NCBI RefSeq assembly: GCF_000473105.1 | Contig: NZ_KI421498.1 | Span: 3,267,009-3,331,008 of the forward strand | Direction of reading: 5' to 3' | Origin: Phaeobacter inhibens DSM 16374 | GTDB lineage: Bacteria > Pseudomonadota > Alphaproteobacteria > Rhodobacterales > Rhodobacteraceae | Length of the DNA: 64,000 nucleotides | In this document: positions 1-64,000 of the stretch, one piece after another | Numbering within the stretch: position 1 is the stretch's first letter | Layout of the letters: each line of letters begins with the position of its first letter | Made by a program: the position numbers and the translations under genes | Notes under the pieces: generated by a model | What the model was told of the DNA's origin: nothing | What the model saw: only the letters and a program-made list of their open reading frames with translations | The model's database searches: none

Positions 1-246
1 CTGCCGGATGAATGGATGGAGAACCCGGAGCTGTTCCTGTTCAAGGATTACGAGACCAAATCCGCGATGATTGCCGAGCTGCGGGTGCCGATCACCGTCG
101 ACATGGTGGTGCAGGAGATCAACCGCTACGCCGATAGTGAGTTCCGCTATGCCGACAAGTCGGATGAGGTGGCGATTGACAACATGGTGCGTGATTTCGG
201 CAGGCAGGAAGAGGCAAAGCGGCGGTATCTGGAGGGGCAGGGGTGA
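1..246 (+). CDS. C-terminal end of an unidentified protein (partial)
   Basis: The reading frame is open from the first base of the window and stops with TGA at 244-246, so this is the last 81 or so residues of a longer protein. A Met codon at 16 is internal and has no ribosome binding site, so I do not treat it as a start. The tail is acidic and soluble, with no membrane segment and no motif I recognise. Its stop overlaps the GTG of the next gene (GTGA). It lies upstream of the DUF6638/DUF1523 genes and may be part of that operon, which is inference. Function is not assigned. Confidence 0.7.
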   Translation: MPDEWMENPELFLFKDYETKSAMIAELRVPITVDMVVQEINRYADSEFRYADKSDEVAIDNMVRDFGRQEEAKRRYLEGQG

Positions 247-530
247 GCTACGCTTCATTGATATTGGCGATGGGGGCTGGGACACTCGTGCCTATCGCAA
301 CTTGGTTCCTGGTGCCTGCCGTGAGGCAGCAGCTGGTGGTGCATGGACTGCTGTCAGCTTTGCTGGTGCCTGCTGTTGTTCTGATCGGCCTATCTGGTCT
401 GCAATGGTCTGGAAGTTTGTCGGCCGACAGCGCGCCTTTGTGGCCAATGGCAGTGAAAGCCTCCGCCTATGCGTCCCCGGTGGTTATTGCTGTGATAGTC
501 AGAGCACACAGAAAAGGGCGAAGTTCGTGA
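243..530 (+). CDS. Small hypothetical membrane protein
   Basis: A 95-residue protein starting at GTG 243, which overlaps the stop of the preceding gene by four bases. It has three hydrophobic stretches (about residues 4-27, 33-53 and 68-86), predicting a small integral inner-membrane protein with a short basic tail (RAHRKGR). No family is recognised. The one 60-base line of this gene I counted is about 52% G+C, below the level of nearby housekeeping genes. It is followed by a noncoding stretch full of palindromes (579-658). It could be an accessory gene that arrived with the gene at 693. Short length and unknown family keep confidence moderate. Confidence 0.5.
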   Translation: MSYASLILAMGAGTLVPIATWFLVPAVRQQLVVHGLLSALLVPAVVLIGLSGLQWSGSLSADSAPLWPMAVKASAYASPVVIAVIVRAHRKGRSS

Positions 531-578
531 CAGTTGAGCACAACATGTGGGCAGAGCCTGTCCGTGGGAGGAAGCGGA

Positions 579-658
579 GCGCCCGCCCGTTTTGCCGGAG
601 GCAAACCTTCGGTTTGACCGGGCGGATGGGCGCAGCCCGAGCCGTAAGCGCCTCGGGC
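579..658. repeat. Composite palindromic element (REP-like)
   Basis: Three dyads are packed into 80 bases. The outer one pairs GCGCCCGCCCG (579-589) with CGGGCGGATGGGCGC (619-633). A perfect hairpin CAAACC-TTC-GGTTTG (602-616) lies inside it. A separate perfect dyad GCCCGAG / CTCGGGC (635-641, 652-658) follows. The block sits between the two low-G+C genes at 243 and 693 and has no poly-T tail, so it is not a standard terminator. I infer a dispersed intergenic repeat. Only this copy was seen in the window. Confidence 0.55.
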
Positions 659-692
659 GGGGAGATTTTACAGAGTTTCAGGAGGTTTCCAA

Positions 693-1520
693 GTGATTGA
701 GTGGGCTGTAAATCACTGGCGCTCGATTCGAAGCGGTTTGAAAAGTGACCGTCCAATGGACGTGGGTAAGGCGATCACAAAGGCTTTTCTGACGTTGGTG
801 GCCGCATTGGCTCTGTTGCCGCAATTTACGAGTGACGGTGGTTGGCAGTTGCGCGTCTGGGCGTTGATCACGTCTCCGCCAAATGAGATTGGTGATACCT
901 TTGCCGGCATTGCCGGAGTCCTTGCCTTCTTGTGGATCATTATAACAGTCTGGTTGCAGAGCCAAGAATTGGCAGCGCAACGAGAGGAGCTTGCCGCTAC
1001 ACGGTCTGAACTAAAGCTGGCTCGCGAAGCTCAAGAACAGCAAGTCGCAGTGATGAAAGAGCAGGCTGAAGTCTTTCGTGGCGAACAAGCACAACGCCGG
1101 GAGCATCGTGCTAAGGAACTCTTGGAACGGCGTCTTGAGCATATCGAAGCTATTATGAAAAGAGGCTCAGATCCCCATTTGATCTTTGGTCTACGAAAAA
1201 ACGGGAACTCTCAACCAGAGAGGGTCGACTTGTCTAGCGGGCTGACGAGTGAGATCAACACCGATGTTTTTCTCAGCCGTGTGATTGAGCGTTTCTTGCA
1301 AGCCTCGAGACACTGGCGAGGGCAGGTAGCCAATGGTTGGGAAGTTACCAACCGGAAGTTTGAGAAAAGCCGCTTCGACAAAATGGCAGAACTTCTAGCT
1401 CGGGTTGTTGAGGATTCAGCAAACTTATCCGAGGCTGAGCAAGAACGTTTGCAGGCAATGCAGTTGGACCAGTTTTTAGTGGAAATAAAGTGGATGTACT
1501 ATGGGGAGGCCGCCCAATGA
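693..1520 (+). CDS. Two-TM, coiled-coil hypothetical protein (accessory, low G+C)
   Basis: A 275-residue protein with a GTG start at 693 preceded by an AGGAGG site at 680-685. It has two hydrophobic segments (about residues 28-44 and 68-88), then a long charged helical region (about 90-150, QSQELAAQREELAATRSEL) predicting a coiled coil, and a C-terminal soluble domain rich in Arg, Glu and Phe. This layout is seen in many unnamed proteins of accessory regions, some near phage-defence genes. That resemblance is only architectural. Four of its 60-base lines counted by hand average about 48% G+C, against about 70% for a line of the next gene, which suggests transfer. Its TGA overlaps the ATG of the DUF6638 gene, so translation is coupled. 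Confidence 0.7.
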   Translation: MIEWAVNHWRSIRSGLKSDRPMDVGKAITKAFLTLVAALALLPQFTSDGGWQLRVWALITSPPNEIGDTFAGIAGVLAFLWIIITVWLQSQELAAQREELAATRSELKLAREAQEQQVAVMKEQAEVFRGEQAQRREHRAKELLERRLEHIEAIMKRGSDPHLIFGLRKNGNSQPERVDLSSGLTSEINTDVFLSRVIERFLQASRHWRGQVANGWEVTNRKFEKSRFDKMAELLARVVEDSANLSEAEQERLQAMQLDQFLVEIKWMYYGEAAQ

Positions 1521-2902
1521 AACGCCTCATCAAGCATGGCCTGATGTTCGGCAATCTCTTCCATGTGGCCTCGCCCGCGTTGGTGGAGCGGTATAATCGC
1601 GCGCTGAAGCATTTGACGGGTAAGACCACCACCCTCACGGATTTCCACGTCGATATCTCCGGCTACTCGCCGGAGGTGGGCGATGAGCTGGGGGATGATC
1701 ACTATCTGAACCATGCGGGTGTGAACCGGCAGTTCATTCTCCTCAGCACTGAACAGAAACGCTGCCCGCTCCTGAATGTGAAATTCTCTACCAGCCGGGA
1801 CATTCTGCGCCGGTTCATTGCGGCCAATGAAAGCCAGCTTTTTGCGCTGACGGCGACCGATGCCGTGGCGGGTGAGTTGGTCAATTCGGTGTTTGAGGTG
1901 GCAACGCCTGCGCAGCTCTTTGACATTCGGCAGGTCAGGGTCGAGGCGGACACCACAAGGGGCACGCTGCGGCAGGCCGATCAGCTGGCCGAACTGGTGG
2001 ACCGGTTCAAGAGCGAGGAAGACGGTTGGTTTGATGATGCGCTGATCGCCGAGATGATCGAGACGGCGGAAAAAACCGGCGATGTCACCCGCAACCCGGT
2101 ACGGCTGAAGCACGAGGTGTTTGAGCAGCAGAATTTCTGGACCGCGCATTTTGGCGGGCTTTATGTGTTTCAGAATGTGGAGCACCCGGCCCTGATCGCC
2201 AGCGGGGAGAAACCCGAAGGCGTGCCGCTGGACCGGGTGTTTGACCTAACGCAGGACAATGCGATTGCGAAGTTTCTGGAACTGAACGGGCTGGTAGAGC
2301 CGATCATCCGCGCGCGCGGCGTCGATGGCGCGGCGATCCTGCGCCAGAAGATGGGGTTTCTGGCGATCAGTGTGCTGGCGGACAAGGGGATGGATCTCTC
2401 GGGCCTGTCGCGCAGCGATCTGCGGCGGATGGCAGCCCGCCACGCAAGCGAGCTGCCGGCGGAGTTCGAAGGCATGGCAGCGATGGTTCGCTGGGCCGAA
2501 AGCGGCGGCAAATGGCCCCGGATAAAATCGGATCACCCGGCCTATTTCTACTGCCTGCGGGCCACCAACACGCCGAACCGCGATCTGGTCAATATGCTGT
2601 TGGCAGAGCTGACGCCGCTGGATTTCCGCCAGCTGTTCATCTGCCACAAGGAAGCGTTTTATCATCAGTATCGCAACTGGCCGGAGGCGAAGAAGGACCA
2701 CGTCGTCGCCTTCCTTGCGCGCGAATATGCAGTGGACAAGGCCGGCGCGCGGGCGGCGCTATTTGGCCATGAGCCGGATATGAGCGGGCGCAGCACAAGC
2801 GCGCAGGATCGACCAATACAGCGCCGAACGGACAGTCTGGTTGAACGGGTCGGTCCCTGGGGGGCTGTCAGCAGCAGATCTGGCAACAGGGGGCGCCGCT
2901 GA
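1517..2902 (+). CDS. DUF6638 family protein
   Basis: A 461-residue soluble protein. I start it at ATG 1517, which overlaps the upstream stop (ATGA), has GGGGAGG at 1503-1509, and gives the conserved-looking beginning MKRLIKHGLMFGNLFHV. A possible earlier start at 1490 would add nine unlikely residues. I recognise it from memory as the Rhodobacteraceae family DUF6638; no biochemical role is known to me. No catalytic motif or membrane segment is visible, and the last 40 residues are basic and low in complexity (SGRSTSAQDRPIQRRTD). It is followed by two membrane proteins with a 1-base overlap (2902) and a 10-base gap, indicating one operon. Confidence 0.8.
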   Translation: MKRLIKHGLMFGNLFHVASPALVERYNRALKHLTGKTTTLTDFHVDISGYSPEVGDELGDDHYLNHAGVNRQFILLSTEQKRCPLLNVKFSTSRDILRRFIAANESQLFALTATDAVAGELVNSVFEVATPAQLFDIRQVRVEADTTRGTLRQADQLAELVDRFKSEEDGWFDDALIAEMIETAEKTGDVTRNPVRLKHEVFEQQNFWTAHFGGLYVFQNVEHPALIASGEKPEGVPLDRVFDLTQDNAIAKFLELNGLVEPIIRARGVDGAAILRQKMGFLAISVLADKGMDLSGLSRSDLRRMAARHASELPAEFEGMAAMVRWAESGGKWPRIKSDHPAYFYCLRATNTPNRDLVNMLLAELTPLDFRQLFICHKEAFYHQYRNWPEAKKDHVVAFLAREYAVDKAGARAALFGHEPDMSGRSTSAQDRPIQRRTDSLVERVGPWGAVSSRSGNRGRR

Positions 2903-3168
2903 TGTTTGCCTTTCTGCGCCTGATGGCGATCCTTCTGGTGGTGCTGACAGTGATCTACGGCATTGTCTCGCTCTATTCGCGCGAGGTGCGGCGTGCCAAG
3001 CTGAAACGTCGTTGGGCCGAGAAGGGGTTGACCGGAGACCGTTCCGCCTTCATCCAGCGCGGGTTGCACCAATATGACAGGTCACTGCGGCGCAGGCTGA
3101 TCCTGTTGGTCTATGTCGTGCCGCTGGGGGCCATTGCGCTTCTGGTCTATGTCATGAATTTCATGTGA
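2902..3168 (+). CDS. Small two-TM membrane protein of the DUF6638/DUF1523 operon
   Basis: An 88-residue protein whose ATG (2902) shares its first base with the upstream stop. It has a hydrophobic N-terminal helix (about residues 4-24), a basic cytoplasmic loop (REVRRAKLKRRW) that ends in charged residues, and a second helix at about 66-84. Both ends are predicted on the same side of the inner membrane. I know no function. The tight spacing to DUF6638 upstream and DUF1523 downstream argues that the three products act together at the membrane, which is inference. Confidence 0.75.
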   Translation: MFAFLRLMAILLVVLTVIYGIVSLYSREVRRAKLKRRWAEKGLTGDRSAFIQRGLHQYDRSLRRRLILLVYVVPLGAIALLVYVMNFM

Positions 3169-3178
3169 GGTCGCTGAG

Positions 3179-3826
3179 ATGCGTTATATCAAATGGGTGT
3201 TCATTCTCACCATCTGGCTGCTGGCAGGGGCCTTTCTGCATTATACACTGCCGCAGAATGATGTGGTGCGCGTGGTCAAGACTGAGGTGCGCCGGGTGGA
3301 TTTCGGCGAAAACTCGATTTTCTGGGCGCAGCAGGACACGGCACAGGAAAGCGCGACCAGCGTCAATCGCGATGTCCGCTTCGTGGAAGCGTTCCTGCCA
3401 AATGGCCGCCCCATCGTCTATCGCAATGAGGACACCGGCTGGGGCTGGCCGCCGTATTTCAAGCTGGACAGCTCCAACCTGCAAGCCGAGCTGACCGATC
3501 TCGCCTCCACCAAGGCTGATCCACAATGGGTGCTGCTGCGCCACTATGGCTGGCGCAATGAATTCCTGTCGATCTTCCCGAATGCGGTCGCGGTAAAGCC
3601 GGTTGACGGGCCGGAGTATAGCCAGGTGAATTGGTTCAATATCATCTTCCTGACCATGTTGGCTGCGGTGATCTGGGCGCTTTATGTGCGCTGGCGCCGT
3701 TTCCGCCGCGCGCGGATCGATCCGATGGTGGAGAATGTCGAAGACAGCCTTTACGCTGCGGGTGATGCGCTTTCGGAGCGGCGTGGCCGGTTCCGGCGCT
3801 GGCTAGATAGCTGGAAACAGACGTAA
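3179..3826 (+). CDS. DUF1523 family membrane protein
   Basis: A 215-residue protein with one N-terminal membrane segment (about 6-24), a periplasmic domain of some 130 residues (RVVKTEVRRVDFGENS through the Trp-rich part DTGWGWPPYFK), a second membrane segment (about 153-170), and a basic cytoplasmic tail (RWRRFRRAR). This is the layout I associate with DUF1523, a family of unknown function common in Rhodobacteraceae. It is the last gene of the operon that starts in or before DUF6638. It is followed by a 58-base gap and a convergent gene. Confidence 0.75.
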   Translation: MRYIKWVFILTIWLLAGAFLHYTLPQNDVVRVVKTEVRRVDFGENSIFWAQQDTAQESATSVNRDVRFVEAFLPNGRPIVYRNEDTGWGWPPYFKLDSSNLQAELTDLASTKADPQWVLLRHYGWRNEFLSIFPNAVAVKPVDGPEYSQVNWFNIIFLTMLAAVIWALYVRWRRFRRARIDPMVENVEDSLYAAGDALSERRGRFRRWLDSWKQT

Positions 3827-3884
3827 CCCAAGACGGCGCTCACAGGCACACCAATCACCGGCTGGGGCAAGCGTCGCGTCTGCC

Positions 3885-5462
3885 CTAGTCCGTAAAAAGA
3901 TGTTCCGTCCGCGCCAGCGTAAGTGCTGCATCGTGATCCAGTGCAAAGAACGGCATCAGCTGTTCGGCAATCTGTTCATCGCTGTCGCTTTCGCGGATCA
4001 GCCCGTGGTGGTCAAAACCCACATCGCGAATGCGGTCGGCCTCGTGCTGGATATCATTGCGAATGGTTGGCAACAGGCGCTCAAGCGCGAGAGACGATGT
4101 CTGTTGGCCGGCCAACCCAATTCGTTCAGCATGACCAGTCAAATAGGCATCGCTCAGGCTACAGTCGATCTGCAGGATCCGCGTGACGGCACGATCGGCG
4201 CAGAAATCCTGCATCAAATCCAGCGCTGACGGATCAAGGCAGATCACCAGCCTGTCGGTCTCGTAGTAGTCAAACAGCATTCTCACCAGCGCACGGCGGT
4301 GTCGGGTGCGCTTCCACAGGGTTGCTTCGATTCCGCCAAGATCAGGCATATCGGTGCCTTCCTCATCAAAGAGATAGGCAAGTGCCGGAATATTGCTGAC
4401 ATCGCGCAGGCGATTGACCAACCGCTTGGCTACATGCCATTTTTTGCAGGTAACGATCAGCAGCTCGCGGTCGCGTCCCAAGGTGCTTTCGGTTTCCCAG
4501 AAGCGTGGCGCAAAGCGCAACCCGTTCCGCCCGCGCTTCGCTAGAAACTCATATAGATTGCGCCCTTCGTTCGAAATCTGGAATTCAACACCCTGCTCGG
4601 CATAAAGCGCGCCAAGACGGGATTTCAGCTCCTGCGCCTCGGGGCTGATCTTGCGGGCAAAGAGGAAATCCTGCCCCATCAGCATGTCGTAGTGATCATT
4701 GTAGAACTGCACCGGCATCCCGTAGTCCGAGAACATCAGCAATGTCAGCGTGCGGCTCTCGATTTCCTTCGTGGGAACCAGATGACGCACCAGGGTCTGA
4801 AAGAAGGTTTCATCCGGGATCCAGGTGGTGCGAAAGAACCGCAGGACATCGCGTCGCTCGGTCAGGAAGGACAGGATCCATTCGACGGTCCGGCGCCGCA
4901 GGCACCACCACTGGCTGCCGATCTGGATCTGCATGTCTTCAGGCAGCGCGCGGGTCAGGCCGAGGCGTTTCTGCAGGCTGTGGCTCAGATCGAACAGGCG
5001 TTTGTTTTTGCGTTCGTTGAAGACATGGCGGTAGATCAGCCGATCTTCCTTCATGCCGGTCTTGATCCAGTTGCTTTCAAAGAAATCAAAACTTTCGATA
5101 TAGTCGCAATCCCGACTATCCAGCAGCTGATGGGCATATTCTGCGGTCTTGATCGCCATGCAGTCGCCTGAGACCATGTAGAAATGTGTCGCTCGCCGGA
5201 AGGTCGCAACCGCGCTTTCCAGCGCATAGAGGGTTGCCTGAACCAGCGACCATTCCCCCCAGCCGCATTTGACCCGTTTGCGGGCAAAGCAGATGTTGGG
5301 ATTGTCCTTCAGTGCCGTGCGGATCTGCTGATAATCACTGGCCGGAGAGCGCCCATCGAAATGGATCGCCATATAGTCACCGGCTGCGGTTAGTCGCTCC
5401 GCCTGCTGAATAATCGCCTCTGGGTCCTTATGGCACAGCAGAACATATGCGATTTTTGCCAT
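3885..5462 (-). CDS. GT14-type beta-1,6-N-acetylglucosaminyltransferase with DUF5928 C-terminal domain
   Basis: A 525-residue protein. The N-terminal half (about 1-270) starts MAKIAYVLLCHKDPEAI and carries features of the core-2/I-branching enzymes (family GT14): the HFDGRS stretch, the KCGWGEWSLVQATL segment, YMVSGDCMAI, and GSQWWCLRRRTVEW. GT14 enzymes add N-acetylglucosamine in beta-1,6 linkage, but the acceptor here is unknown. The C-terminal part (about 290-525) matches what I recall as DUF5928, found fused to this transferase in Roseobacters. There is no signal peptide or membrane segment. It is transcribed away from a sulfotransferase gene (5605), and the pair suggests a sulfated surface glycan (inference). 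Confidence 0.8.
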   Translation of the reverse strand: MAKIAYVLLCHKDPEAIIQQAERLTAAGDYMAIHFDGRSPASDYQQIRTALKDNPNICFARKRVKCGWGEWSLVQATLYALESAVATFRRATHFYMVSGDCMAIKTAEYAHQLLDSRDCDYIESFDFFESNWIKTGMKEDRLIYRHVFNERKNKRLFDLSHSLQKRLGLTRALPEDMQIQIGSQWWCLRRRTVEWILSFLTERRDVLRFFRTTWIPDETFFQTLVRHLVPTKEIESRTLTLLMFSDYGMPVQFYNDHYDMLMGQDFLFARKISPEAQELKSRLGALYAEQGVEFQISNEGRNLYEFLAKRGRNGLRFAPRFWETESTLGRDRELLIVTCKKWHVAKRLVNRLRDVSNIPALAYLFDEEGTDMPDLGGIEATLWKRTRHRRALVRMLFDYYETDRLVICLDPSALDLMQDFCADRAVTRILQIDCSLSDAYLTGHAERIGLAGQQTSSLALERLLPTIRNDIQHEADRIRDVGFDHHGLIRESDSDEQIAEQLMPFFALDHDAALTLARTEHLFTD

Positions 5463-5604
5463 GACAGCGCCCCGGTGTCGTATTTTGATTGATTGTTTCC
5501 TTGATACTGACGAATTCTCACTGAATAAACCGCATTATTTCGCTTTTAACGACTAGAGTAGTACGAGGCGCCAATTGCGGCGCATGGGGACGGGGGAGAG
5601 GCAG

Positions 5605-6423
5605 ATGGGATTTCCAGGCACCTGGATGACGGAGAGCGAAAGCGTGGTCTATCGCGTGGTGCCCAAATGTGCCTGCTCCACCATCGGTCAGATCATGTAT
5701 TATTCCGACCACGGGCAGTTCTTTGACGGCGATATTCACGATGCCACTGGCGGTCTGCACAAATGGGCTCTGCCTGACAGCCAGCCGCTGATCACCAGCA
5801 ATGTTCAGGCGCAGAAATCCTACGCATTCACCTGCGTGCGAAATCCTTACACCCGGGTGCTGAGTTCCTTCTTCGACAAGATCTGCGGCATCCAGCGCAA
5901 TGGCAAACGCTACCGGGGCAATCTGGTGCCGCGGCTCACCTATGATTATGGGATTGAGGTGGGCGGGGATGACGGCAAAGAGCCGTTTGATCAGATCAAG
6001 AGCTTCCGGCGTTTCCTGCTGTTTGTCCGCGACACGGTGAAGTTTCGCCGCCCGATGGAGCCGGATATCCACTGGTCGGCCACGTCGGGCCATGTCTCGA
6101 CCTTCATTTGTAATGGCGGCCGGTACGACAAGGTGATCTGGACCGAAGCCTTCAACGAGGGCATGCAGGATGTACTGGACGCCATTGAGACGCCGCATCA
6201 GGTGGATCTGAACCAGATCCCCCGCTTCAACGAAAGCGAAGGTCACGGCCCCAAACGGGCCCACCCGGTCGAAGACTATTTTGACGATCTGTCGATGCAT
6301 CTGGTCTATGAAATCTACAAGCGGGATTTCGAAGTTTTCAAATATGACTTTGAAAACCCCGCCAACAAGATGCCGGTGGGCGAGATCGACCTTGATGAGG
6401 TGCACGCCAAACTGGGCGAGTAG
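5605..6423 (+). CDS. Sulfotransferase family 2 protein
   Basis: A 272-residue protein transferring sulfate from PAPS. The N-terminal 5'-phosphosulfate loop is RVVPKCACSTIGQIMY (about residues 17-32), and the 3'-phosphate site is CVRNPYTRVLSSFFDK (about 76-91). Both are typical of carbohydrate sulfotransferases of the Sulfotransfer_2 type. I choose ATG 5605 because a strong GGGGGAGAGG site lies just upstream; a TTG at 5575 and an ATG at 5584 extend the frame but have worse sites. The acceptor is unknown, but the divergent GT14 neighbour (5462) makes a polysaccharide plausible. The intergenic region 5463-5604 is A+T-rich and probably holds both promoters. Confidence 0.85.
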   Translation: MGFPGTWMTESESVVYRVVPKCACSTIGQIMYYSDHGQFFDGDIHDATGGLHKWALPDSQPLITSNVQAQKSYAFTCVRNPYTRVLSSFFDKICGIQRNGKRYRGNLVPRLTYDYGIEVGGDDGKEPFDQIKSFRRFLLFVRDTVKFRRPMEPDIHWSATSGHVSTFICNGGRYDKVIWTEAFNEGMQDVLDAIETPHQVDLNQIPRFNESEGHGPKRAHPVEDYFDDLSMHLVYEIYKRDFEVFKYDFENPANKMPVGEIDLDEVHAKLGE

Positions 6424-6509
6424 GTCCAACCCGACCATCGGCTCCCGCCCGGGCTGCAATCATTGACATGATCTTGTCCCGGTTGGGCGTGGCGCCGCTG
6501 GCGCGGCGC

Positions 6510-6529
6510 GCCTCCGGCGGGAGTATTTT
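6510..6529 (+). repeat. Short G+C hairpin-plus-T motif, probable dispersed Roseobacter repeat
   Basis: GCCTCCGGCGGGAGTATTTT lies in the 129-base gap between the sulfotransferase and Nudix genes and can fold as CTCC-GGC-GGGAG followed by T residues. I remember very similar motifs scattered in intergenic regions of Rhodobacteraceae genomes, but this rests on memory. Only one copy was noticed here. It could also act as a weak terminator for the sulfotransferase gene. Confidence 0.4.
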
Positions 6530-6552
6530 GGGAAAGGTGAGGGCTTTGTGCC

Positions 6553-7020
6553 TTATGCGCGGTCCGGGGATCCCAGATCTTGCAGCTGGGCTTTCAACCC
6601 GGTTGGAAACAACTCAATCCCGCCAGCCTCCAGCGCATCAGGATGGAACCATCTGGCGATACATGTCTGGCCGTTGTCTTCCGAGAACTCAATCGTATCG
6701 CCTGCCAGATGCGGGGACTCTGGCCATGTGACCTGCGCGGCGAAGATGATCTCATGGCCGGTCTGGCCTTCGTGCTGATAGATGTTTTCCAGCACCACGG
6801 GCGCGCCGATGATGGTGATCTCCACAGCGAGCTCCTCCTGAAACTCCCGTCGCAGCGCCTGTTGCCAGGTTTCGCCAAATTCAACGGTGCCACCCAAGGG
6901 GCGGACGCCTTTGGTCCGGCCGCTGTCATCGGGCACCTCCGCCGCGAGGAAATGGCCATCGCGCCAGGGCAGACCAATGGTTTTCACGCGAATGGACTGG
7001 GCGGGGCGCCAAATGGTCAT
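6553..7020 (-). CDS. Nudix hydrolase
   Basis: A 155-residue enzyme of the Nudix superfamily, which hydrolyses nucleoside diphosphates linked to another moiety. The Nudix box is GGTVEFGETWQQALRREF followed by QEELAV (about residues 43-66). It fits GX5EX7REUXEEXGU except that the last Gly is Ala. The start ATG (7020) has AGGAG a few bases upstream. The sequence after the box (PVVLENIYQHEGQTGHEIIF) does not identify a specific substrate. It lies downstream of ilvD on the same strand, separated by a strong terminator (7064-7096), and so is probably transcribed from its own promoter. Confidence 0.85.
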   Translation of the reverse strand: MTIWRPAQSIRVKTIGLPWRDGHFLAAEVPDDSGRTKGVRPLGGTVEFGETWQQALRREFQEELAVEITIIGAPVVLENIYQHEGQTGHEIIFAAQVTWPESPHLAGDTIEFSEDNGQTCIARWFHPDALEAGGIELFPTGLKAQLQDLGSPDRA

Positions 7021-7063
7021 GTCGGATCTCCTGCGGTGGGTCGACTAGGGCCGGATTTCTATG

Positions 7064-7096
7064 AAAGAAAAAGCCCCGACATCCAAGATGCCGGGG
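7064..7096 (-). terminator. Rho-independent terminator of ilvD
   Basis: On the minus strand the stem CCCCGGCATC-TTG-GATGTCGGGG (7074-7096, one G:U pair) is followed directly by a TTTTTCTTT tract. It lies about 30 bases after the ilvD stop. Confidence 0.85.
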
Positions 7097-7127
7097 TCTT
7101 CCAAAGCGGACTAACTGACAGCGTCGG

Positions 7128-8972
7128 TTATTCGTCGTCAGGCAGGGCGCGCACGGCGCCTTTGGCCGCCGATGTGGCCAGCAGCGCATAGGCCTTCAGC
7201 GCAGTGGAGACTTTGCGTTTGCGCGGCTTGACGGGTCTCCAGCCCGCCGCGTCCTGGGCGGCACGGCGCGCGGCCAGCTCTTCGTCCGAAACTGCCAGAT
7301 GGATGGTGCGGTTGGGGATGTCGATCTCGATGGTATCCCCCTGCTGAACCAGCCCGATGGTGCCGCCTTCAGCTGCCTCGGGTGAGACATGGCCAATGGA
7401 GAGGCCCGAGGTGCCGCCCGAGAAGCGGCCATCGGTCAAGAGTGCGCAGGCTTTGCCCAGCCCTTTCGACTTCAGATAGGAGGTCGGGTAGAGCATTTCC
7501 TGCATACCCGGACCGCCGCGCGGACCCTCGTAGCGGATCACGACGACATCGCCCTCTTTCACCTTGCTGGTCAGGATGTCGTTCACCGCCTGATCCTGGC
7601 TTTCGCAGACATAGGCGGAGCCGGTGAATTTCAGGATGTTATCATCCACACCGGCGGTTTTCACGATGCAGCCGTCGCGGGCAATATTGCCGAACAGCAC
7701 CGCCAGGCCGCCATCCTGACTGAAGGCATGGTCCTTGGACCGGATCACGCCCCCCTCGCGGTCTGTGTCCAGTTCCTTGTAGCGGTTGGACTGCGAGAAC
7801 GCTTCAGTGGTGCGCACGCCACCGGGGGCAGCTTTGAACAGCGCTTCGGCGTCGGGGTTGTTGGCGACCTTGATGTCCCATTTGGCGATGGCTTCACCCA
7901 TGGTACTGGAATGCACTGTGCTGCACTCATTGTGCAACAGGCCTGCACGGCTCAGCTCTCCGAGGATGGAGAAGATGCCCCCGGCGCGATGGACGTCCTC
8001 CATATGCACATTCTCTATATTCGGCGCGACCTTGCAGAGGCAGGGGACCTTACGGCTGAGGCGGTCCATATCAGTCATGGTGAAATCGACCTTGCCCTCA
8101 TTGGCGATCGCCAGAAGATGCAGCACGGTATTGGTGGACCCCCCCATCGCGATATCGAGGCTCATGGCGTTCTCAAACGCATCAAAGGTCGCGATTTCAC
8201 GCGGCAGAAGACCTTTCTCCTCGCCCACATAGTGACGCTTGGTGATGTCAACGATCTTGCGGCCTGCTTCCAGGAACAGATGCTTGCGGTCGGCATGGGT
8301 GGCCAGGGTCGAGCCATTGCCCGGCAGCGCCAGACCCAGCGCCTCTGCCAGACAATTCATCGAATTTGCGGTGAACATGCCGGAGCACGACCCACAGGTC
8401 GGGCAGGCGTTTTCCTCGATGTGCTGAACCTGTTCGTCGGTCATCGTGTCGCTGGCGGCGGCAACCATGGCGTCCACCAGATCGATTTTTTTCATGTCGA
8501 GATCGGCAATGTCGATCTTGCCGGCTTCCATCGGACCACCGGAGACAAAGATCGCCGGAATGTTCAGCCGCATTGCGGCCATCAGCATGCCGGGGGTGAT
8601 CTTGTCACAGTTGGAGATGCAGACCATGGCGTCCGCACAATGAGCGTTGACCATATATTCGACGCTGTCAGCGATCACCTCGCGGGAGGGCAGGGAATAG
8701 AGCATACCGTCATGGCCCATGGCGATGCCGTCATCCACAGCGATGGTGTTGAACTCCTTTGCGACGCCGCCGGCTGCCTCAACCTCGCGGGCGACCATCT
8801 GGCCCAGGTCCTTCAGGTGGACGTGGCCGGGCACGAACTGGGTGAAGGAATTGACGATGGCGATGATGGGCTTGCCGAAATCATCGTCTGTCATGCCGGT
8901 GGCGCGCCACAGGCCGCGTGCGCCGGCCATGTTGCGGCCATGGGTGGAGGTTCTGGATCGGTACATTGGCAT
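7128..8972 (-). CDS. ilvD: Dihydroxy-acid dehydratase IlvD
   Basis: A 614-residue enzyme that dehydrates 2,3-dihydroxy-isovalerate and 2,3-dihydroxy-3-methylvalerate to the keto acids of valine and isoleucine synthesis. I begin at the ATG giving [20 protein letters not shown], which matches the beginning of the Escherichia coli protein (616 residues). An upstream ATG at 9008 would add 12 residues. Cluster-binding cysteines are visible in [10 protein letters not shown] (about 122-131) and [14 protein letters not shown] (about 190-203). The family signature around the Mg site and the C-terminal [21 protein letters not shown] are intact. It is a single gene with its own terminator. The gene also carries a long meaningless antisense frame. 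Confidence 0.97.
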
Positions 8973-9092
8973 CTGGCTGGTTCCCTTGTCTTTGCCCCTC
9001 AGGGACACGATTTGCGCAATAAAGGCAACATGTCGGGGCGGTCTTCGGTAATTATCTGGTGGTTTCTGCGAGATTTTGCAGGCTTTGGCGGG

Positions 9093-10298
9093 TCATGATC
9101 GGGCAGGATCTGCAGCTGTGCCCGCTGTCGCCGTGTTTGGTGGCGGTGGGGTGATCAGGTGATTCACGGCAATGCCGACAACAAGCGCCCAGAACGCAGC
9201 GCCAATTCCGAAGAAGCTGATACCGGATACGGTGACCATGAAGGTGATCAGTGCGGCTTCGCGCCCCCGTGCATCACTCAGCGCCGCGGAGAGGCTGTTG
9301 CCGATGGTCGACAGGAGTGCAAGGCCCGCCACCGTGGCGACCAGCGCCTTGGGTGCAATCAGGAACAGGCTGATGACCGTTGCGCCGCCAAGCCCGACGA
9401 AGATGTATAACACACCCGTCATCACCCCGGCCATATAGCGGGTCTTGGGGTTTTCATCCGCTTCCGGTCCGCAGCCGATGGCAGCGGTGATGGCTGCGAG
9501 GTTGAAGGCAAATCCACCAAAGGGCGCCAGCGCGAAAGAGGCGGCACCAGTTACGATCAGGCTGGCGGAGACCGGCGGCGTATAGCCTGCGGCCTTGAGC
9601 GTGACCACGCCGGGCATATTCTGCGAGGACATGGTGACGATATACAGCGGCAGACCAACCCCGATCAGCACGGGCAGTGAAAAACTCGGCATCATGAAGA
9701 CCGGCTGGGCCACTGTCAGATCTAATGAAGCAGTATGGGTGAAACTGCCATCACCAAGGCACCACAGGATGCCAACAGCCAGCACGGCCGGGATGGAATA
9801 GCGTGCAAACAACCGCCGCCCGGCCACAAAGGTGACCGCCATGGCGGCAACCAGAGCAGTGTCGGATTGAAACGCACTAAAGGCGGCCAGACCAAAGGGG
9901 AACAGCAATCCGGCCAGCATAGCATTTGCCAGCGCATCCGGGATCAGCCGAGACAGCGCGGCAAACCAGCCGGTCACCCCGGTCAGGATCAGGAGGGCAG
10001 CACAGAACAGAAACGCGCCAATCGCATCGCTCAACGACACATCGGCAAGGCTCACGGCCAGCAGGGCGGCCCCAGGTGTGGACCAAGCGGTCAGAATAGG
10101 CATTCGGTACGCCAGTGACAAAATGAGGCTGGTCAGCCCCATGCCAAGCCCCAGCGCCAACATCCAGCTGTTGGCCTGTGCCTGACTGGCGCCGGAAGCC
10201 TCAATAGCCTGAAAGATGATCGCGACAGATCCGGTGTAGCCCACCAGCACGGCAACCGCGCCTGCAACAATATGCGAGAGTTTCAAGGAACTGAGCAT
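9093..10298 (-). CDS. BenE family (benzoate:H+ symporter type) transporter
   Basis: A 401-residue, highly hydrophobic protein with about 12 predicted membrane helices. It belongs to the BenE family, shown by the opening SHIVAGAVAVLVGYTGSVAI and the segments AWSTPGAALLA, SSQNMPGVVTLKAAGY and APFGGFAFNLAAITAAI. Family members import benzoate or related anions with protons, but many members adjacent to XRE-cupin regulators (E. coli YdcO next to YdcN) have no proven substrate. No benzoate-catabolism genes are present in this window. The ATG at 10298 has AGGAAAAC upstream. It is divergent from the regulator at 10448, with palindromic sites in between. Confidence 0.9.
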   Translation of the reverse strand: MLSSLKLSHIVAGAVAVLVGYTGSVAIIFQAIEASGASQAQANSWMLALGLGMGLTSLILSLAYRMPILTAWSTPGAALLAVSLADVSLSDAIGAFLFCAALLILTGVTGWFAALSRLIPDALANAMLAGLLFPFGLAAFSAFQSDTALVAAMAVTFVAGRRLFARYSIPAVLAVGILWCLGDGSFTHTASLDLTVAQPVFMMPSFSLPVLIGVGLPLYIVTMSSQNMPGVVTLKAAGYTPPVSASLIVTGAASFALAPFGGFAFNLAAITAAIGCGPEADENPKTRYMAGVMTGVLYIFVGLGGATVISLFLIAPKALVATVAGLALLSTIGNSLSAALSDARGREAALITFMVTVSGISFFGIGAAFWALVVGIAVNHLITPPPPNTATAGTAADPARS

Positions 10299-10342
10299 CC
10301 GGGTTTTCCTGAGATGGCGGATCCGCTAGAGATCGGAGGGGC

Positions 10343-10358
10343 GTGCGTTATAGCGCAC
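10343..10358. promoter_or_regulatory. Operator candidate 1 between the BenE-type and XRE-cupin genes
   Basis: GTGCGTTATAGCGCAC is a 16-base palindrome with one mismatched pair. It is nearly the same as site 2, whose centre is 26 bases away. It lies in the divergent promoter region and probably binds the XRE-cupin protein encoded at 10448. Confidence 0.7.
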
Positions 10359-10366
10359 AGTACTAT

Positions 10367-10386
10367 TTGTGCGTTATAACGCACAA
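10367..10386. promoter_or_regulatory. Operator candidate 2, perfect 20-base palindrome
   Basis: TTGTGCGTTATAACGCACAA is a perfect 20-base inverted repeat. Together with site 1 it forms a tandem pair 60-100 bases upstream of both divergent start codons. This is the usual design for an autoregulated local repressor. Confidence 0.75.
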
Positions 10387-10447
10387 GTGTTTTTTGAGCA
10401 GCGGCTTAAAACGCCGTGTGATCAACAGAAGAGCAACGGGCAGCACA

Positions 10448-11002
10448 ATGAGCGAAGATGGCATCACTCTGAATTTGCGGGACATTCGTCAGGATGCGGG
10501 GCTCAGCCTGTCCAAGGCAGCTGAGGTCACGGGTGTCAGCAAGGCGATGCTGGGCCAGATTGAGCGGGGCGAATCAAGTCCGACGATTGCGACGCTGTGG
10601 AAGATTGCCAAAGGGTTTCACCTGCCTCTGACAGCGCTGATCGGTGAAGCCTCGCAGCCCGAAGGCAGCGGTGGCCGCAGCTTCCGCTCAGTGCAGTTCC
10701 CCGGCTCCATCGCGGTAAAAATGGTGTTCCCCTTCGATCCGGTGCTGGGGGCAGAAACTTTCCATGTCAGCCTGCGACCCGGTCAGTCGCACCAATCGCA
10801 GCCCCATGATACCGGCGTCACCGAAGAGGTCTTTGTGCTGGAAGGCGCCATGGAAGTGCTGCGAGATGGCAGTTGGGTACCGCTGGAGACCGGCCAAGGG
10901 TTGCGGTTCGCGGCCGATCAGCCGCATGGCTACCGCAGCGGCGATCGCGGGGCGGCCTTCCTCAACATGCATCACTATCGTCGTGTGGGCACGGTTGAAT
11001 AG
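10448..11002 (+). CDS. XRE family regulator with C-terminal cupin domain
   Basis: A 184-residue transcription factor. Residues about 6-62 form a Cro/C1-type helix-turn-helix (LNLRDIRQDAGLSLSKAAEV, SKAMLGQIERGESSPTIATL). Residues about 105-180 form a cupin ligand-binding barrel (HDTGVTEEVFVLEGAMEVLRD then FAADQPHGYRSG). I start at ATG 10448; the frame extends upstream through the palindromes, which argues against the longer version. The pairing with a BenE-type transporter mirrors ydcN (sutR) and ydcO of E. coli. I infer repression of itself and of the divergent transporter through the two palindromes. The ligand is unknown. Confidence 0.9.
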   Translation: MSEDGITLNLRDIRQDAGLSLSKAAEVTGVSKAMLGQIERGESSPTIATLWKIAKGFHLPLTALIGEASQPEGSGGRSFRSVQFPGSIAVKMVFPFDPVLGAETFHVSLRPGQSHQSQPHDTGVTEEVFVLEGAMEVLRDGSWVPLETGQGLRFAADQPHGYRSGDRGAAFLNMHHYRRVGTVE

Positions 11003-11175
11003 GCTGTTCTGGCGGATCAATTCGCCGCAGGCGGGCGGCTTGTCCCTCAGCCGCGGCCTGCCTAATGCTTGCATTGTTACGCAGTGCCGTTGCCGCCTTG
11101 GGGAACGTGCAAATACCGACCTTTTATGACCCATCGCCGGGGTATTGTCCGGCTCACAGGAAAGCGATCTGATCC

Positions 11176-12039
11176 ATGGATACACTGCGCGGCAGCCTCC
11201 TGATGGTGCTGGCCATGGCGGCCTTTGCGCTGGAAGATATGTTCATCAAATCCGCTGCCCGCAGCCTGCCTGTGGGTCAGATCCTGATCCTGTTCGGCGC
11301 CGGTGGCATGGTGATTTTTGCAATCGTGGCGCGTGCGCAAGGGCATCGCCTGTGGAACCCTGTGTTCTGCACGCGCGCCTTGCTGGTGCGCTCGGTTGCC
11401 GAGGTTGCGGGGCGGCTTTGCTTCACGCTGGCGATTGCACTGACACCATTGTCCTCAGCCTCTGCCATTCTGCAGGCGACGCCGCTGGTGGTTTCCGCCG
11501 GGGCGGTGGTGTTTTTTGGCGAGCATGTGGGCCTGCGCCGCTGGCTGGCGATTGCGGCGGGGTTCATCGGGGTGCTGATGATCCTGCGCCCGGGTGCGAG
11601 CGGGTTTGAACTCGCCTCACTCTTTGCGGTGGCGGGAACGCTGGGGTTTGCCGGGCGCGATCTGGCCACGCGGGCGGCACCAGCGGGGCTGTCGAATGCG
11701 CATCTCGGGCTTGCAGGCTTTGCCATGCTGGTGGTGGCCGGGCTGATCGCGCTGCCCTTTGGTGCGCCGATGAAGACACCGGATGCGGCGACCACCATCG
11801 ATTTGGCTGCCGCGACGCTGGTGGGGGTGGTGGCCTATCAGGCTCTGACCGGAGCCATGCGGGTTGGTGAAATTTCTGTCGTTGCCCCGTTTCGCTATAC
11901 CCGGTTGATCTTTGCGATGGTGCTGGGGGTGGTGGTCTTCCACGAGCGTCCGGATATGTGGACCCTGATCGGCAGCGCTGTCATCGTGATCAGCGGCGGC
12001 TTCACCCTGATGCGCAGCAACCGCCGCCAAGTGACCTGA
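11176..12039 (+). CDS. DMT superfamily transporter with two EamA domains
   Basis: A 287-residue membrane protein with about ten hydrophobic helices arranged as two EamA repeats (about 8-135 and 148-282). Each repeat ends in the characteristic short segment ([20 protein letters not shown] and [20 protein letters not shown]). Such proteins are usually metabolite exporters in the inner membrane; the substrate cannot be read from the sequence. The ATG follows AGGAAAGCGATCTGATCC. It is not in an obvious operon; smpB begins 64 bases downstream on the same strand. Confidence 0.9.
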
Positions 12040-12103
12040 GGCAGGCGCCTCATCTGCATCACCATCTTGCACCTCGGTCTCCGGCACCTTACATCTGCGC
12101 CCC

Positions 12104-12580
12104 ATGGCCAAGCAAAAATCAGACCCGAATTACAAAGTCATCGCAGAAAACCGCCGCGCGCGGTTCGACTACGCGATTGAAGATGATCTGGAATGCGGGA
12201 TCCTTCTGGAAGGGTCCGAGGTCAAATCCCTGCGCGTGGGCGGCACCAATATCGCCGAAAGCTATGCGACGGTTGATGATGGCGAGCTTTGGTTGGTGAA
12301 TTCCTACATCGCGCCTTATGAACAGGCGAAGATGTTCAGACATGAAGAGCGCCGCCGCCGTAAACTTTTGGTGTCCCGCAAGGAGCTGTCGAACCTATGG
12401 AATGCAACCCAGCGCAAGGGCATGACCCTGGTGCCGCTGGTGATGTATTTCAACCATCGCGGCCTGGCCAAGATCAAGATTGGTATCGCCAAGGGCAAGA
12501 AGAACCACGACAAACGCGAGACGGAGGCCAAACGCGATTGGTCACGTCAGAAGCAGCGTTTGCTGAAAGACCACAGCTGA
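12104..12580 (+). CDS. smpB: SsrA-binding protein SmpB
   Basis: A 158-residue RNA-binding protein required for trans-translation: it delivers tmRNA to stalled ribosomes. Hallmarks include [39 protein letters not shown] and the basic tail [20 protein letters not shown], which enters the mRNA channel. Length is normal (about 155-160). The gene starts at ATG 12104. The tmRNA gene itself was not seen in this window. Confidence 0.97.
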
Positions 12581-12702
12581 TCCGCGAACGGCCGACAACG
12601 TTTGGTATATCTGCCGCGCGGTGCCGTCACGGCGGCATGAGTGATACGCGCGGCCGAAGTCGCGCAGCGGCAGACGCTGCAAGAAACAGCAGAGCGTTGC
12701 AA

Positions 12703-12725
12703 TATCTGACTGAATAAGTCAGATA
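12703..12725. repeat. Inverted repeat TATCTGACT / AGTCAGATA
   Basis: Perfect 9-base arms separated by GAATA lie in the 220-base gap between smpB and the hypothetical gene at 12801. No T tract follows, so a terminator is less likely than an operator or mRNA hairpin. Function is unknown. Confidence 0.45.
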
Positions 12726-12800
12726 AGCCGCACCCAGCAGACTCATCCCTCAGTCAGGCCCGGCATCCTTCGTGTTCCTGTTTGAAAGAGGACGACGCCC

Positions 12801-13367
12801 GTGCCAACTTCTAAGCCACAGACCCCCGGCCGGTCACTGCCCGCTGCCCCCGCCGCTCCGACTGTATCACTAGAAGAGGTCGCGCTGGCGGATCTGGGAC
12901 TTGATACGTTTGAGGTGGCTCTGTTGCCGCAGCTGCGCCACTTCAGCACCTGTCTGCAAACGCCGCAGAGCCAGGCCTGGCAGCTGGCCTATCGCAGTGC
13001 TTCGGAACGCTGGGGTGAAACATTCGGGCTGGCGGTGGCTCATGCGCTGTTCAAGGTGGTGCGCTGCCTGCACGACCTGCGTGGTGATCACTACCGGGGA
13101 CATGACGCGCTGACCCTTGCGACGCGCGCAGTGGTGACTGTGGATGAGGCGGCGTTTCTGCGCATGCTGCACCACATGCGCCGTGATGACACCCCGGCGG
13201 CGCGGGACTCGGTTGCGGATCTGACCGGTGGCTGGATGGACCCGCATGTGATCCGCGCCGCGTTGTCCTTTGCTGATCGGTTCCCGGCTGGCAAGGCGAA
13301 CCCGGCGCAGAGGCCGCAGGCCAGCGCCCAGCCTGATCAGCCGCCGCGCCTGCGGGTCGTCCGCTGA
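12801..13367 (+). CDS. Hypothetical protein, predicted soluble
   Basis: A 188-residue protein with a GTG start (12801) preceded by AAAGAGGACG. After a Pro/Ala-rich leader (about 1-22) comes a mostly helical region (VALADLGLDTFEVALLPQLR, AVAHALFKVVRCLHDLRGDH) and a Pro/Gln-rich basic tail. There is no signal peptide or membrane segment and no motif I can name. Codon use looks like that of its neighbours. It stands alone between smpB and the rhodanese gene, with an inverted repeat (12703-12725) upstream. I infer only that it is a real gene conserved in related genomes. Confidence 0.6.
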   Translation: MPTSKPQTPGRSLPAAPAAPTVSLEEVALADLGLDTFEVALLPQLRHFSTCLQTPQSQAWQLAYRSASERWGETFGLAVAHALFKVVRCLHDLRGDHYRGHDALTLATRAVVTVDEAAFLRMLHHMRRDDTPAARDSVADLTGGWMDPHVIRAALSFADRFPAGKANPAQRPQASAQPDQPPRLRVVR

Positions 13368-13506
13368 AACACCCCGATGCAGGCCCAGCAGGGGAACAGG
13401 CACTGGCCAGTGGGACAGATTATTGCGCTGCGACTTCGGCGTCCCTTGCGACTCTGTCCGCACGGTTGTACGGATGCCTCAGCACATATGAGGGGAGACG
13501 GAAACG

Positions 13507-14358
13507 TTGGACGATCCTAAAACGCTTGTGTCGACAGACTGGCTTGCTGCGCATCTGAAGGACCCCGATCTGCGGCTCCTCGATGCCTCTTGGTATATGC
13601 CGCAGGAGGGGCGCGACCCCAAGGCTGAATACGCGGTTGCCCATATCCCCGGCGCGCGCTTCTTTGACATTGATGATATCGCCGACAATCGCTCCGACCT
13701 GCCGCATATGGTCCCGCCGGTGGAGAAATTCATGTCCCGGCTGCGGGCCATGGGTGTCGGCGATGGCCATCAGGTCGTGGTCTATGACGGCACCGGGTTG
13801 CGCTCTGCGGCGCGGGTGTGGTGGCTGTTCCGCCTGATGGGGCAGACCAATATCGCGGTGCTGGATGGTGGCTTGCCGAAATGGCAGGCCGAGGGCAATC
13901 CGGTTGAGGATCTGCCGCCAGTGATCCGCGATCGCCATATGACCGTGCGGGTGCAGAACCACCTCTTGCGGGATGTGACACAGGTCTCCTCCGCCGCCAA
14001 GCTTGGCGATCACGAGATTATCGACGCCCGCGCAGCGGAGCGCTTTCAGGGTGCCGTGGCCGAACCCCGCGAAGGCCTGCGTGCGGGCCATATTCCCGGG
14101 TCCCGGAACGTACCTTATACGGAGCTTTTGAACGCCGATCAGACCATGAAATCGCCGGACGCTCTGCGCGCGGTGTTTGAGAAGGCCGGCGTCGATCTCA
14201 GCAAACCAGCCATCACCACCTGTGGGTCAGGTGTCACCGCTGCTGTCCTCAGCCTCGCCATGGAGCGTTTCGGAAAGACCGATCATGCGCTTTATGACGG
14301 CTCCTGGACGGAGTGGGGCGCCTTCCCGACATTGCCCGTTGCAACCGGAGAAGCCTGA
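13507..14358 (+). CDS. sseA: 3-mercaptopyruvate sulfurtransferase (tandem rhodanese)
   Basis: A 283-residue protein of two rhodanese domains (about 5-125 and 150-278). The C-terminal domain bears the active-site loop CGSGVTAAVLSLA at about residue 238. CGSGVT is typical of mercaptopyruvate sulfurtransferases rather than thiosulfate rhodaneses (CRKGVT). The first domain has DGTGLRSAARVWW at the equivalent loop, so it is inactive as usual. The start is TTG 13507 with AGGGGAGACG upstream. Its stop overlaps the ATG of the aminotransferase gene (14358), suggesting transamination and sulfur transfer are coupled in cysteine breakdown (inference). Confidence 0.92.
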   Translation: MDDPKTLVSTDWLAAHLKDPDLRLLDASWYMPQEGRDPKAEYAVAHIPGARFFDIDDIADNRSDLPHMVPPVEKFMSRLRAMGVGDGHQVVVYDGTGLRSAARVWWLFRLMGQTNIAVLDGGLPKWQAEGNPVEDLPPVIRDRHMTVRVQNHLLRDVTQVSSAAKLGDHEIIDARAAERFQGAVAEPREGLRAGHIPGSRNVPYTELLNADQTMKSPDALRAVFEKAGVDLSKPAITTCGSGVTAAVLSLAMERFGKTDHALYDGSWTEWGAFPTLPVATGEA

Positions 14359-15542
14359 TGTTCGAAACCCTCAAACCCCAGCCAGCGGATAAGATCCTGG
14401 CGCTGATGCAGATGTATCGCGACGATCCGCGCGACAGCAAAATCGACCTCGGCGTCGGCGTCTACAAGAACGCTGAAGGGGTGACCCCGGTCATGCGCGC
14501 CATCAAGGCGGCAGAGCATAAACTCTGGGAAGAGCAGACGTCCAAATCCTATGTGGGTCTGGCCGGGGATCCGGCTTATTCCGACGCCATGATCAAACTG
14601 ATCCTCTCCGACAGTGTTGCGCGCGCCAATGTTGCCGCCGCAGCCACGCCCGGCGGCACCGGCGCTGTGCGTCAGGCGTTTGAACTGATCAAGATGGCCA
14701 ATCCCGGCGCGCGTGTTTTCGTGTCGAACCCAACCTGGCCGAACCACATTTCAATCCTGAACTATCTGAACATCGAAACCGTCGCCTATCGCTATTTTGA
14801 TCGCGAGACCTGCGGCGTCGATTTCGACGGCATGATCGCGGACCTGAAGACGGCGAACAAGGGTGACGTGGTGCTGCTGCATGGTTGCTGCCACAACCCG
14901 ACCGGTGCCAACCTCAACATGGTGCAGTGGCAGGAAGTCGTGGCCATCCTGAACGAGCGTGGTCTGATCCCGATGATCGACATTGCCTATCAGGGCTTTG
15001 GCGACGGTCTGGAAGAGGACGCACAGGGTGTGCGCTACGTGGCAGCGAATACGCCCGAATGCCTGATCGCGGCCAGCTGCTCCAAGAACTTTGGCATCTA
15101 CCGCGAGCGTACCGGTCTGTTGATGGCGGTCTCTCAGGACAGCGGCGCACAGGCGCTGAACCAGGGCACGCTGGCCTTCCTCAACCGTCAGAACTACTCC
15201 TTCCCGCCGGATCACGGCGCGCGTCTGGTGTCGATGATCCTCAACGATGACGCCCTGCGCGCCGATTGGGCAGCGGAGCTGGAAGAGACCCGCCTGGGCA
15301 TGCTGGCGCTGCGTCAGCAACTCGCGGATGAGCTGCAGCGCCTGACCGGCTCTGATCGCTTTGGCTTCCTTGCCCAGCATCGTGGCATGTTCTCGCTGCT
15401 CGGCACCACGCCGGAGATGGTCGAGAAAATGCGCGCAGAGAGCGGCATCTACATGGTGGGCGACAGCCGCATGAATATCGCAGGCCTGAACACCCAGACC
15501 GTGCCGATCCTGGCTCAGGCGATTGTCGACGCAGGCGTCTGA
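14358..15542 (+). CDS. Aromatic/aspartate amino acid aminotransferase (class I)
   Basis: A 394-residue PLP enzyme of the AspC/TyrB group. Motifs are LGVGVYKN near the N-terminus, CHNPTGANL (about residues 179-187), DIAYQGFGDG, SCSKNFGIYRERTG with the PLP-binding Lys (about 239), and FSLLG towards the end. I start at ATG 14358, overlapping the sseA stop; the frame extends further upstream only inside sseA. The family moves amino groups between aspartate or aromatic amino acids and 2-oxoglutarate. Pairing with a mercaptopyruvate sulfurtransferase hints that it may also transaminate cysteine, which is inference. Confidence 0.92.
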   Translation: MFETLKPQPADKILALMQMYRDDPRDSKIDLGVGVYKNAEGVTPVMRAIKAAEHKLWEEQTSKSYVGLAGDPAYSDAMIKLILSDSVARANVAAAATPGGTGAVRQAFELIKMANPGARVFVSNPTWPNHISILNYLNIETVAYRYFDRETCGVDFDGMIADLKTANKGDVVLLHGCCHNPTGANLNMVQWQEVVAILNERGLIPMIDIAYQGFGDGLEEDAQGVRYVAANTPECLIAASCSKNFGIYRERTGLLMAVSQDSGAQALNQGTLAFLNRQNYSFPPDHGARLVSMILNDDALRADWAAELEETRLGMLALRQQLADELQRLTGSDRFGFLAQHRGMFSLLGTTPEMVEKMRAESGIYMVGDSRMNIAGLNTQTVPILAQAIVDAGV

Positions 15543-15581
15543 TAAAGCGAACCGTCTAAGGCAAGCCCTCTGACCCAATTG

Positions 15582-15610
15582 AAACGCCCCGCTTTGATGG
15601 GGCGTTTTTT
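15582..15610 (+). terminator. Rho-independent terminator of the sseA-aminotransferase operon
   Basis: AAACGCCCC (15582-15590) pairs with GGGGCGTTT (15599-15607) across an 8-base loop, followed by a run of T ending at 15610. It lies 40 bases after the aminotransferase stop. Confidence 0.9.
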
Positions 15611-15664
15611 ATGGCGAGCCACCAGACTTTTGAGTGTGATCGGAAGATGGGCGGCACAGAGAAA

Positions 15665-15690
15665 GGCGGCCCCCGTTTCCGGGAGCCACC
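15665..15690 (-). terminator. Terminator of the glnK-amtB operon
   Basis: On the minus strand GGTGGCTCCCG pairs with CGGGGGCCGCC (two G:U pairs) across a GAAA loop and is followed by TTTCT. It lies 25 bases after the amtB stop. Confidence 0.7.
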
Positions 15691-15714
15691 TCAATGTTTC
15701 AGGATCAGGCCGGA

Positions 15715-17055
15715 TCAGCTGGGGGAGAATTCGGGATAGGCTTCCATCCCCAGCTCCGACATATCCAACCCGTTCACTTCATCTTCTTCGCCAACCCGGA
15801 TCCCTGTCACAGCACGCAGGATCAGCCAGACCACAGCGGAGGAGATCACGACGAAGAGCGCGATCACCACAATACCGGTCAGCTGGGTGACGAGGCTCGC
15901 TTCGGGGTTGGTCAGAACCACCGCGATGGTGCCCCAGATCCCGGCAACCAGGTGAACCGGGATGGCGCCGACCACGTCATCAATCTTCATCTTGTCCAGC
16001 ATAGGCACAACGAAGACCACGATGACACCGCCGGCAGCACCGATCAGGGTCGCCATACCAAGGGTTGGGGTCAGCGGCTCAGCCGTGATCGAGACCAGAC
16101 CTGCCAGCGCGCCGTTCAGCACCATAGTGAGATCCGGTTTCTTGAACAGCAGCTGCGTCAGCAGCAGGGCGGCAACCGCTCCACCCGCCGCAGCGGCGTT
16201 GGTGTTGGCAAAGATACGGCTCACATCGGCGACATCTCCCACGGTGCCCATGGCCAGCTGCGATCCACCGTTAAAGCCGAACCAGCCGAGCCACAGGATG
16301 AAGGTACCCAATGTGGCCAGTGCCAGATTGGAGCCCGGCATCGGGATGGTTTTGCCCGCTTTGTATTTGCCCAGACGCGGGCCAAGGATCAACGCGCCGG
16401 TCAGCGCAGCCCAGCCGCCTACGGAATGCACCACAGTGGAGCCGGCAAAGTCGAGGAAACCCATCTCATCCAGGAAGCCACCGCCCCATTTCCAGCTGGC
16501 CTGCAACGGGTAGATGACCGCAGTCAGCACGATCACAAAGGCGAGGAACGGCCAGAGCTTCACCCGTTCTGCCATTGTGCCGGACACGATCGAGGCGGTC
16601 GTGGCGCAGAACATTAGCTGAAAGAAGAAATCGGATCCCGTTGAGGCATAGGAGTAATCATCCGCCTGCTCTGAGGTGATGCCGACCGCTTCCAGCACGC
16701 CCGGCCCCCAGACACCCGACAGCACGCCTTCAATCGACCAAGTGCCCAGCGGATACATCAGGTTGTAGCCAATCAGGTAGTAAAAGATCGCCGCGAGCGA
16801 GAACAGCGCAACGTTTTTGGTCAGCTGCATGGTGACGTTCTTGGACCGGACAAGCCCTGCCTCCAACATGGCAAAACCGGCCGCCATCCAGAACACGAGG
16901 AAGCCGCCGACCAGAAACAGCAGTGAGTTGAGGATAAACACGGTATCGGTTGCCGCAGCACCGGCAGGGGCCGCAGCGGCGGTCTCTTGGGCGAGGGCGA
17001 GGCCGGGCAGGGCCAGCGTCGCCACCGCTGCAAGGGAAAGGGTTGATTTACGCAT
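15715..17055 (-). CDS. amtB: Ammonium transporter AmtB
   Basis: A 446-residue trimeric ammonium channel of the inner membrane. I start at ATG 17055 (MRKSTLSLAAVATLALPGLA), which has AAGGAAGG upstream and gives a proper signal peptide cleaved near ALAQE; the frame extends to 17085 but overlaps glnK. Eleven further hydrophobic helices follow, with the family segments FWMAAGFAMLEAGLVRSKN, DFAGSTVVHSVGGWAAL (pore His) and VGAIPVHLVAGIWGTIA (second pore His). It is transcribed just downstream of glnK, whose product closes the channel under nitrogen sufficiency. Confidence 0.97.
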   Translation of the reverse strand: MRKSTLSLAAVATLALPGLALAQETAAAAPAGAAATDTVFILNSLLFLVGGFLVFWMAAGFAMLEAGLVRSKNVTMQLTKNVALFSLAAIFYYLIGYNLMYPLGTWSIEGVLSGVWGPGVLEAVGITSEQADDYSYASTGSDFFFQLMFCATTASIVSGTMAERVKLWPFLAFVIVLTAVIYPLQASWKWGGGFLDEMGFLDFAGSTVVHSVGGWAALTGALILGPRLGKYKAGKTIPMPGSNLALATLGTFILWLGWFGFNGGSQLAMGTVGDVADVSRIFANTNAAAAGGAVAALLLTQLLFKKPDLTMVLNGALAGLVSITAEPLTPTLGMATLIGAAGGVIVVFVVPMLDKMKIDDVVGAIPVHLVAGIWGTIAVVLTNPEASLVTQLTGIVVIALFVVISSAVVWLILRAVTGIRVGEEDEVNGLDMSELGMEAYPEFSPS

Positions 17056-17081
17056 AAGTGATTTCCTTCCTTTGCGCGTCT

Positions 17082-17420
17082 TCACAGCGCGTCGTGATTG
17101 GTTTCGCCGGTGCGCACGCGGATTGCCTGCTCAACGTCGAGAACAAAGATCTTGCCATCACCGATTTTGCCGGTGCGGGCGGTCTGGGTGATGGTGTCGA
17201 CCACTTGGTCAGCGAGCCCGGAAGGCACCACCAGATCCAGCCGCACCTTGGGTACGAAATTCACCTCGTATTCCGCGCCGCGATAGATTTCCGTGTGGCC
17301 TGACTGGGCGCCGAACCCCTTGATTTCCGTGACCATCAGCCCGGACACGCCGATGGATGTCAGTGCTTCACGGACCTCCTCCAGCTTGAACGGCTTGATG
17401 GTTGCTATGATCATTTTCAT
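17082..17420 (-). CDS. glnK: Nitrogen regulatory PII protein GlnK
   Basis: A 112-residue PII signal protein. It binds ATP/ADP and 2-oxoglutarate and is uridylylated by GlnD at the T-loop Tyr in TEIYRGAEYEVNF (Tyr 51). The start MKMIIATIKPFKLEEVREAL and the C-terminal GKIFVLDVEQAIRVRTGE are canonical. The stop is 26 bases before amtB on the same strand; this glnK-amtB order is widely conserved. The 270 bases upstream to the pbp gene contain the promoter. I looked for a sigma-54 site there and found none I could defend. Confidence 0.97.
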   Translation of the reverse strand: MKMIIATIKPFKLEEVREALTSIGVSGLMVTEIKGFGAQSGHTEIYRGAEYEVNFVPKVRLDLVVPSGLADQVVDTITQTARTGKIGDGKIFVLDVEQAIRVRTGETNHDAL

Positions 17421-17691
17421 CCCCGAACCCCTGTCATGATGACGGCGCGTGATGAGAGCGCCTGAACTGTTTGCAGGTGCAGCAAATCCGCAGAACCGAG
17501 TCGGTGGAACGTTTTGAGGGCGGTTTCAGGGGGGTGTCGCAGCGGGACGGTGAAAAAATAGGCGGTCTTTTGCTGCTGCGCTTAAAAAACACCCGGCTTG
17601 CAGAGGGGAATTGCGGTCAATCTGCCCCTCAACAAAGCAGAGCAGACGGGGTATTGTCCGCAAAACGGGCAAACCGGGCAGGATCTGGAAG

Positions 17692-19968
17692 ATGGCACAA
17701 GGAACGCGGCGCCGACCTCTGGTCGCAGACAAGCGCTACGCGACAGCGGGGCGCGGCACGCAGGGCAAAGCATCTGCGCGCAAGGCCAAACCACGGCCAA
17801 AATCTGCGCCCAAAGCGCGGAAATCGGGCTGGTTCACTCTGTTCAGCGGCGGAGGGAAAACCGGTGGCAAAGCTGGCAGCACAAGGGGCGGCAGCGGGGG
17901 CGGCGGCAGAGGACCACGCAAACCGCGAAAGCCCAAGACCCTGTTGGGCCGCCTCTTGGCGCTGATCCTGGCGCCATTTCGCTGGGCGTTCCGGCTCGCC
18001 TGGGGGTTCACCTGGCGCATTGGCATGATCTCCACCGCGCTGGTGGCGCTGGCTGTGGGCTATCACTACATGAAACTGCCCGAGGTCGCCGAACTGCTGG
18101 ACGGGCGGGCGCGGGGGTCCGTTACCCTGACCGACCGCAATGGCGAGGTCTTTGCTTGGCGCGGAGATCAATTTGGTGGCGTGGTCACCAGCGAAACCGT
18201 GTCGCCCTACCTCAAAAACGCCATCGTCGCGACCGAGGACAAACGGTTCTACCGCCACTTCGGGGTGTCGCCACGCGGTGTCGCCAGTGCCGTGCGCATC
18301 AACTTGCGTGAGGGACGCGGGCCGCTATCCGGACATGGTGGCTCCACCATTACCCAGCAGACCGCCAAACTGCTCTGTCTTGGTGTGGTCTTTGATCCGA
18401 CGGAATGGGAGAGCGAGCGCGCTTATGAGCGCGATTGCCGCCAGGGCTCACTTTGGCGCAAGGCCAAGGAGGCCATCTTTGCGATGGCGATGGAGGCCAA
18501 ATACACCAAGGATGAGATTCTCTCGATCTATATGAACCGCGCTTATCTGGGCGGTGGTGCTTACGGTGCAGAGGCGGCAGCGCAGCGCTATTTCGGCAAA
18601 TCCGCCAATCAGGTTGATGCGTCTGAGGCGGCGATGCTGGCGGGTCTGCTGACCGCACCATCGACGCTGGCACCGACCAACAATCTGCAACGCTCGCAGG
18701 ATCGCGCCGCCACCGTGCTGCGGCTGATGCAGGAGCAGGGCTATCTGACGACGTCTGAAATGCGTTCGGCACAAAACAGCCCCGCCGTGCTGAGCGAGGC
18801 CGCCGCCGCCCGCGCCGGGGGGTATTTCGCCGATTGGGTGATGGATACGATTCCTGATTTCTTTGGCAGTGAGACAACCGAAGATGTGGTGATCCGCACC
18901 ACCATTGACCAGCGCCTGCAACGCGCGGCCGAGGATGCGCTGAACCATGTCTTTGATACCAAGGTCCGCGAAGGCTCCAAGGCGCAGGCCGCCATCGTGG
19001 TGATGAGCGCGGATGGTGCCGTGCGTGCCATGGTTGGCGGGCGCAAGTCTCGTGTCTCTGGTGTGTTCAACCGCGCCACACAGGCCAAGCGTCAGACCGG
19101 TTCGGCCTTCAAACCCTTTGTCTATGCCACGGCGCTGGAGCTGGGGTATTCGCCGCTCGACCGGGTGCTGGACGCGCAATATTGCCTGGATGTACCGGGC
19201 TCCGGCCAGTGGTGCCCCAAGAACTACACCCGGAAATTCTATGGCGAGGTGACCTTGGCGCGGGCTTTGCGCGACTCGCTGAATGTTCCGGCGGTGAAAG
19301 TGTCCGAGGCCGTGGGCCGCGATCTGGTGCGCCGTGTCGCCGGCGACTTCGGGCTCGACAGTGAATTGGCCGCTGGCCCGGCGCTGGCGCTTGGCGCATC
19401 GGAAAGCACACTGCTTGAGATGACAGGGGCCTACGCCGGTATTCTGAATGGCGGTTCATCTGTGACGCCCTATGGTGTCACCGAACTGACGTTGATCGGT
19501 GACAATACACCTATGATGGGGGCAAGTGGCGGTCTTGGTGAGCGGGTGATCCAGACCAAGGCGGCGCGAGAACTGATCTGGATGATGGAGCAGGTGGTTT
19601 CACAAGGCAGCGGTCGTCGCGCCCAGATTCCCGGCTGGCAGGCCGCCGGTAAGACCGGCACCACCCAGGCCGCGCGCGATGCCTGGTTTGTGGGCTTCAC
19701 CGCAGATTACGTGGCCGGTGTCTGGATGGGCTATGACGACAACACGCCGCTTTCCGGTGTGACGGGTGGTGGCTTGCCCGCTGATATCTGGCGCGAGGTC
19801 ATGGTCCGGGTGCATGACGGGCTGCCGCCCAAACCCCTGCCGATGATCGCGCCCAAACCCATCGCCCCGCCGCCGCAACCACAACCCCAACGCCGTCAGC
19901 GACCAAACGTCGGGCAGGAGCTGGGCCGTGCCGTGGACGGGTTGCTGCGCGATATCTTCGGGAATTGA
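17692..19968 (+). CDS. Class A penicillin-binding protein (PBP1A family)
   Basis: A 758-residue bifunctional peptidoglycan synthase. A long basic, Gly-rich cytoplasmic leader (about 1-95) precedes one membrane helix (about 106-127). The transglycosylase domain (GT51) has its catalytic Glu in ATEDKRFYRHFG (about 182) and GGSTITQQTAKLL, EAIFAMAMEAKYTKDEIL. The transpeptidase domain has the serine in TGSAFKPFVYA (about 471), SLN (DSLNVPAVK) and KTGTT (about 654). It ends in a Pro/Gln-rich stretch. I start at ATG 17692 because upstream codons lack a binding site. The charged leader is unusually long for the family. Confidence 0.93.
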   Translation: MAQGTRRRPLVADKRYATAGRGTQGKASARKAKPRPKSAPKARKSGWFTLFSGGGKTGGKAGSTRGGSGGGGRGPRKPRKPKTLLGRLLALILAPFRWAFRLAWGFTWRIGMISTALVALAVGYHYMKLPEVAELLDGRARGSVTLTDRNGEVFAWRGDQFGGVVTSETVSPYLKNAIVATEDKRFYRHFGVSPRGVASAVRINLREGRGPLSGHGGSTITQQTAKLLCLGVVFDPTEWESERAYERDCRQGSLWRKAKEAIFAMAMEAKYTKDEILSIYMNRAYLGGGAYGAEAAAQRYFGKSANQVDASEAAMLAGLLTAPSTLAPTNNLQRSQDRAATVLRLMQEQGYLTTSEMRSAQNSPAVLSEAAAARAGGYFADWVMDTIPDFFGSETTEDVVIRTTIDQRLQRAAEDALNHVFDTKVREGSKAQAAIVVMSADGAVRAMVGGRKSRVSGVFNRATQAKRQTGSAFKPFVYATALELGYSPLDRVLDAQYCLDVPGSGQWCPKNYTRKFYGEVTLARALRDSLNVPAVKVSEAVGRDLVRRVAGDFGLDSELAAGPALALGASESTLLEMTGAYAGILNGGSSVTPYGVTELTLIGDNTPMMGASGGLGERVIQTKAARELIWMMEQVVSQGSGRRAQIPGWQAAGKTGTTQAARDAWFVGFTADYVAGVWMGYDDNTPLSGVTGGGLPADIWREVMVRVHDGLPPKPLPMIAPKPIAPPPQPQPQRRQRPNVGQELGRAVDGLLRDIFGN

Positions 19969-19974
19969 TCTGGC

Positions 19975-20460
19975 ATGACCCTTGCTGATCCCTTGGCCAT
20001 AAGGTCTGCGCGCCCAGGTGACGAAACCGGGATGAGCTCTGTACTGACGGAAGTGCTGCGCGATTGGAACAGCGCCCGGCCCGGTGACTCGCTGCATGTA
20101 TTGGGCGCCTATGTCAGCCATCCTGACCGGATCGAGTGCGCGGTTTGCGAAGGTCCTGACGGGATTGTCGGGTTTCAGTCTCTCAGGCTCGCGGTTCCCG
20201 GCAACGCCTATGAGGTCGAGCCGGGGTGGGGGATCATCGGAACCTATGTGCGGCTCGATATGGGGCGGCAGGGAATCGGTCAGGCACTTTTCGACCACAA
20301 CCTGCGCGCTGCTCAAGCAGCGGGGCTAAGCTGGATCGAGGCGACCATCGGCGCCGACAATCTCAGGGCGCAGGCGTATTATGATGACATGGGGTTTCAG
20401 ACCTACCGAATAGAAGACGGCGCTGTGCGCAAACGCTGTGCGGTGTCGCCTCTGACGTGA
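19975..20460 (+). CDS. GNAT family N-acetyltransferase
   Basis: A 161-residue acetyl-CoA-dependent acyltransferase. The cofactor loop is RLDMGRQGIGQALFDH (about 91-106), where R-Q-G-I-G-Q fits the Q/RxxGxG/A motif, followed by NLRAQAYYDDMGFQTYR, the usual GNAT C-terminus. The acceptor substrate is unknown. The ATG lies only six bases after the pbp stop, so the two are probably co-transcribed. A terminator hairpin follows at 20474-20495. Confidence 0.88.
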   Translation: MTLADPLAIRSARPGDETGMSSVLTEVLRDWNSARPGDSLHVLGAYVSHPDRIECAVCEGPDGIVGFQSLRLAVPGNAYEVEPGWGIIGTYVRLDMGRQGIGQALFDHNLRAAQAAGLSWIEATIGADNLRAQAYYDDMGFQTYRIEDGAVRKRCAVSPLT

Positions 20461-20473
20461 AATCTGACATGAA

Positions 20474-20495
20474 AAAGGGGCCGCGTGGCCCCTTT
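20474..20495. terminator. Bidirectional terminator between GNAT and mlaC
   Basis: AAAGGGGCC-GCGT-GGCCCCTTT is a perfect stem with A residues before it, so it can stop transcription from both converging sides. Confidence 0.8.
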
Positions 20496-20528
20496 ATGAC
20501 GCTAATCGACGCGTGAGGCGTCAGCCTC

Positions 20529-21137
20529 TCAGCTCAACCGTTTCAGCTCGGCGATCAGCTTGTTGATGTCACCCTTGTTGCGGTCAAGGATAGCACCAAT
20601 TTCGGTGCGCTCGGTCAAAAGCAGGTTCACGCCTTCGATGAACATGTTGTAAAACTTGTCGCGTCCGGATTTGTCCGACACGAGGAAGGTGACCTCGAAC
20701 GGTGCCTGACCTTTCAGCTTGGCCAGCGATTTGATCTCATAGCCTGCTTTGATCTTGCGGGCTGATTGAACCTCGACAGATCCACCAATGAATTCACGGA
20801 ACCGCTTGCCGTATTTGCGCGAGATATAGCTCTGAAAGGCACCGGTAAAGGCGCGCAGTTCCGAAGCACTGGCGCGGCGGGCTTCGACACCCAGCGCATA
20901 GCGGGCCATGATGTTTACATCGGCATATCGCACAAAAATTTTCTCGAAATCGCGGATCATTGCGCTTTCGGACTTTCCGGAGGCGATGACCTTGTTGATA
21001 TCGCCCACGACGCTGCCAACGAGGTTGCGCGCACCAGCTTCGGTCAGGGCGAGCAGTTTGCCCGGCAGGGCCGCCAAACCAAGAAAGGCAACGCCAGTGG
21101 CCAGAAAACTGCGACGGGTCAGAAAATTACTCGGCAT
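20529..21137 (-). CDS. mlaC: MlaC-family phospholipid-binding protein (Tat-exported)
   Basis: A 202-residue periplasmic protein of the MlaC/Ttg2D family, which ferries phospholipids between MlaA at the outer membrane and the MlaFEDB complex. I start at the ATG overlapping the mlaA stop (ATGCCGAGTAA). This gives MPSNFLTRRSFLATGVAFLG, a twin-arginine signal peptide (RRSFLA). The mature part shows the family pattern (FEKIFVRYADVNIMARYALG, FTGAFQSYISRKYGKRFREF). Secretion by Tat rather than Sec is worth noting. The inner-membrane genes mlaFEDB are not in this window. Confidence 0.88.
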   Translation of the reverse strand: MPSNFLTRRSFLATGVAFLGLAALPGKLLALTEAGARNLVGSVVGDINKVIASGKSESAMIRDFEKIFVRYADVNIMARYALGVEARRASASELRAFTGAFQSYISRKYGKRFREFIGGSVEVQSARKIKAGYEIKSLAKLKGQAPFEVTFLVSDKSGRDKFYNMFIEGVNLLLTERTEIGAILDRNKGDINKLIAELKRLS

Positions 21138-21906
21138 AGATGTCCTCATACGGATCTGAATAAGGGTCGCCATAGACCCCTTCGTATTCGCTTTGATCGC
21201 CGCCCAACTCAAAACGGCGGTTCTGCAGGTAGATCAGCCGCGCCTGCGCGTAGCTGTCTGCACTCTCATATAAAATCGAGTCGATGGTGTCGGAATATGT
21301 GCCACGATCCCCCAGACGACGCACCACCTCGGCATAAACGCCGATGTTGTCGGCTGGATTATGCCGAGCGTAACTGATCGGGTTGGTGAAGAAATCGACC
21401 AGAATGCCGGTGCCGTCGCGGGCCGTCGACGGGCCAAAGAACGGCAGTTCAACATAAGCCCCTTCACCAACACCCCAGACGTGCAGCGTCTCGCCAAAAT
21501 TCGTATCCACCCGAGGCATATTGAAGTCAGAGGCCGGATCACCGAGGCCACCAATGCCAAAGATCGTGTTGACCACAAAGCGCGACATCGCAATGCCGGA
21601 TTCCTTCAGGTTGCCTTGCAGCAGCGCGTTCACGGCCTGGCCCGGCATCGACAGGTTTTCAGCGAAGTTATTGAAACTCCTGACCATGTCTGGCGGAACA
21701 ATCGCCACGTAGCCCTTTGCAGCCGGGCGAAAGGCAAAGCGGTCGACACCGCGGTTGAAGTTATGGATCGACCGGTTGGTGTTCTCATAGGGATCAAACA
21801 CCTCACCCGAGTTGCGCGAGACGCTATCTTGGGTTGCACAGCCTGCCAGTGCCGACGTAACAGTTACCAGGGCCATCAATACAAAAGGTCGCAGCGGGAA
21901 GGTCAT
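21127..21906 (-). CDS. mlaA: MlaA (VacJ) outer-membrane lipoprotein
   Basis: A 259-residue lipoprotein removing mislocalised phospholipids from the outer leaflet of the outer membrane. The signal peptide ends in the lipobox LAGC (Cys 22). The family core includes DPYENTNRSIHNFNRGVDRF, NFAENLSMPGQAVNALLQG, NTIFGIGGLGDPASDF and VELPFFGPSTARDGTG. The C-terminal tail is acidic and Tyr-rich. Its stop overlaps the start of mlaC by 11 bases, so the two are translated together. Confidence 0.95.
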   Translation of the reverse strand: MTFPLRPFVLMALVTVTSALAGCATQDSVSRNSGEVFDPYENTNRSIHNFNRGVDRFAFRPAAKGYVAIVPPDMVRSFNNFAENLSMPGQAVNALLQGNLKESGIAMSRFVVNTIFGIGGLGDPASDFNMPRVDTNFGETLHVWGVGEGAYVELPFFGPSTARDGTGILVDFFTNPISYARHNPADNIGVYAEVVRRLGDRGTYSDTIDSILYESADSYAQARLIYLQNRRFELGGDQSEYEGVYGDPYSDPYEDIYAE

Positions 21907-22092
21907 GCGCTTCGGTGTCCAATCTGTCTGCTGTGGGCATATGCGGACCCACTTATAATGTTTCTCGTCTCTGCCTAGTCAGGGGCTGAGCTTGTTTACA
22001 CTTTTGTTGCAGATTTGGAACATGTGAAGATCCAGTTTTCTGCGCGCGTGGCTGATACATAGGGCATATCGATAGGGAATTGCAGACCTCTC

Positions 22093-23823
22093 ATGATGAA
22101 AACCTCTCATAAATCCGGATTGGAGGAGCTGCGCGCGCATCGCCGCCGCAGTCGCGGCCTCTATTGGTCAGTCGGCATTTTCAGTTTCTTTGTGAACATG
22201 CTGATGCTGACAGGCCCTCTTTATATGATGCAGGTCTATGACCGCGTTCTTGGCAGCCGGTCGGTGGCGACCCTTATCGCGCTCTCGCTGTTGGTGGTGT
22301 TCCTCTACGGCACCATGGGGGTTCTGGACTACGCGCGGGGCCGCATTCTGGCCCGTGTCGGGGCGCGGTTTCAGGCCGGGCTCGATCAGCGGGTGTTTGA
22401 TGCGATGATCCGCCGTTCTGCGGTGGCCCAGGATCCGGTGGCCCAGACCGGCCTCAGTGATCTGGAGTCCGTACAGCGTTTGATCGCCTCGCCGGTGCTT
22501 GGGGCTGCATTCGACCTGCCCTGGACGCCGATCTTCCTCTTTGGCATTGCTCTGTTTCACCCGTGGTTGGGGATGCTTGCGCTTGGTGGCGGCGCGGTTC
22601 TGATTGCCATCGCGGTGCTGAACCAGTTCCTGTCGCGCCGCCCGCAGATGCAAGCCGGCATGTCCGGCCACCGCGCCAATCTGATGTCCGAGGAAATCCG
22701 CACCGAGGCGGAGATGATTCAGTCGATGGGAATGCGCCGCGCCGCCTTTCAACGCTGGAAGGCGGGCCGTGATGCGGCCCTTGTCGACAGTGTCACCGCC
22801 AGTGATGTCGGCGGTGGCTTCACCACGCTGACCAAGACCCTGCGCCTGTTCCTGCAATCGGCGATGCTGGGTCTGGGCGCCTATCTGGTGCTGCAGAACG
22901 AGGTGACGGCCGGGGCGATGATCGCAGGCTCAATCCTGATGGGTCGGGCGCTGGCGCCCATCGAACTGGCGCTTGGCCAATGGGCAATGGTGCAGCGCGC
23001 CCTCAAAGGCTGGCGCAACCTCGCCGAGCTGCTCGACAAGGTGCCGGAGGAGGCCGAGCGCACCGAACTTCCCAAGCCCACCGCCAATCTGGAGGTGCAG
23101 GCGCTGGCCGTGGTGCCCCCCGGTGACAACCGCCCGCAGCTGCGCAATGTCAGCTTCCGCGTGCAGCCGGGGCAGGCGATTGGCGTGATTGGTCCGTCCG
23201 GTTCCGGTAAGTCCACGCTGGCAAGGGCGCTCACCGGGGCCTGGCGCCCGGCGGCGGGCACTGTCCGGCTCGACGGGGCCTCATTGGATCAATACGCGCC
23301 GGAGGTGCTGGGTCAGAACATCGGGTATCTGCCGCAACGGGTGCAACTGTTCGAAGGCACCATCGCGCAGAATATCGCCCGGTTGTCGCCTAACCCGGAT
23401 TCCGAAAAAGTGGTCGCCGCCGCGAAGAAAGCCGCCGCGCATGACATGATCGTGCATCTGCCCGATGGCTACGACACGCATATTACGGCCGGGGGCGGGC
23501 GGCTGTCCGGTGGTCAGATGCAACGGGTCGCCCTGGCGCGTGCCCTATATGATGATCCGGTGATCGTCATTCTGGATGAGCCGAACTCAAACCTCGACAA
23601 TGATGGATCCGTGGCGCTGAACCGGGCGATCAAGCAGCTGAAGGCCGATGGTCACTCGGTGCTGATCATGGCCCATCGCCCCGCCGCCATTCAGGAATGT
23701 GACCTGCTGTTGGTGATTGATCAGGGGGTTCAGACCGCCTTCGGGCCCAAGGATAAGGTCCTGCGAGAGATGGTCTCAAACCATCAGAGCATTCAACAGG
23801 CAGCGCCGGGAGGTGTGCGATGA
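22093..23823 (+). CDS. Type I secretion ABC transporter ATPase/permease (PrtD/LapB-like)
   Basis: A 576-residue protein with an N-terminal membrane domain of about six helices (about 25-310) and a C-terminal ATPase domain: Walker A GPSGSGKST (about 377-385), signature LSGGQMQRVALARAL, Walker B VIVILDEPNSNLD and switch MAHRP. It belongs to the PrtD type that exports RTX or protease substrates with an HlyD-type partner. It lacks an N-terminal C39 peptidase-like domain. The ATG of the partner at 23820 overlaps its stop. No substrate or TolC gene is nearby. Confidence 0.92.
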   Translation: MMKTSHKSGLEELRAHRRRSRGLYWSVGIFSFFVNMLMLTGPLYMMQVYDRVLGSRSVATLIALSLLVVFLYGTMGVLDYARGRILARVGARFQAGLDQRVFDAMIRRSAVAQDPVAQTGLSDLESVQRLIASPVLGAAFDLPWTPIFLFGIALFHPWLGMLALGGGAVLIAIAVLNQFLSRRPQMQAGMSGHRANLMSEEIRTEAEMIQSMGMRRAAFQRWKAGRDAALVDSVTASDVGGGFTTLTKTLRLFLQSAMLGLGAYLVLQNEVTAGAMIAGSILMGRALAPIELALGQWAMVQRALKGWRNLAELLDKVPEEAERTELPKPTANLEVQALAVVPPGDNRPQLRNVSFRVQPGQAIGVIGPSGSGKSTLARALTGAWRPAAGTVRLDGASLDQYAPEVLGQNIGYLPQRVQLFEGTIAQNIARLSPNPDSEKVVAAAKKAAAHDMIVHLPDGYDTHITAGGGRLSGGQMQRVALARALYDDPVIVILDEPNSNLDNDGSVALNRAIKQLKADGHSVLIMAHRPAAIQECDLLLVIDQGVQTAFGPKDKVLREMVSNHQSIQQAAPGGVR

Positions 23824-25136
23824 ACCAGAGCAAAACCGAGACCAATTCCTGGTCCGCCCGCCGCCCGCTGATAATCGGACTGATCGGGGTGATCATCCTG
23901 CTTGGCGGTTTTGGCACATGGTCGGTGGCGACGTCGATTGCCGGCGCGGTTGTGGCTTCAGGCCGGATTGAGGTCGACCGCAACCGGCAGGTCGTCCAGC
24001 ATCTGGACGGCGGCATCGTGCAGGAAATTCTGGTGGAGGAGGGCGACACCGTCGCCGAGGGTGCGGTTCTCCTGCGTCTGGATGCCAAGGAGTTGCGCTC
24101 GCAGCTGGTCATCACCGAAGGGCAGCTGTTTGAGCTGATGGCCCGCCGTGCCCGCCTTGATGCGGAGCGCGATAGCGCCGAGACGGTAGAATTCGACACT
24201 GAACTGCACGACCTGTCCGAGACCCGGCCAGAGGTGGCCGATCTGATGCAGGGGCAGGTCCGCCTGTTTGAGGCCCGCAAAGATTCCGTCGCGCGCGAGA
24301 TTGACCAGTTAGAAAAACGACGTACCCAGATCCAGGATCAGATCATCGGCGTCCGTGCCCAGCAGGCCTCGCGGCGCACCCAGCTTGACCTGATTGAGGA
24401 GGAACTGACCAATCAGCAATCGCTGCTGGATCGTGGCTTGGCGCAGGCAGGCACCGTTCTGAACCTGCGTCGGACCGAGGCCGATCTGCAGGGCTCGCTG
24501 GGCGAGCTGATCGCCACCGAAGCGCAGGCCGAGGGGCGCATCACCGAGATTGATATCGAGATCCTGAAACTCGGCACCCAGCAACGCGAAGAGGCGATCA
24601 CCCGCCTGCGGGATCTGCGCTATCAGGAGTTGGAACTGGCCGAGACCCGCCGCGCGCTGAAGGATCGTCTCGCACGGCTCGATATCACTGCGCCGGTCTC
24701 CGGCATCGTCTATGGCCTACAGGTCCACACGCCCCGCTCAGTGATCCGGGCGGCGGATCCGGTGCTGTATCTGGTACCGCAGGACCGACCGCTGGTGATT
24801 GCCGCGCAGGTGGCACCCACGGATGTCGATCAGATCTTTGTCGGTCAGGCGGTAACCCTGCGCTTCCCGGCTCTGGATCAACGTTCGACACCGGAACTGT
24901 TCGGCTCGGTGAAACAGATCTCGGCTGATGCGTTTGAGGATCAGGCCAGCAAACTCTCCTATTACCGCACGGAAATCGAACTGAACCCGGGCCAGCTGGA
25001 GACCCTGCCAGAGGGCACCGTTCTCATCCCCGGTATGCCGGTTGAGGGCTATATCCGCACCGCTGATCGAACCCCGCTTGGCTATCTGGTCAAACCGCTT
25101 GCGGACTACTTTGTCCGCGCCTTCCGGGAAAGCTGA
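23820..25136 (+). CDS. HlyD family type I secretion periplasmic adaptor
   Basis: A 438-residue adaptor protein. One N-terminal membrane helix (about 16-36) is followed by a lipoyl half-motif (VVQHLDGGIVQEILVEEGDT), a long coiled coil (about 90-280, with several Glu/Gln/Arg-rich heptads), the second lipoyl half (LDITAPVSGIVYGLQVHT) and a beta-barrel domain. It bridges the ABC transporter upstream (4-base overlap) to an outer-membrane TolC-type channel encoded elsewhere. Length is typical of PrtE/HlyD proteins. A terminator follows. Confidence 0.93.
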   Translation: MNQSKTETNSWSARRPLIIGLIGVIILLGGFGTWSVATSIAGAVVASGRIEVDRNRQVVQHLDGGIVQEILVEEGDTVAEGAVLLRLDAKELRSQLVITEGQLFELMARRARLDAERDSAETVEFDTELHDLSETRPEVADLMQGQVRLFEARKDSVAREIDQLEKRRTQIQDQIIGVRAQQASRRTQLDLIEEELTNQQSLLDRGLAQAGTVLNLRRTEADLQGSLGELIATEAQAEGRITEIDIEILKLGTQQREEAITRLRDLRYQELELAETRRALKDRLARLDITAPVSGIVYGLQVHTPRSVIRAADPVLYLVPQDRPLVIAAQVAPTDVDQIFVGQAVTLRFPALDQRSTPELFGSVKQISADAFEDQASKLSYYRTEIELNPGQLETLPEGTVLIPGMPVEGYIRTADRTPLGYLVKPLADYFVRAFRES

Positions 25137-25173
25137 ACCGCAAGGCACCGCGCAGTGCGCGTCACGTCACAAA

Positions 25174-25199
25174 ACCGTCCCTTCGGGGGCGGTTTTTTG
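25174..25199 (+). terminator. Terminator of the type I secretion operon
   Basis: ACCGTCCC pairs with GGGGCGGT (one G:U) across a TTCG loop and is followed by a T tract, 38 bases after the adaptor stop. Confidence 0.85.
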
Positions 25200-25260
25200 C
25201 TTTCCGCCCTGCCGCTTCCCGGTTAGCGTTCCGCAAAACCTGACGTAAAGGACCACACCC

Positions 25261-25719
25261 ATGGATATCGAAGCCAAACTCAAAGACCTGGGCATTCAGC
25301 TGCCAAGCGCACCAGCCCCCGCAGCCAACTATGTGCCCTATGTGGTCGTAGACAATATGGTCTATATCTCCGGCCAGATTTCTGCCGGTCCTGAGGGTCT
25401 GATCACCGGCAAATTGGGCGCTGATATGGATGTGCCCGCCGGTCAGAAGGCTGCCCGCCAATGCGCCATCGCCCTGCTGGCGCAGCTGAAAGCCGCCTGT
25501 GACGGCGACCTCAATCGCCTGAAGCGCGTCGTCAAACTGGGGGCATTTGTCAATTCCACCGACAGTTTCACCGACCAGCCGCAGGTGGTGAACGGGGCGT
25601 CTGACCTCATGGTCGAGGTGCTGGGCGATGCCGGTCGTCATGCTCGCGCTGCGGTCAGCTCGCCCTCGCTACCGCTGGGCGTGGCAGTGGAAATCGACGG
25701 CGTGTTCCAGATCTCATGA
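25261..25719 (+). CDS. RidA family protein
   Basis: A 152-residue member of the RidA/YjgF/UK114 family. RidA proper hydrolyses reactive enamines and imines made by PLP enzymes. This longer variant (about 150 residues against 130) has LPSAPAPAANYVPYVVVDNM, YISGQISAGPEG and a C-terminal SSPSLPLGVAVEIDGVFQI. The position of the usual Arg before the last strand (normally R-x-x-V/A) reads Leu-Pro-Leu-Gly, so it may belong to a non-archetypal RidA subgroup without imine deaminase activity. It starts an operon: the GDPD gene overlaps its stop by four bases. Confidence 0.88.
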   Translation: MDIEAKLKDLGIQLPSAPAPAANYVPYVVVDNMVYISGQISAGPEGLITGKLGADMDVPAGQKAARQCAIALLAQLKAACDGDLNRLKRVVKLGAFVNSTDSFTDQPQVVNGASDLMVEVLGDAGRHARAAVSSPSLPLGVAVEIDGVFQIS

Positions 25720-26489
25720 CTTCTGATCTGCCTGCCGCATTCCTGCGCCAGCCCATCACCCATCGCGCGCTGCACGACGTGCGCGATGGTCGCCCGGAAA
25801 ACAGCCGGGCCGCCATCCTCGCGGCGATTGAGGCCGGGTATGGCATTGAAATGGATCTGCAACTGTCCTCCGATGGGTGCGCCATGGTGTTCCACGACTA
25901 CAATCTGGAACGGCTGGCCGAGGGTACGGGGCTTGTTGCTGATCACACCCGCGATCAGCTGCGCGCCATCCCTCTCAAGGGCGGTGATGGCGAATGCATC
26001 CCGGATCTGGCCGAGATCCTCGACCTGGTTGATGGGCGCGTGCCACTCTTGATCGAGCTGAAGGATCAGGACGGCAATATGGGGCCAAACATCGGCGCGC
26101 TGGAGGCCGACACCGCAGACCAGTTGAAAAACTATACCGGCGAGGTCGCGCTGATGTCTTTCAATCCGCATTCCGTGGTCGAACTGGCGCGCTTGGCGCC
26201 CGAGCGGCCCCGGGGCCTCACCACCAGCAGCTACAGGGTTGAGCATTGGCCCGAGCTGACGGCGGAGGTCTGCGACCATCTGCGCGCAATCCCGGATTTT
26301 GACCGCTCTGGCTCCTGTTTCATCAGCCATGAGGTTGCGGATCTCGCCAGCCCGCGTGTTGGCGAACTGCGCGCCCAGGGGGCGCCGGTTCTATGCTGGA
26401 CCGTGACCTCCGCCGCGATGGAAAAAGAGGCCCGCAAAATCGCGCATAATGTCACCTTTGAGCGGTATCTTTCTGATATCCCGGCTTGA
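25716..26489 (+). CDS. Glycerophosphodiester phosphodiesterase family protein
   Basis: A 257-residue TIM-barrel enzyme. Catalytic motifs are THRALHDVRDGRPENS (usually HRG and PEN), GIEMDLQLSSDG (Glu and Asp metal ligands) and MVFHDYNLERL (general acid His). The family splits glycerophosphodiesters into glycerol 3-phosphate and an alcohol. The change of HRG to HRA is a small departure, but metal ligands are intact. There is no signal peptide, so a cytoplasmic enzyme. It overlaps the RidA gene upstream; the FemAB-like gene starts 46 bases downstream. Confidence 0.9.
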   Translation: MTSDLPAAFLRQPITHRALHDVRDGRPENSRAAILAAIEAGYGIEMDLQLSSDGCAMVFHDYNLERLAEGTGLVADHTRDQLRAIPLKGGDGECIPDLAEILDLVDGRVPLLIELKDQDGNMGPNIGALEADTADQLKNYTGEVALMSFNPHSVVELARLAPERPRGLTTSSYRVEHWPELTAEVCDHLRAIPDFDRSGSCFISHEVADLASPRVGELRAQGAPVLCWTVTSAAMEKEARKIAHNVTFERYLSDIPA

Positions 26490-26535
26490 TCCCATCCACG
26501 GCGGACCCAGATACTATCTGTCGCGGAGGAACTGA

Positions 26536-27723
26536 ATGGAACAGGCGCAGATTGAAATCGAAGTGCTCGGCGCGCTGTCGCAGCTATCGGCTGAGGAATG
26601 GGACGCCTGCGCCTGTCCCGAAGCGGCCGATGGCAGCGCCCCGCTGGATCCCTTCACCACGCACCGGTTTTTGAGCGCGCTGGAGGACAGTGGCTCCGTT
26701 GGGCGCGGCACCGGCTGGCAGCCGCAGTATCTGACCGCGCGCCGCGACGGTGTGTTGATTGCCTGCGCGCCGATGTACGCCAAATCCCACAGTCAGGGCG
26801 AATATATCTTCGATCACAACTGGGCCCATGCCTATGAACAGGCGGGCGGGCGCTATTACCCCAAACTGCAGATCGCAGCCCCCTTCACCCCTGCCACCGG
26901 ACGGCGTTTTCTGGTGAAGCCGGAATTCGAAGGTCTGGGCCAGTCAGCACTGGTGCAGGGGGCTGTACAGCTGGCGGCAGACAACCGCGTCTCTTCCCTG
27001 CATGTGACCTTCTGCACAGAGGATGAGGCGAAGATGGGCGCCGAGATGGGGCTGATGGCCCGTGTTACGCAACAGTTCCATTGGCTGAACGAGGGCTACC
27101 GCAGTTTTGACGATTTCCTCGGTGCACTCTCGTCGCGCAAGCGCAAGACCATCCGCAAGGAACGCGCGCAGGCGCAGGGCTTTGGCGGGGAGATCCGCGC
27201 CTATCGCGGCAGCGATCTGCGCCCTGAACATTGGGATGCCTTCTGGACCTTCTATCAGGACACTGGCGCGCGCAAATGGGGGTCGCCCTATCTCAGCCGC
27301 GCCTTCTTTGACATCGCCCATGACACCATGGCCGACGATATGGCGCTGATTCTCGCCGAACGCGACGGGATACCGGTAGCGGGTGCGTTGAATTTTCTAG
27401 GCCGCGAGACACTTTACGGGCGCTATTGGGGCTGCCGCGAACACCACCCCTGCCTGCATTTCGAACTGTGTTACTATCAGGCCATCGACCAGGCGATTGC
27501 CCGCGGGCTGAACCGGGTCGAAGCGGGCGCGCAGGGGGAACACAAACTGGCGCGCGGCTATCTGCCGACGCAAACGCATAGTCTGCATTGGGTGGGCGAT
27601 CCGGGATTTGCCGATGCCATTGCCCGCTATCTGGAGGCCGAACGCGGCGCCATCGAAGAAGAAATCGAGATCCTGACGGACTATGGTCCGTTCCGCAAAC
27701 CTCATGTGGAGGAGCAACAATGA
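26536..27723 (+). CDS. FemAB-like GNAT protein (PF04339 family)
   Basis: A 395-residue cytoplasmic protein of the DUF482/FemAB_like group, a double-GNAT fold related to enzymes that add amino acids to peptidoglycan or other acceptors. Family segments seen are [36 protein letters not shown] and [20 protein letters not shown], followed by the [17 protein letters not shown] stretch. No substrate has been established for this family as far as I know. The ATG (26536) has GGAGGAACTGA upstream, and the stop overlaps the PCD start by four bases. Confidence 0.85.
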
Positions 27724-28013
27724 CGGAAAAACTCTCGGACGCCACCCGTGGCCCACTGCTGGATCCGCTGTTCAGCGCCGGTTGGCAGGTGGTTGACGGC
27801 CGTGATGCCATCACCAAGACCTATAAATTTGACAGTTTTGTCGATGCCTTCGGCTGGATGACCCGCGCTGCGATCTGGGCCGAAAAATGGGATCACCACC
27901 CGGAGTGGAGCAATGTCTACAACACCGTTACCGTGACCCTGACCACCCACGATGTGGGTGGCATCAGTGCGCTGGATGCAAAACTCGCCCGCAAGATGGA
28001 AAGCCTGTTTTAG
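27720..28013 (+). CDS. phhB: Pterin-4a-carbinolamine dehydratase
   Basis: A 97-residue enzyme dehydrating 4a-hydroxytetrahydropterin, the by-product of aromatic amino acid hydroxylases. The signature [20 protein letters not shown] with the paired His is intact, followed by [17 protein letters not shown] start at ATG 27720, overlapping the previous stop (ATGA); the open frame upstream is a shadow. No phenylalanine hydroxylase gene is in this window, so the metabolic partner is elsewhere. It ends the RidA-GDPD-FemAB operon. Confidence 0.93.
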
Positions 28014-28040
28014 GGCAAGGTTCCCGGCAGATAAGACCAG

Positions 28041-28068
28041 AAAAGGCGCGGAATTGTCCGCGCCTTTT
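28041..28068. terminator. Bidirectional terminator between phhB and the peroxiredoxin gene
   Basis: AAAAGGCGCGGA-ATTG-TCCGCGCCTTTT is a perfect 12-base stem with A and T ends, suited to stop both convergent operons. Confidence 0.9.
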
Positions 28069-28087
28069 GCGTTTCAACTGGTGGGGA

Positions 28088-28576
28088 TCAGCCCATCGCC
28101 TCAAGCAGCGCTTCGCCCGCAGACAGCTCGCATTGGCCGGGATTGTCTTCGGCGTTCATGATTTCGACCTTGCCATCGCGTGCCAGCATCGCATAGCGCA
28201 GCGAGCGCCCGATCAGACCCGCCGCAGGCGCGTCCAGCCGCATCCCGATCGCATCGGTGAAGCCGCATTCGGCGTCCGATAACATGGTGATACCGGCAGC
28301 ACCGGCCCCGGTCGCCTCTGACCAGGCCTTCATTACAAAGGGATCGTTGCCCGCAATGCAGATGATCTCATCCACGCCTTTGGCTGTCAGCGCGTCCTTA
28401 TTGCGGATGAAACTGGGCACATGGGCCGAATGGCAGGTCGGGGTGAACGCGCCCGGCACCGCAAAAATGGCAACTGTGCGCCCTTTGGTCAGCTCGGCCA
28501 TGCTCACCTGTTCAGGGCCCTCGTCTCCCATGCGGGTCAGAGTCGCCTCTGGCAGGGTTTCTCCAACGGAAATCAT
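28088..28576 (-). CDS. Peroxiredoxin (Prx5/AhpE-like, redoxin domain)
   Basis: A 162-residue thiol peroxidase. The peroxidatic Cys is in PGAFTPTCHSAHVPSF (about residue 48), the Prx5-type signature, and the conserved Arg is in GRSLRYAML. A second Cys (DAECGFTD) and a third near the C-terminus (GQCEL) are candidates for resolution. It reduces hydrogen peroxide and alkyl hydroperoxides, in this subgroup commonly with glutathione/glutaredoxin. Single gene; ATG 28576 with GGGAGAGGA upstream. Confidence 0.93.
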   Translation of the reverse strand: MISVGETLPEATLTRMGDEGPEQVSMAELTKGRTVAIFAVPGAFTPTCHSAHVPSFIRNKDALTAKGVDEIICIAGNDPFVMKAWSEATGAGAAGITMLSDAECGFTDAIGMRLDAPAAGLIGRSLRYAMLARDGKVEIMNAEDNPGQCELSAGEALLEAMG

Positions 28577-28700
28577 GATCTGTTCCTCTCCCGTGATTGT
28601 GTTTTATATCCTCACACATATAGGGTCGGGCAGCAGGCATGCCAGTGGGATGTAACAGCCACCAGCCGCAGACCGGGACAGCAGAAAGATAGGGGGAACC

Positions 28701-29912
28701 ATGACCCATTTCGTCGTGATCGGGGCAGGGCAGGCCGGCGCCTCGCTGGTGGCTCAGCTGCGCAAGCAGGGCTTTGAGGGCGAGATTACGCTGATCGGCA
28801 GTGAACCTGTCGTACCCTATCAGCGTCCGCCTTTGTCGAAGGCCTATCTGCTGGGTGAACTGGAGCTGGAGCGGCTCTATCTGCGGCCTGAAAGTTTCTA
28901 TGCCGATAGCAATATCACCCTCAGACTGGGGCAGCAGGTGCAGGCAATTGATCCTGCCGCCAAGACCGTGACCCTCGCGGATGAGGTGCTGCACTACGAC
29001 CAGCTGGCGCTCACCACCGGGTCCAGCCCGCGCCGTCTGCCTGCCGCCATTGGTGGCGATCTGGGCGGCGTCTACGTGCTGCGCGATCTGGCAGATGTGG
29101 ACGCCATGGCCCCGGTGGTCAAGGAGCGCGCGCGTACCCTGATTGTGGGCGGCGGGTACATCGGGCTGGAGGCCGCCGCCGTCTGTGCCAAACGCGGGGT
29201 CTCTGTCACGCTGGTCGAGATGGCCGGCCGTATCCTGCAACGGGTGGCAGCCCCCGAAACCTCGGATTACTTCCGTGCGCTTCACACGGGCCACGGTGTC
29301 GACATCCGCGAAGGCATCGGGCTTGAGCGGCTGGAGGGCGAGAATGGCACCGTCAGCCGCGCCGTGCTCAGCGACGGCTCAACGGTTGAGGTGGATTTTG
29401 TAGTTGTCGGTGTTGGCATCACCCCCGCAAGTGATCTTGCAGAGGCTGCGGGCCTGACGCTTGAGAACGGGATCAAGGTGGATGCGCAGGGCCGTACCTC
29501 GGATCCGTCCATATGGGCCGCCGGGGATTGCGCATCTTTCCCCTATCGCGGCAACCGTATCCGGTTGGAAAGCGTGCCCAACGCCATTGATCAGGCAGAG
29601 GTCGCCGCCCGCAATATGCTTGGCGCGAATGAAACTTATGTGGCCAAGCCGTGGTTCTGGTCCGATCAATACGACGTCAAACTGCAAATCGCCGGCCTCA
29701 ACACCGGCTATGACAACGTCGTCACCCGCACCGGCAGCGATGGTACCATGTCCTTCTGGTATTACACTGGCGATCAACTGGTCGCGGTGGATGCAATGAA
29801 CGACCCGCGCGCCTATATGGTGGCCAAACGCCTGATTGAGGCTGGGCGCACCGCCGACAAGGCCGTGGTGGCGGACGTTGAGGCGGATCTGAAACCGCTC
29901 TTGCGCGCATGA
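28701..29912 (+). CDS. FAD-dependent ferredoxin/rubredoxin reductase
   Basis: A 403-residue flavoprotein with an FAD-binding GAGQAG (VVIGAGQAGASLVAQL), the family segment PYQRPPLSKAYL, an NAD-binding GGGYIGLEAAAV (about 150-161) and the second FAD motif WAAGDCASF (about 273-281), ending in the reductase C-terminal domain (KPWFWSDQYDVKLQIAGL). It resembles putidaredoxin or rhodocoxin reductases that feed electrons to a [2Fe-2S] ferredoxin. No P450 or ferredoxin gene is beside it. It overlaps rsmD by four bases. Confidence 0.92.
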   Translation: MTHFVVIGAGQAGASLVAQLRKQGFEGEITLIGSEPVVPYQRPPLSKAYLLGELELERLYLRPESFYADSNITLRLGQQVQAIDPAAKTVTLADEVLHYDQLALTTGSSPRRLPAAIGGDLGGVYVLRDLADVDAMAPVVKERARTLIVGGGYIGLEAAAVCAKRGVSVTLVEMAGRILQRVAAPETSDYFRALHTGHGVDIREGIGLERLEGENGTVSRAVLSDGSTVEVDFVVVGVGITPASDLAEAAGLTLENGIKVDAQGRTSDPSIWAAGDCASFPYRGNRIRLESVPNAIDQAEVAARNMLGANETYVAKPWFWSDQYDVKLQIAGLNTGYDNVVTRTGSDGTMSFWYYTGDQLVAVDAMNDPRAYMVAKRLIEAGRTADKAVVADVEADLKPLLRA

Positions 29913-30463
29913 GGATCATCGCCGGAGACTTTCGGGGCCGCGCGCTCACCAGCGTGGGCAAGGGCGATGCGGGCGCCCACCTGCGCCCCACCACCGACCG
30001 TGTGCGTGAAAGCCTGTTTAATGTGCTGTCGCATCTGGTCGATTTCGACGGGCTACGGGTGCTGGATCTGTTCGCAGGCACCGGTGCCCTAGGGCTTGAG
30101 GCGCTATCGCGCGGCGCGGCTGAGGCGGTGTTTGTGGATGATGGCCGGGTATCGCAGGGGCTGATCACCAAGAATATTGATCTGCTGCGCATCAAGGACC
30201 GCGCCCGTCTCATCCGCCGCGATGCCACCCGCCTGCCGGTCAATGAGGGTGCGCCCTGTGATGTGATCTTCCTCGATCCGCCCTATGGCAAATCGCTGGG
30301 GCAAAAGGCGCTGGCCGCCGCGACCAAGGGCGGTTGGCTGGCCGAGGATGCGTTGGTCGTCTGGGAAGAAAGCAGCCCCATGCAGCCCCCCGAAGGTTTC
30401 ACTCTGCACGACAGCCGCAAATACGGTGACACGCATGTCACCCTTCTGTGGCGCGAGAGCTGA
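29909..30463 (+). CDS. rsmD: 16S rRNA (guanine966-N2)-methyltransferase RsmD
   Basis: A 184-residue SAM-dependent methyltransferase. Motifs are MRIIAGDFRGRALTSV, RPTTDRVRESLFNVL, the SAM loop LDLFAGTGALGLEALSRG and the catalytic DPPYGKSLGQKAL. It methylates G966 of 16S rRNA during 30S assembly. ATG 29909 overlaps the stop of the reductase gene. Length and motif order are normal. Confidence 0.95.
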   Translation: MRIIAGDFRGRALTSVGKGDAGAHLRPTTDRVRESLFNVLSHLVDFDGLRVLDLFAGTGALGLEALSRGAAEAVFVDDGRVSQGLITKNIDLLRIKDRARLIRRDATRLPVNEGAPCDVIFLDPPYGKSLGQKALAAATKGGWLAEDALVVWEESSPMQPPEGFTLHDSRKYGDTHVTLLWRES

Positions 30464-30487
30464 GCATCAGCACAAAAGGACAGCACC

Positions 30488-31156
30488 ATGCCGATCACAT
30501 ATCCCACGCCGAAACTGGTGATTTTTGATTGCGACGGTGTGCTGGTCGATAGCGAAACACTTAGCAATCAGGTGCTTGTCGAAAACCTTGCCCGCCACGG
30601 TCTGCAGCTGTCGCTTGCGGACTGCATGGATCTCTTTGTCGGCGGCACCATGCAGGGCGTCATGAAAAAGGCGCAGGAACTCGGCGCGGACCTGCCTGCA
30701 AACTGGGTGGATGAGGTCTACGGAGAAACCTACGCCCGTCTGCGGCAGGGCGTGGACCTCGTTCCCGGCATTCCTGATCTTCTGGCGCTCTTGCAAGCGC
30801 GGGGCATTGCCTTTTGCGTGGCCTCCAACGGCAGCGAGGACAAGATGCGCATCACCCTTGGCCAGAACGGGCTCTGGGATCAGTTCCATCCCCAGGCGAT
30901 GTTCTCTGCCCATACGCTCAAGACCGGTAAGCCCGATCCGGATCTGTTCCTTGCAGCGGCCTGTCATTTCGACGTGCAGGCCCGCGACTGTCTTGTGGTT
31001 GAAGACAGCGAAAACGGCGCCATCGCCGCCGCCCGCGCAGGCATGCGCTGCCTCGGCTTCGACCCCCACGGCAAGGGCACGCGCCTGAAGCGGCATAATG
31101 CCGAGCATATCACCGCCATGTCAGAGGTTCCGCGTCTGATAGGCCTGCGTCCCTGA
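30488..31156 (+). CDS. HAD superfamily phosphatase/phosphoglucomutase-like hydrolase
   Basis: A 222-residue HAD subfamily IA enzyme. Catalytic motif I is FDCDGVLVDSE (nucleophile Asp about residue 14), motif II VASNGSEDK, motif III Lys in KTGKPDPDLF and motif IV VVEDSENGAIAA. It resembles YieH/YcjU-type sugar phosphatases, but the substrate is open. The ATG (30488) follows AAAGGACAGCACC. It lies 24 bases after rsmD and may be co-transcribed with it. Confidence 0.9.
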   Translation: MPITYPTPKLVIFDCDGVLVDSETLSNQVLVENLARHGLQLSLADCMDLFVGGTMQGVMKKAQELGADLPANWVDEVYGETYARLRQGVDLVPGIPDLLALLQARGIAFCVASNGSEDKMRITLGQNGLWDQFHPQAMFSAHTLKTGKPDPDLFLAAACHFDVQARDCLVVEDSENGAIAAARAGMRCLGFDPHGKGTRLKRHNAEHITAMSEVPRLIGLRP

Positions 31157-31342
31157 CGGCACTCTCAGGTAGAGTGCGACATTTTCACAGCAATCTATAC
31201 GCTTTGTTCAGCGGAACTCCCAACAGTCCAATCGCAGGATTTACAAGGTCCCATGTTGGACATATTCGGCCTGTGAAACGGACGATCTATCGTTCCGTTC
31301 AGCATCTCATTTCAGATGCCCAGAATTGATGTAGGACATGAT

Positions 31343-31669
31343 ATGAAACTTAATCTCCGCATTGGCCTGGCCCTTGCCAGCGCCTTGGCCCTGTCGGCCT
31401 GCGTGTCGCCTGATGTTGTCACCAAAACGCAGGTGGGGGATGCCAAGCTGACCTGCACCGAAATCACGGTGCAGCTGAACCAGCTGGAAGAGATCCGCAA
31501 AGAAGCCAAGAAGGGCAAGAGCATGTCCGGCGAGAATATCGCAGCCGCGCTGTTGTTCTGGCCCGCGGTGATCGGCAACCATTCCAACGCCAAGCAGGCG
31601 CTTGAAGCCGCGAATGAGCGTCACGAGGTTCTGGTTGCCTTGGCAGAACGCAAACGCTGCAAGCTCTGA
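31343..31669 (+). CDS. Small lipoprotein of unknown function
   Basis: A 108-residue lipoprotein. I start at ATG 31343, giving MKLNLRIGLALASALALSAC with a lipobox (LSAC, Cys 20); the earlier ATG at 31316 lacks a good signal start. The mature part has a second Cys (KLTCTEI), a coiled stretch (QLNQLEEIRKEAKKGKS), a short hydrophobic segment (AALLFWPAVIGN) and ends in an Ala/Glu-rich helix followed by KRCKL. Proteins of this layout are common and unnamed. The 186-base upstream region contains a dyad around 31271-31293. A terminator follows. Confidence 0.75.
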   Translation: MKLNLRIGLALASALALSACVSPDVVTKTQVGDAKLTCTEITVQLNQLEEIRKEAKKGKSMSGENIAAALLFWPAVIGNHSNAKQALEAANERHEVLVALAERKRCKL

Positions 31670-31703
31670 TACCGGTACGGGGCAATCTGTATCGCTGAAC
31701 GAC

Positions 31704-31738
31704 AAAGGGGCGCGCCAGATGGCCCGCCCTTTTTTTTA
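31704..31738 (+). terminator. Terminator of the small lipoprotein gene
   Basis: GGGCG-C-GCC-AGAT-GGC-C-CGCCC (one internal mismatch) is followed by an 8-base T tract. Confidence 0.8.
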
Positions 31739-31754
31739 GTGGAGTGATACGGTC

Positions 31755-32564
31755 TCAGCCGTAGGTCGGGTGAAACTTGCCCGCAGGCGACAGGGTGAAA
31801 ATCTCAGCACCATCTGCCGTCACCCCGACCGAATGTTCAAACTGCGCAGACAGCGATTTGTCGCGGGTCACGGCGGTCCATTCATCGGCCAGAATCTTGG
31901 TTTCCGGACGGCCAAGGTTCACCATCGGCTCGATGGTGAAGAACATACCTTCCTCCAGCACCGGACCGGAGCCTGCGCGGCCATAGTGCAGCACGTTGGG
32001 CGGGGCATGGAACACCTGACCCAGACCGTGGCCGCAGAAATCCCGCACCACGCTCATACGCTGCGCTTCCACATAGGACTGGATCGCATGGCCAATGTCG
32101 CCAAAGGTATTGCCGGGTTTCACCGCCTCGATCCCCTTCATCAGGGAGTCATGGGTGACCTGGATCAGCCGCTCGGTTTTGCGCGATAGCTTGCCCGCCA
32201 CATACATGCGGCTGGTGTCGCCAAACCAGCCATCGACGATGACGGTCACGTCGATATTCAGGATGTCGCCATCCTTCAGCTTCTTGTCGCCGGGAATCCC
32301 GTGACAGACCACATGGTTCACGCTGATACAGCTGGCGTGCTGATAGCCCTTGTAGCCGATGGTGGCCGAGGTCGCGCCTGCGTCCTCCACCATCTGGGTG
32401 ATCAGCCGGTCCAGCTCGCCAGTGGATTGCCCCGGCACGACATGGGCTGCAATATCGTCAAGGATCCGGGCCGCCAGCGCCCCAGCCGCGTGCATTCCCG
32501 CGAAATCACCGGGTTCATAGATACGGATGCCGTCTTTTGTGGTGCGGCCGTCTTTCGATCTCAT
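31755..32564 (-). CDS. map: Type I methionine aminopeptidase
   Basis: A 269-residue metalloprotease removing the initiator Met from new proteins. The metal ligands of the pita-bread fold are seen in LNIDVTVIVDGWFGDTSRMY (two Asp), CGHGLGQVFH (His), FFTIEPMVN (Glu) and SAQFEHSVGV (Glu). I prefer ATG 32564 (MRSKDGRTTKDGIRIYE), which has GGAG seven bases upstream; ATG 32579 would add five residues (MEPHL) and lacks a good site. It is a single gene divergent from mscS. Confidence 0.94.
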   Translation of the reverse strand: MRSKDGRTTKDGIRIYEPGDFAGMHAAGALAARILDDIAAHVVPGQSTGELDRLITQMVEDAGATSATIGYKGYQHASCISVNHVVCHGIPGDKKLKDGDILNIDVTVIVDGWFGDTSRMYVAGKLSRKTERLIQVTHDSLMKGIEAVKPGNTFGDIGHAIQSYVEAQRMSVVRDFCGHGLGQVFHAPPNVLHYGRAGSGPVLEEGMFFTIEPMVNLGRPETKILADEWTAVTRDKSLSAQFEHSVGVTADGAEIFTLSPAGKFHPTYG

Positions 32565-32721
32565 CAGATGAGGCTCCATCGGGTGTCTTTGACATAGCTA
32601 TGTAAGCGGTTCGCGCGAAAAGGGCCAGAGCCGGCACGGCCGCCTGCCGGGAACTTTTTTCCACATAGGCGCGTTTCCCTCCCTGACGAATTGCAATCGC
32701 ACGACGGAGGACCCCGCAGCC

Positions 32722-33648
32722 ATGGACAGCATGAATGCCCTGATGGAGACTGAAATCTACAACGGAAAATCGCTGGCGGATTTGGTCACGCTGGAATTTC
32801 TCGCCCAGGCCATGGGCAGCGTGCTTGCAGCCATCGTGATCCTGCTGGCCGGGTTCATCGTCGCGAGCTGGGTCAAACGCCGGATTGTGCAGATCGGCGA
32901 CAGCCATGCCAGCCTTGATGTGACGCTATTCCACTTCCTCGGCAATCTGGCGCGCTATGTGATTCTGGCCTTTGCGGTGCTGTTTGTGCTGAACACATTT
33001 GGGGTGCAGACCACCTCCATAATTGCCGCCATCGGTGCGGCGGGCCTGGCCATTGGTCTGGCCATGCAAGGCGCGCTGTCCAACGTCGCCGCCGGCATCA
33101 TGCTGATCCTGTTCCGCCCGTTCAAGCTGGGCGATTTCATTGAGGTGAATGACGAAATGGGCACGGTGAAGGAAATCACCCTGAACAACACCGTGATCGC
33201 CAGCCTCTCCAACCTGAAGGTGATTATTCCCAACTCCGAGGTTTGGGGCAACACGATCACCAATTATTCCGAGTTTGACACCCGCCGGGCTGAATGGAAT
33301 TTCGGTGTTGGCTATGGGGCGAACCTCGCCACCGCCGAACAGGTGATCCGCGACACCATCATGTCCGACAGCCGCTCGCACGCAGAGCCGGAGCCGTTCA
33401 TTCAGGTCAACAATCTCAACAGCAGCTCGGTGGATTTCCTGGTGCGCGTCTGGGTCGATGCGGCGGAGTATTTTCAGTATCAGGCCGACATGAAACGTAA
33501 GGTGAAAGAGGCACTGGACGCGGCAGGAATTGATATTCCCTTCCCGACCCGCACGTTGGTTCAGGCAGGCCCTGATGCGTCGCAGCAGGCTTCAGAAGAC
33601 GGCGATCAGCAGGACAGCGCTGGAAACCGCAACGAGGCCGCTGCCTGA
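32722..33648 (+). CDS. mscS: Small-conductance mechanosensitive channel MscS
   Basis: A 308-residue channel that opens under hypo-osmotic stress. Three membrane helices (about 30-52, 70-93, 97-125) are followed by the cytoplasmic vestibule. The pore helix reads AIGAAGLAIGLAMQGALSNV and the signature FRPFKLGDFIEVNDEMGTV follows. The C-terminus is a Gln/Asp-rich tail. Length is close to the E. coli protein (286). It ends four bases before the stop of sfsA on the other strand. Confidence 0.95.
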   Translation: MDSMNALMETEIYNGKSLADLVTLEFLAQAMGSVLAAIVILLAGFIVASWVKRRIVQIGDSHASLDVTLFHFLGNLARYVILAFAVLFVLNTFGVQTTSIIAAIGAAGLAIGLAMQGALSNVAAGIMLILFRPFKLGDFIEVNDEMGTVKEITLNNTVIASLSNLKVIIPNSEVWGNTITNYSEFDTRRAEWNFGVGYGANLATAEQVIRDTIMSDSRSHAEPEPFIQVNNLNSSSVDFLVRVWVDAAEYFQYQADMKRKVKEALDAAGIDIPFPTRTLVQAGPDASQQASEDGDQQDSAGNRNEAAA

Positions 33649-33652
33649 GGGA

Positions 33653-34360
33653 TCAGCCCGCGATCACGCCCGCAATCTCAACGCCTTGCGGGCTGATGTG
33701 GGTGCTGATCACCAGACGCTCCACACCGGTAGCCGCCGCCGCATCCCAAGCGGCGGCATAGATCGGGTCGATGTCGTGGGCAATCTCAAAGCGATCACAA
33801 TCCTCGCGCTGCACCAGATAGAGCAGCACCGCCCGGTGGCCGGCCCGGCACATATCCGCCAGGTTGCCCAAATGTTTGGCGCCGCGCGCGGTGACGCTAT
33901 CGGGGAATTCCGCCAGACCGGGCTGGCGCGATAGGGTGACGCTTTTGACTTCGACATAGCAATCGGGCAGGCCGGGCAGGCCGGGCTGGCTCAGCAGGAA
34001 ATCAATGCGGCTCTTCTCGGCGTATTTCACCTCGGCCCGGACCGTTTCATAGGCCGATAGCGCTGCGATCTGGCGCGCCTCCAACGCCGATTTCAACGCG
34101 CGGTTTGGCACAGATGTATCCACACCCACCAGGGTGCCACCGGCAACCTCGACCAGCCGCCAGCCGTATTTCAGCTTTTTCTTCGGATCGTCATTCGGCT
34201 CCAGCCAGACCGCGCTGCCGGGCTCGGCCAGCCCGAGCATCGAACCGGGGTTGGCACAATGGGCAGTCACCTCGCGCCCATCCGGCAACTGGCAGTCCGC
34301 CAGAAACCTTTTGTAGCGTCGGATCAGCACGGCGGGCAGGAGAGGGGTTTGAAAGCGCAT
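33653..34360 (-). CDS. sfsA: SfsA family DNA/RNA nuclease
   Basis: A 235-residue protein of the SfsA family. The N-terminal OB-fold part is MRFQTPLLPAVLIRRYKRFL, DGREVTAHCANPGSM, and the nuclease core is SRIDFLLSQ and CYVEVKSVTLS (Asp and E-x-K of a PD-D/ExK site). E. coli SfsA was named for sugar-fermentation stimulation and also behaves as a nucleic-acid-binding protein. The stretch PGLPGLPDC comes from a short tandem DNA repeat (about 33965-33985). It is divergent from cinA. Confidence 0.93.
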   Translation of the reverse strand: MRFQTPLLPAVLIRRYKRFLADCQLPDGREVTAHCANPGSMLGLAEPGSAVWLEPNDDPKKKLKYGWRLVEVAGGTLVGVDTSVPNRALKSALEARQIAALSAYETVRAEVKYAEKSRIDFLLSQPGLPGLPDCYVEVKSVTLSRQPGLAEFPDSVTARGAKHLGNLADMCRAGHRAVLLYLVQREDCDRFEIAHDIDPIYAAAWDAAAATGVERLVISTHISPQGVEIAGVIAG

Positions 34361-34410
34361 GTGACTGGGCCTATACCTGCGCTATCATTGGATCAAGAGG
34401 AGGAGCGCAG

Positions 34411-35133
34411 ATGGCAAACCCAACCGCCGCAATGCTGGTGATCGGAGACGAAATTCTGTCCGGGCGCACCCGTGACGCCAATATGTATTACCTCGCCGGT
34501 GAACTGACAAAACACGGCATCGACCTGCAAGAGGTTCGGGTGATCAGCGATGATGCGGCTGCGATCATCGCGGCTGTCACGGCGCTATCCGACAGCTATG
34601 ACCATGTCTTCACCAGCGGAGGCATCGGCCCCACCCATGATGACATCACCGCCGATTGCATCAGCAAGGCCTTTGGTGCGCATCTGGACGTGCGCGATGA
34701 TGCCCGTGCGCTGTTGCAGGCCCATTACGACAAATCCGGGCAGGAGCTGAACGCCGCCCGCCTGCGGATGGCTCGGATCCCCGATGGCGCGACACTGATC
34801 GAAAACCCGGTGTCCACTGCGCCCGGTTTCACCCTGCGCAATGTGCATGTGATGGCCGGGGTGCCCAGCGTGTTTCAGGCCATGGTGGCCTCGGTCCTGC
34901 CGACGCTTACGGGCGGCGCGCCGCTTCTGTCGCAGACCCTGCGGGTACAGCGCGGCGAGGGCGATATCGCGCCCATCCTGACCGCCATTGCCGAGGCTTA
35001 TGATGACCTCTCCATCGGCTGTTACCCGTTCCAGCAGAACGGTGCCTTTGGCGCCAATGTGGTGGTGCGCGGTGCCGACGGCGCGCGGGTGGATGCGGCG
35101 ATTACGGCGCTGGCGCGGGATCTTGATCTTTGA
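34411..35133 (+). CDS. cinA: CinA N-terminal-type molybdopterin-binding protein
   Basis: A 240-residue protein equal to the MoaB/MogA-like (MoCF) half of CinA: MLVIGDEILSGRTRDANMYY, the TSGGIGPTHDDITADC loop and VMAGVPSVFQAM. It lacks the C-terminal amidohydrolase domain (nicotinamide-nucleotide deamidase), as common in this group. It may act as an ADP-ribose pyrophosphatase-like enzyme (COG1058), by family knowledge. Start is ATG 34411 with an AGAGGAGGAG site upstream; longer frames run antisense through sfsA. Its stop overlaps the next TTG. Confidence 0.9.
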   Translation: MANPTAAMLVIGDEILSGRTRDANMYYLAGELTKHGIDLQEVRVISDDAAAIIAAVTALSDSYDHVFTSGGIGPTHDDITADCISKAFGAHLDVRDDARALLQAHYDKSGQELNAARLRMARIPDGATLIENPVSTAPGFTLRNVHVMAGVPSVFQAMVASVLPTLTGGAPLLSQTLRVQRGEGDIAPILTAIAEAYDDLSIGCYPFQQNGAFGANVVVRGADGARVDAAITALARDLDL

Positions 35134-35873
35134 CCACCGCTCCCTCTTTGACCGACCCCAAATATTACGACGTCACTGATCACACCTGGCCCGCCGCCGA
35201 GATGCGGCAGCTTGGCCCGGTTACCCTGCGCCGGGGCGATGGCGGTGGCAGCCGTGTCTCCGCAGCAACCGTCATCACAGGCCACGCAAGCGAGGCAGAA
35301 ATCACCGGCGCTGAACAGGCGATGTCGGAGATGGGACAGGATTCTCTGTTCATGATCCGCGATGGTCAGGACGCCCTTGATGCGCAGCTCGCCGCGCGGG
35401 GCTATGTGATCAAGGATCCGGTGGTGCTCTGGACCTGTCCCGTCGAACCGCTCTGCCATGTTGAAATCCCGCCGGTTACCGCCTTCTGTGTGTGGGAGCC
35501 TCTGGCCATTCAGCATGAGATCTGGGCCGCAGGCGGCATCGGTCCCGAGCGCTTTGCGGTCATGCAACGGGTGGAGGGGGCCAAGACCTCGCTGTTGGGC
35601 CGCTGTGATGATGCGCCGGGCGGCACCGGCTTTGTAGCGATCCACGGTGGCACCGCCATGGTCCACGCGCTGGAAATTCTGTCACATCAGCGGCGCAAGG
35701 GCATGGGCGTCTGGATGATGCACCGCGCTGCGCAATGGGCCGCCGATCAGGGTGCGCGCGAACTGGCGGTTCTCTGCACCGAGGCCAACGCCGGGGCAAA
35801 CGGTCTATATGCCTCACTTGGCATGCTGCGCGCCGGGCGTTACCACTATCGGCACAACCCAAAGGGAGTGTAA
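35130..35873 (+). CDS. GNAT family N-acetyltransferase
   Basis: A 247-residue protein with a TTG start overlapping the cinA stop (TTGA). Only the C-terminal half is clearly GNAT: MVHALEILSHQRRKGMGVWM (RRKGMG is the acetyl-CoA loop) and ANAGANGLYASLGMLRAGRY. The N-terminal half (about 1-120) looks like a degenerate second GNAT fold, as in some tandem acetyltransferases. Substrate unknown. The next gene begins three bases after its stop. Confidence 0.85.
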   Translation: MTTAPSLTDPKYYDVTDHTWPAAEMRQLGPVTLRRGDGGGSRVSAATVITGHASEAEITGAEQAMSEMGQDSLFMIRDGQDALDAQLAARGYVIKDPVVLWTCPVEPLCHVEIPPVTAFCVWEPLAIQHEIWAAGGIGPERFAVMQRVEGAKTSLLGRCDDAPGGTGFVAIHGGTAMVHALEILSHQRRKGMGVWMMHRAAQWAADQGARELAVLCTEANAGANGLYASLGMLRAGRYHYRHNPKGV

Positions 35874-35876
35874 CCA

Positions 35877-36452
35877 ATGACCCGCGACACCGACGCACCC
35901 ACAGCACTTGATCTGCCGATGGTGGACCCGCTTCCGCCCGAGACACAGAAGTATTTCGACATCTGCCAGGAGAAGCTGGGCATGGTGCCCAACGTGTTGC
36001 GCGCCAATGCGTTCGACATCGACAAGCTCAACGCCTTTACCGGGATGTATAACGACCTGATGCTGGCGGACAGCGGCCTGTCAAAGCTGGAACGCGAGAT
36101 GATCGCGGTGGTCGTGTCTTCCATCAACAGCTGTTTCTACTGCCTCGCAGCCCATGGCGCTGCGGTGCGTCAACTGTCGGGTGATCCCAAGCTGGGCGAG
36201 ATGCTGGTGATGAACTACCGCGTTGCCCCGTTGGAGCCCCGCCAGCGCGCCATGCTGGATTTCGCCGCCAAGGCAACCAGGGCCAGCGCCGAGATCGAAG
36301 AGGCCGACCGCCAGATCCTGCGCGACCACGGGTTCAGCGACCGCGATATCTGGGACATCGCCAATGTCACCGGGTTTTTCAACATGTCCAATCGGGTTGC
36401 CAGCGCCACCGGCATGGTGCCCAACGACGCCTATCACGCGCAGCACCGGTGA
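35877..36452 (+). CDS. Carboxymuconolactone decarboxylase / AhpD-like peroxidase-related enzyme
   Basis: A 191-residue protein of the AhpD-like fold. The redox site is NSCFYCLAAHGAAVRQL (CxxCxxxH, about 82-90), shared by alkylhydroperoxidase D and peroxidase-related enzymes. The start MTRDTDAPTALDLPMVDPLP and length fit the peroxidase-related subgroup. It probably reduces peroxides using thiols (inference). It is in a close-packed operon between a GNAT gene and an OmpA-family gene, which overlaps its stop (GTGA). Confidence 0.9.
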   Translation: MTRDTDAPTALDLPMVDPLPPETQKYFDICQEKLGMVPNVLRANAFDIDKLNAFTGMYNDLMLADSGLSKLEREMIAVVVSSINSCFYCLAAHGAAVRQLSGDPKLGEMLVMNYRVAPLEPRQRAMLDFAAKATRASAEIEEADRQILRDHGFSDRDIWDIANVTGFFNMSNRVASATGMVPNDAYHAQHR

Positions 36453-37429
36453 TCCGTCGCGCTGTCTTTGCCGCCCGGCGGCTGACGCCTGCGGTGGCGG
36501 GGCTGCTCTGCGCGGCCCTGCCATCGTTTGTAGCAGCCCAAGGGATCGAACTGCCCCCCGGCGCCCGCCAGCTGGCCGAGCGCGCTACCGCCCTTGGCAG
36601 CTACGCGGTGCCGCTGGGCCCTGCCAGCGACGATGGTGTGCCAGAACGCCAGGTGGAAGGGCAAATCCTGCGCCGCAGCTGGCGGATTTCCGGTGATGCC
36701 ACGGTGCTGCAGGTGCTGGCCCCCCTGCGCGCGCACTTGGTCGAGGCGGGGTATGAACTGCTCTATCAATGCCCCGCGCGCAGCTGTGGCGGCTTTGATT
36801 TTCGCTTCGATATTGAGGTGATCCCCGCCCCGGACATGACCGTGGATGTCAGCAACTACAGCTTTGTTGCGGCTGAGCATCCCGACGGGCGCATCGTCAC
36901 ACTCTTGGTCTCGCGCTCTGGCAACGCCACCTTTGTGCAGGTGATTGAGGTCACGCCCGAAGGTCTCAGCACGCCGGTCATCACAGATGGCATCACTCCG
37001 GCAAGCGGCGGCACCGACGCAGCCCCGACCGTCGCGCTGCCACTCATTGGCGCGGCAGAGCTGATCACCGGGTTGCGCCGCAACGGGCGGGCGGTATTGG
37101 CGGATCTGGAGTTTGAAACCGGCGCCGTGACACTGGGGGCAAAACCCTATGACAGCCTTGCGGCCCTTGCGGAGTTTCTGATCCAGAATCCGGATTTTGA
37201 TGTGCTCCTGGTCGGGCATACCGATACGGTGGGGTCGCTGGAGCAGAATATCGCGATTTCTGAACGCCGCGCCGATGCGGTGCGCCGCCGCCTGCTGGCC
37301 GATAGCGCGGTTGACCGTGCACGGGTCGCGGTGGCAGGCGCGGGCTTCATGGCGCCGCTGACCACGAATCTCACCCCCGAGGGACGCGAGGCCAATCGCA
37401 GGGTAGAAGTGGTGCTGATCAGACGCTGA
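36449..37429 (+). CDS. OmpA family protein
   Basis: A 326-residue secreted protein with a GTG start and a signal peptide (AVAGLLCAALPSFVAAQG). An N-terminal domain of unknown type (about 35-200; Cys pair in CPARSCGGFDF) is followed by an OmpA-like peptidoglycan-binding domain (about 210-325) with LEFETGAVTLG, LLVGHTDTVGSLEQN and ISERRADAVRRRL. The Asp and Arg that bind diaminopimelate are present. Probably anchors the outer membrane or periplasm to the wall. Last gene of the cinA operon. Confidence 0.9.
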   Translation: MIRRAVFAARRLTPAVAGLLCAALPSFVAAQGIELPPGARQLAERATALGSYAVPLGPASDDGVPERQVEGQILRRSWRISGDATVLQVLAPLRAHLVEAGYELLYQCPARSCGGFDFRFDIEVIPAPDMTVDVSNYSFVAAEHPDGRIVTLLVSRSGNATFVQVIEVTPEGLSTPVITDGITPASGGTDAAPTVALPLIGAAELITGLRRNGRAVLADLEFETGAVTLGAKPYDSLAALAEFLIQNPDFDVLLVGHTDTVGSLEQNIAISERRADAVRRRLLADSAVDRARVAVAGAGFMAPLTTNLTPEGREANRRVEVVLIRR

Positions 37430-37470
37430 TGTGGTGCGGTCCAACTCGGCCTTTCGGGCAGATACAGAAA

Positions 37471-37490
37471 ACCCGGCACAACGGCCGGGT
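37471..37490 (-). terminator. Terminator of the LysR gene
   Basis: ACCCGG / CCGGGT arms across an 8-base loop, with a T tract on the minus-strand side. It may also serve the convergent OmpA-family gene. Confidence 0.65.
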
Positions 37491-37516
37491 CCTGTCCAAT
37501 TCCAAAGAGGTGCGCC

Positions 37517-38443
37517 TTACCAGGTGATGCCATCCTTGTCGGCAAAGGCATTGGCGAGGAAGTCGATAAAGGCCCGCACCTTGGGCTGGGTGAAGCGGCC
37601 GGGAGGGTAGACCGCATAGATGCCTTGGGTCTCCATCGGCAACGAGGGCATGACGTCCTCGACCAGCCCCTCGGCCATGGCATCGGAGTAGAGATAGCTT
37701 GGCAGATAGGCGATCCCCAGACCGGAAATGGCGGCATTCAGCAGCGATTGCCCGTCATTGACCGATAGCCAGCCGGAGGTCCGCACCTGCCGCTTTTCGC
37801 CCGACGGCGCGGTGATCTTCCACATGCTGCCGCTTGACTGGTTCGAATAATGCAGCAGCTTGTGCATGTTAAGATCGTCGATTTTCTGCGGACGGCCGAA
37901 TTTCTCCAGATAGGCGGGGGAGGCGATCATCCGCTTGGTGGTTTCGGTCAGTTTGCGCGCCCGCAGAGAGCTGTCTTCCAGCTCACCAATCCGCAGCGCC
38001 ATGTCGAACCCTTCAGAGATCAGCTCTACATAGCGGTTGTTCAATACCATATTGACGGTGATGTCAGGGAAATCGCGCAGGAAGTCCGACAGCACCGGCG
38101 ACAGGTGGTTGACGCCAAAATCCGTCGCCACCGAAATCCGCAACAGCCCGGAAGGCGCAGATTGCATCGAGGTCACCAGCGCATCCGCTTCACCGGCATC
38201 ATTCAGGACACGGCGCGCCCGATCATAATAGGCCAGACCAATTTCTGTGGGCGATACGCGCCGCGTGGTCCGGTTCAGCAGCCGCGCGCCCAGCCGGGCC
38301 TCAAGGCTGGACACATGTTTGGACACCGCCGATTTGGATATCCCCATTTTCTTTGCCGCATCGGTGAATCCGCCCTGATCCACCACATTGGCAAAGGCCT
38401 CCATTTCGGTCAGTCGATCCATGGCGTTCGCGTCCTTATCCAT
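37517..38443 (-). CDS. LysR family transcriptional regulator
   Basis: A 308-residue regulator. The N-terminal winged helix-turn-helix (about 8-65) reads MEAFANVVDQGGFTDAAKKM, GISKSAVSKHVSSLEARLGA; the effector domain (about 95-300) has ISVATDFGVNHLSPVLSDFL. I start at ATG 38443 (MDKDANAMDRLTEM), with AGGGGA upstream; 38422 is an alternative. It belongs to the common subgroup near YhjC/DmlR. Upstream and divergent is the DUF4399 gene, a likely target by position only. The effector is unknown. Confidence 0.9.
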   Translation of the reverse strand: MDKDANAMDRLTEMEAFANVVDQGGFTDAAKKMGISKSAVSKHVSSLEARLGARLLNRTTRRVSPTEIGLAYYDRARRVLNDAGEADALVTSMQSAPSGLLRISVATDFGVNHLSPVLSDFLRDFPDITVNMVLNNRYVELISEGFDMALRIGELEDSSLRARKLTETTKRMIASPAYLEKFGRPQKIDDLNMHKLLHYSNQSSGSMWKITAPSGEKRQVRTSGWLSVNDGQSLLNAAISGLGIAYLPSYLYSDAMAEGLVEDVMPSLPMETQGIYAVYPPGRFTQPKVRAFIDFLANAFADKDGITW

Positions 38444-38620
38444 CCGAGTTCCCCTATTTTTCGCGGTGAAATCGGGCAAGAACGGGGCAGGGATGGGATA
38501 ATTGCGAGGTTATTCACCCATAGTTTACCAGCTGGAAACACCTGCAGCTCTGCCCGAATATCGCATTAGTGGTCGAAGCCACTATGTTGAGAGGGGCTTA
38601 CACCAATGGGAGGACATCTT

Positions 38621-39088
38621 ATGAATGCGATGATCAGATCCACGATGAGAACCACGCTGGCGGCCCTCGTCGCCTGTGCCCTACCGGTTTCCGCGGCCTT
38701 GGCCGGTGGTGAAACCCCCGCACCGGAGGGGGCGGAGGTCTACTTTGTGATGCCCAAGGATGGCGATACAGTTTCATCCCCGGTCACCGTGGTCTTTGGC
38801 CTGCGCGGTATGGGCGTGGCACCGGCAGGGACGGAGAAAGAGAACACCGGCCATCACCACCTGCTGATCGACCGCCCGCCACTTGGCGAGGGCGAGGATG
38901 GTGCGGATGAGCTGTCCTACGGCCTGCCATCGGATGAAAACCACATCCATTTCGGCGGCGGACAGACCGAAACTACGCTGGATCTGGCACCGGGTGAACA
39001 TACGCTGCAGCTGGTGATGGGTGATTACGGCCACGTCCCTCATTCGACACCCATCGTCTCAGAGGTGATCACCATCAAGGTTGAATAG
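38621..39088 (+). CDS. DUF4399 domain secreted protein
   Basis: A 155-residue exported protein. I start at ATG 38621 (MNAMIRSTMRTTLAALVAC), which has GGAGGA upstream, in preference to ATG 38606; the signal peptide is cleaved near ALAGGE. The mature domain is DUF4399: VYFVMPKDGDTVSSPVTVVF, HHHLLIDRPPLGEGED and HIHFGGGQTETTLDLAPGEH. The His clusters (GHHHLL, NHIHFGGG) suggest metal binding (inference). The family is often found near cytochrome or copper proteins, none of which is seen here. Confidence 0.88.
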   Translation: MNAMIRSTMRTTLAALVACALPVSAALAGGETPAPEGAEVYFVMPKDGDTVSSPVTVVFGLRGMGVAPAGTEKENTGHHHLLIDRPPLGEGEDGADELSYGLPSDENHIHFGGGQTETTLDLAPGEHTLQLVMGDYGHVPHSTPIVSEVITIKVE

Positions 39089-39186
39089 GCGGGGCAACGG
39101 GCGGCGATACTTCGGCGTAGGGCGAAGCATTCCCCGCATCCTGCCTGCTAGATCAGGGGCGTATTTTCCAGCAAAGGACGCCCCTG

Positions 39187-39510
39187 ATGCTCACCTGTGT
39201 TATCCGCTACCATATCGACCCCACCAAACGTGAGGATTTCGCCACCTACGCCCGCAACTGGGGGCAGGCAATTCCGCGATGTGGTGCGGATCTCATCGGC
39301 TACTACGCCCCGCATGAGGGCTCATCAACGCTGGCCTATGGCATCTATGATGTGGCAAACCTTGCCGAATACGAAGCCTACCGCGCGCGCCTCGCAGCCG
39401 ACCCGCTGGGGCGTGAAAACTATGCCTTCGCCCAGGAGCGCCGCTTTATCCTGCGTGAGGACCGCACCTGGCTGAAAAAAGTCTCTGACCCGGAAGGATC
39501 CACAGGATGA
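39187..39510 (+). CDS. NIPSNAP family protein
   Basis: A 107-residue protein with a ferredoxin-like dimeric alpha-beta barrel typical of NIPSNAP: MLTCVIRYHIDPTKREDFATYARNW then LIGYYAPHEGSSTLAYGIYD and the RFILREDRTWLKKV end. No catalytic residue is known for the family. It overlaps the ABM gene by four bases (ATGA), so the two related folds are made together. The start follows GACGCCCCTG, a weak site. Confidence 0.85.
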   Translation: MLTCVIRYHIDPTKREDFATYARNWGQAIPRCGADLIGYYAPHEGSSTLAYGIYDVANLAEYEAYRARLAADPLGRENYAFAQERRFILREDRTWLKKVSDPEGSTG

Positions 39511-39863
39511 TTGCCGTTATCTTCGAGGTCGAAATCAAGGACGGCGCCAAGGACCGCTACCTTGAGATCGCAGCCGACCTGAAACCCCTGTTGCAGGAGA
39601 TTGAAGGTTTCATCTCCGTCGAACGGTTCCAGAGCCTCACAACACCGGGCAAACTCCTGTCGCTGTCCTTCTGGGAAAGCGAGGAAGCCGTGGCCAACTG
39701 GCGCCGCCTCAGCGCCCACCGCGCGGGGCAGGCCGAGGGCAGAGAGAGCGTGTTCAGCGACTACCGCCTGCGGGTGGCAGGCGTGCTGCGCGACTACGGC
39801 ATGGACCGGCGCGATGAAGCCCCCGCCGATGCCCGCGCGGCCCACGATCCTGTTGTCACGTGA
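39507..39863 (+). CDS. Antibiotic biosynthesis monooxygenase (ABM) domain protein
   Basis: A 118-residue protein of the ABM fold, like YgiN or heme-degrading monooxygenases: MIAVIFEVEIKDGAKDRYLE, GFISVERFQSLTTPGKLLSL, SFWESEEAVANWRR then the H-x-x-A-Q segment SAHRAGQAEGRESVFSDYRL. The substrate is unknown. It is translationally coupled to NIPSNAP upstream and to the small secreted protein gene downstream (GTGA). Confidence 0.88.
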   Translation: MIAVIFEVEIKDGAKDRYLEIAADLKPLLQEIEGFISVERFQSLTTPGKLLSLSFWESEEAVANWRRLSAHRAGQAEGRESVFSDYRLRVAGVLRDYGMDRRDEAPADARAAHDPVVT

Positions 39864-40258
39864 AACACAAGGCGCGCAGACTGCGCCTCTGGGGCTGTGC
39901 TGGGATCGGCATGGCCCTTTTCACCTCTCTGGTTGGGGCGGAAGGGACGCGAATACCCGGCGCGGCGATCCTGTCGCCCCGAGATGGCGATATCGTCGCA
40001 TCGCCCATCGCCGTTGATCTCCGGGTGCCCGCAGAGGGCGCATATCACCTCTATGTCGATGGCGATCCTGTAGACCCCGAGGGACTACCCATGGGCGATG
40101 TCCGCCTGACCTTGGATGTGCCAACAGGGATCCACGAACTTGACGTGCGCCAGATGGGCGCCGCCTTCAGCGGTCAGGCTATCACCGTGCTTGTTGATCG
40201 GATCACCTTGCCGGACGACACGAACTGCCTCGCCTGTGGCGGTTTGCGCCGCCCTTGA
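39860..40258 (+). CDS. Small secreted protein with a DUF4399-like beta domain
   Basis: A 132-residue protein, GTG start overlapping the ABM stop. It has a basic N-terminus and a hydrophobic signal segment (GCAGIGMALFTSLVGAEG). The mature part, AAILSPRDGDIVASPIAVDL and VPTGIHELDVRQMG, parallels the DUF4399 protein at 38621 (MPKDGDTVSSPVTVVF, LAPGEHTLQLVMG), so I infer a short paralogue of the same Ig-like fold. The C-terminus has a CLAC pair (NCLACGGLRR). Function unknown. Confidence 0.7.
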   Translation: MKHKARRLRLWGCAGIGMALFTSLVGAEGTRIPGAAILSPRDGDIVASPIAVDLRVPAEGAYHLYVDGDPVDPEGLPMGDVRLTLDVPTGIHELDVRQMGAAFSGQAITVLVDRITLPDDTNCLACGGLRRP

Positions 40259-40328
40259 CCGTTACGGCAAAGACCCCGGCGGCGAACCGGGGCCGTTGTG
40301 GAAATAGACACATTCACCGGTCGCAGGC

Positions 40329-40880
40329 TCAGCGCGGGTGCCGACCTTCTTCGATCTCTTCTACGATCTTGCCGACAAATGCCTTCAGATCATCGGGGGT
40401 GCGGCTGGTCACGATCCCGTTGTCCGCGACGACCTCCGCGTCCTGCCAATCGGCCCCCGCGTTGATCATGTCGGTCTTGATCGACTGAAACGATGTCATG
40501 GTGCGGCCCTTGACCAGACCGGCCTCAATCAGAAGCCAAGGCGCATGGCAGATTGCGGCGACAACCTTGCCCTGATCGTAGAAAGCGTTGATCAGCTCGA
40601 TCACATCGTCATTGATGCGCAGCAGATCCGGGTTGACCTGACCGCCGGGTAGGACCAGCGCGTCGTAATCGTCGACACGGACCGCCTCCAGCGCCAGATC
40701 CGCCTCGGCCTCGCGGCCCCAATCATCGCCTTCCCAACCCTTGATCGCCTTGCCATCGAGGCTGGCGACAGAGACCTCAGCGCCCTTGACCCGCAGCTGA
40801 TCGCGCGGGAATTCCAGTTCGGACTGCTCGAACCCATGGGTGGCAATCATCAGGATCTTGGCGTCGGTGATACGGGGCAT
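40329..40880 (-). CDS. DJ-1/PfpI family protein
   Basis: A 183-residue protein of the type 1 glutamine amidotransferase-like superfamily. The nucleophile elbow is VVAAICHAPWLLIEAG with Cys at about 106 and the adjacent His; the Glu in HGFEQSELEFP completes the site usual for PfpI/YhbO-type proteases or deglycases. It starts MPRITDAKILMIATHGFEQ with AGGAGAG upstream. It probably deals with protein damage such as glycation (family knowledge, disputed). Confidence 0.92.
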   Translation of the reverse strand: MPRITDAKILMIATHGFEQSELEFPRDQLRVKGAEVSVASLDGKAIKGWEGDDWGREAEADLALEAVRVDDYDALVLPGGQVNPDLLRINDDVIELINAFYDQGKVVAAICHAPWLLIEAGLVKGRTMTSFQSIKTDMINAGADWQDAEVVADNGIVTSRTPDDLKAFVGKIVEEIEEGRHPR

Positions 40881-40977
40881 GAAACTCTCCTGTTCGTCGT
40901 GTCGGTAATCGCGCCGCAGGGGCGGCGCCGTTCACCGACAAAACGCCACCGGGCGCCGGAGGTTCCACAATAGCAAA

Positions 40978-41008
40978 CGACCCCCGCCACCACAGGCGGC
41001 GAGGGTCG
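40978..41008 (-). terminator. Terminator of fadH
   Basis: On the minus strand CGACCC...GGGTCG with an inner GCC(GCC)/GGCGG stem is followed by TTTG, 30 bases after the fadH stop. Confidence 0.6.
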
Positions 41009-41040
41009 CAAGACTTACAAGGGGGCGAAATGGTGCCGGA

Positions 41041-43161
<2,121 letters not shown>

Positions 43162-43224
43162 TCAACCTCTTGCACGACGCTGGGGCACAGGTGCACAAGG
43201 GGGCATCCAACCAAGGAGAGCCTG

Positions 43225-43707
43225 ATGACGCCCGAAGAAATCGCCGCCTTGCCCTATCGACCCAATGTGGGTGTGATGCTGATCAATGCGGCAGGGGATG
43301 TCTGGGTCGGCCAGCGCATGGACCGGCACAAGGACGCCTGGCAGATGCCACAGGGCGGCATTGACGCAGGCGAAGATCCTAGGCTGGCGGCCCTGCGTGA
43401 GCTGGAGGAAGAAACCGGTGTCACCGCCGATCTGGTTGAGATCATCGCCGAAAGCAACGGCTGGCTGCCCTATGATCTGCCCGCCGAGGTGGTGCCGCAG
43501 TTTTGGGGCGGCAAATATCGCGGACAGGAACAGAAATGGTATCTGATGCGCTTTCTCGGGCGCGATGATCAGATCAATATCGCCACCGACCACCCGGAAT
43601 TCTCCGCCTGGTGCTGGCAGCCGGTGGATCAGCTGGTCGGCAAGATCGTGCCATTCAAACGCGAGGTTTACGAACGGGTTATTCAGGAGTTTCAGGACCA
43701 TCTATGA
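43225..43707 (+). CDS. rppH: RNA pyrophosphohydrolase RppH
   Basis: A 160-residue Nudix enzyme removing pyrophosphate from 5' ends of mRNA, or splitting dinucleoside polyphosphates (IalA type). It starts at ATG 43225 after [26 protein letters not shown], and the Nudix box is [20 protein letters not shown] then TGV. The ends [16 protein letters not shown] and [13 protein letters not shown] are typical of the RppH/IalA family. The longer frame to 42757 is antisense to fadH and was rejected. Confidence 0.94.
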
Positions 43708-43746
43708 TGATTTGGACTGACCTCCCGTCTGACAAAGGATGTTCTG

Positions 43747-44262
43747 ATGCCGCCTCTTCGCAGTCTCATCGCGCCAGCTGCCATCTCCGTCGCGCTCATC
43801 GCGACCTTGGCGGGGCCTGCCACAGCCCTCAGCTGTCTACCGTGGGGGCCGTCGGACGCCTATCTTGAGGCCGCAAAATCCGACAAGAGCTATGTCGTGG
43901 TCGAGGGCGTGCTGAGCTTTGACGAGGGCGCGTTGCCCAAGGCCCCGCAGGACAATCCCAATGACGCGCCGCCGCGCAGTCTGATTCCAGCGCAGATTGA
44001 GGGCAAGCTGATGACGGCGCAGGGCTTTGCGAAACCGGTTGATCTGCCGATCACGCTGGAGATCCTGTGCTTTGGGCCGTGGTGTGCTGGCGCAGCGGAT
44101 GGCGTGGACTATCTGGCCTTTCTGGAACAGCGCGCGGATGGCTATGTCCTGCGGATGGATCCCTGTGGCGGCTTTGGCTTCGGGGGCACCGATGGTGCCG
44201 CCCGAGAGGAGGTTCTGGCCTGCCACGCGGGCACATCCTGCACCCCTTGGTCCGAACGTTAA
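43747..44262 (+). CDS. Hypothetical secreted Cys-rich protein
   Basis: A 171-residue exported protein; the signal peptide is SLIAPAAISVALIATLAGPATALS. The mature part has Cys at CLPWGPSD, LEILCFGPWCAG, DPCGGFGFG, LACHAGTSCTP: six or more cysteines that can form disulfides in the periplasm. No family name comes to mind. It is 39 bases downstream of rppH on the same strand and ends 21 bases before the convergent transporter gene. Confidence 0.7.
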   Translation: MPPLRSLIAPAAISVALIATLAGPATALSCLPWGPSDAYLEAAKSDKSYVVVEGVLSFDEGALPKAPQDNPNDAPPRSLIPAQIEGKLMTAQGFAKPVDLPITLEILCFGPWCAGAADGVDYLAFLEQRADGYVLRMDPCGGFGFGGTDGAAREEVLACHAGTSCTPWSER

Positions 44263-44283
44263 CCCGCAGTAGGTTTGGGGCGA

Positions 44284-45153
44284 CTAGGCTCCCGCCACCC
44301 GCGGCCTGCGCCAGCGCAAACCGCTTTGCCCCAGCCACAGGCTGAACAGCGCAAGGCCTGCGCCAATGGCCTGTTTCGCCGTCAGGACTTCGCCCAGAAA
44401 CACCCAGCCCAGGATCACGGCTGACAGCGGGCTGAGCACCCCGAGAAGCGACACCACCGATGGTTCCAGCCGGGCAATGCCACGAAACCACAGGACGTAG
44501 GTCGCAGCGCCACCGATCAGGCTCATATAGGCCAGCCCAAGCAGGTTCTCGCCGCTCAGCTGCGGCACAGCGGGCAAGGACCACAGCGTCACCGGGATCA
44601 GCAACAGCCCGCCCGCCGTCAACTGCCACGCGGTGAAGGTCAGCAGCGACACAGGCGGCTGCCACTTGCGACTCAGCACCACGCCAGCCGCCATCGCAAT
44701 GGCCCCGGCGAGCCCGGCAAAGACACCGATCCCGTCCAACTGTGCGCTCGGCGTCAGCACCAGCAGCGCCACGCCCAGAATGCTCAGGCCCGCCGCCAGC
44801 ACCGCCGCTGTCCGCACCGGCGTCTTCAGCATCAGCGCCGACAGGAACACCACCACCAGCGGCTGCACAGCGCCAAGGGTCGCGGCCACCCCGCCGGGCA
44901 GGCGGTAGGCGGCGACAAATAGCAGGCTCCAGAAGATCGAGAAGTTTAGCGCCCCGAGCACCAAAAGCCGTGGCACCCAGTTCAGCGGCGGCAGTTGCCG
45001 CACCATCAGCATCAACAGCAACCCGGCTGGCAAAGCCCGCAGTAGGGCCACCAGCAGCGGCGACTGCCCGGGCAGCAGGGTAGTCGTGACAATATAACTG
45101 CTGCCCCAGATCATGGGCGCCAGCGCGGTAAGGATCAGATCACGGCTCTGCAT
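44284..45153 (-). CDS. DMT superfamily transporter (EamA), MarR-linked
   Basis: A 289-residue inner-membrane protein with ten helices in two EamA repeats (about 6-130 and 142-278). Motifs include PMIWGSSYIVTTTLLPGQSP, LRALPAGLLLML, and the second-repeat end VILGWVFLGEVLTAKQAIGA. Related proteins (YedA/RhtA type) export amino acids or other small metabolites. It is divergent from a MarR gene (45237), and the 83-base interval holds two palindromic sites, so MarR control is likely. ATG 45153 follows AAAGGAG. Confidence 0.9.
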   Translation of the reverse strand: MQSRDLILTALAPMIWGSSYIVTTTLLPGQSPLLVALLRALPAGLLLMLMVRQLPPLNWVPRLLVLGALNFSIFWSLLFVAAYRLPGGVAATLGAVQPLVVVFLSALMLKTPVRTAAVLAAGLSILGVALLVLTPSAQLDGIGVFAGLAGAIAMAAGVVLSRKWQPPVSLLTFTAWQLTAGGLLLIPVTLWSLPAVPQLSGENLLGLAYMSLIGGAATYVLWFRGIARLEPSVVSLLGVLSPLSAVILGWVFLGEVLTAKQAIGAGLALFSLWLGQSGLRWRRPRVAGA

Positions 45154-45177
45154 AGCAGACTCCTTTTGGATTTCTCG

Positions 45178-45189
45178 ATATCAAGATAT
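45178..45189. promoter_or_regulatory. MarR operator candidate 1
   Basis: ATATC-AA-GATAT dyad in the divergent promoter. It contains TCAAGATAT, which is repeated exactly 26 bases downstream (45207-45215). Confidence 0.5.
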
Positions 45190-45198
45190 AATGGTTTT

Positions 45199-45212
45199 TC
45201 TTGACGTCAAGA
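45199..45212. promoter_or_regulatory. MarR operator candidate 2, perfect 14-base palindrome
   Basis: TCTTGACGTCAAGA is a perfect palindrome 25 bases before the marR ATG and overlaps the second TCAAGATAT copy. The size fits a MarR dimer site. Confidence 0.6.
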
Positions 45213-45236
45213 TATTACCCGGTAAAACCTTCCGAC

Positions 45237-45725
45237 ATGGACCATGTGGATTTTGTGACCCAGCAATGGGAGCGGGAACGCCCCGACCTTGATGTATCGG
45301 CGATGGCCGTCATCGGGCGGGTTGGGCGATTGGCGCAAGCCTATCAGAAGGAAATGCAGAAAACCTGGGCGCGCTATGATCTGAACGCGGCTAAGTTCGA
45401 CGTGCTGGCCACCCTGCGCCGCGCGGGTGCGCCCTATCGGCTATCACCGGGTGATCTGTTGCAGGCCACCATGGTCGCCTCCGGCACCATGACCAACCGT
45501 ATCGACCGGCTGGTGGATGCAGGGCTGGTGGCCCGCAGCGTCAACCCCGAGGACAGTCGCGGTTTTCTGATTGAGCTGACCCCGGAGGGGCTGCGCCTGA
45601 TCAATGAGGTGGTCGAGGCCCATGTGGCCACACAGGCGCGCCTGCTTGATGGTCTCGGAACGGAAGAGCAGAAGCTGTTGACCGACTTGCTGTCAAAGGC
45701 GCTGACCTCCGCCGAAAACGCCTGA
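45237..45725 (+). CDS. MarR family transcriptional regulator
   Basis: A 162-residue winged helix-turn-helix dimer. The DNA-binding part is KFDVLATLRRAGAPYRLSPG, TMVASGTMTNRIDRLVDAGL and the wing RSVNPEDSRGFLIELTPEG. I start at ATG 45237 (MDHVDFVTQQWERERP); a TTG at 45201 would put coding sequence inside the palindrome. It is divergent from the DMT exporter and probably represses it until a ligand binds. The ligand is unknown. Confidence 0.9.
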   Translation: MDHVDFVTQQWERERPDLDVSAMAVIGRVGRLAQAYQKEMQKTWARYDLNAAKFDVLATLRRAGAPYRLSPGDLLQATMVASGTMTNRIDRLVDAGLVARSVNPEDSRGFLIELTPEGLRLINEVVEAHVATQARLLDGLGTEEQKLLTDLLSKALTSAENA

Positions 45726-45763
45726 CCCCGAACCGGGAAAACCAAAATTTTTCACCGATGAAA

Positions 45764-45795
45764 AAAGCCGCCCCCGATGGCTCCGGGGCGGCTTT
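45764..45795. terminator. Bidirectional terminator between marR and the adenosine kinase gene
   Basis: AAAGCCGCCCC / GGGGCGGCTTT is an 11-base perfect stem with a 10-base loop. A residues on the left give a T tract for the minus-strand gene. Confidence 0.85.
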
Positions 45796-45826
45796 ATCAT
45801 ATCAGTTGCAGGGGGGACGCCCAGGC

Positions 45827-46816
45827 TCAGAGCAGCCCTTCGCGGCGCAGCACCTGGCTCATCACCGCTTTAGGGCGGGGGCCGATGTGGCTGATCACCT
45901 CGGCGGCGCAGGCGTTGCCGATCTTGGCACAGGTCTCGATATCCAGCCCTTTGGCCATGCCAAACAGGAACCCGGCAGCAAACTGATCGCCTGCCCCGGT
46001 TGCATCCACCGGCACCACCCGCTCAACCGGTACAGTCACGCGGGTGTCGCCCTCAACCACGGTGACGCCATCGCCGGAGCGGGTGCAGACCACCAGCGGG
46101 CAGATGGCGGCTGTCTTGGCCAGCGCCTCTTCCAGATCGTCGGTTTCAAACAGCGATTTGATCTCGGCCTCATTGCCGATCACGAAATCGAGGTCGTGTT
46201 CGATCAGCGACAGGAAGTCGGCCCGGTGGCGTTCCACACAGAAGGGATCGGAAATCGCGATGCCGCATTTGCCGCCGCCGTTGCGGCAGTCCCGCGCCGC
46301 TTCCATAAAGGCGGTCTTGCCCTTGTCTTTGTCGAACAGATAGCCCTCCAGGAACATCAGCTGCGCCTTGCCGGCCACCGTGTCCGGCACATCCGACGAG
46401 GACAGCTCGGAGGAGATGCCCAGATAGGTGTTCATCGACCGCTCGCCGTCGCCCGAGACAAAGATCATCGACCGCGAGGTGGGCAGCTCGCCGCCCGCAA
46501 CCGGCGGGTTCACAAAATCCACGCCATCATCGGTCATTGCCTGTGCATAGAACCGTCCCAGTGCGTCGTCATGCACCCGGCCGATAAACGCCGCCTCCAG
46601 CCCCAGCGCACCGGCACCAGCGATGGTATTTGCGACTGAGCCGCCGGGCGTCTGCACCCGTTCCTGCATCGCCGCATAAAGCACCTCGCCGCGATCACGT
46701 TCGATCAGCTGCATGATGCCTTTTTCAATGCCCATATGCTCCAGAAAGCTGTCGTCGCATTGGCTGATCACGTCCACAACGGCATTGCCGATCCCGACGA
46801 GCTGGTAGGTTTTCAT
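45827..46816 (-). CDS. PfkB family carbohydrate/adenosine kinase
   Basis: A 329-residue ribokinase-like enzyme. It starts MKTYQLVGIGNAVVDVISQ and has the substrate segment TPGGSVANTIAGAGALG, and the PfkB signature DATGAGDQFAAGFLFGMA with the catalytic Asp (about 282). This group in alphaproteobacteria is usually annotated adenosine kinase (AMP from adenosine). The ATG overlaps the nth stop (TATGA), so both are co-translated. Confidence 0.9.
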   Translation of the reverse strand: MKTYQLVGIGNAVVDVISQCDDSFLEHMGIEKGIMQLIERDRGEVLYAAMQERVQTPGGSVANTIAGAGALGLEAAFIGRVHDDALGRFYAQAMTDDGVDFVNPPVAGGELPTSRSMIFVSGDGERSMNTYLGISSELSSSDVPDTVAGKAQLMFLEGYLFDKDKGKTAFMEAARDCRNGGGKCGIAISDPFCVERHRADFLSLIEHDLDFVIGNEAEIKSLFETDDLEEALAKTAAICPLVVCTRSGDGVTVVEGDTRVTVPVERVVPVDATGAGDQFAAGFLFGMAKGLDIETCAKIGNACAAEVISHIGPRPKAVMSQVLRREGLL

Positions 46817-47457
46817 AGAGTCTTGTCCTCAAACTGGCAGAGATCGCGGATGATGCAGGTAGGGCACATCGGCTTGCGAGCTTTGCAATGGTATCGTCCG
46901 TGCAGGATCAGCCAATGATGGGCATGAAGCTGGAAATCTGCCGGAATATTGTCTTCGATGGCACGTTCGACCGCATCGACATCCTTGCCCGGCGCAATGC
47001 CCGCCCGGTTGCCAACGCGAAAGATATGGGTGTCCACCGCCTGTGCAGGCTGGCGCCACCACATGTTCAGCACCACATTCGCCGTCTTGCGCCCGACACC
47101 CGGCAGGGATTGCAGCGCCGCGCGGGAATTGGGCACAATGCCATCATAGTCTTCGACCAGAATCCGCGACATCTTGATCACGTTCTTGGCCTTCTGCCGG
47201 TAAAGGCCAATGGTCTTGATATGCTCGATCAGACCTTCTTCGCCTAGATCCAGCATTTTCTGCGGGGTATCTGCGATCTTGAACAGCTCGCGCGTGGCCC
47301 GGTTGACACCGGCATCCGTAGCCTGTGCCGATAGCGCCACCGCCACCACAAGGGTATAGACGTTGACGTGATCCAGTTCGCCCTTGGGTTCTGGATCCGC
47401 TGCCTGAAACCGCGTGAAGATCTCACGCAGGGTGTGATAATCGAGTTGCTTTGCCAT
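46813..47457 (-). CDS. nth: Endonuclease III
   Basis: A 214-residue DNA glycosylase/AP lyase removing oxidised pyrimidines. The helix-hairpin-helix LPGVGRKTANVVLNM holds the catalytic Lys (about 120), and VDTHIFRVGNRAG the catalytic Asp (about 138). The [4Fe-4S] ligands are C-x6-C-x2-C-x5-C in YHCKARKPMCPTCIIRDLCQ. Length matches E. coli Nth (211). It is first in a two-gene operon with the PfkB kinase. Confidence 0.96.
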   Translation of the reverse strand: MAKQLDYHTLREIFTRFQAADPEPKGELDHVNVYTLVVAVALSAQATDAGVNRATRELFKIADTPQKMLDLGEEGLIEHIKTIGLYRQKAKNVIKMSRILVEDYDGIVPNSRAALQSLPGVGRKTANVVLNMWWRQPAQAVDTHIFRVGNRAGIAPGKDVDAVERAIEDNIPADFQLHAHHWLILHGRYHCKARKPMCPTCIIRDLCQFEDKTL

Positions 47458-47594
47458 CGCGGACCTTAATGCCGCGCAGGGTCCCCCGGCGCAAACAGAA
47501 AAGCCGCAATAGGTGAGCGAAGCGTTACCCCGTGGTCACGGCCCATAGTCCGCTGTTCTCGCAAGATCCGGGTCGCGCGGTCAGGGCTTGTCCC

Positions 47595-47600
47595 TATAAT
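47595..47600 (+). promoter_or_regulatory. Possible -10 element of the Ada-like gene
   Basis: TATAAT lies 34 bases before the ATG at 47634. No convincing -35 hexamer is seen 17 bases upstream, and no Ada box was found, so this is a weak call. Confidence 0.3.
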
Positions 47601-47633
47601 GAGGGGCAGGAACACAGGTCGGGAGGGCTCCCC

Positions 47634-48491
47634 ATGAACATCCAAACACGCGAGCAGAGCTATCACTACGGCGTCATGCGCCGCGCGATTGAGCTGATTG
47701 ACGATGGCGGTGAGGATCTGACCCTGGCCGAACTGGCCGCTGCCATGGATATGAGCCCGGCGCATTTTCAGCGTCTGTTCTCCGCCTGGGTCGGCGTCTC
47801 CCCCAAGCGTTACCAACAGTATCTGCGCCTTGGCCACGCCAAGACCCTGTTGCAGGACCATTTCACCACGCTGGAGGCCGCCCATGCTGTCGGTCTTTCG
47901 GGCAGCGGCCGTCTGCATGATCTGTTCCTGCGTTGGGAGGCGATGAGCCCCGGTGAATACGCCCGCAAAGGGGCCGGTCTGCGTATCCTCTGGGGGTGGT
48001 TTGACAGCCCCTTCGGACTGGTGCTGGTGATGGGCACGGAGAAAGGCATCTGTGGCATGGGCTTTGCGGCGGAAACCGGGGCTGAGCCGACCATGGCCGA
48101 CATGCGCAGCCGCTGGCCCGATGCTGATTTTGTCGAGGATCCGATGGCCCTGCGCACGATGGTGGAGGCGATCTTTGATCAGCGGGGCGAGGCCGTCCTG
48201 CATATGATCGGGGCGCCCTTGCAGATCAAGGTCTGGGAGGCGCTGCTGCGCATTCCTTCGGGACAGGTCACCACCTATTCCGAGATCGCCCATGCCATCG
48301 GCGCGCCCCGTGCGGTGCGCGCCGTCGGCACGGCGGTAGGGCGCAACCCGGTCAGCTGGCTGATCCCCTGTCACCGCGCCCTGCGTAAATCCGGTGCCCT
48401 TGGCGGTTACCACTGGGGGCTGCCGGTCAAACGCGCGATGCTGGCCTACGAGGCCGCGCGGGATGAGGGGCAGCAGGACGGCGCGGCCTGA
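47634..48491 (+). CDS. Ada-like AraC-type HTH fused to O6-methylguanine-DNA methyltransferase
   Basis: A 285-residue protein. The N-terminal AraC-type helix-turn-helix (about 15-105: LTLAELAAAMDMSPAHFQRL, RLHDLFLRWEAMSPGEYARK) is joined to a methyltransferase domain (about 115-275) with the acceptor Cys in NPVSWLIPCHRALRKSGALG (about 246). It lacks the N-terminal zinc domain (Cys38) of E. coli Ada, so it cannot sense methylphosphotriesters that way. It repairs O6-methylguanine; regulation by the HTH is inferred. Start ATG 47634 after GGGAGGG. Confidence 0.92.
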   Translation: MNIQTREQSYHYGVMRRAIELIDDGGEDLTLAELAAAMDMSPAHFQRLFSAWVGVSPKRYQQYLRLGHAKTLLQDHFTTLEAAHAVGLSGSGRLHDLFLRWEAMSPGEYARKGAGLRILWGWFDSPFGLVLVMGTEKGICGMGFAAETGAEPTMADMRSRWPDADFVEDPMALRTMVEAIFDQRGEAVLHMIGAPLQIKVWEALLRIPSGQVTTYSEIAHAIGAPRAVRAVGTAVGRNPVSWLIPCHRALRKSGALGGYHWGLPVKRAMLAYEAARDEGQQDGAA

Positions 48492-48724
48492 CCCGCACCT
48501 GCCGCGCCCTGACCCATGCGTCGCGCAAACAGGCGCCGCAGCAGGCCGGGGCGCTTGGCGGTCGGCTCTGTCTCGGCCCGCGCTGCGGCCTTTGCCGCTG
48601 CCTCAGCCGCACCCCGGATCTGAGCGGCATCCCGCTCCAATTCATAGGATTTGGGAAACTGGCGCTGTGCCTCCCATTTGTCTTTGCCCAGTGTGATCAG
48701 AACAATCCAGTCATAGGTCAACAT
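48446..48724 (-). CDS. Small hypothetical protein
   Basis: A 92-residue protein. It begins MLTYDWIVLITLGKDKWEAQ and continues with an Ala/Glu/Arg-rich helix (RDAAQIRGAAEAAAKAAARA) and a basic C-terminus (RRLFARRMGQG). ATG 48724 has AAGGAGAG upstream. It is divergent from the YafY-type regulator, and the 103-base interval holds TGTCAG repeats, so it may be the regulator's target. Its end overlaps the Ada-like gene by 46 bases on the other strand. Unknown function. Confidence 0.6.
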   Translation of the reverse strand: MLTYDWIVLITLGKDKWEAQRQFPKSYELERDAAQIRGAAEAAAKAAARAETEPTAKRPGLLRRLFARRMGQGAAGAGQAAPSCCPSSRAAS

Positions 48725-48765
48725 GGTGTCTCTCCTTCTGTCTGAAGCCAGAACACCACAACGCT

Positions 48766-48815
48766 GCTGACACGCATTGTCAGCGGCCTGTGCTAAGATG
48801 TCAGCAGCCTGTCAG
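48766..48815. promoter_or_regulatory. Operator candidate for the YafY-type regulator: dyad and TGTCAG repeats
   Basis: GCTGACA-CGCAT-TGTCAGC (48766-48784) is a perfect 7-base-arm dyad. TGTCAG occurs at 48778, 48799 and 48810, spaced 21 and 11 bases apart, about two helical turns and one. All lie between the divergent genes at 48724 and 48828. Confidence 0.55.
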
Positions 48816-48827
48816 TGGAGAGAGACC

Positions 48828-49535
48828 ATGGAACGCACCGGTCGCCTGTTCGAAGTCATTCAAATCCTGCGCGCCGCCTCCGCCCCGATCCGGGCCGAGG
48901 ATCTGGCGGAAAAGCTTCAGGTCTCAAAACGTACGATCTACCGCGATATCGCTGCACTTCAGGGCATGCGCACCCCGATCGAAGGGGAGGCGGGCATCGG
49001 ATATATGCTGCGCAAAGGCTATGATCTGCCACCGCTCAACTTCGATGAGGAGGAGTTGGAGGCGCTTTATGTCGGTCTGTCCCTGTTGATGCGAACCGGC
49101 GATGGCGCCTTGCAAGAGGCCGCCATACGGGTCTGTCGCAAGGTGATGGAATGCCGCTCCCCCGGGGATCGGCTGCAGGTGGCCCCCTGGGGTGGGGCCC
49201 CGCAGGATGATCCCGAACAGGGCTGTGTCTCCAAGGGGCTGCTGCGTCAGGCGGTGCGCGAAAGCCGCAAACTGCATCTGACCTATCTTGGCCCTGACAG
49301 TGGCGAAACCCGACGAATCCTGCGCCCGCTGGCGCTGATCTACAATGTCGAAACCACGCTGCTGGCGGCCTGGTGCGAATTGCGGGGCGGGTTTCGTCAC
49401 TTTCGCACCGACCGAATGCTTTGTGCTGATCTGCTGGACGACAGCTTTGCGCCAGAGGCCGATATGCTGCGCAAGCTGTGGATTGATCAGGGAGGTGGCG
49501 TGCTTGGCGATGAAGAGGGTGTCGCCTCAGCTTAA
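48828..49535 (+). CDS. YafY-type HTH regulator with WYL domain
   Basis: A 235-residue regulator. The N-terminal HTH_11 domain reads RTGRLFEVIQILRAASAPIR, LAEKLQVSKRTIYRDIAALQ, and the C-terminal WYL-type domain (about 135-210) has LHLTYLGPDSGETRRILRPL and WCELRGGFRHFRTDRML. WYL domains sense nucleic-acid or small-molecule ligands in several systems. Start ATG 48828 with GGAGAGAG upstream. It is probably autoregulated through the repeats at 48766-48815. Confidence 0.9.
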   Translation: MERTGRLFEVIQILRAASAPIRAEDLAEKLQVSKRTIYRDIAALQGMRTPIEGEAGIGYMLRKGYDLPPLNFDEEELEALYVGLSLLMRTGDGALQEAAIRVCRKVMECRSPGDRLQVAPWGGAPQDDPEQGCVSKGLLRQAVRESRKLHLTYLGPDSGETRRILRPLALIYNVETTLLAAWCELRGGFRHFRTDRMLCADLLDDSFAPEADMLRKLWIDQGGGVLGDEEGVASA

Positions 49536-49658
49536 AGCAGAGATTTGGCAGGTTTTCGCCGAGCAGAAAAGACGTTACCTTGTGATGAACGCGCCGCAGC
49601 ACGATATTCTCCGCAGCACGGGCCCCGCCCGGATTGAGCAAGCAAAAGGCAGATTTTG

Positions 49659-50318
49659 ATGATTCAGATGAAACTTACCACCGCCGCCATCGTGGCCGCT
49701 GGCCTTGGCCTGACCGCCTGTACCGATCCCGCAACCATCGGGACCCCCGGCAGCAAAACCCAGAACGGTGCGCTGATTGGCGGCCTGATCGGCGCGGGTG
49801 TTGGCGCTGCTGCCAATGATTCCGACCGTGGTCTGGGTGCTGTCACCGGCGCGCTGGTCGGTGCTGCTGCTGGCAGCGTGATCGGCAACCAGCTGGACGC
49901 ACAAGAGCGCGAGCTGCGCCAGTCGATCTCCAACGACGGCATCTCCATCGTCAACACTGGCGACCGTCTGATCGTGTCCCTGCCGAATGACCTGACATTT
50001 GCCACCGACAGCGCGGCGGTCTCGCCCGCTGTACGGTCTGATCTGAACAAAGTGGCCAGCAGCCTGGTGCGCTACCCCAATAGCCAGGTGCAGGTGATCG
50101 GTCACACCGACAGTGATGGCGACGCGGGCTATAACCAAGGCCTGTCCGAGCGCCGCGCCAATGCGGTCGCCGATCAGATCCAGGCCGGCGGTGTGCCCTA
50201 CAACCGCGTGCAGATCATCGGCCGCGGTGAGAGCCAGCCGGTGGCGTCGAACCTCACCGCTGAAGGCAAGGCGCGCAACCGTCGTGTCGAAATCGTGGTG
50301 ATCCCGCAGGGCGCCTGA
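49659..50318 (+). CDS. OmpA family lipoprotein (YiaD-like)
   Basis: A 219-residue outer-membrane lipoprotein. The signal peptide ends in lipobox LTAC (Cys 21). A glycine-zipper stretch (NGALIGGLIGAGVGAAAN, then GAVTGALVGAAAGSVIGNQL) is followed by an OmpA-like domain (about 105-215) with ATDSAAVSPA, VIGHTDSDGDAGYNQGLSER and RGESQPVASNLTAEGKARNR. The wall-binding Asp and Arg are present. ATG 49659 follows AAAAGGCAG; 49668 is an alternative start. A terminator follows. Confidence 0.92.
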   Translation: MIQMKLTTAAIVAAGLGLTACTDPATIGTPGSKTQNGALIGGLIGAGVGAAANDSDRGLGAVTGALVGAAAGSVIGNQLDAQERELRQSISNDGISIVNTGDRLIVSLPNDLTFATDSAAVSPAVRSDLNKVASSLVRYPNSQVQVIGHTDSDGDAGYNQGLSERRANAVADQIQAGGVPYNRVQIIGRGESQPVASNLTAEGKARNRRVEIVVIPQGA

Positions 50319-50352
50319 TTTCCGGCCTCACTGTTAAGGTCTGATAGACAAC

Positions 50353-50383
50353 AGGGCCGCGCCGCAGGGTGCGGTCCTTTTTT
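50353..50383 (+). terminator. Terminator of the OmpA lipoprotein gene
   Basis: AGGGCCGCGCC pairs with GGTGCGGTCCT (G:U pairs) and is followed by six T residues. Confidence 0.75.
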
Positions 50384-50392
50384 GTGCGAAAA

Positions 50393-50438
50393 TGTGCAAA
50401 ACTAACGTTACGTTGTGCGTATTGTGAGCTTTTGCACA
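50393..50438. promoter_or_regulatory. Long dyad upstream of the FMN reductase gene
   Basis: TGTGCAAAA (50393-50401) and TTTTGCACA (50430-50438) are perfect inverted arms 28 bases apart. A TAACGTTA palindrome lies between them (50404-50411). The whole is about 90 bases before the ATG and may be a regulator site. Confidence 0.45.
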
Positions 50439-50528
50439 GTCAGTGCGCAGGCTTTGGGCTTTTCTTGTGACCCAAGCGGAATAGGTTGGAGCCAGACAGA
50501 CATTCCCAACCGAAAGAGGCATCCTTCC

Positions 50529-51071
50529 ATGTCCGATCCCAAACTCCTCACCATTTCCGGCTCGCTGCGCGCAGGGGCCACCAATCGCAAACTGCTGGCC
50601 GAGGCCGCGCGCCTGTTTGGTCCCGCTGAGGTGACAGAGGCCGATCTCAATCTGCCGCTCTATGATGGTGATGATGAGCAGGCGAACGGTATTCCCGAAG
50701 CGGTTCAGCGGCTTGCGGATCAGATCGGGGCCGCAGATGCGGTGATTATTTCGACTCCGGAGTACAACGGCGCGCCGTCAGGTGTGTTGAAAAATGCCCT
50801 CGACTGGGTCAGCCGCACCAGCAACAAGCCCTGGCAGGACAAACCCGTCGCCATCATGTCCGCCGCTGCGGGCCGCGCCGGCGGCGAGAAATCCCAAATG
50901 CTGCTGCGCACATTCTTGGTGCCATTCCAGCCCCGCGTCCTGACCGCGCCGCAGGTGCATCTGGCGGCATCGCATTCGGAGTTCGACGAAGGTGGCCGCC
51001 TGCTGAGTGAACTCTATACCGAAACGCTTGAGGCGCTGATGACAGGGTTGCGGGCTGAAATCGCGCGCTAA
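50529..51071 (+). CDS. NADPH-dependent FMN reductase family protein
   Basis: A 180-residue flavodoxin-like enzyme. The FMN phosphate loop is ISGSLRAGATNRKLL (about 9-23) and the isoalloxazine site STPEYNGAPSGVLKNALDWV (about 77-96), as in ChrR/YieF and azoreductases. It reduces flavins, quinones or azo compounds using NAD(P)H. ATG 50529 is preceded by AAAGAGGCATCCTTCC. The dyad at 50393-50438 suggests specific control, perhaps by a redox or electrophile sensor. Confidence 0.93.
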   Translation: MSDPKLLTISGSLRAGATNRKLLAEAARLFGPAEVTEADLNLPLYDGDDEQANGIPEAVQRLADQIGAADAVIISTPEYNGAPSGVLKNALDWVSRTSNKPWQDKPVAIMSAAAGRAGGEKSQMLLRTFLVPFQPRVLTAPQVHLAASHSEFDEGGRLLSELYTETLEALMTGLRAEIAR

Positions 51072-51148
51072 GTCAGATGAAGCCCCAACAGGCCCTGTGT
51101 GTGCGATCACTCCGGGCCTGTTGCCTTATGGGCTAGGGCGGGCAATGG

Positions 51149-51565
51149 CTACCCGTCACGGCCCGGCTCATCCGGGTTGCTGGAAAACAGCGCAATCTTA
51201 TTGCCCTGCGGGTCACGCAGATAACCGACGTAGAACCCTGCACTATAGGCCGCGCGAAACCCCGGCGCGCCATCGTCTGTTCCGCCTGCCGCCACTGCGG
51301 CTGCATGTAGGGCCCGCACCTGAGCCTGAGTGTCGGCCTCAAACGCCACCATCATCCCATTGCCCGCCGCGGCAGGCGCACCGTTAAACGGGTGTTTGAC
51401 ATAGACATCTGGCGCGGTCGGCACTTCTCCCTCCGGCACCGGCAGGGCAAAGCTGAGGCCGTCGGACCCTTCGCTGAACTCATAGCCAAGTGCCGGCAGG
51501 AACGCGGTGTAGAACGCCCGTGCGCGGGTCATGTCATTGGTACCGATGGTGATATAGGCGATCAT
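51149..51565 (-). CDS. VOC family (glyoxalase/dioxygenase-like) protein
   Basis: A 138-residue protein with two beta-alpha-beta-beta-beta modules: YITIGTNDMTRARAFYTAFL at the start and FYVGYLRDPQGNKIALFSSN at the end. Such proteins bind a metal and act as lyases, dioxygenases or resistance proteins; the metal ligands here are not typical of glyoxalase I. It lies 23 bases downstream of the FAD oxidoreductase on the same strand and may be co-transcribed. Confidence 0.88.
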   Translation of the reverse strand: MIAYITIGTNDMTRARAFYTAFLPALGYEFSEGSDGLSFALPVPEGEVPTAPDVYVKHPFNGAPAAAGNGMMVAFEADTQAQVRALHAAAVAAGGTDDGAPGFRAAYSAGFYVGYLRDPQGNKIALFSSNPDEPGRDG

Positions 51566-51588
51566 CTCTCTGCCCCTTGGCCTGGCAT

Positions 51589-52653
51589 TCAGAAGTTATC
51601 TTCGACCCGGAAACCATCGGGGATATTATCCTGCCCGTCCAGCAGAAGATTGGCCATGGTCTCGGCCATCTTGGGCGCCATGCCAAAGCCGATCTTGAAG
51701 CCCCCGTTGGCGATGAAATGGTCCGCGCGATCAGGCCAGGCCCCCAGCATCGGCGCGCGTGAGCGGGCACGGGGGCGGACACCGGCCCAGCGTTCGATCA
51801 CCTCGGCCCCGTGCAGGATCGGCAAAGCAGCCCGCGCGCGGTCGATCACATCGTCCAGCTGCGCATCGGTGCTGCTGGGATCCTCAAACTCACGTTCGCT
51901 GGTGGAGCCAATCGCGAGGGTGCCATCGGCATGCGGGATAATATGCAACCCATCGGCATAAAGCTGCGGCACATCCCCCTCGGCAAAGCGCAGCAGCGCC
52001 GCCTGTCCCTTGACCCCATTGCCCAGCGTCTTGCCCTCGGCCACGCCGCCGGGACCTGCCAGCCTGTCGTTCAGCTCCAGCAGCCCGGCATAGCCCTTGG
52101 CATGTACCACGAGCCCCTGATCGGCGCCCTCTGCCTGCACCTCAACACCCATGACGGACAACCCAGCCACCAGCGCGGCACAGGCGCGGCGGGGGTGCAT
52201 TCGCGCGCTCAGCGTGTCGTGGATGACAAAATCGGTGGCGCTGGGCGGCACCCATGGCCCCGCGTCGGCAGCGGCGATGACGGACCAATCCGCCTTCCCC
52301 TGCCACAGGTTCCGGGCGCTTATTGCGCGTTGATGCGCCAGATCCAATGTGCGCTGATCATTGATCGGTTGCAGCCGTCCGGTGCGGCCATAGCCGGGGG
52401 AAACCCCGCCCGTTGCCTCAACCTCGGCCCAGAAAGCTTCGGCCATCAGCAGGCTTTCCAGCTGGTACTGTTTCTTGGCGTTCCAGTTTTCCGGCACATG
52501 CGGCGCCAGCGCACCGATCAGCCCGCCGCTGGAGCCGGAGCCCGCACCAAAGGGGTCGATCACCTGCACCGATGCGCCGCGCCGGGCGCAGGTCCAGGCA
52601 ATCGAAAGCCCAAAGATCCCGGCGCCCCGGACGGTGATATCTGCCATTGCCAT
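51589..52653 (-). CDS. FAD-dependent oxidoreductase (DAO), possible stand-alone MnmC1
   Basis: A 354-residue flavoprotein: N-terminal FAD motif VRGAGIFGLSIAWTCARRG, then GSGSSGGLIGALAPHVPENW, and C-terminal WAGVRPRARSRAPMLGAWPD with NGGFKIGFGMAPKMAE. The GxSGG-x-x-GALxP element is close to the flavin domain of E. coli MnmC (GASGNRQGALYP). With mnmD divergent just 58 bases away, I infer that it removes the carboxymethyl group from cmnm5(s2)U34 of tRNA, as MnmC1 does. An unrelated D-amino-acid or glycine oxidase activity remains possible. Confidence 0.8.
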   Translation of the reverse strand: MAMADITVRGAGIFGLSIAWTCARRGASVQVIDPFGAGSGSSGGLIGALAPHVPENWNAKKQYQLESLLMAEAFWAEVEATGGVSPGYGRTGRLQPINDQRTLDLAHQRAISARNLWQGKADWSVIAAADAGPWVPPSATDFVIHDTLSARMHPRRACAALVAGLSVMGVEVQAEGADQGLVVHAKGYAGLLELNDRLAGPGGVAEGKTLGNGVKGQAALLRFAEGDVPQLYADGLHIIPHADGTLAIGSTSEREFEDPSSTDAQLDDVIDRARAALPILHGAEVIERWAGVRPRARSRAPMLGAWPDRADHFIANGGFKIGFGMAPKMAETMANLLLDGQDNIPDGFRVEDNF

Positions 52654-52711
52654 TTTCGCACCCTTTCGCCAGTGTCGCGCCGTTCCACCGCATCATTTAG
52701 GGGATAATAGC

Positions 52712-53410
52712 ATGGCAGACCAGCAGGCGCGGCTCAGCTGGCGGGATGGCAGCATTCCGGTATCCGATCAGTTCGACGATCCCTATTTCTCCATCCACGA
52801 TGGGCTGGCCGAGACGGAGCATGTGTTTCTGGCAGGCAATGATCTGGCCACGCGGTTTGCCAGCGCCGCAGAGGCGGGGACCGATTTCCACGTTGCCGAG
52901 TTGGGGTTTGGCACCGGTCTGAACCTGTTCGCCGCCTGGCGCGCGTGGGAGGCGGCGCAGGCGGACTATGACACCGCAGCGGTGCTGCATTTCACCAGTT
53001 TTGAAGCCTTCCCGATGGCGACGGATGATATGGCCCGCGCGCTGGAAGCCTTTCCCGAGGTGGCGCCTTGGGCCGCGCGGTTTCTGGCGGTCTGGCGTGG
53101 TGCAGGTCTGTGCGATCTGGGCAATTTGCGCGTCAATGTCATCACCGGCGACGCCCGCATGTCGCTGCCAGACTGGACAGGGGCGGCAGACGCATGGTTT
53201 CTGGACGGGTTTTCACCGGCCAAAAACCCGGAGCTGTGGCAGGATGATCTGCTCGCCGCTGTCGCGGGGCACACCCGCGCTGGCGGTACGGCGGCAACCT
53301 ACACCGCAGCGGGATTTGTCCGCCGTGGGTTGGAGACTGCCGGATTTGAGGTTTCCCGCACACCCGGTTTCGGGCGCAAGCGGCATATGACAAAGGCACG
53401 ATTGCGATGA
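52712..53410 (+). CDS. mnmD: tRNA 5-methylaminomethyl-2-thiouridine methyltransferase MnmD
   Basis: A 232-residue protein equal to the methyltransferase half of MnmC. Motifs are DDPYFSIHDGLAETEHVFLA, the SAM loop VAELGFGTGLNLFAAW, and DAWFLDGFSPAKNPELW (catalytic Asp region). It turns nm5(s2)U34 of tRNA into mnm5(s2)U34. I start at ATG 52712; upstream frame is antisense to the flavoprotein gene. The stop overlaps the ATG of the DMT gene by four bases. Confidence 0.93.
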   Translation: MADQQARLSWRDGSIPVSDQFDDPYFSIHDGLAETEHVFLAGNDLATRFASAAEAGTDFHVAELGFGTGLNLFAAWRAWEAAQADYDTAAVLHFTSFEAFPMATDDMARALEAFPEVAPWAARFLAVWRGAGLCDLGNLRVNVITGDARMSLPDWTGAADAWFLDGFSPAKNPELWQDDLLAAVAGHTRAGGTAATYTAAGFVRRGLETAGFEVSRTPGFGRKRHMTKARLR

Positions 53411-54324
53411 CCATGCGCCCCGACGCCAGAATACTTGAGCCGCGTCCTCCGCAGTTGACCCAAAAGAACAACGTCTCGGCGGGCGTTCTGTTGATGATCG
53501 CGGCCACCGTTGTCTTTGCGATGCAGGACGGGATCTCTCGGCATCTGGCAGGGGAGTATAACACCTTTATGGTGATCATGGTGCGTTATTGGTTCTTTGC
53601 GCTGTTTGTGATCGCGCTTGCGGCGCGCGCACCGGGGGGTATTCGCGCCACGGCCCGCACCGATCAGCTGGGGTTGCAGATCTTTCGCGGCGTGCTGCTG
53701 GTCGCGGAGATTTGCGTTGCGGTCTATGCTTTTACCGTGCTGGGACTGGTCGAAAGCGTGGCGGTGTTTATCTGCTATCCACTGTTGGTGGCGGCCCTGA
53801 GCGGGCCGGTGCTGGGGGAGCAGGTGGGCTGGCGGCGGTGGGCAGCGATTTCGGTCGGACTGATTGGCGTGCTGATCATCCTGCAACCCGGCATCGGTAT
53901 TTTTGACCCGCTGGCGATCATCCCATTTGTCTCGGCGTTGATGTTTGCGCTTTATGGTCTGATCACCCGCTATGCCGCGCGGCGCGACAGCACGGCGACC
54001 AGTTTCTTCTGGACCGGGGTTGCGGGCATGGTGGCGATGACCCTTGTCGGCATCTGGTACTGGGAGCCGATGAGTCAGGGCGATTGGATGTGGATGGGCA
54101 TCCTGTGTCTGACGGGTGTGACCGGGCATTGGCTGCTGATCAAATGCTATGAGATGGCCGAGGCCAGCGCGGTGCAGCCCTTTGCCTATTTCCACCTGAT
54201 CTGGGCGGCGGCGCTTGGGGTGATTGTTTTCGGCGAGGTGATCCGCACCAATGTCGCCATCGGTGCGTCCATCATCGTGGCGGCCGGCCTGTTCACCCTA
54301 TGGCGCGAACGCGTTAAGGGTTGA
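53407..54324 (+). CDS. DMT superfamily transporter (EamA)
   Basis: A 305-residue protein with about ten membrane helices in two EamA repeats: VSAGVLLMIAATVVFAMQDG, the repeat end WRRWAAISVGLIGVLIILQP and the second end RTNVAIGASIIVAAGLF. The loop FRGVLLVAEICVAVYAF is like that of S-adenosylmethionine or metabolite exporters, but the substrate is not certain. It overlaps mnmD upstream (ATGA) and the lytic transglycosylase downstream by 27 bases (convergent). Confidence 0.9.
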   Translation: MTMRPDARILEPRPPQLTQKNNVSAGVLLMIAATVVFAMQDGISRHLAGEYNTFMVIMVRYWFFALFVIALAARAPGGIRATARTDQLGLQIFRGVLLVAEICVAVYAFTVLGLVESVAVFICYPLLVAALSGPVLGEQVGWRRWAAISVGLIGVLIILQPGIGIFDPLAIIPFVSALMFALYGLITRYAARRDSTATSFFWTGVAGMVAMTLVGIWYWEPMSQGDWMWMGILCLTGVTGHWLLIKCYEMAEASAVQPFAYFHLIWAAALGVIVFGEVIRTNVAIGASIIVAAGLFTLWRERVKG

Positions 54325-56256
54325 TCCGGCCAGTTCTTTGGAGAAAGGCACCGGCAGCGGTGTCTTGCCAAGGCGCGCGCGATAGACTGGCAGGCTCTCG
54401 GTGACGCGCATCACGTAGTTGCGCGTCTCATTAAAGGGGATGTGTTCGATCCAGTCGACAATCCCCGGCGTGCCGCCACGCGGATCGCCATAACGCTCCA
54501 TCCAGGCCTTGGGGCGATGCGGGCCTGCGTTATAACCCGCCGCCATCATCACCACATTGCCGTTAAAATCACCCGCCAGATCCGCAAGGTAATTGCTGCC
54601 CAGAAGCGCATTATAGGACCAGTCGGAAATCAACCGACCGGTTGTGTGATTGGCCTGAATACCCATGTTCGAGGCCACCAGTTTTGCGGTGGCGGGCATC
54701 ACCTGCATCAGCCCCCGCGCGCCCGCATGGCTGATCACGATGGGGTCAAATTCACTTTCGCGGCGAGCAATGGCAAGGGTCATTTCCTTGGCCATGGGCA
54801 GGTCCTTCTGCGCGACGGGATGCAGCGGGAAATAGGCCGCTTCCAGCTCTTCGCCGGTCTGCGCGGCGCGTTTGGCGATCATCACTGCCAGATGTGGTTC
54901 GTTCATGCTGACAGCCATTTCGCCCAGCTGGCGTGCCTCAATCGGGTTTAGCCCCTCAACCAGATGGGTGAGGAAGCGCTCGGCCAGGGGCAGATCGCCA
55001 GTCTGCAACAGCAACAGCCCGGCCTCTGCCACGGTGGAGTTCAGGAAGCTGGCCGCGCGCCAGTCGGGCAGCTGCGGCGGAGTGATCAGATCGGGATCAA
55101 AGGGACGGCCCAGAACCTCTGCCGCCAACAACCCGTAGAAAGACGTCTGATAATCCGCCGCCTTGGCATAGGCGGCATGGGCTTTCTCAATGTCGCCATG
55201 GGCACCATAGGCCTGTCCCAGCCAATAGCCGCCACGACCCACCGAAATCGGGCTTTCGACAGAGGCGAGGAACCGTTCAAAGTGGTAGGCGGCCAGTTCC
55301 GGGTCGTTCAGTTTGCGCAAGGCGATATAACCTGCCAGCCATTCGCAATCGGAGTAGCCATAGCCCGCATCCTCGGGCGCGAAGTGATGTGCGGCCAGCT
55401 GATAGGCGCGTTCGTGATTGCCGTCACGCATGTCCTGCCGCGCCAGATCGCGGCGACGGCGCAGCCATTTGGCCGGCTCGCCCAGTTTTTCGGCGGTGGT
55501 GCTGCGGTCCATCATCAGGGTGATGGCATCCTCTTGGCGCCGCTTGCGGTCGCGCCAGGCAAAGCGATCATAGGCAAGGCCCGCGTTATTCTTCAGCGCG
55601 TCGGGTACGGCGGCGATCTTGCCATCCACACCCGGTTCGACCTCTTGCAGGGCCAGACGCGCCTCTGCCAGCTTGCGCGGCCCGTCCTTAACCAACGGCA
55701 ACATCCGCCGCGCGCTGACCTTGTGACCGTCCCACAGCAGCCGGTCCAGCCGGGCTGCGTGATGGGACGCCAGAAGTTTGGCGTGATGTTTCAGGTAATC
55801 GTCCTGAATGACCGATCCCATGGGCATGGTGCGCCAGGCCAGAACCAGCTCTGCCTCGCCTTCGCCTTTTTGCCCGGCTGCGATCAGCGCGCGGCCATAA
55901 CTCAGCGCGCCTTCGGCGGTCTGTGGCCGGGTGTCGCTGTAAAAGGCAAGGATGGTCTTGCGACCTGCGCTGGCAATCTCCGGCTCATTCTTGCGCCGCA
56001 GCAGCGCCAGCCCCGGCCAGTCCGACCGCCGCGCCAGAAACGCCATCACATCGGAGGCCGACCCCATCCCGGCGCGCAGGCGGTGCCATTCAATGACATC
56101 GCGGGCGACGGTGGCTTCGTGGCCTGCGCTGCGACCTGCCTCGCTCCATTTTTCCGAGCGCATCAGCTCCAGCGCGCGGCTTAGGTCCACGGCCATGGCA
56201 GCGGTGCCGCTCAGAGTGGCGGAAATGAGGGCAATAAGGGCCAGAATGCGTGTCAT
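54298..56256 (-). CDS. slt: Soluble lytic murein transglycosylase (Slt family)
   Basis: A 652-residue periplasmic enzyme. After a signal peptide (MTRILALIALISATLSGTAAMA) come a long helical superhelix (about 30-440) and a C-terminal SLT domain (about 485-630). The catalytic Glu is in IARRESEFDPIVISHAGARG, followed by LMQVMPATA, GSNYLADLAGDFNGNVVMMA and AGYNAGP. It cleaves peptidoglycan glycan strands, leaving 1,6-anhydro ends. I choose ATG 56256; ATG 56265 is possible. It is divergent from dapA. Confidence 0.93.
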   Translation of the reverse strand: MTRILALIALISATLSGTAAMAVDLSRALELMRSEKWSEAGRSAGHEATVARDVIEWHRLRAGMGSASDVMAFLARRSDWPGLALLRRKNEPEIASAGRKTILAFYSDTRPQTAEGALSYGRALIAAGQKGEGEAELVLAWRTMPMGSVIQDDYLKHHAKLLASHHAARLDRLLWDGHKVSARRMLPLVKDGPRKLAEARLALQEVEPGVDGKIAAVPDALKNNAGLAYDRFAWRDRKRRQEDAITLMMDRSTTAEKLGEPAKWLRRRRDLARQDMRDGNHERAYQLAAHHFAPEDAGYGYSDCEWLAGYIALRKLNDPELAAYHFERFLASVESPISVGRGGYWLGQAYGAHGDIEKAHAAYAKAADYQTSFYGLLAAEVLGRPFDPDLITPPQLPDWRAASFLNSTVAEAGLLLLQTGDLPLAERFLTHLVEGLNPIEARQLGEMAVSMNEPHLAVMIAKRAAQTGEELEAAYFPLHPVAQKDLPMAKEMTLAIARRESEFDPIVISHAGARGLMQVMPATAKLVASNMGIQANHTTGRLISDWSYNALLGSNYLADLAGDFNGNVVMMAAGYNAGPHRPKAWMERYGDPRGGTPGIVDWIEHIPFNETRNYVMRVTESLPVYRARLGKTPLPVPFSKELAGSTLNAFAP

Positions 56257-56397
56257 CTCTTGCATTTTCCAACGTTCCGGGGATAGAGCCAATGACGATA
56301 ATCCGTGACCTGCCGGTATCAACTCAAATCCCCGGCATGTCCATCACCCAAGCCGGTGCAATTCTGCGCCCGCACGAACAGCAAAGGGAGCGTGCCC

Positions 56398-57270
56398 ATG
56401 TTCAAAGGCTCTATGCCAGCCCTCGTCACCCCGTTTTCCAACGGCGAGCTGGATCTGGATACGCTCAAACGTTTGGTCGAGTGGCATATTGATCAGGGCT
56501 CTACTGCGCTGGTCCCGGTGGGCACCACCGGCGAAAGCCCGACGCTGACCCATGACGAGCATGAAACCGTGATTGCCGAGGTGGTGAAGATTGCGGCAGG
56601 CCGGGTGCCGGTGATTGCCGGTGCGGGCTCCAACAACACGGTTGAGGGCAAGCGGTTCGTGCAATTCGCCGCCGAGGTTGGCGCCGATGCCGCGCTGGTG
56701 GTGACGCCGTACTACAACAAGCCCACGCAGCGCGGGTTGATCGCGCATTTCACCGAGCTGCATAACTGCGCCGATATTCCGATTGTGATTTACAACATCC
56801 CCGGTCGCTCGATCATCGACATGACCCCGGCCACCATGGGCGAACTGGCCAAGCTGGAACGCATCATCGGCGTGAAGGATGCAACCGGCGATATCGCGCG
56901 TGTATCGCAGCAACGTGCGTCCTGCGGTGCGGATTTCATCCAGCTGTCCGGTGAGGATGCCACTGCTCTGGGGTTCAACGCCCATGGCGGGGTTGGCTGT
57001 ATTTCGGTAACGGCCAATGTGGCGCCGAAGCTTTGCGCGGAATTCCAGGCGGCGACGCTGGCCGGTGATTACGCATTGGCGCTGGAGTATCAGGACAAAC
57101 TGATGCCGCTGCATGAGGCGATTTTCATTGAGCCGGGTCTGGTTGGGGCAAAATATGGCCTGTCGAAACTGGGCTTGTGCAGCGAAGAGGTGCGCCTGCC
57201 GCTGACGGGTCTGGAAGACAGCACCAAGGCCGCAATCGACGCGGCCATGGCGCACGCGGGCCTGCTGTAA
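56398..57270 (+). CDS. dapA: 4-hydroxy-tetrahydrodipicolinate synthase
   Basis: A 290-residue TIM-barrel aldolase condensing pyruvate and aspartate semialdehyde for lysine and diaminopimelate synthesis. Seen are [44 protein letters not shown] (Tyr about 132), IYNIPGRS and the Schiff-base Lys in [14 protein letters not shown] (about 160). Start ATG 56398 after AAAGGGAG. Length matches E. coli DapA (292). It has its own terminator (57303-57335). Confidence 0.97.
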
Positions 57271-57640
57271 GCGCAGCACACCGACCATGGACATGGTTTT
57301 TCGGACCGGGACGCTTATGCGTTCCGGTCTGTTTCGTTTTGGCTGTCTTCTGTCTCTAACTGACGGTTTAGGGTCACATCGCCAGGGCCAGATCCGTCGA
57401 AAATGAAAAAGGCGGCGCCGCCCCGAGGAAAGATCCCGGGAAAGGCTGGAAGTTGCGGGACGCGTCACTGCCCCGGTGCCAAACTGTTTTGCACGAACCC
57501 TGAGGGCATAACTGCCAACAGGGCCGGTTTCCATGGTGTCCGGGGGCGTAAATCCCGGAGGTGATCGCGATCCGGAACAGGATAGTGCCGCCAGATGTAT
57601 CAACGGTAAGCAGGGCGCGCGCCGCATTGGCAACGGCGGG
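57271..57640. other. 370-base intergenic region
   Basis: Apart from the dapA terminator at its left end, no gene, RNA or mobile sequence was recognised. I compared it by eye with tmRNA, RNase P RNA and SRP RNA signatures without a match. The frame on the minus strand that crosses it is antisense to dapA and rejected. It may be a decayed gene or an unannotated small RNA. Confidence 0.5.
57303..57335 (+). terminator. Terminator of dapA
   Basis: GACCGGGACGC-TTAT-GCGTTCCGGTC (one G:U pair) is followed by TGTTTCGTTTT, 32 bases after the dapA stop. Confidence 0.85.
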
Positions 57641-58522
57641 TCACCCCAGCACGGATGTCAGATGCCGTGTCTTATCCGGGTTGCGAGTCACATAGATGCG
57701 GGCAATCCGGCCGTCGCGAATCTCCAGCGAGGTGGCTTGCAGAATGCCGTCCTCGCCCCGGCTCAGAATGGCGGGCAGGCCATTGAGCTGGCACAGGCGC
57801 CATTGATCTGGCGCTGTGTGATGGCCTTTGCGGGCAAGCCCTGCCAGCAGCCGCATCACCTTCTCGCGTCCGTATATCGGGTTGAGCGCCGCAGTCGCCT
57901 TGCCGCCGCCATCGGAAATCAGCTGCACATCGTTGCTCAGCAACCGGGTGAGGGCGGTCATGTCCCCGGTTTTGGACGCGCGAAAGAACGCCTCGGTCAG
58001 CGCGTCGCCGTGATCGGGGCGGCTGGGGGGATCCGGTCGCAGTGCCTGCACCTTGCGGCGCGCGCGGGTGGCGAGCTGGCGACAGGCCTCCGGCGAGCGA
58101 TTGAGCGCAGAGGCCACATCGCCATAAGGGCTGTCAAAGATGTCATGCAACAGAAAGGCCGCGCGTTCCAGCGGCGACAGCGCGTCCAGCGCCAAGAGCA
58201 GCGCAACCGAGACGTCATGGTCCAACTGATCGGTCGCATCATCGGTGAGCACGGGTTCCGGCAACCACTCCCCCGGATAGGTCTCGCGCTGTTTGCGGGC
58301 TGATTTCAGCTGATCAAGGCACAGCCGCGTGGTGATCCGCATCAGATACCCGGTCGGGTCCAGAACCTCGCCCTTGGGTGCGGATTGCCAGCGCAGATAG
58401 GCGTCTTGCAGGATATCCTCGGCATCGGTCACGCTGCCCAGCATCCGGTAGGCGGCCGCGAACAATCGCGGCCGCGCTGTCAGAAACGCATCGGTTCCTG
58501 TGTCTTTGGTCTGTGCTGTCAC
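57641..58522 (-). CDS. ECF41-type RNA polymerase sigma factor with SnoaL-like C-terminal domain
   Basis: A 293-residue sigma factor. Regions sigma2 (about 14-80: RLFAAAYRMLGSVTDAEDIL, TGYLMRITTRLCLDQ) and sigma4 (about 110-160) are linked by GEWLPEPVL, and the C-terminal SnoaL-like domain contains SDGGGKATA and ends with NPDKTRHL. WLPEP, DGGGK and NPDK are the three landmarks of group ECF41, where the fused domain replaces an anti-sigma factor. GTG start 58522 overlaps the stop of the partner gene. It should transcribe the pair from the promoter at 59023-59049. Confidence 0.94.
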   Translation of the reverse strand: MTAQTKDTGTDAFLTARPRLFAAAYRMLGSVTDAEDILQDAYLRWQSAPKGEVLDPTGYLMRITTRLCLDQLKSARKQRETYPGEWLPEPVLTDDATDQLDHDVSVALLLALDALSPLERAAFLLHDIFDSPYGDVASALNRSPEACRQLATRARRKVQALRPDPPSRPDHGDALTEAFFRASKTGDMTALTRLLSNDVQLISDGGGKATAALNPIYGREKVMRLLAGLARKGHHTAPDQWRLCQLNGLPAILSRGEDGILQATSLEIRDGRIARIYVTRNPDKTRHLTSVLG

Positions 58523-58989
58523 GCCGCGTTGGCCCCTGTTGTGCTCTCGCTCACAGGGTGGGCGCTGCGAAAGCCGATTGCAATGCGGTTCCAGCTGTTG
58601 ATGGCGCCAATCAGCAGCGTCAGCAGCACCTGTTCGCGTGGCTCAAACAGGTCTGCCATGGCGTCATAATCGACGTCCGGTGCGGCGGTGGCCTCCACCC
58701 GCGTCAGCGCCTCGCACCATGCCAGGGCGGCGCGTTCGCGGGGCGTGTAGAGCGGAGATTCGCGCCAGGCGTTCAGCAGATGCATCCGGTCCTCGCTCTC
58801 GCCATGGGCGCGCATCTCATGGGTGTGCATATGAATGCAGAAGGCGCAGCCGTTGATCTGGGAGGCGCGCAGTTTCACCAGTTCCACCAGACTGAATTCC
58901 AGCGTGCTGTTCTTGAACAGATTCTCCTGCTCCAGCATCGGTTTGAACAGATCACCGGCGACAGAGAAATAATCGAGACGTTGGGTCAT
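58519..58989 (-). CDS. Carboxymuconolactone decarboxylase family protein (AhpD-like), ECF41 target
   Basis: A 156-residue protein of the AhpD fold with the redox pair in INGCAFCIHMHTHEMR (CxxCxxxH, about 48-55) and RERAALAWCEALTRV. Members linked to ECF41 factors belong to the COE group (carboxymuconolactone decarboxylases, oxidoreductases, epimerases). It probably has thiol peroxidase activity, but its role in ECF41 signalling is unknown. ATG 58989 has AAAGGACC upstream and lies 34 bases after the ECF41-like promoter. Confidence 0.92.
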   Translation of the reverse strand: MTQRLDYFSVAGDLFKPMLEQENLFKNSTLEFSLVELVKLRASQINGCAFCIHMHTHEMRAHGESEDRMHLLNAWRESPLYTPRERAALAWCEALTRVEATAAPDVDYDAMADLFEPREQVLLTLLIGAINSWNRIAIGFRSAHPVSESTTGANAA

Positions 58990-59022
58990 GGGTTTGGTCC
59001 TTTCTGATGGGTTCAGAAACAG

Positions 59023-59049
59023 GACGAGGCAGCGGGCGGGTTTGTGACA
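59023..59049 (-). promoter_or_regulatory. ECF41-type promoter of the CMD-sigma operon
   Basis: Read on the minus strand: TGTCACA (-35, 59049-59043), a 16-base spacer, and CGTC (-10, 59026-59023). These match the -35 and -10 elements I recall for ECF41 target promoters. It lies directly upstream of the CMD gene, so the sigma factor probably drives its own operon. Confidence 0.85.
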
Positions 59050-59094
59050 TGACCGGCGCGATTTTTTTAAAAAGGATGTGCATTCAATGAGAAA

Positions 59095-59115
59095 AGGGCG
59101 CCGCTGGGGCGCCCT
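59095..59115 (-). terminator. Terminator of the soe operon
   Basis: AGGGCGCC / GGCGCCCT arms across a 5-base loop, followed on the minus strand by TTTTC, 22 bases after the soeC stop. Confidence 0.8.
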
Positions 59116-59136
59116 GATTGTGGTCTTTGGTGGTGA

Positions 59137-60024
59137 TCAGCGTTTGCCGTAATAGAGCCCGACCACATGTTCGGCCTGTGCAAAGAACAGCCAGCGCGAG
59201 ACGGCAATACCGGCGATATGCAGGAGCACGGCAACGCCTGCGAACAGGTGTTTGAGCATCAGCCCCTCAACCGGCAGGATCAGGCAGATCAAAGGCAGCG
59301 CGAAGCCAAGGGCGAAGGCGATCACCCGCAGTTTCTGCGCATGTTTGCGCCCGACCACATGCACGAATTCGCGCAGCAGATAGTTGGAGCCGGTATGGGG
59401 CGGCTCAAACGCGCGCACGGTGCCGCGATCGCCAAGGCCAGTGGCGGTGCCCATATTGGTGCCAGAGGTGGCAAAGGCCTGATCGCCCTTGGCCCAATAG
59501 GCCAGCTGCACCGAGCCTGCGATGGCCAGAAGCCAGGGTGCCAGCGCCTCAGCCCCGGCCAGTAGCGACCCGCCCGCAAGGCTGAAAGACAGGAACATCA
59601 CCGGCGTCAGGGACATGTTCCAGCGCGGGATGGTCTTCAGCTGGGTGTAGATCATCGAAGTGGTAAAGACTGTCGCCAGCGACAGCGCCGCGCCCAGCCA
59701 GCCAAGCGCCCACCAATGGGTGTCCAGAAACACCGCGCCAAAAGCAAAAAGCCCCATCACGATGAGGGCTGCAACCGCGCAGATGCCCTCACGGCTGAGC
59801 CAGCTGGTTTTCCACTGGGTGAAGGCGCGCCAGGCCCGTTCCGGTCGGCCGAGGTGAAAGGTGGAGGCCAGTAGCCCGCCCACCGCAAAGCCAAAGGCGA
59901 GGGCATAGAACACAAAGGCCACCCAGCCGGTGACCTCGGGCTTGCCGAGGCCAAGAAAGGCCAGAAGACCAAAACCGAGACCGGAGAGGGTGGTGAAGAT
60001 GATAACGGATGGTGCCGGATGCAT
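59137..60024 (-). CDS. soeC: SoeC/DmsC-like membrane anchor subunit
   Basis: A 295-residue membrane protein with about eight hydrophobic helices, starting MHPAPSVIIFTTLSGLGFGL, with STFHLGRPERAWRAFTQWKT and FVHVVGRKHAQKLRV. It belongs to the DmsC/NrfD-like anchors that pass electrons to or from quinone. As part of a SoeABC-type complex it would deliver electrons from sulfite oxidation to the quinone pool. ATG 60024 overlaps the soeB stop (TGATG). A terminator follows the gene. Confidence 0.88.
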   Translation of the reverse strand: MHPAPSVIIFTTLSGLGFGLLAFLGLGKPEVTGWVAFVFYALAFGFAVGGLLASTFHLGRPERAWRAFTQWKTSWLSREGICAVAALIVMGLFAFGAVFLDTHWWALGWLGAALSLATVFTTSMIYTQLKTIPRWNMSLTPVMFLSFSLAGGSLLAGAEALAPWLLAIAGSVQLAYWAKGDQAFATSGTNMGTATGLGDRGTVRAFEPPHTGSNYLLREFVHVVGRKHAQKLRVIAFALGFALPLICLILPVEGLMLKHLFAGVAVLLHIAGIAVSRWLFFAQAEHVVGLYYGKR

Positions 60025-60818
60025 CAGCTTGCCCCTCCTGACGTTTGTCCCGGAAGCTTATCAAGCGCCTTGTCCAGCCAGCCAAGGAACCCCTTGGGAT
60101 CTTCGGCGACGGGGGCCAGCAGCGGGGCGAGGATGTCGATCTGGTCCTCGATCTGGTCCTTCGGGCGGGGCGGCAGGTATTTGTTCACCGGTTTGGTGCC
60201 CATTTCCGGCATCAGATCCATGCCGGCGCGCGCGGCCACCAGTTTGGAGACATCGCTGTCAGGATCCCCCAGATCGCCAAAATGGCGCGCGCCTGCCGGG
60301 CAGGTCCGCACGCAAGACGGCACACGGTCCACCTCTTCGAGGTTCTCATTGTAGATCCGGTCGACGCAGAGCGTGCATTTCTTCATCACACCTTCGGCCA
60401 GATCCAGCTCGCGCGCGCCATAGGGGCAGGACCAGGCACATAGGCCACAGCCGATGCAATTGTCCTCGTTCACCAGAACGATGCCGTCTTCCACCCGCTT
60501 GTAGCTGGCGCCGGTGGGGCAGACGGTGACGCAGGGGGCGTCTTCGCAGTGCAGGCAGGATTTCGGGAAATGCACCAGTTGGGCCGCCGGGTTGGGCTGG
60601 CTGGCACAGGGGGAGGGCTGCACCTCGTAGGAGTGCACACGGTTGAGGAAGGTGCCGGATGGATCAGCGCCATAGGCGTTCTGATCGCTGAGCGGCGCGC
60701 CATAGTTTTCGGTGTTCCAGCCCTTGCAGGAGATCACACAGGCATGGCAGCCGACGCAGGTATCAAGGTCAATGACCAGACCCATCTTGCGGTCGGTCCT
60801 GGTGGGAAGCTCGGTCAT
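60024..60818 (-). CDS. soeB: SoeB-like iron-sulfur subunit
   Basis: A 264-residue cytoplasmic electron-transfer protein with four clusters of cysteines: DTCVGCHACVISCKG, CLHCEDAPCVTVCPTGAS, DNCIGCGLCAWSCPYGAREL and CTLCVDRI...CVRTCPAGARHFG. These fit four [4Fe-4S] centres of DmsB/PhsB/SoeB proteins. I start at ATG 60818, which overlaps the stop of the gene at 60815-61381 (ATGA). It passes electrons from SoeA to SoeC. Confidence 0.93.
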   Translation of the reverse strand: MTELPTRTDRKMGLVIDLDTCVGCHACVISCKGWNTENYGAPLSDQNAYGADPSGTFLNRVHSYEVQPSPCASQPNPAAQLVHFPKSCLHCEDAPCVTVCPTGASYKRVEDGIVLVNEDNCIGCGLCAWSCPYGARELDLAEGVMKKCTLCVDRIYNENLEEVDRVPSCVRTCPAGARHFGDLGDPDSDVSKLVAARAGMDLMPEMGTKPVNKYLPPRPKDQIEDQIDILAPLLAPVAEDPKGFLGWLDKALDKLPGQTSGGAS

Positions 60819-61381
60819 TGCAGGACCCTCCATTTCGGATCTGTAATCGCCCAGAAAAATCGCAAATTATCGTCGACAAGCGCGGAATAAATCCCCTCGA
60901 CCTTGGTGAGGTTGCCCGCCAGTTTCGCCAAGTGCCACGCATTGTCCAAAGAGCACCAAACCGGTTGGGACATCAGAACCTGATGGTTGTTGGCTTGACC
61001 AAAGTCAAAGCAACGTGAAGCAACCTCTGTGCGCATCGTGTCCAAATGCGGATTGCCCCAGGCCCAGAGAAACTCCTCGCGGGGCGCGAACCAACTACCG
61101 ATGTAGGACAACGGTGTTTCCACGATGCCGCCGCCCGGGAAATGGAACTCAAGAAGGCCAACGTCTTCGTCGTACCCCCAGGTGCCTTGGCCATTGCCGA
61201 TGCCAAAGTCGCGTCTCAGGAGGGTCATCTTCTCGTCAATTTGCACGCAGGCGTGTTGGATCTGCGCATCTAAATCTGGATCCGTCACAGCATGGCGGAT
61301 GTTGCAGTTTTCGCAGGTTACCTCAAATTCAAACATAGGGGGCTGCGTTGGTATTTGGGTGCGTTTGAAAGGCCAGATCAT
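60815..61381 (-). CDS. DUF6882-like protein inserted between soeA and soeB
   Basis: A 188-residue soluble protein, MIWPFKRTQIPTQPPMFEFE at the start, a CENCNIRH metal-like pair (about 27-34), and YIGSWFAPREEFLWAWGNPH followed by AWHLAKLAGNLTKVEGIYSA. The Trp-rich LWAWGN pattern is like that of DUF6882 proteins (from memory, moderate). ATG 61381 overlaps the soeA stop, and its own stop overlaps soeB, both as ATGA. Four of its lines counted by hand average about 51% G+C, below most of soeA. No subunit role in sulfite oxidation is known to me, so it looks like an embedded foreign gene. Confidence 0.8.
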   Translation of the reverse strand: MIWPFKRTQIPTQPPMFEFEVTCENCNIRHAVTDPDLDAQIQHACVQIDEKMTLLRRDFGIGNGQGTWGYDEDVGLLEFHFPGGGIVETPLSYIGSWFAPREEFLWAWGNPHLDTMRTEVASRCFDFGQANNHQVLMSQPVWCSLDNAWHLAKLAGNLTKVEGIYSALVDDNLRFFWAITDPKWRVLQ

Positions 61382-64000
61382 TTGCCCACCTTCCATGTCA
61401 GGTCCTTGGGACCGGTGCCCACCGGTGAGGTTTGAGGCTCTACCGCAGGTTGGCTTTCGTCCAGATCCTGCGGCGCGGCGGCTTTTTCGATCTTTACCTT
61501 CAGATCGAACCACGCGGCCTGACCGGTGATCGGGTCGGAATTGGCCCAGCGAAGCCCGTCGCCCTTCGGCGGCAGCAGCTCGTGTATCAGATGATTCAGC
61601 AGGAAGCCCTTGGTGGCTTCCGGCGCGTTTTCTTCCAGTGCCCAGGCGCCCTTGCGTTTGCCAATGGCGTTCCAGGTCCAGACGGTGTTTTCATTGAGCG
61701 CCGCCATCTCCATCACGGGCACGGTGATTTCACCGTGGGGGGAGGTGACCCTGGCCCAGTCGCCATCGCTGAGGTGGTTTTCGCGCATCAGCTTGGTCGG
61801 CACATAAAGCGGATTGCGGCCGTGGATCTGGCGCAGCCAGGCGTTCTGCGTGCCCCAGGAGTGATACATTGCCATGGGGCGCTGGGTGAGGGCGTTGACG
61901 GTGAAGCCGTCGTTGCCCTGCTGATCGGTTTCATACCAGATCGGCAGCGGGTCCATCGTCTCTTTGATGCGGTCGCGTAGGTGCTCGGGCGGCTGGCGCT
62001 CACCGTGGCCTTCAGCGGCCAGCTGGAATTTGCGCAAGGGCTCCACATAAAGCTGGAACAGATAGGGCTGTGGGCTGTCAAAGAGACCGAGATTCACCGC
62101 CCAGTCCTGATAGGCCATGTTCCAGGGTTTGAAATAGCTGGCCTCGGCCGGGATATGTTCGACAAAGAAACCGCCCTTTTCGATGTATTTGTTCAGCTGT
62201 TCGGGATTCACCTCGCCCCGGCCAACCTTGTCGCCATTCTCACCGCGAAAGCCAGCCAGCGGGCCGATGCCCGGCTTGCGTTCATGGTTCACGATATAAT
62301 CGGCATAGTCCTGCCATTTGGCGGTGCCGTCTTCATGGGTGAAGCCGGGCAGCTTCATCTTATTGGCAAGCTGCACCAGCACGGTCTGGAAACCCCGCAC
62401 ATCGCGGTCGGGTTCGACCACAGGCCAGCGGATCGCATCCGCTGCGCCGTCGGCTTCGCAGATGGGGCGGTCCAGCAGTGAGATGCAGTCGTGGCGTTCC
62501 AGATAGGTGGTGTCGGGCAGGATCAGATCGGCATAGGCCACCATCTCCGACGAATAGGCGTCCGAATAAATGATCCGGGGGATCACATAGTCGCCGTTGT
62601 CATCGGTGTCGGTCAGCATCTCCATCACGCCGCGCGTGTTCATCGAGGAGTTCCACGACATATTCGCCATATACATGAACAGCGTGTCGATCTTGTAGGG
62701 ATCGCCGGCATGGGCGTTGGAGATCACCATATGCATCAGCCCGTGGCTGGACATCGGGTTTTCCCAGGTAAAGGCCTTGTCGATGCGGGCGGGGCTGCCG
62801 TCGGTTTTCAGCGCCAGATGTTCCGGCCCGTGTACAAAGCCCAGATGCGGGCCATCCAGCGGTTTATTCGGGGTGACGCGGCAATGGGGCGCGGGATGCG
62901 CCTCTACCGGTTTGGGGTAGGGCGGCTTGAAGCGGAAGCCGCCGGGGGCCTCCACCGTGCCCAGCAGGATCTGCAACACATGCAGCGCGCGGCAGGTCTG
63001 GAACCCGTTGGCATGGGCCGAGACGCCGCGCATGGAGTGCATGGCGACCGGCCGGCCTTTCATGGTTTTATGGGTTTCACCGCGGAAATCGGTCCATTCC
63101 TGATCCAGCTCAAACGCCTCGTCAAAGGCGACGCGGGCCAGTTCGGCGGCGATGGCACGGATGCGTTTGGCGGGGATGCCGCAACGCTCAGCCACGGCTT
63201 CGGGGGCGTAGTCATCGCTGAGATAGCGCTGGGCCATCAGCTGGAACACCGACACATGGGTGATGCCATTGAGTTCAAACGAGCCGCCCAGATCGGGGCG
63301 CACGCCGCGCATATCAAAAGGCGCCAGCTTGCCGGTGGTGCGGTTGATGACCAGCGGCGCGCCGTGATCGTCGCGCAGGAACAGGCCATAGTCGGGGCTG
63401 TCCGGATCCTGATTGACCAGCACCGGCGCATTGGTGAACTGGCCGAGGTAGTCGAGGTCGATCTTGCCGGCCTTCATCAGCACATGCACCAGCGCCAGGA
63501 TGAACAGCCCGTCGGTGCCCGGCGTGATGCCGACCCAATCGTCAGCCACAGCATTGTAGCCAGAGCGGATTGGGTTTACCCCGATGACCCGCGCGCCACG
63601 CGCCTTGATCTTGCCGATGCCCATCTTGATCGGGTTGCTGTCGTGATCCTCGGCGACGCCGAACAGCATGAACAGCTTGGTATGATCCCAGTCGGGCTGG
63701 CCGAATTCCCAGAACGCGCCGCCCATGGTGTAGATGCCGGCGGTGGCCATATTGACCGAGCAGAAACCGCCATGGGCCGCATAGTTGCAGGTGCCAAAGT
63801 TCTGCGCCCAGAAACTGGTGAAGCTTTGGGATTGATCGCGGCCGGTGAAAAACGCCAGCTTTTCCGGGTTATCCTCGCGGATCGGTTCCAGCCAGCCCGC
63901 GGCGATGTCCAGCGCTTCATCCCAGGAGATTTCCTCAAACTTGCCGGAGCCGCGCGGGCCGACGCGTTTCATCGGCGCGCGCAGACGTGACGGCGCGTTG
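61378..64000 (-). CDS. soeA: SoeA-like molybdopterin oxidoreductase (sulfite dehydrogenase catalytic subunit), partial
   Basis: The N-terminal part lies beyond the window; about 873 residues are visible. The frame is open to base 64000, and the first Met codon at 63972 is internal (RLRAPMKRVGPRGSGKFEEIS). It is a DMSO-reductase-family enzyme with bis-MGD: WDEALDIAAGWLEPI, FMLFGVAEDHDSNPIKMGIG, GVNPIRSGYNAVADDWVGIT and the C-terminal RENHLSDGDWARVTSPHGEI. Together with the four-cluster subunit and NrfD-like anchor it fits cytoplasmic SoeABC, which oxidises sulfite to sulfate in Roseobacters. A DMSO- or polysulfide-type reductase cannot be excluded without the N-terminal Cys motif. Confidence 0.85.
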   Translation of the reverse strand, partial: NAPSRLRAPMKRVGPRGSGKFEEISWDEALDIAAGWLEPIREDNPEKLAFFTGRDQSQSFTSFWAQNFGTCNYAAHGGFCSVNMATAGIYTMGGAFWEFGQPDWDHTKLFMLFGVAEDHDSNPIKMGIGKIKARGARVIGVNPIRSGYNAVADDWVGITPGTDGLFILALVHVLMKAGKIDLDYLGQFTNAPVLVNQDPDSPDYGLFLRDDHGAPLVINRTTGKLAPFDMRGVRPDLGGSFELNGITHVSVFQLMAQRYLSDDYAPEAVAERCGIPAKRIRAIAAELARVAFDEAFELDQEWTDFRGETHKTMKGRPVAMHSMRGVSAHANGFQTCRALHVLQILLGTVEAPGGFRFKPPYPKPVEAHPAPHCRVTPNKPLDGPHLGFVHGPEHLALKTDGSPARIDKAFTWENPMSSHGLMHMVISNAHAGDPYKIDTLFMYMANMSWNSSMNTRGVMEMLTDTDDNGDYVIPRIIYSDAYSSEMVAYADLILPDTTYLERHDCISLLDRPICEADGAADAIRWPVVEPDRDVRGFQTVLVQLANKMKLPGFTHEDGTAKWQDYADYIVNHERKPGIGPLAGFRGENGDKVGRGEVNPEQLNKYIEKGGFFVEHIPAEASYFKPWNMAYQDWAVNLGLFDSPQPYLFQLYVEPLRKFQLAAEGHGERQPPEHLRDRIKETMDPLPIWYETDQQGNDGFTVNALTQRPMAMYHSWGTQNAWLRQIHGRNPLYVPTKLMRENHLSDGDWARVTSPHGEITVPVMEMAALNENTVWTWNAIGKRKGAWALEENAPEATKGFLLNHLIHELLPPKGDGLRWANSDPITGQAAWFDLKVKIEKAAAPQDLDESQPAVEPQTSPVGTGPKDLTWKVGK

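Follow-up and report, generated by a model that had tools for sequence, protein, structure and literature searches.

Stop/start overlaps of the NTGA type pass ribosomes from one gene to the next, and, according to the parts of PMC12548453 and PMC10666635 that deal with such overlaps, a short ORF may exist solely for ribosome delivery. Overlapping gene pairs are enriched for subunits of complexes, and in the reporter work reported there, reinitiation is almost lost when two genes are about 20 nt apart (relevant parts of PMC10666635). The nearest parallel in the literature consulted is provided by the mycobacterial interspersed repetitive units (MIRUs), which, as characterized in a portion of PMC12548453, are short inserts at start codons, with an ORF that is coupled to the downstream gene by a -4 spacing. 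The inserts that are described here, at the junction between soeA and soeB, resemble MIRUs in that their ORF is coupled through NTGA at both ends but, unlike MIRUs, are mostly unrelated to each other, include whole protein-coding genes, and occupy a single operon junction across a family; furthermore, the one spacer type examined for copy number (87 nt, from the sibling genome G001) and the gene considered below are not multicopy. The same inserts share NTGA overlaps with termination-reinitiation pairs and with the leader ORFs of bicistronic designs, the dependence of the downstream gene being a prediction in our case. Unlike bicistronic-design leaders, the ORF that bridges the soe junction is located between two subunit genes, its content appears to have been replaced in the course of evolution, and it may extend for over 200 codons across another gene in a different frame. 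The soe operon itself is represented in Ruegeria pomeroyi by the consecutive locus tags SPO3559, SPO3558 and SPO3557 (in the part of PMC4334477 that lists them).

The locus analyzed here belongs to a 64,000-nt stretch of the Phaeobacter inhibens DSM 16374 genome (hereinafter, the window; genome G000) and shares the A-B-C subunit order with the SoeABC operon but differs from it by the presence of an extra gene between soeA and soeB. All these genes are on the minus strand: the 3' part of soeA, encoding the molybdopterin subunit (PF00384), at positions 61378-64000, with the remainder beyond the window; the extra gene, an ORF of 188 codons, at 60815-61381; soeB, encoding the 4Fe-4S subunit (PF13247 and other Fer4 models), at 60024-60818; and soeC, encoding a DmsC-like membrane anchor (PF04976, E = 5.4e-11), at 59137-60024. 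In terms of Pfam domains, a molybdopterin oxidoreductase, a 4Fe-4S ferredoxin and a DmsC/NrfD-like anchor encoded together make up the SoeABC architecture; the N-terminus of SoeA, MAHTQPQLDTSPPVSDEIRQTTCYMCACRC, shows by eye no Tat-like signal, which fits a cytoplasmic SoeA. Among the NCBIfam matches listed, no equivalog scores above its own cut-off; the sulfite:quinone oxidoreductase activity is a predicted one. Upstream of the operon are genes that we take to be xsc-, TauE- and ackA-like.

The window protein matches DUF6882 (PF21813) over residues 42-182 (E = 1.8e-19) with a score of 70.5 bits against the Pfam curated cut-off of 23.9, which is also passed by all 10 relatives tested; an NCBIfam search with this protein gives no match, and DUF6882 is not named in the literature searched. 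The stop codon of soeA overlaps the start codon of the DUF6882 gene in an ATGA at 61378-61381, and the stop codon of the latter overlaps the start of soeB in another ATGA at 60815-60818, both on the minus strand, so that by the overlap criterion (-4 at each junction) the gene is predicted to be coupled on either side. The G+C content of the gene is 0.544, compared to 0.618 for the available part of soeA, 0.631 for soeB and 0.628 for soeC, and its GC3 is 0.65, compared to 0.76-0.79 for the three soe genes. These observations confirm the preliminary description of this locus as containing a DUF6882-like gene of lower G+C content joined to its neighbors by exact ATGA overlaps.

We propose that the soeA-soeB junction of the Rhodobacteraceae (the family being assigned by the names of the matching genomes) functions as a relay slot. 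Ribosomes would terminate SoeA synthesis at the first ATGA, reinitiate, read the next frame, stop at the second ATGA and reinitiate on soeB, and SoeA and SoeB would thereby be made in step, with their dosage matched. DNA that enters the slot would persist mainly if it contains a frame that is open from ATGA to ATGA or a chain of such frames. The frame across a spacer would matter given that, according to the portion of PMC10666635 on reporters, gaps of about 20 nt nearly abolish reinitiation. In P. inhibens, the slot would be occupied by the DUF6882 gene, which would itself be the bridge and appears to share its first codons and its last 16 nt or so with the short ORF that bridges the junction in sibling species; it also appears to have been swapped recently by two species, through recombination in the arms formed by soeA and soeB. 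The DUF6882 product would be made in step with SoeA and is most likely a dispensable cargo rather than a Soe subunit. Taken as a whole, this explanation, namely, selection on termination-reinitiation from SoeA to SoeB, with DUF6882 as both cargo and bridge, appears to us probable on balance, judging from the genomic comparisons that follow.

The junction was surveyed in 140 loci, comprising 6 DUF6882 carriers from other genera, 7 species of the genus of the window, 27 further loci from a soeB search (after removal of L054 as a duplicate) and 100 stretches from the listed matches of that search; L096, L100 and L103 have no soeB motif, and L060 (gap of -85) was set aside, leaving 136 junctions. 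Among these, which come from related genomes that rank highest in similarity of soeB, the DUF6882 carriers and the congeners being deliberate additions, there are 33 direct overlaps (4 or 1 nt), 73 junctions bridged by a single ORF, 13 bridged by a chain of two ORFs and 17 that are not spanned; thus, 86 of the 136 are spanned by one or two ORFs joined by stop/start overlaps of 4 or 1 bases. The plain A-B-C arrangement that had been expected is too simple: it holds for the direct overlaps, and the other junctions contain a gene or a spacer. In 133 of 137 loci, soeB begins 14 codons ahead of the motif, so the choice of the start is not the driver of this pattern. Gaps of 400 nt or more are bridged in 20 of 26 cases, 8 of which are DUF6882 carriers added on purpose (6 of the 8 bridged). 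The unbridged junctions include two DUF6882 loci (L011 and L015) and the sibling species G006.

The lengths of the spacers are strongly biased. Among the 62 spacers of 20-160 nt, 53 have a length of 1 mod 3, and 57 are open in the bridge frame, compared to 29 and 40 in the other two sense frames. The bias persists when the spacers encoding a recurrent membrane peptide (see below) are removed (44 of 53, p = 1.3e-13) and when each cluster of similar sequences is represented by one spacer (at least 22 of 30, p = 9e-6). In-phase spacers are open in 43 of 44 cases, compared to an average of 22.7 and a maximum of 33 in 1000 dinucleotide shuffles. The soeA gene ends in ATGA in 120 of 137 loci, compared to 24 of 100 open frames of at least 350 codons (soeA included) from the window and six congener loci. 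When all co-directional gene pairs with gaps of 20-160 nt are considered in the window and 13 loci (naive gene calls in related genomes), only 3 of 36 are bridged, and all three are soeA-soeB pairs. The next junction of the same operon, soeB-soeC, could be read in 37 of 42 loci, with soeC sought within 400 nt, and shows gaps of -1 to 59 nt and no gene in between. Against the coupling reading, it has to be considered that G+C-rich DNA favors open frames.

The contents of the slot are mutually unrelated: palindromes, a one-helix membrane peptide, hydrolases, LysE and DUF6882. The membrane peptide, which is conserved and about 50 residues long, was detected in 21 slot loci by a search for the motif GSFIWFVATWDP (L067, L075, L047, L052, L061, L076, L152, L160, L153, L053, L059, L062, L082, L087, L090, L107, L112, L127, L133, L139 and L151); the one such peptide tested has no match in Pfam, and this family may represent an unannotated small subunit of Soe. 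Alpha/beta hydrolases are encoded in seven slots (L046, L071, L074, L082, L114, L154, L161), LysE-type transporters in four (L073, L108, L111, L139), and a member of the RNA-ligase family in a single slot; other genes occur once each, these assignments being made by eye, with one example of each checked by Pfam. The hydrolase and LysE loci are mostly within bridged junctions, L082 and L114 being the ones that are not bridged. In two loci (L039 and L044), a gene on the opposite strand is inserted between soeA and soeB, and the long bridge frame runs antisense to it; the product of this gene ends in what we take to be a VPLPA-type sorting tail.

In the window and in the congener G005, the DUF6882 gene is the bridge ORF itself. 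In six other loci (L010, L012, L013, L014, L168 with its near copy L169, and L172), the DUF6882 ORF has its own start and is one frame off, and the bridge frame stays open across it, extending for approximately 214-274 codons in four of them. Shuffling of synonymous codons keeps the bridge open in 306, 0, 65, 194, 787 and 143 of 2000 trials for L010, L012, L013, L014, L168 and L172, respectively (548 of 2000 for L169), that is, the chance of an open out-of-frame bridge is 0 to 39% of the trials per locus. The combined p = 1.8e-4 applies if the six loci are independent, which they are not, given the one shared frame offset and the close kinship of L168 and L172. For L012, L014 and L172, the bridge would have to begin at a GTG or TTG codon. 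The G959 gene, as read by eye, is coupled to soeA, and a second frame, of 31 codons, begins at the stop of this gene and terminates on soeB.

The genus of the window provides a view of the slot at short evolutionary distances. The soeB gene is present in all seven species, and the DUF6882 gene in two, G000 and G005, the copies of which show no differences over the 564 nt compared. This identity belongs to a 786-bp tract with zero differences (60667-61452 in the window) that covers 634 bases ahead of the first soeB base and 151 bases beyond it, the closest differences on the two sides being at -635 and +152 (numbered from the soeB ATG). Outside the tract, 150-base windows are 83 to 100% identical, typically about 94%, and over a flank of approximately 18 kb, the identity between G000 and G005 is 92.0%, compared to 91.1% between G000 and the sibling G001, in which the gene is missing. 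So short a stretch of identity, with the gene at its centre and diverged DNA around it, is the trace expected of recent homologous recombination through the soeA and soeB arms. It also bears on the suggestion that the extra gene could be an artifact: an identical gene in a second species, in a flank that differs by 8%, makes an assembly error unlikely.

Among the siblings that lack the gene, G001, G002 and G004 have a 79-nt spacer, G006 has an 84-nt spacer that forms an unbridged junction, and G003 has a direct ATGA overlap. The DUF6882 gene begins with ATGATC, as do the spacers of G001, G002 and G004, and its final 16 nt (GAGGGTCCTGCAATGA, 60815-60830, minus strand) can be aligned, at the cost of one gap and one mismatch, to the end of the spacer in G001 and G004. 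Most of the relatives in the same clade end two residues past a conserved tryptophan; the window protein runs on, as W-R-V-L-Q, into the shared end. This end is probably the retained, Shine-Dalgarno-like terminus of an older bridge, and in the simplest history, the central part of an older bridge ORF was exchanged for DUF6882 sequence, and its end, with the likely ribosome-binding site of soeB, was retained. Comparison of the middle of the spacer with the gene reveals no consistent similarity (16, 43 and 264 of 300 shuffles score as high), and on this ground a gain of DUF6882 by the bridge ORF is preferred over its loss in the siblings. The opposite scenario, in which the sibling spacer is the deletion scar of a lost DUF6882 gene, accounts for the matching ends and is less likely with respect to the middle. 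The spacer palindrome was not found elsewhere in the window.

In a sample of 394 genomes of the family (393 genera), soeB is detected at E <= 1e-60 in 285, and DUF6882 in 8 by a single-protein search with the window protein and in 12 by a profile search. This distribution rules out a standard Soe subunit, the alternative that presence of the gene in all soe operons would have implied. The six distant relatives from the single-protein search (21-28% identity) are all encoded between soeA and soeB, and none of the four extra profile matches is; one of these is presumably located between sarcosine-oxidase-like soxB and soxD genes, and the other three before what we take to be a cobM-like gene of a cobalamin operon. 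With the window protein as the query, a pattern scan of named genomes, which is insensitive and may omit the kin of the window, yielded no confirmed relative. The same scan with an alignment of three slot proteins yielded 21 loci, of which 13 are from Enterobacterales or actinobacteria. The gene is in the soe slot in Silicimonas, two Salipiger species, a metagenome-assembled genome (MAG) titled Cytophagaceae, Tropicibacter alexandrii and Mesobacterium pallidum, and outside it in Loktanella sp. S4079 and Citreicella sp. C3M06; three of these named genomes are the same as the sample genomes G163, G335 and G158. The soe locus of the Cytophagaceae-titled MAG (L169) is very similar to that of Salipiger thiooxidans, and this record is probably mislabelled or contaminated. 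Among 398 genomes of the phylum searched with Pfam, 15 have DUF6882, including one more slot member, G959. Altogether, DUF6882 occupies the slot in 12 genomes: besides G000 and G005, these are ten genomes from other genera, two being near copies of each other. It recurs there in at least seven genera.

In a tree of 25 DUF6882 proteins, which does not include those of L169 and G959 or the second copy from G069, 8 of the 9 slot proteins and two Rhodobacteraceae copies from outside soe form one branch (support 96/93). The branch of the window protein is long, and its exact place within the clade is unsure. The ninth slot protein (copy a of G069, L015) groups with cobalamin-, metH- and plasmid-borne DUF6882 proteins. 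A single clade of the nine slot proteins is rejected (AU p = 4e-48, L015 copy a being placed elsewhere), and a clade of these nine with the two outside copies is not (AU p = 0.188). From the composition of this branch and the outlying G069 copy, it would follow that one DUF6882 subfamily is patchily linked to the slot and that at least one other lineage entered it. In G069 (L015/L035), the slot contains two tandem DUF6882 genes, the second of which is interrupted by a stop; the first G069 copy and that of G959 (L209) have starts that by eye resemble signal peptides. The two members of the soe clade that are encoded outside the slot (L167 and L171) have nearby an opposite-strand gene that is presumably DUF1523-like.

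This phylogenetic pattern is a point in favor of a Soe-specific accessory factor, such as an assembly chaperone, an insertase or an inhibitor of SoeA, that is kept where it is needed and lost elsewhere. The concentration of slot proteins in one branch, the recurrence in the slot across genera and the co-directional orientation with soe in all slots that were read are what such a factor would show, and the recurrence of one subfamily in the slot is more than a pure cargo needs. Nevertheless, we consider this explanation unlikely: only 8 of the 285 soeB-bearing genomes of the sample have the gene, close siblings do without it (it is present in 2 of 7 species of the window genus, in 1 of 2 genomes of the genus of G335, and in G959 but not in its congener G383, locus L050, which has a direct soeA-soeB overlap), two members of the clade are outside soe, relatives are coupled to unrelated enzymes, and the slot accepts unrelated genes as well. 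This rarity and turnover, together with the unrelated genes in the slot and the presence of DUF6882 in other operons, make a dispensable coupled cargo most likely, ahead of a Soe-specific factor.

The other operons with DUF6882 raise the question of whether this protein assists metabolic enzymes in general and has been recruited, by way of coupling, into many operons. DUF6882 genes with overlaps of -4 or -1 are found beside or between subunit or pathway genes in L031, L032, L034, L065, L195 and L203 (one overlap of L034 and one of L031 were read by eye); we take these operons to be sarcosine-oxidase-like in L031, cobalamin-related in L032 and L034, and split-metH in L065 and L195, and the gene in L203 to follow a pdxJ-like one. 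In five genomes of one genus, DUF6882 is located 26-34 nt after a gene that is presumably glpK-like. The metH arrangement varies: DUF6882 follows the split metH parts in L065 (G673) and L195 (G1004) and in L065 also lies between the parts, with 1-nt overlaps. On the other side, the gene in L033 has no overlap, many relatives stand alone, no common substrate or cofactor of the neighboring enzymes is evident, and the protein itself has no fold match in the PDB. The AlphaFold model of the window protein (pLDDT 85.5, pTM 0.81) consists of an N-terminal hairpin of low to middling confidence (residues 19-32), a long helix and an alpha+beta core, which suggests a small globular protein; the hairpin lies outside the Pfam match and in this respect the model departs from Pfam DUF6882. 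A Foldseek search against the PDB finds no match at E <= 0.001, the best Z of VIA-align is 4.5, and the PDB sequence matches of the profile are repeat proteins in which no stretch passes alone, save one weak match. The hairpin contains the CxxCxxxH motif, CENCNIRH (residues 23-30; 61292-61315, minus strand), for which metal binding had been suggested; the presence of this motif in just 5 of 10 clade members makes this a weak idea. Given this balance, a general helper function appears quite unlikely. A phage or defense gene was rejected as well: at E <= 0.1, none of four proteins has a match in PADLOC and none of three has one in PHROG. Phage records also contain no match, nor do viral contigs in a pattern-based and hence weak search. 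Six Escherichia plasmid records contain a relative with 27.5% identity.

A different type of explanation removes selection on coupling altogether and makes the bridge frames a by-product of mobile elements that, similarly to MIRUs, insert at NTGA overlaps and duplicate them. Palindromes and repeat-like, element-like sequences fill many spacers, the largest similarity clusters of which have 17 and 7 members, and in the account given in part of PMC12548453, MIRUs insert with -4 coupling. This explanation would extend poorly to the many unrelated sequences of many lengths that are found in the slot and to the protein-coding genes that follow the same frame rule, and the 87-nt G001 spacer sequence, the one spacer type to which this applies, matches only the slot across the seven genomes of the genus, that is, it is single-copy, as is the window gene, with one match in its own genome. 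We therefore regard mobile elements as a quite improbable source of the frame bias. Finally, the capture of a foreign gene without harm to coupling, which the preliminary description had envisaged, is supported in part, by the patchy presence in two of the seven species, the low G+C content and the recombination tract. A more specific form of it, a single gene captured in the ancestor of the species and coupled by happenstance, agrees with the patchy presence, the low G+C content and the failure of the insensitive scan with the window protein to confirm a relative, but is very improbable: the single event is already contradicted by DUF6882 genes at this junction in ten genomes from other genera, and the general frame rule of the slot also speaks against it.

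If the relay-slot explanation is correct, selection on translational coupling would be visible directly in comparative genomics, as lengths that change by multiples of three, as frames kept open and as an ATGA at each end. The relay slot would likewise account for the entry of genes into the operons of complex enzymes without upsetting the balance of subunits, and would imply that an 'extra' gene found amid subunit genes does not necessarily encode a subunit. Tentatively, and with less confidence, these comparisons point to a broader possibility for the family, namely, that the soe operon keeps a ribosome conveyor, the only conserved property of which is an unbroken frame from soeA to soeB, its sequence having been repeatedly replaced; in some lineages, a frame of 200-plus codons might be translated over another gene, and such junctions may serve as protected docking sites for new coupled genes.
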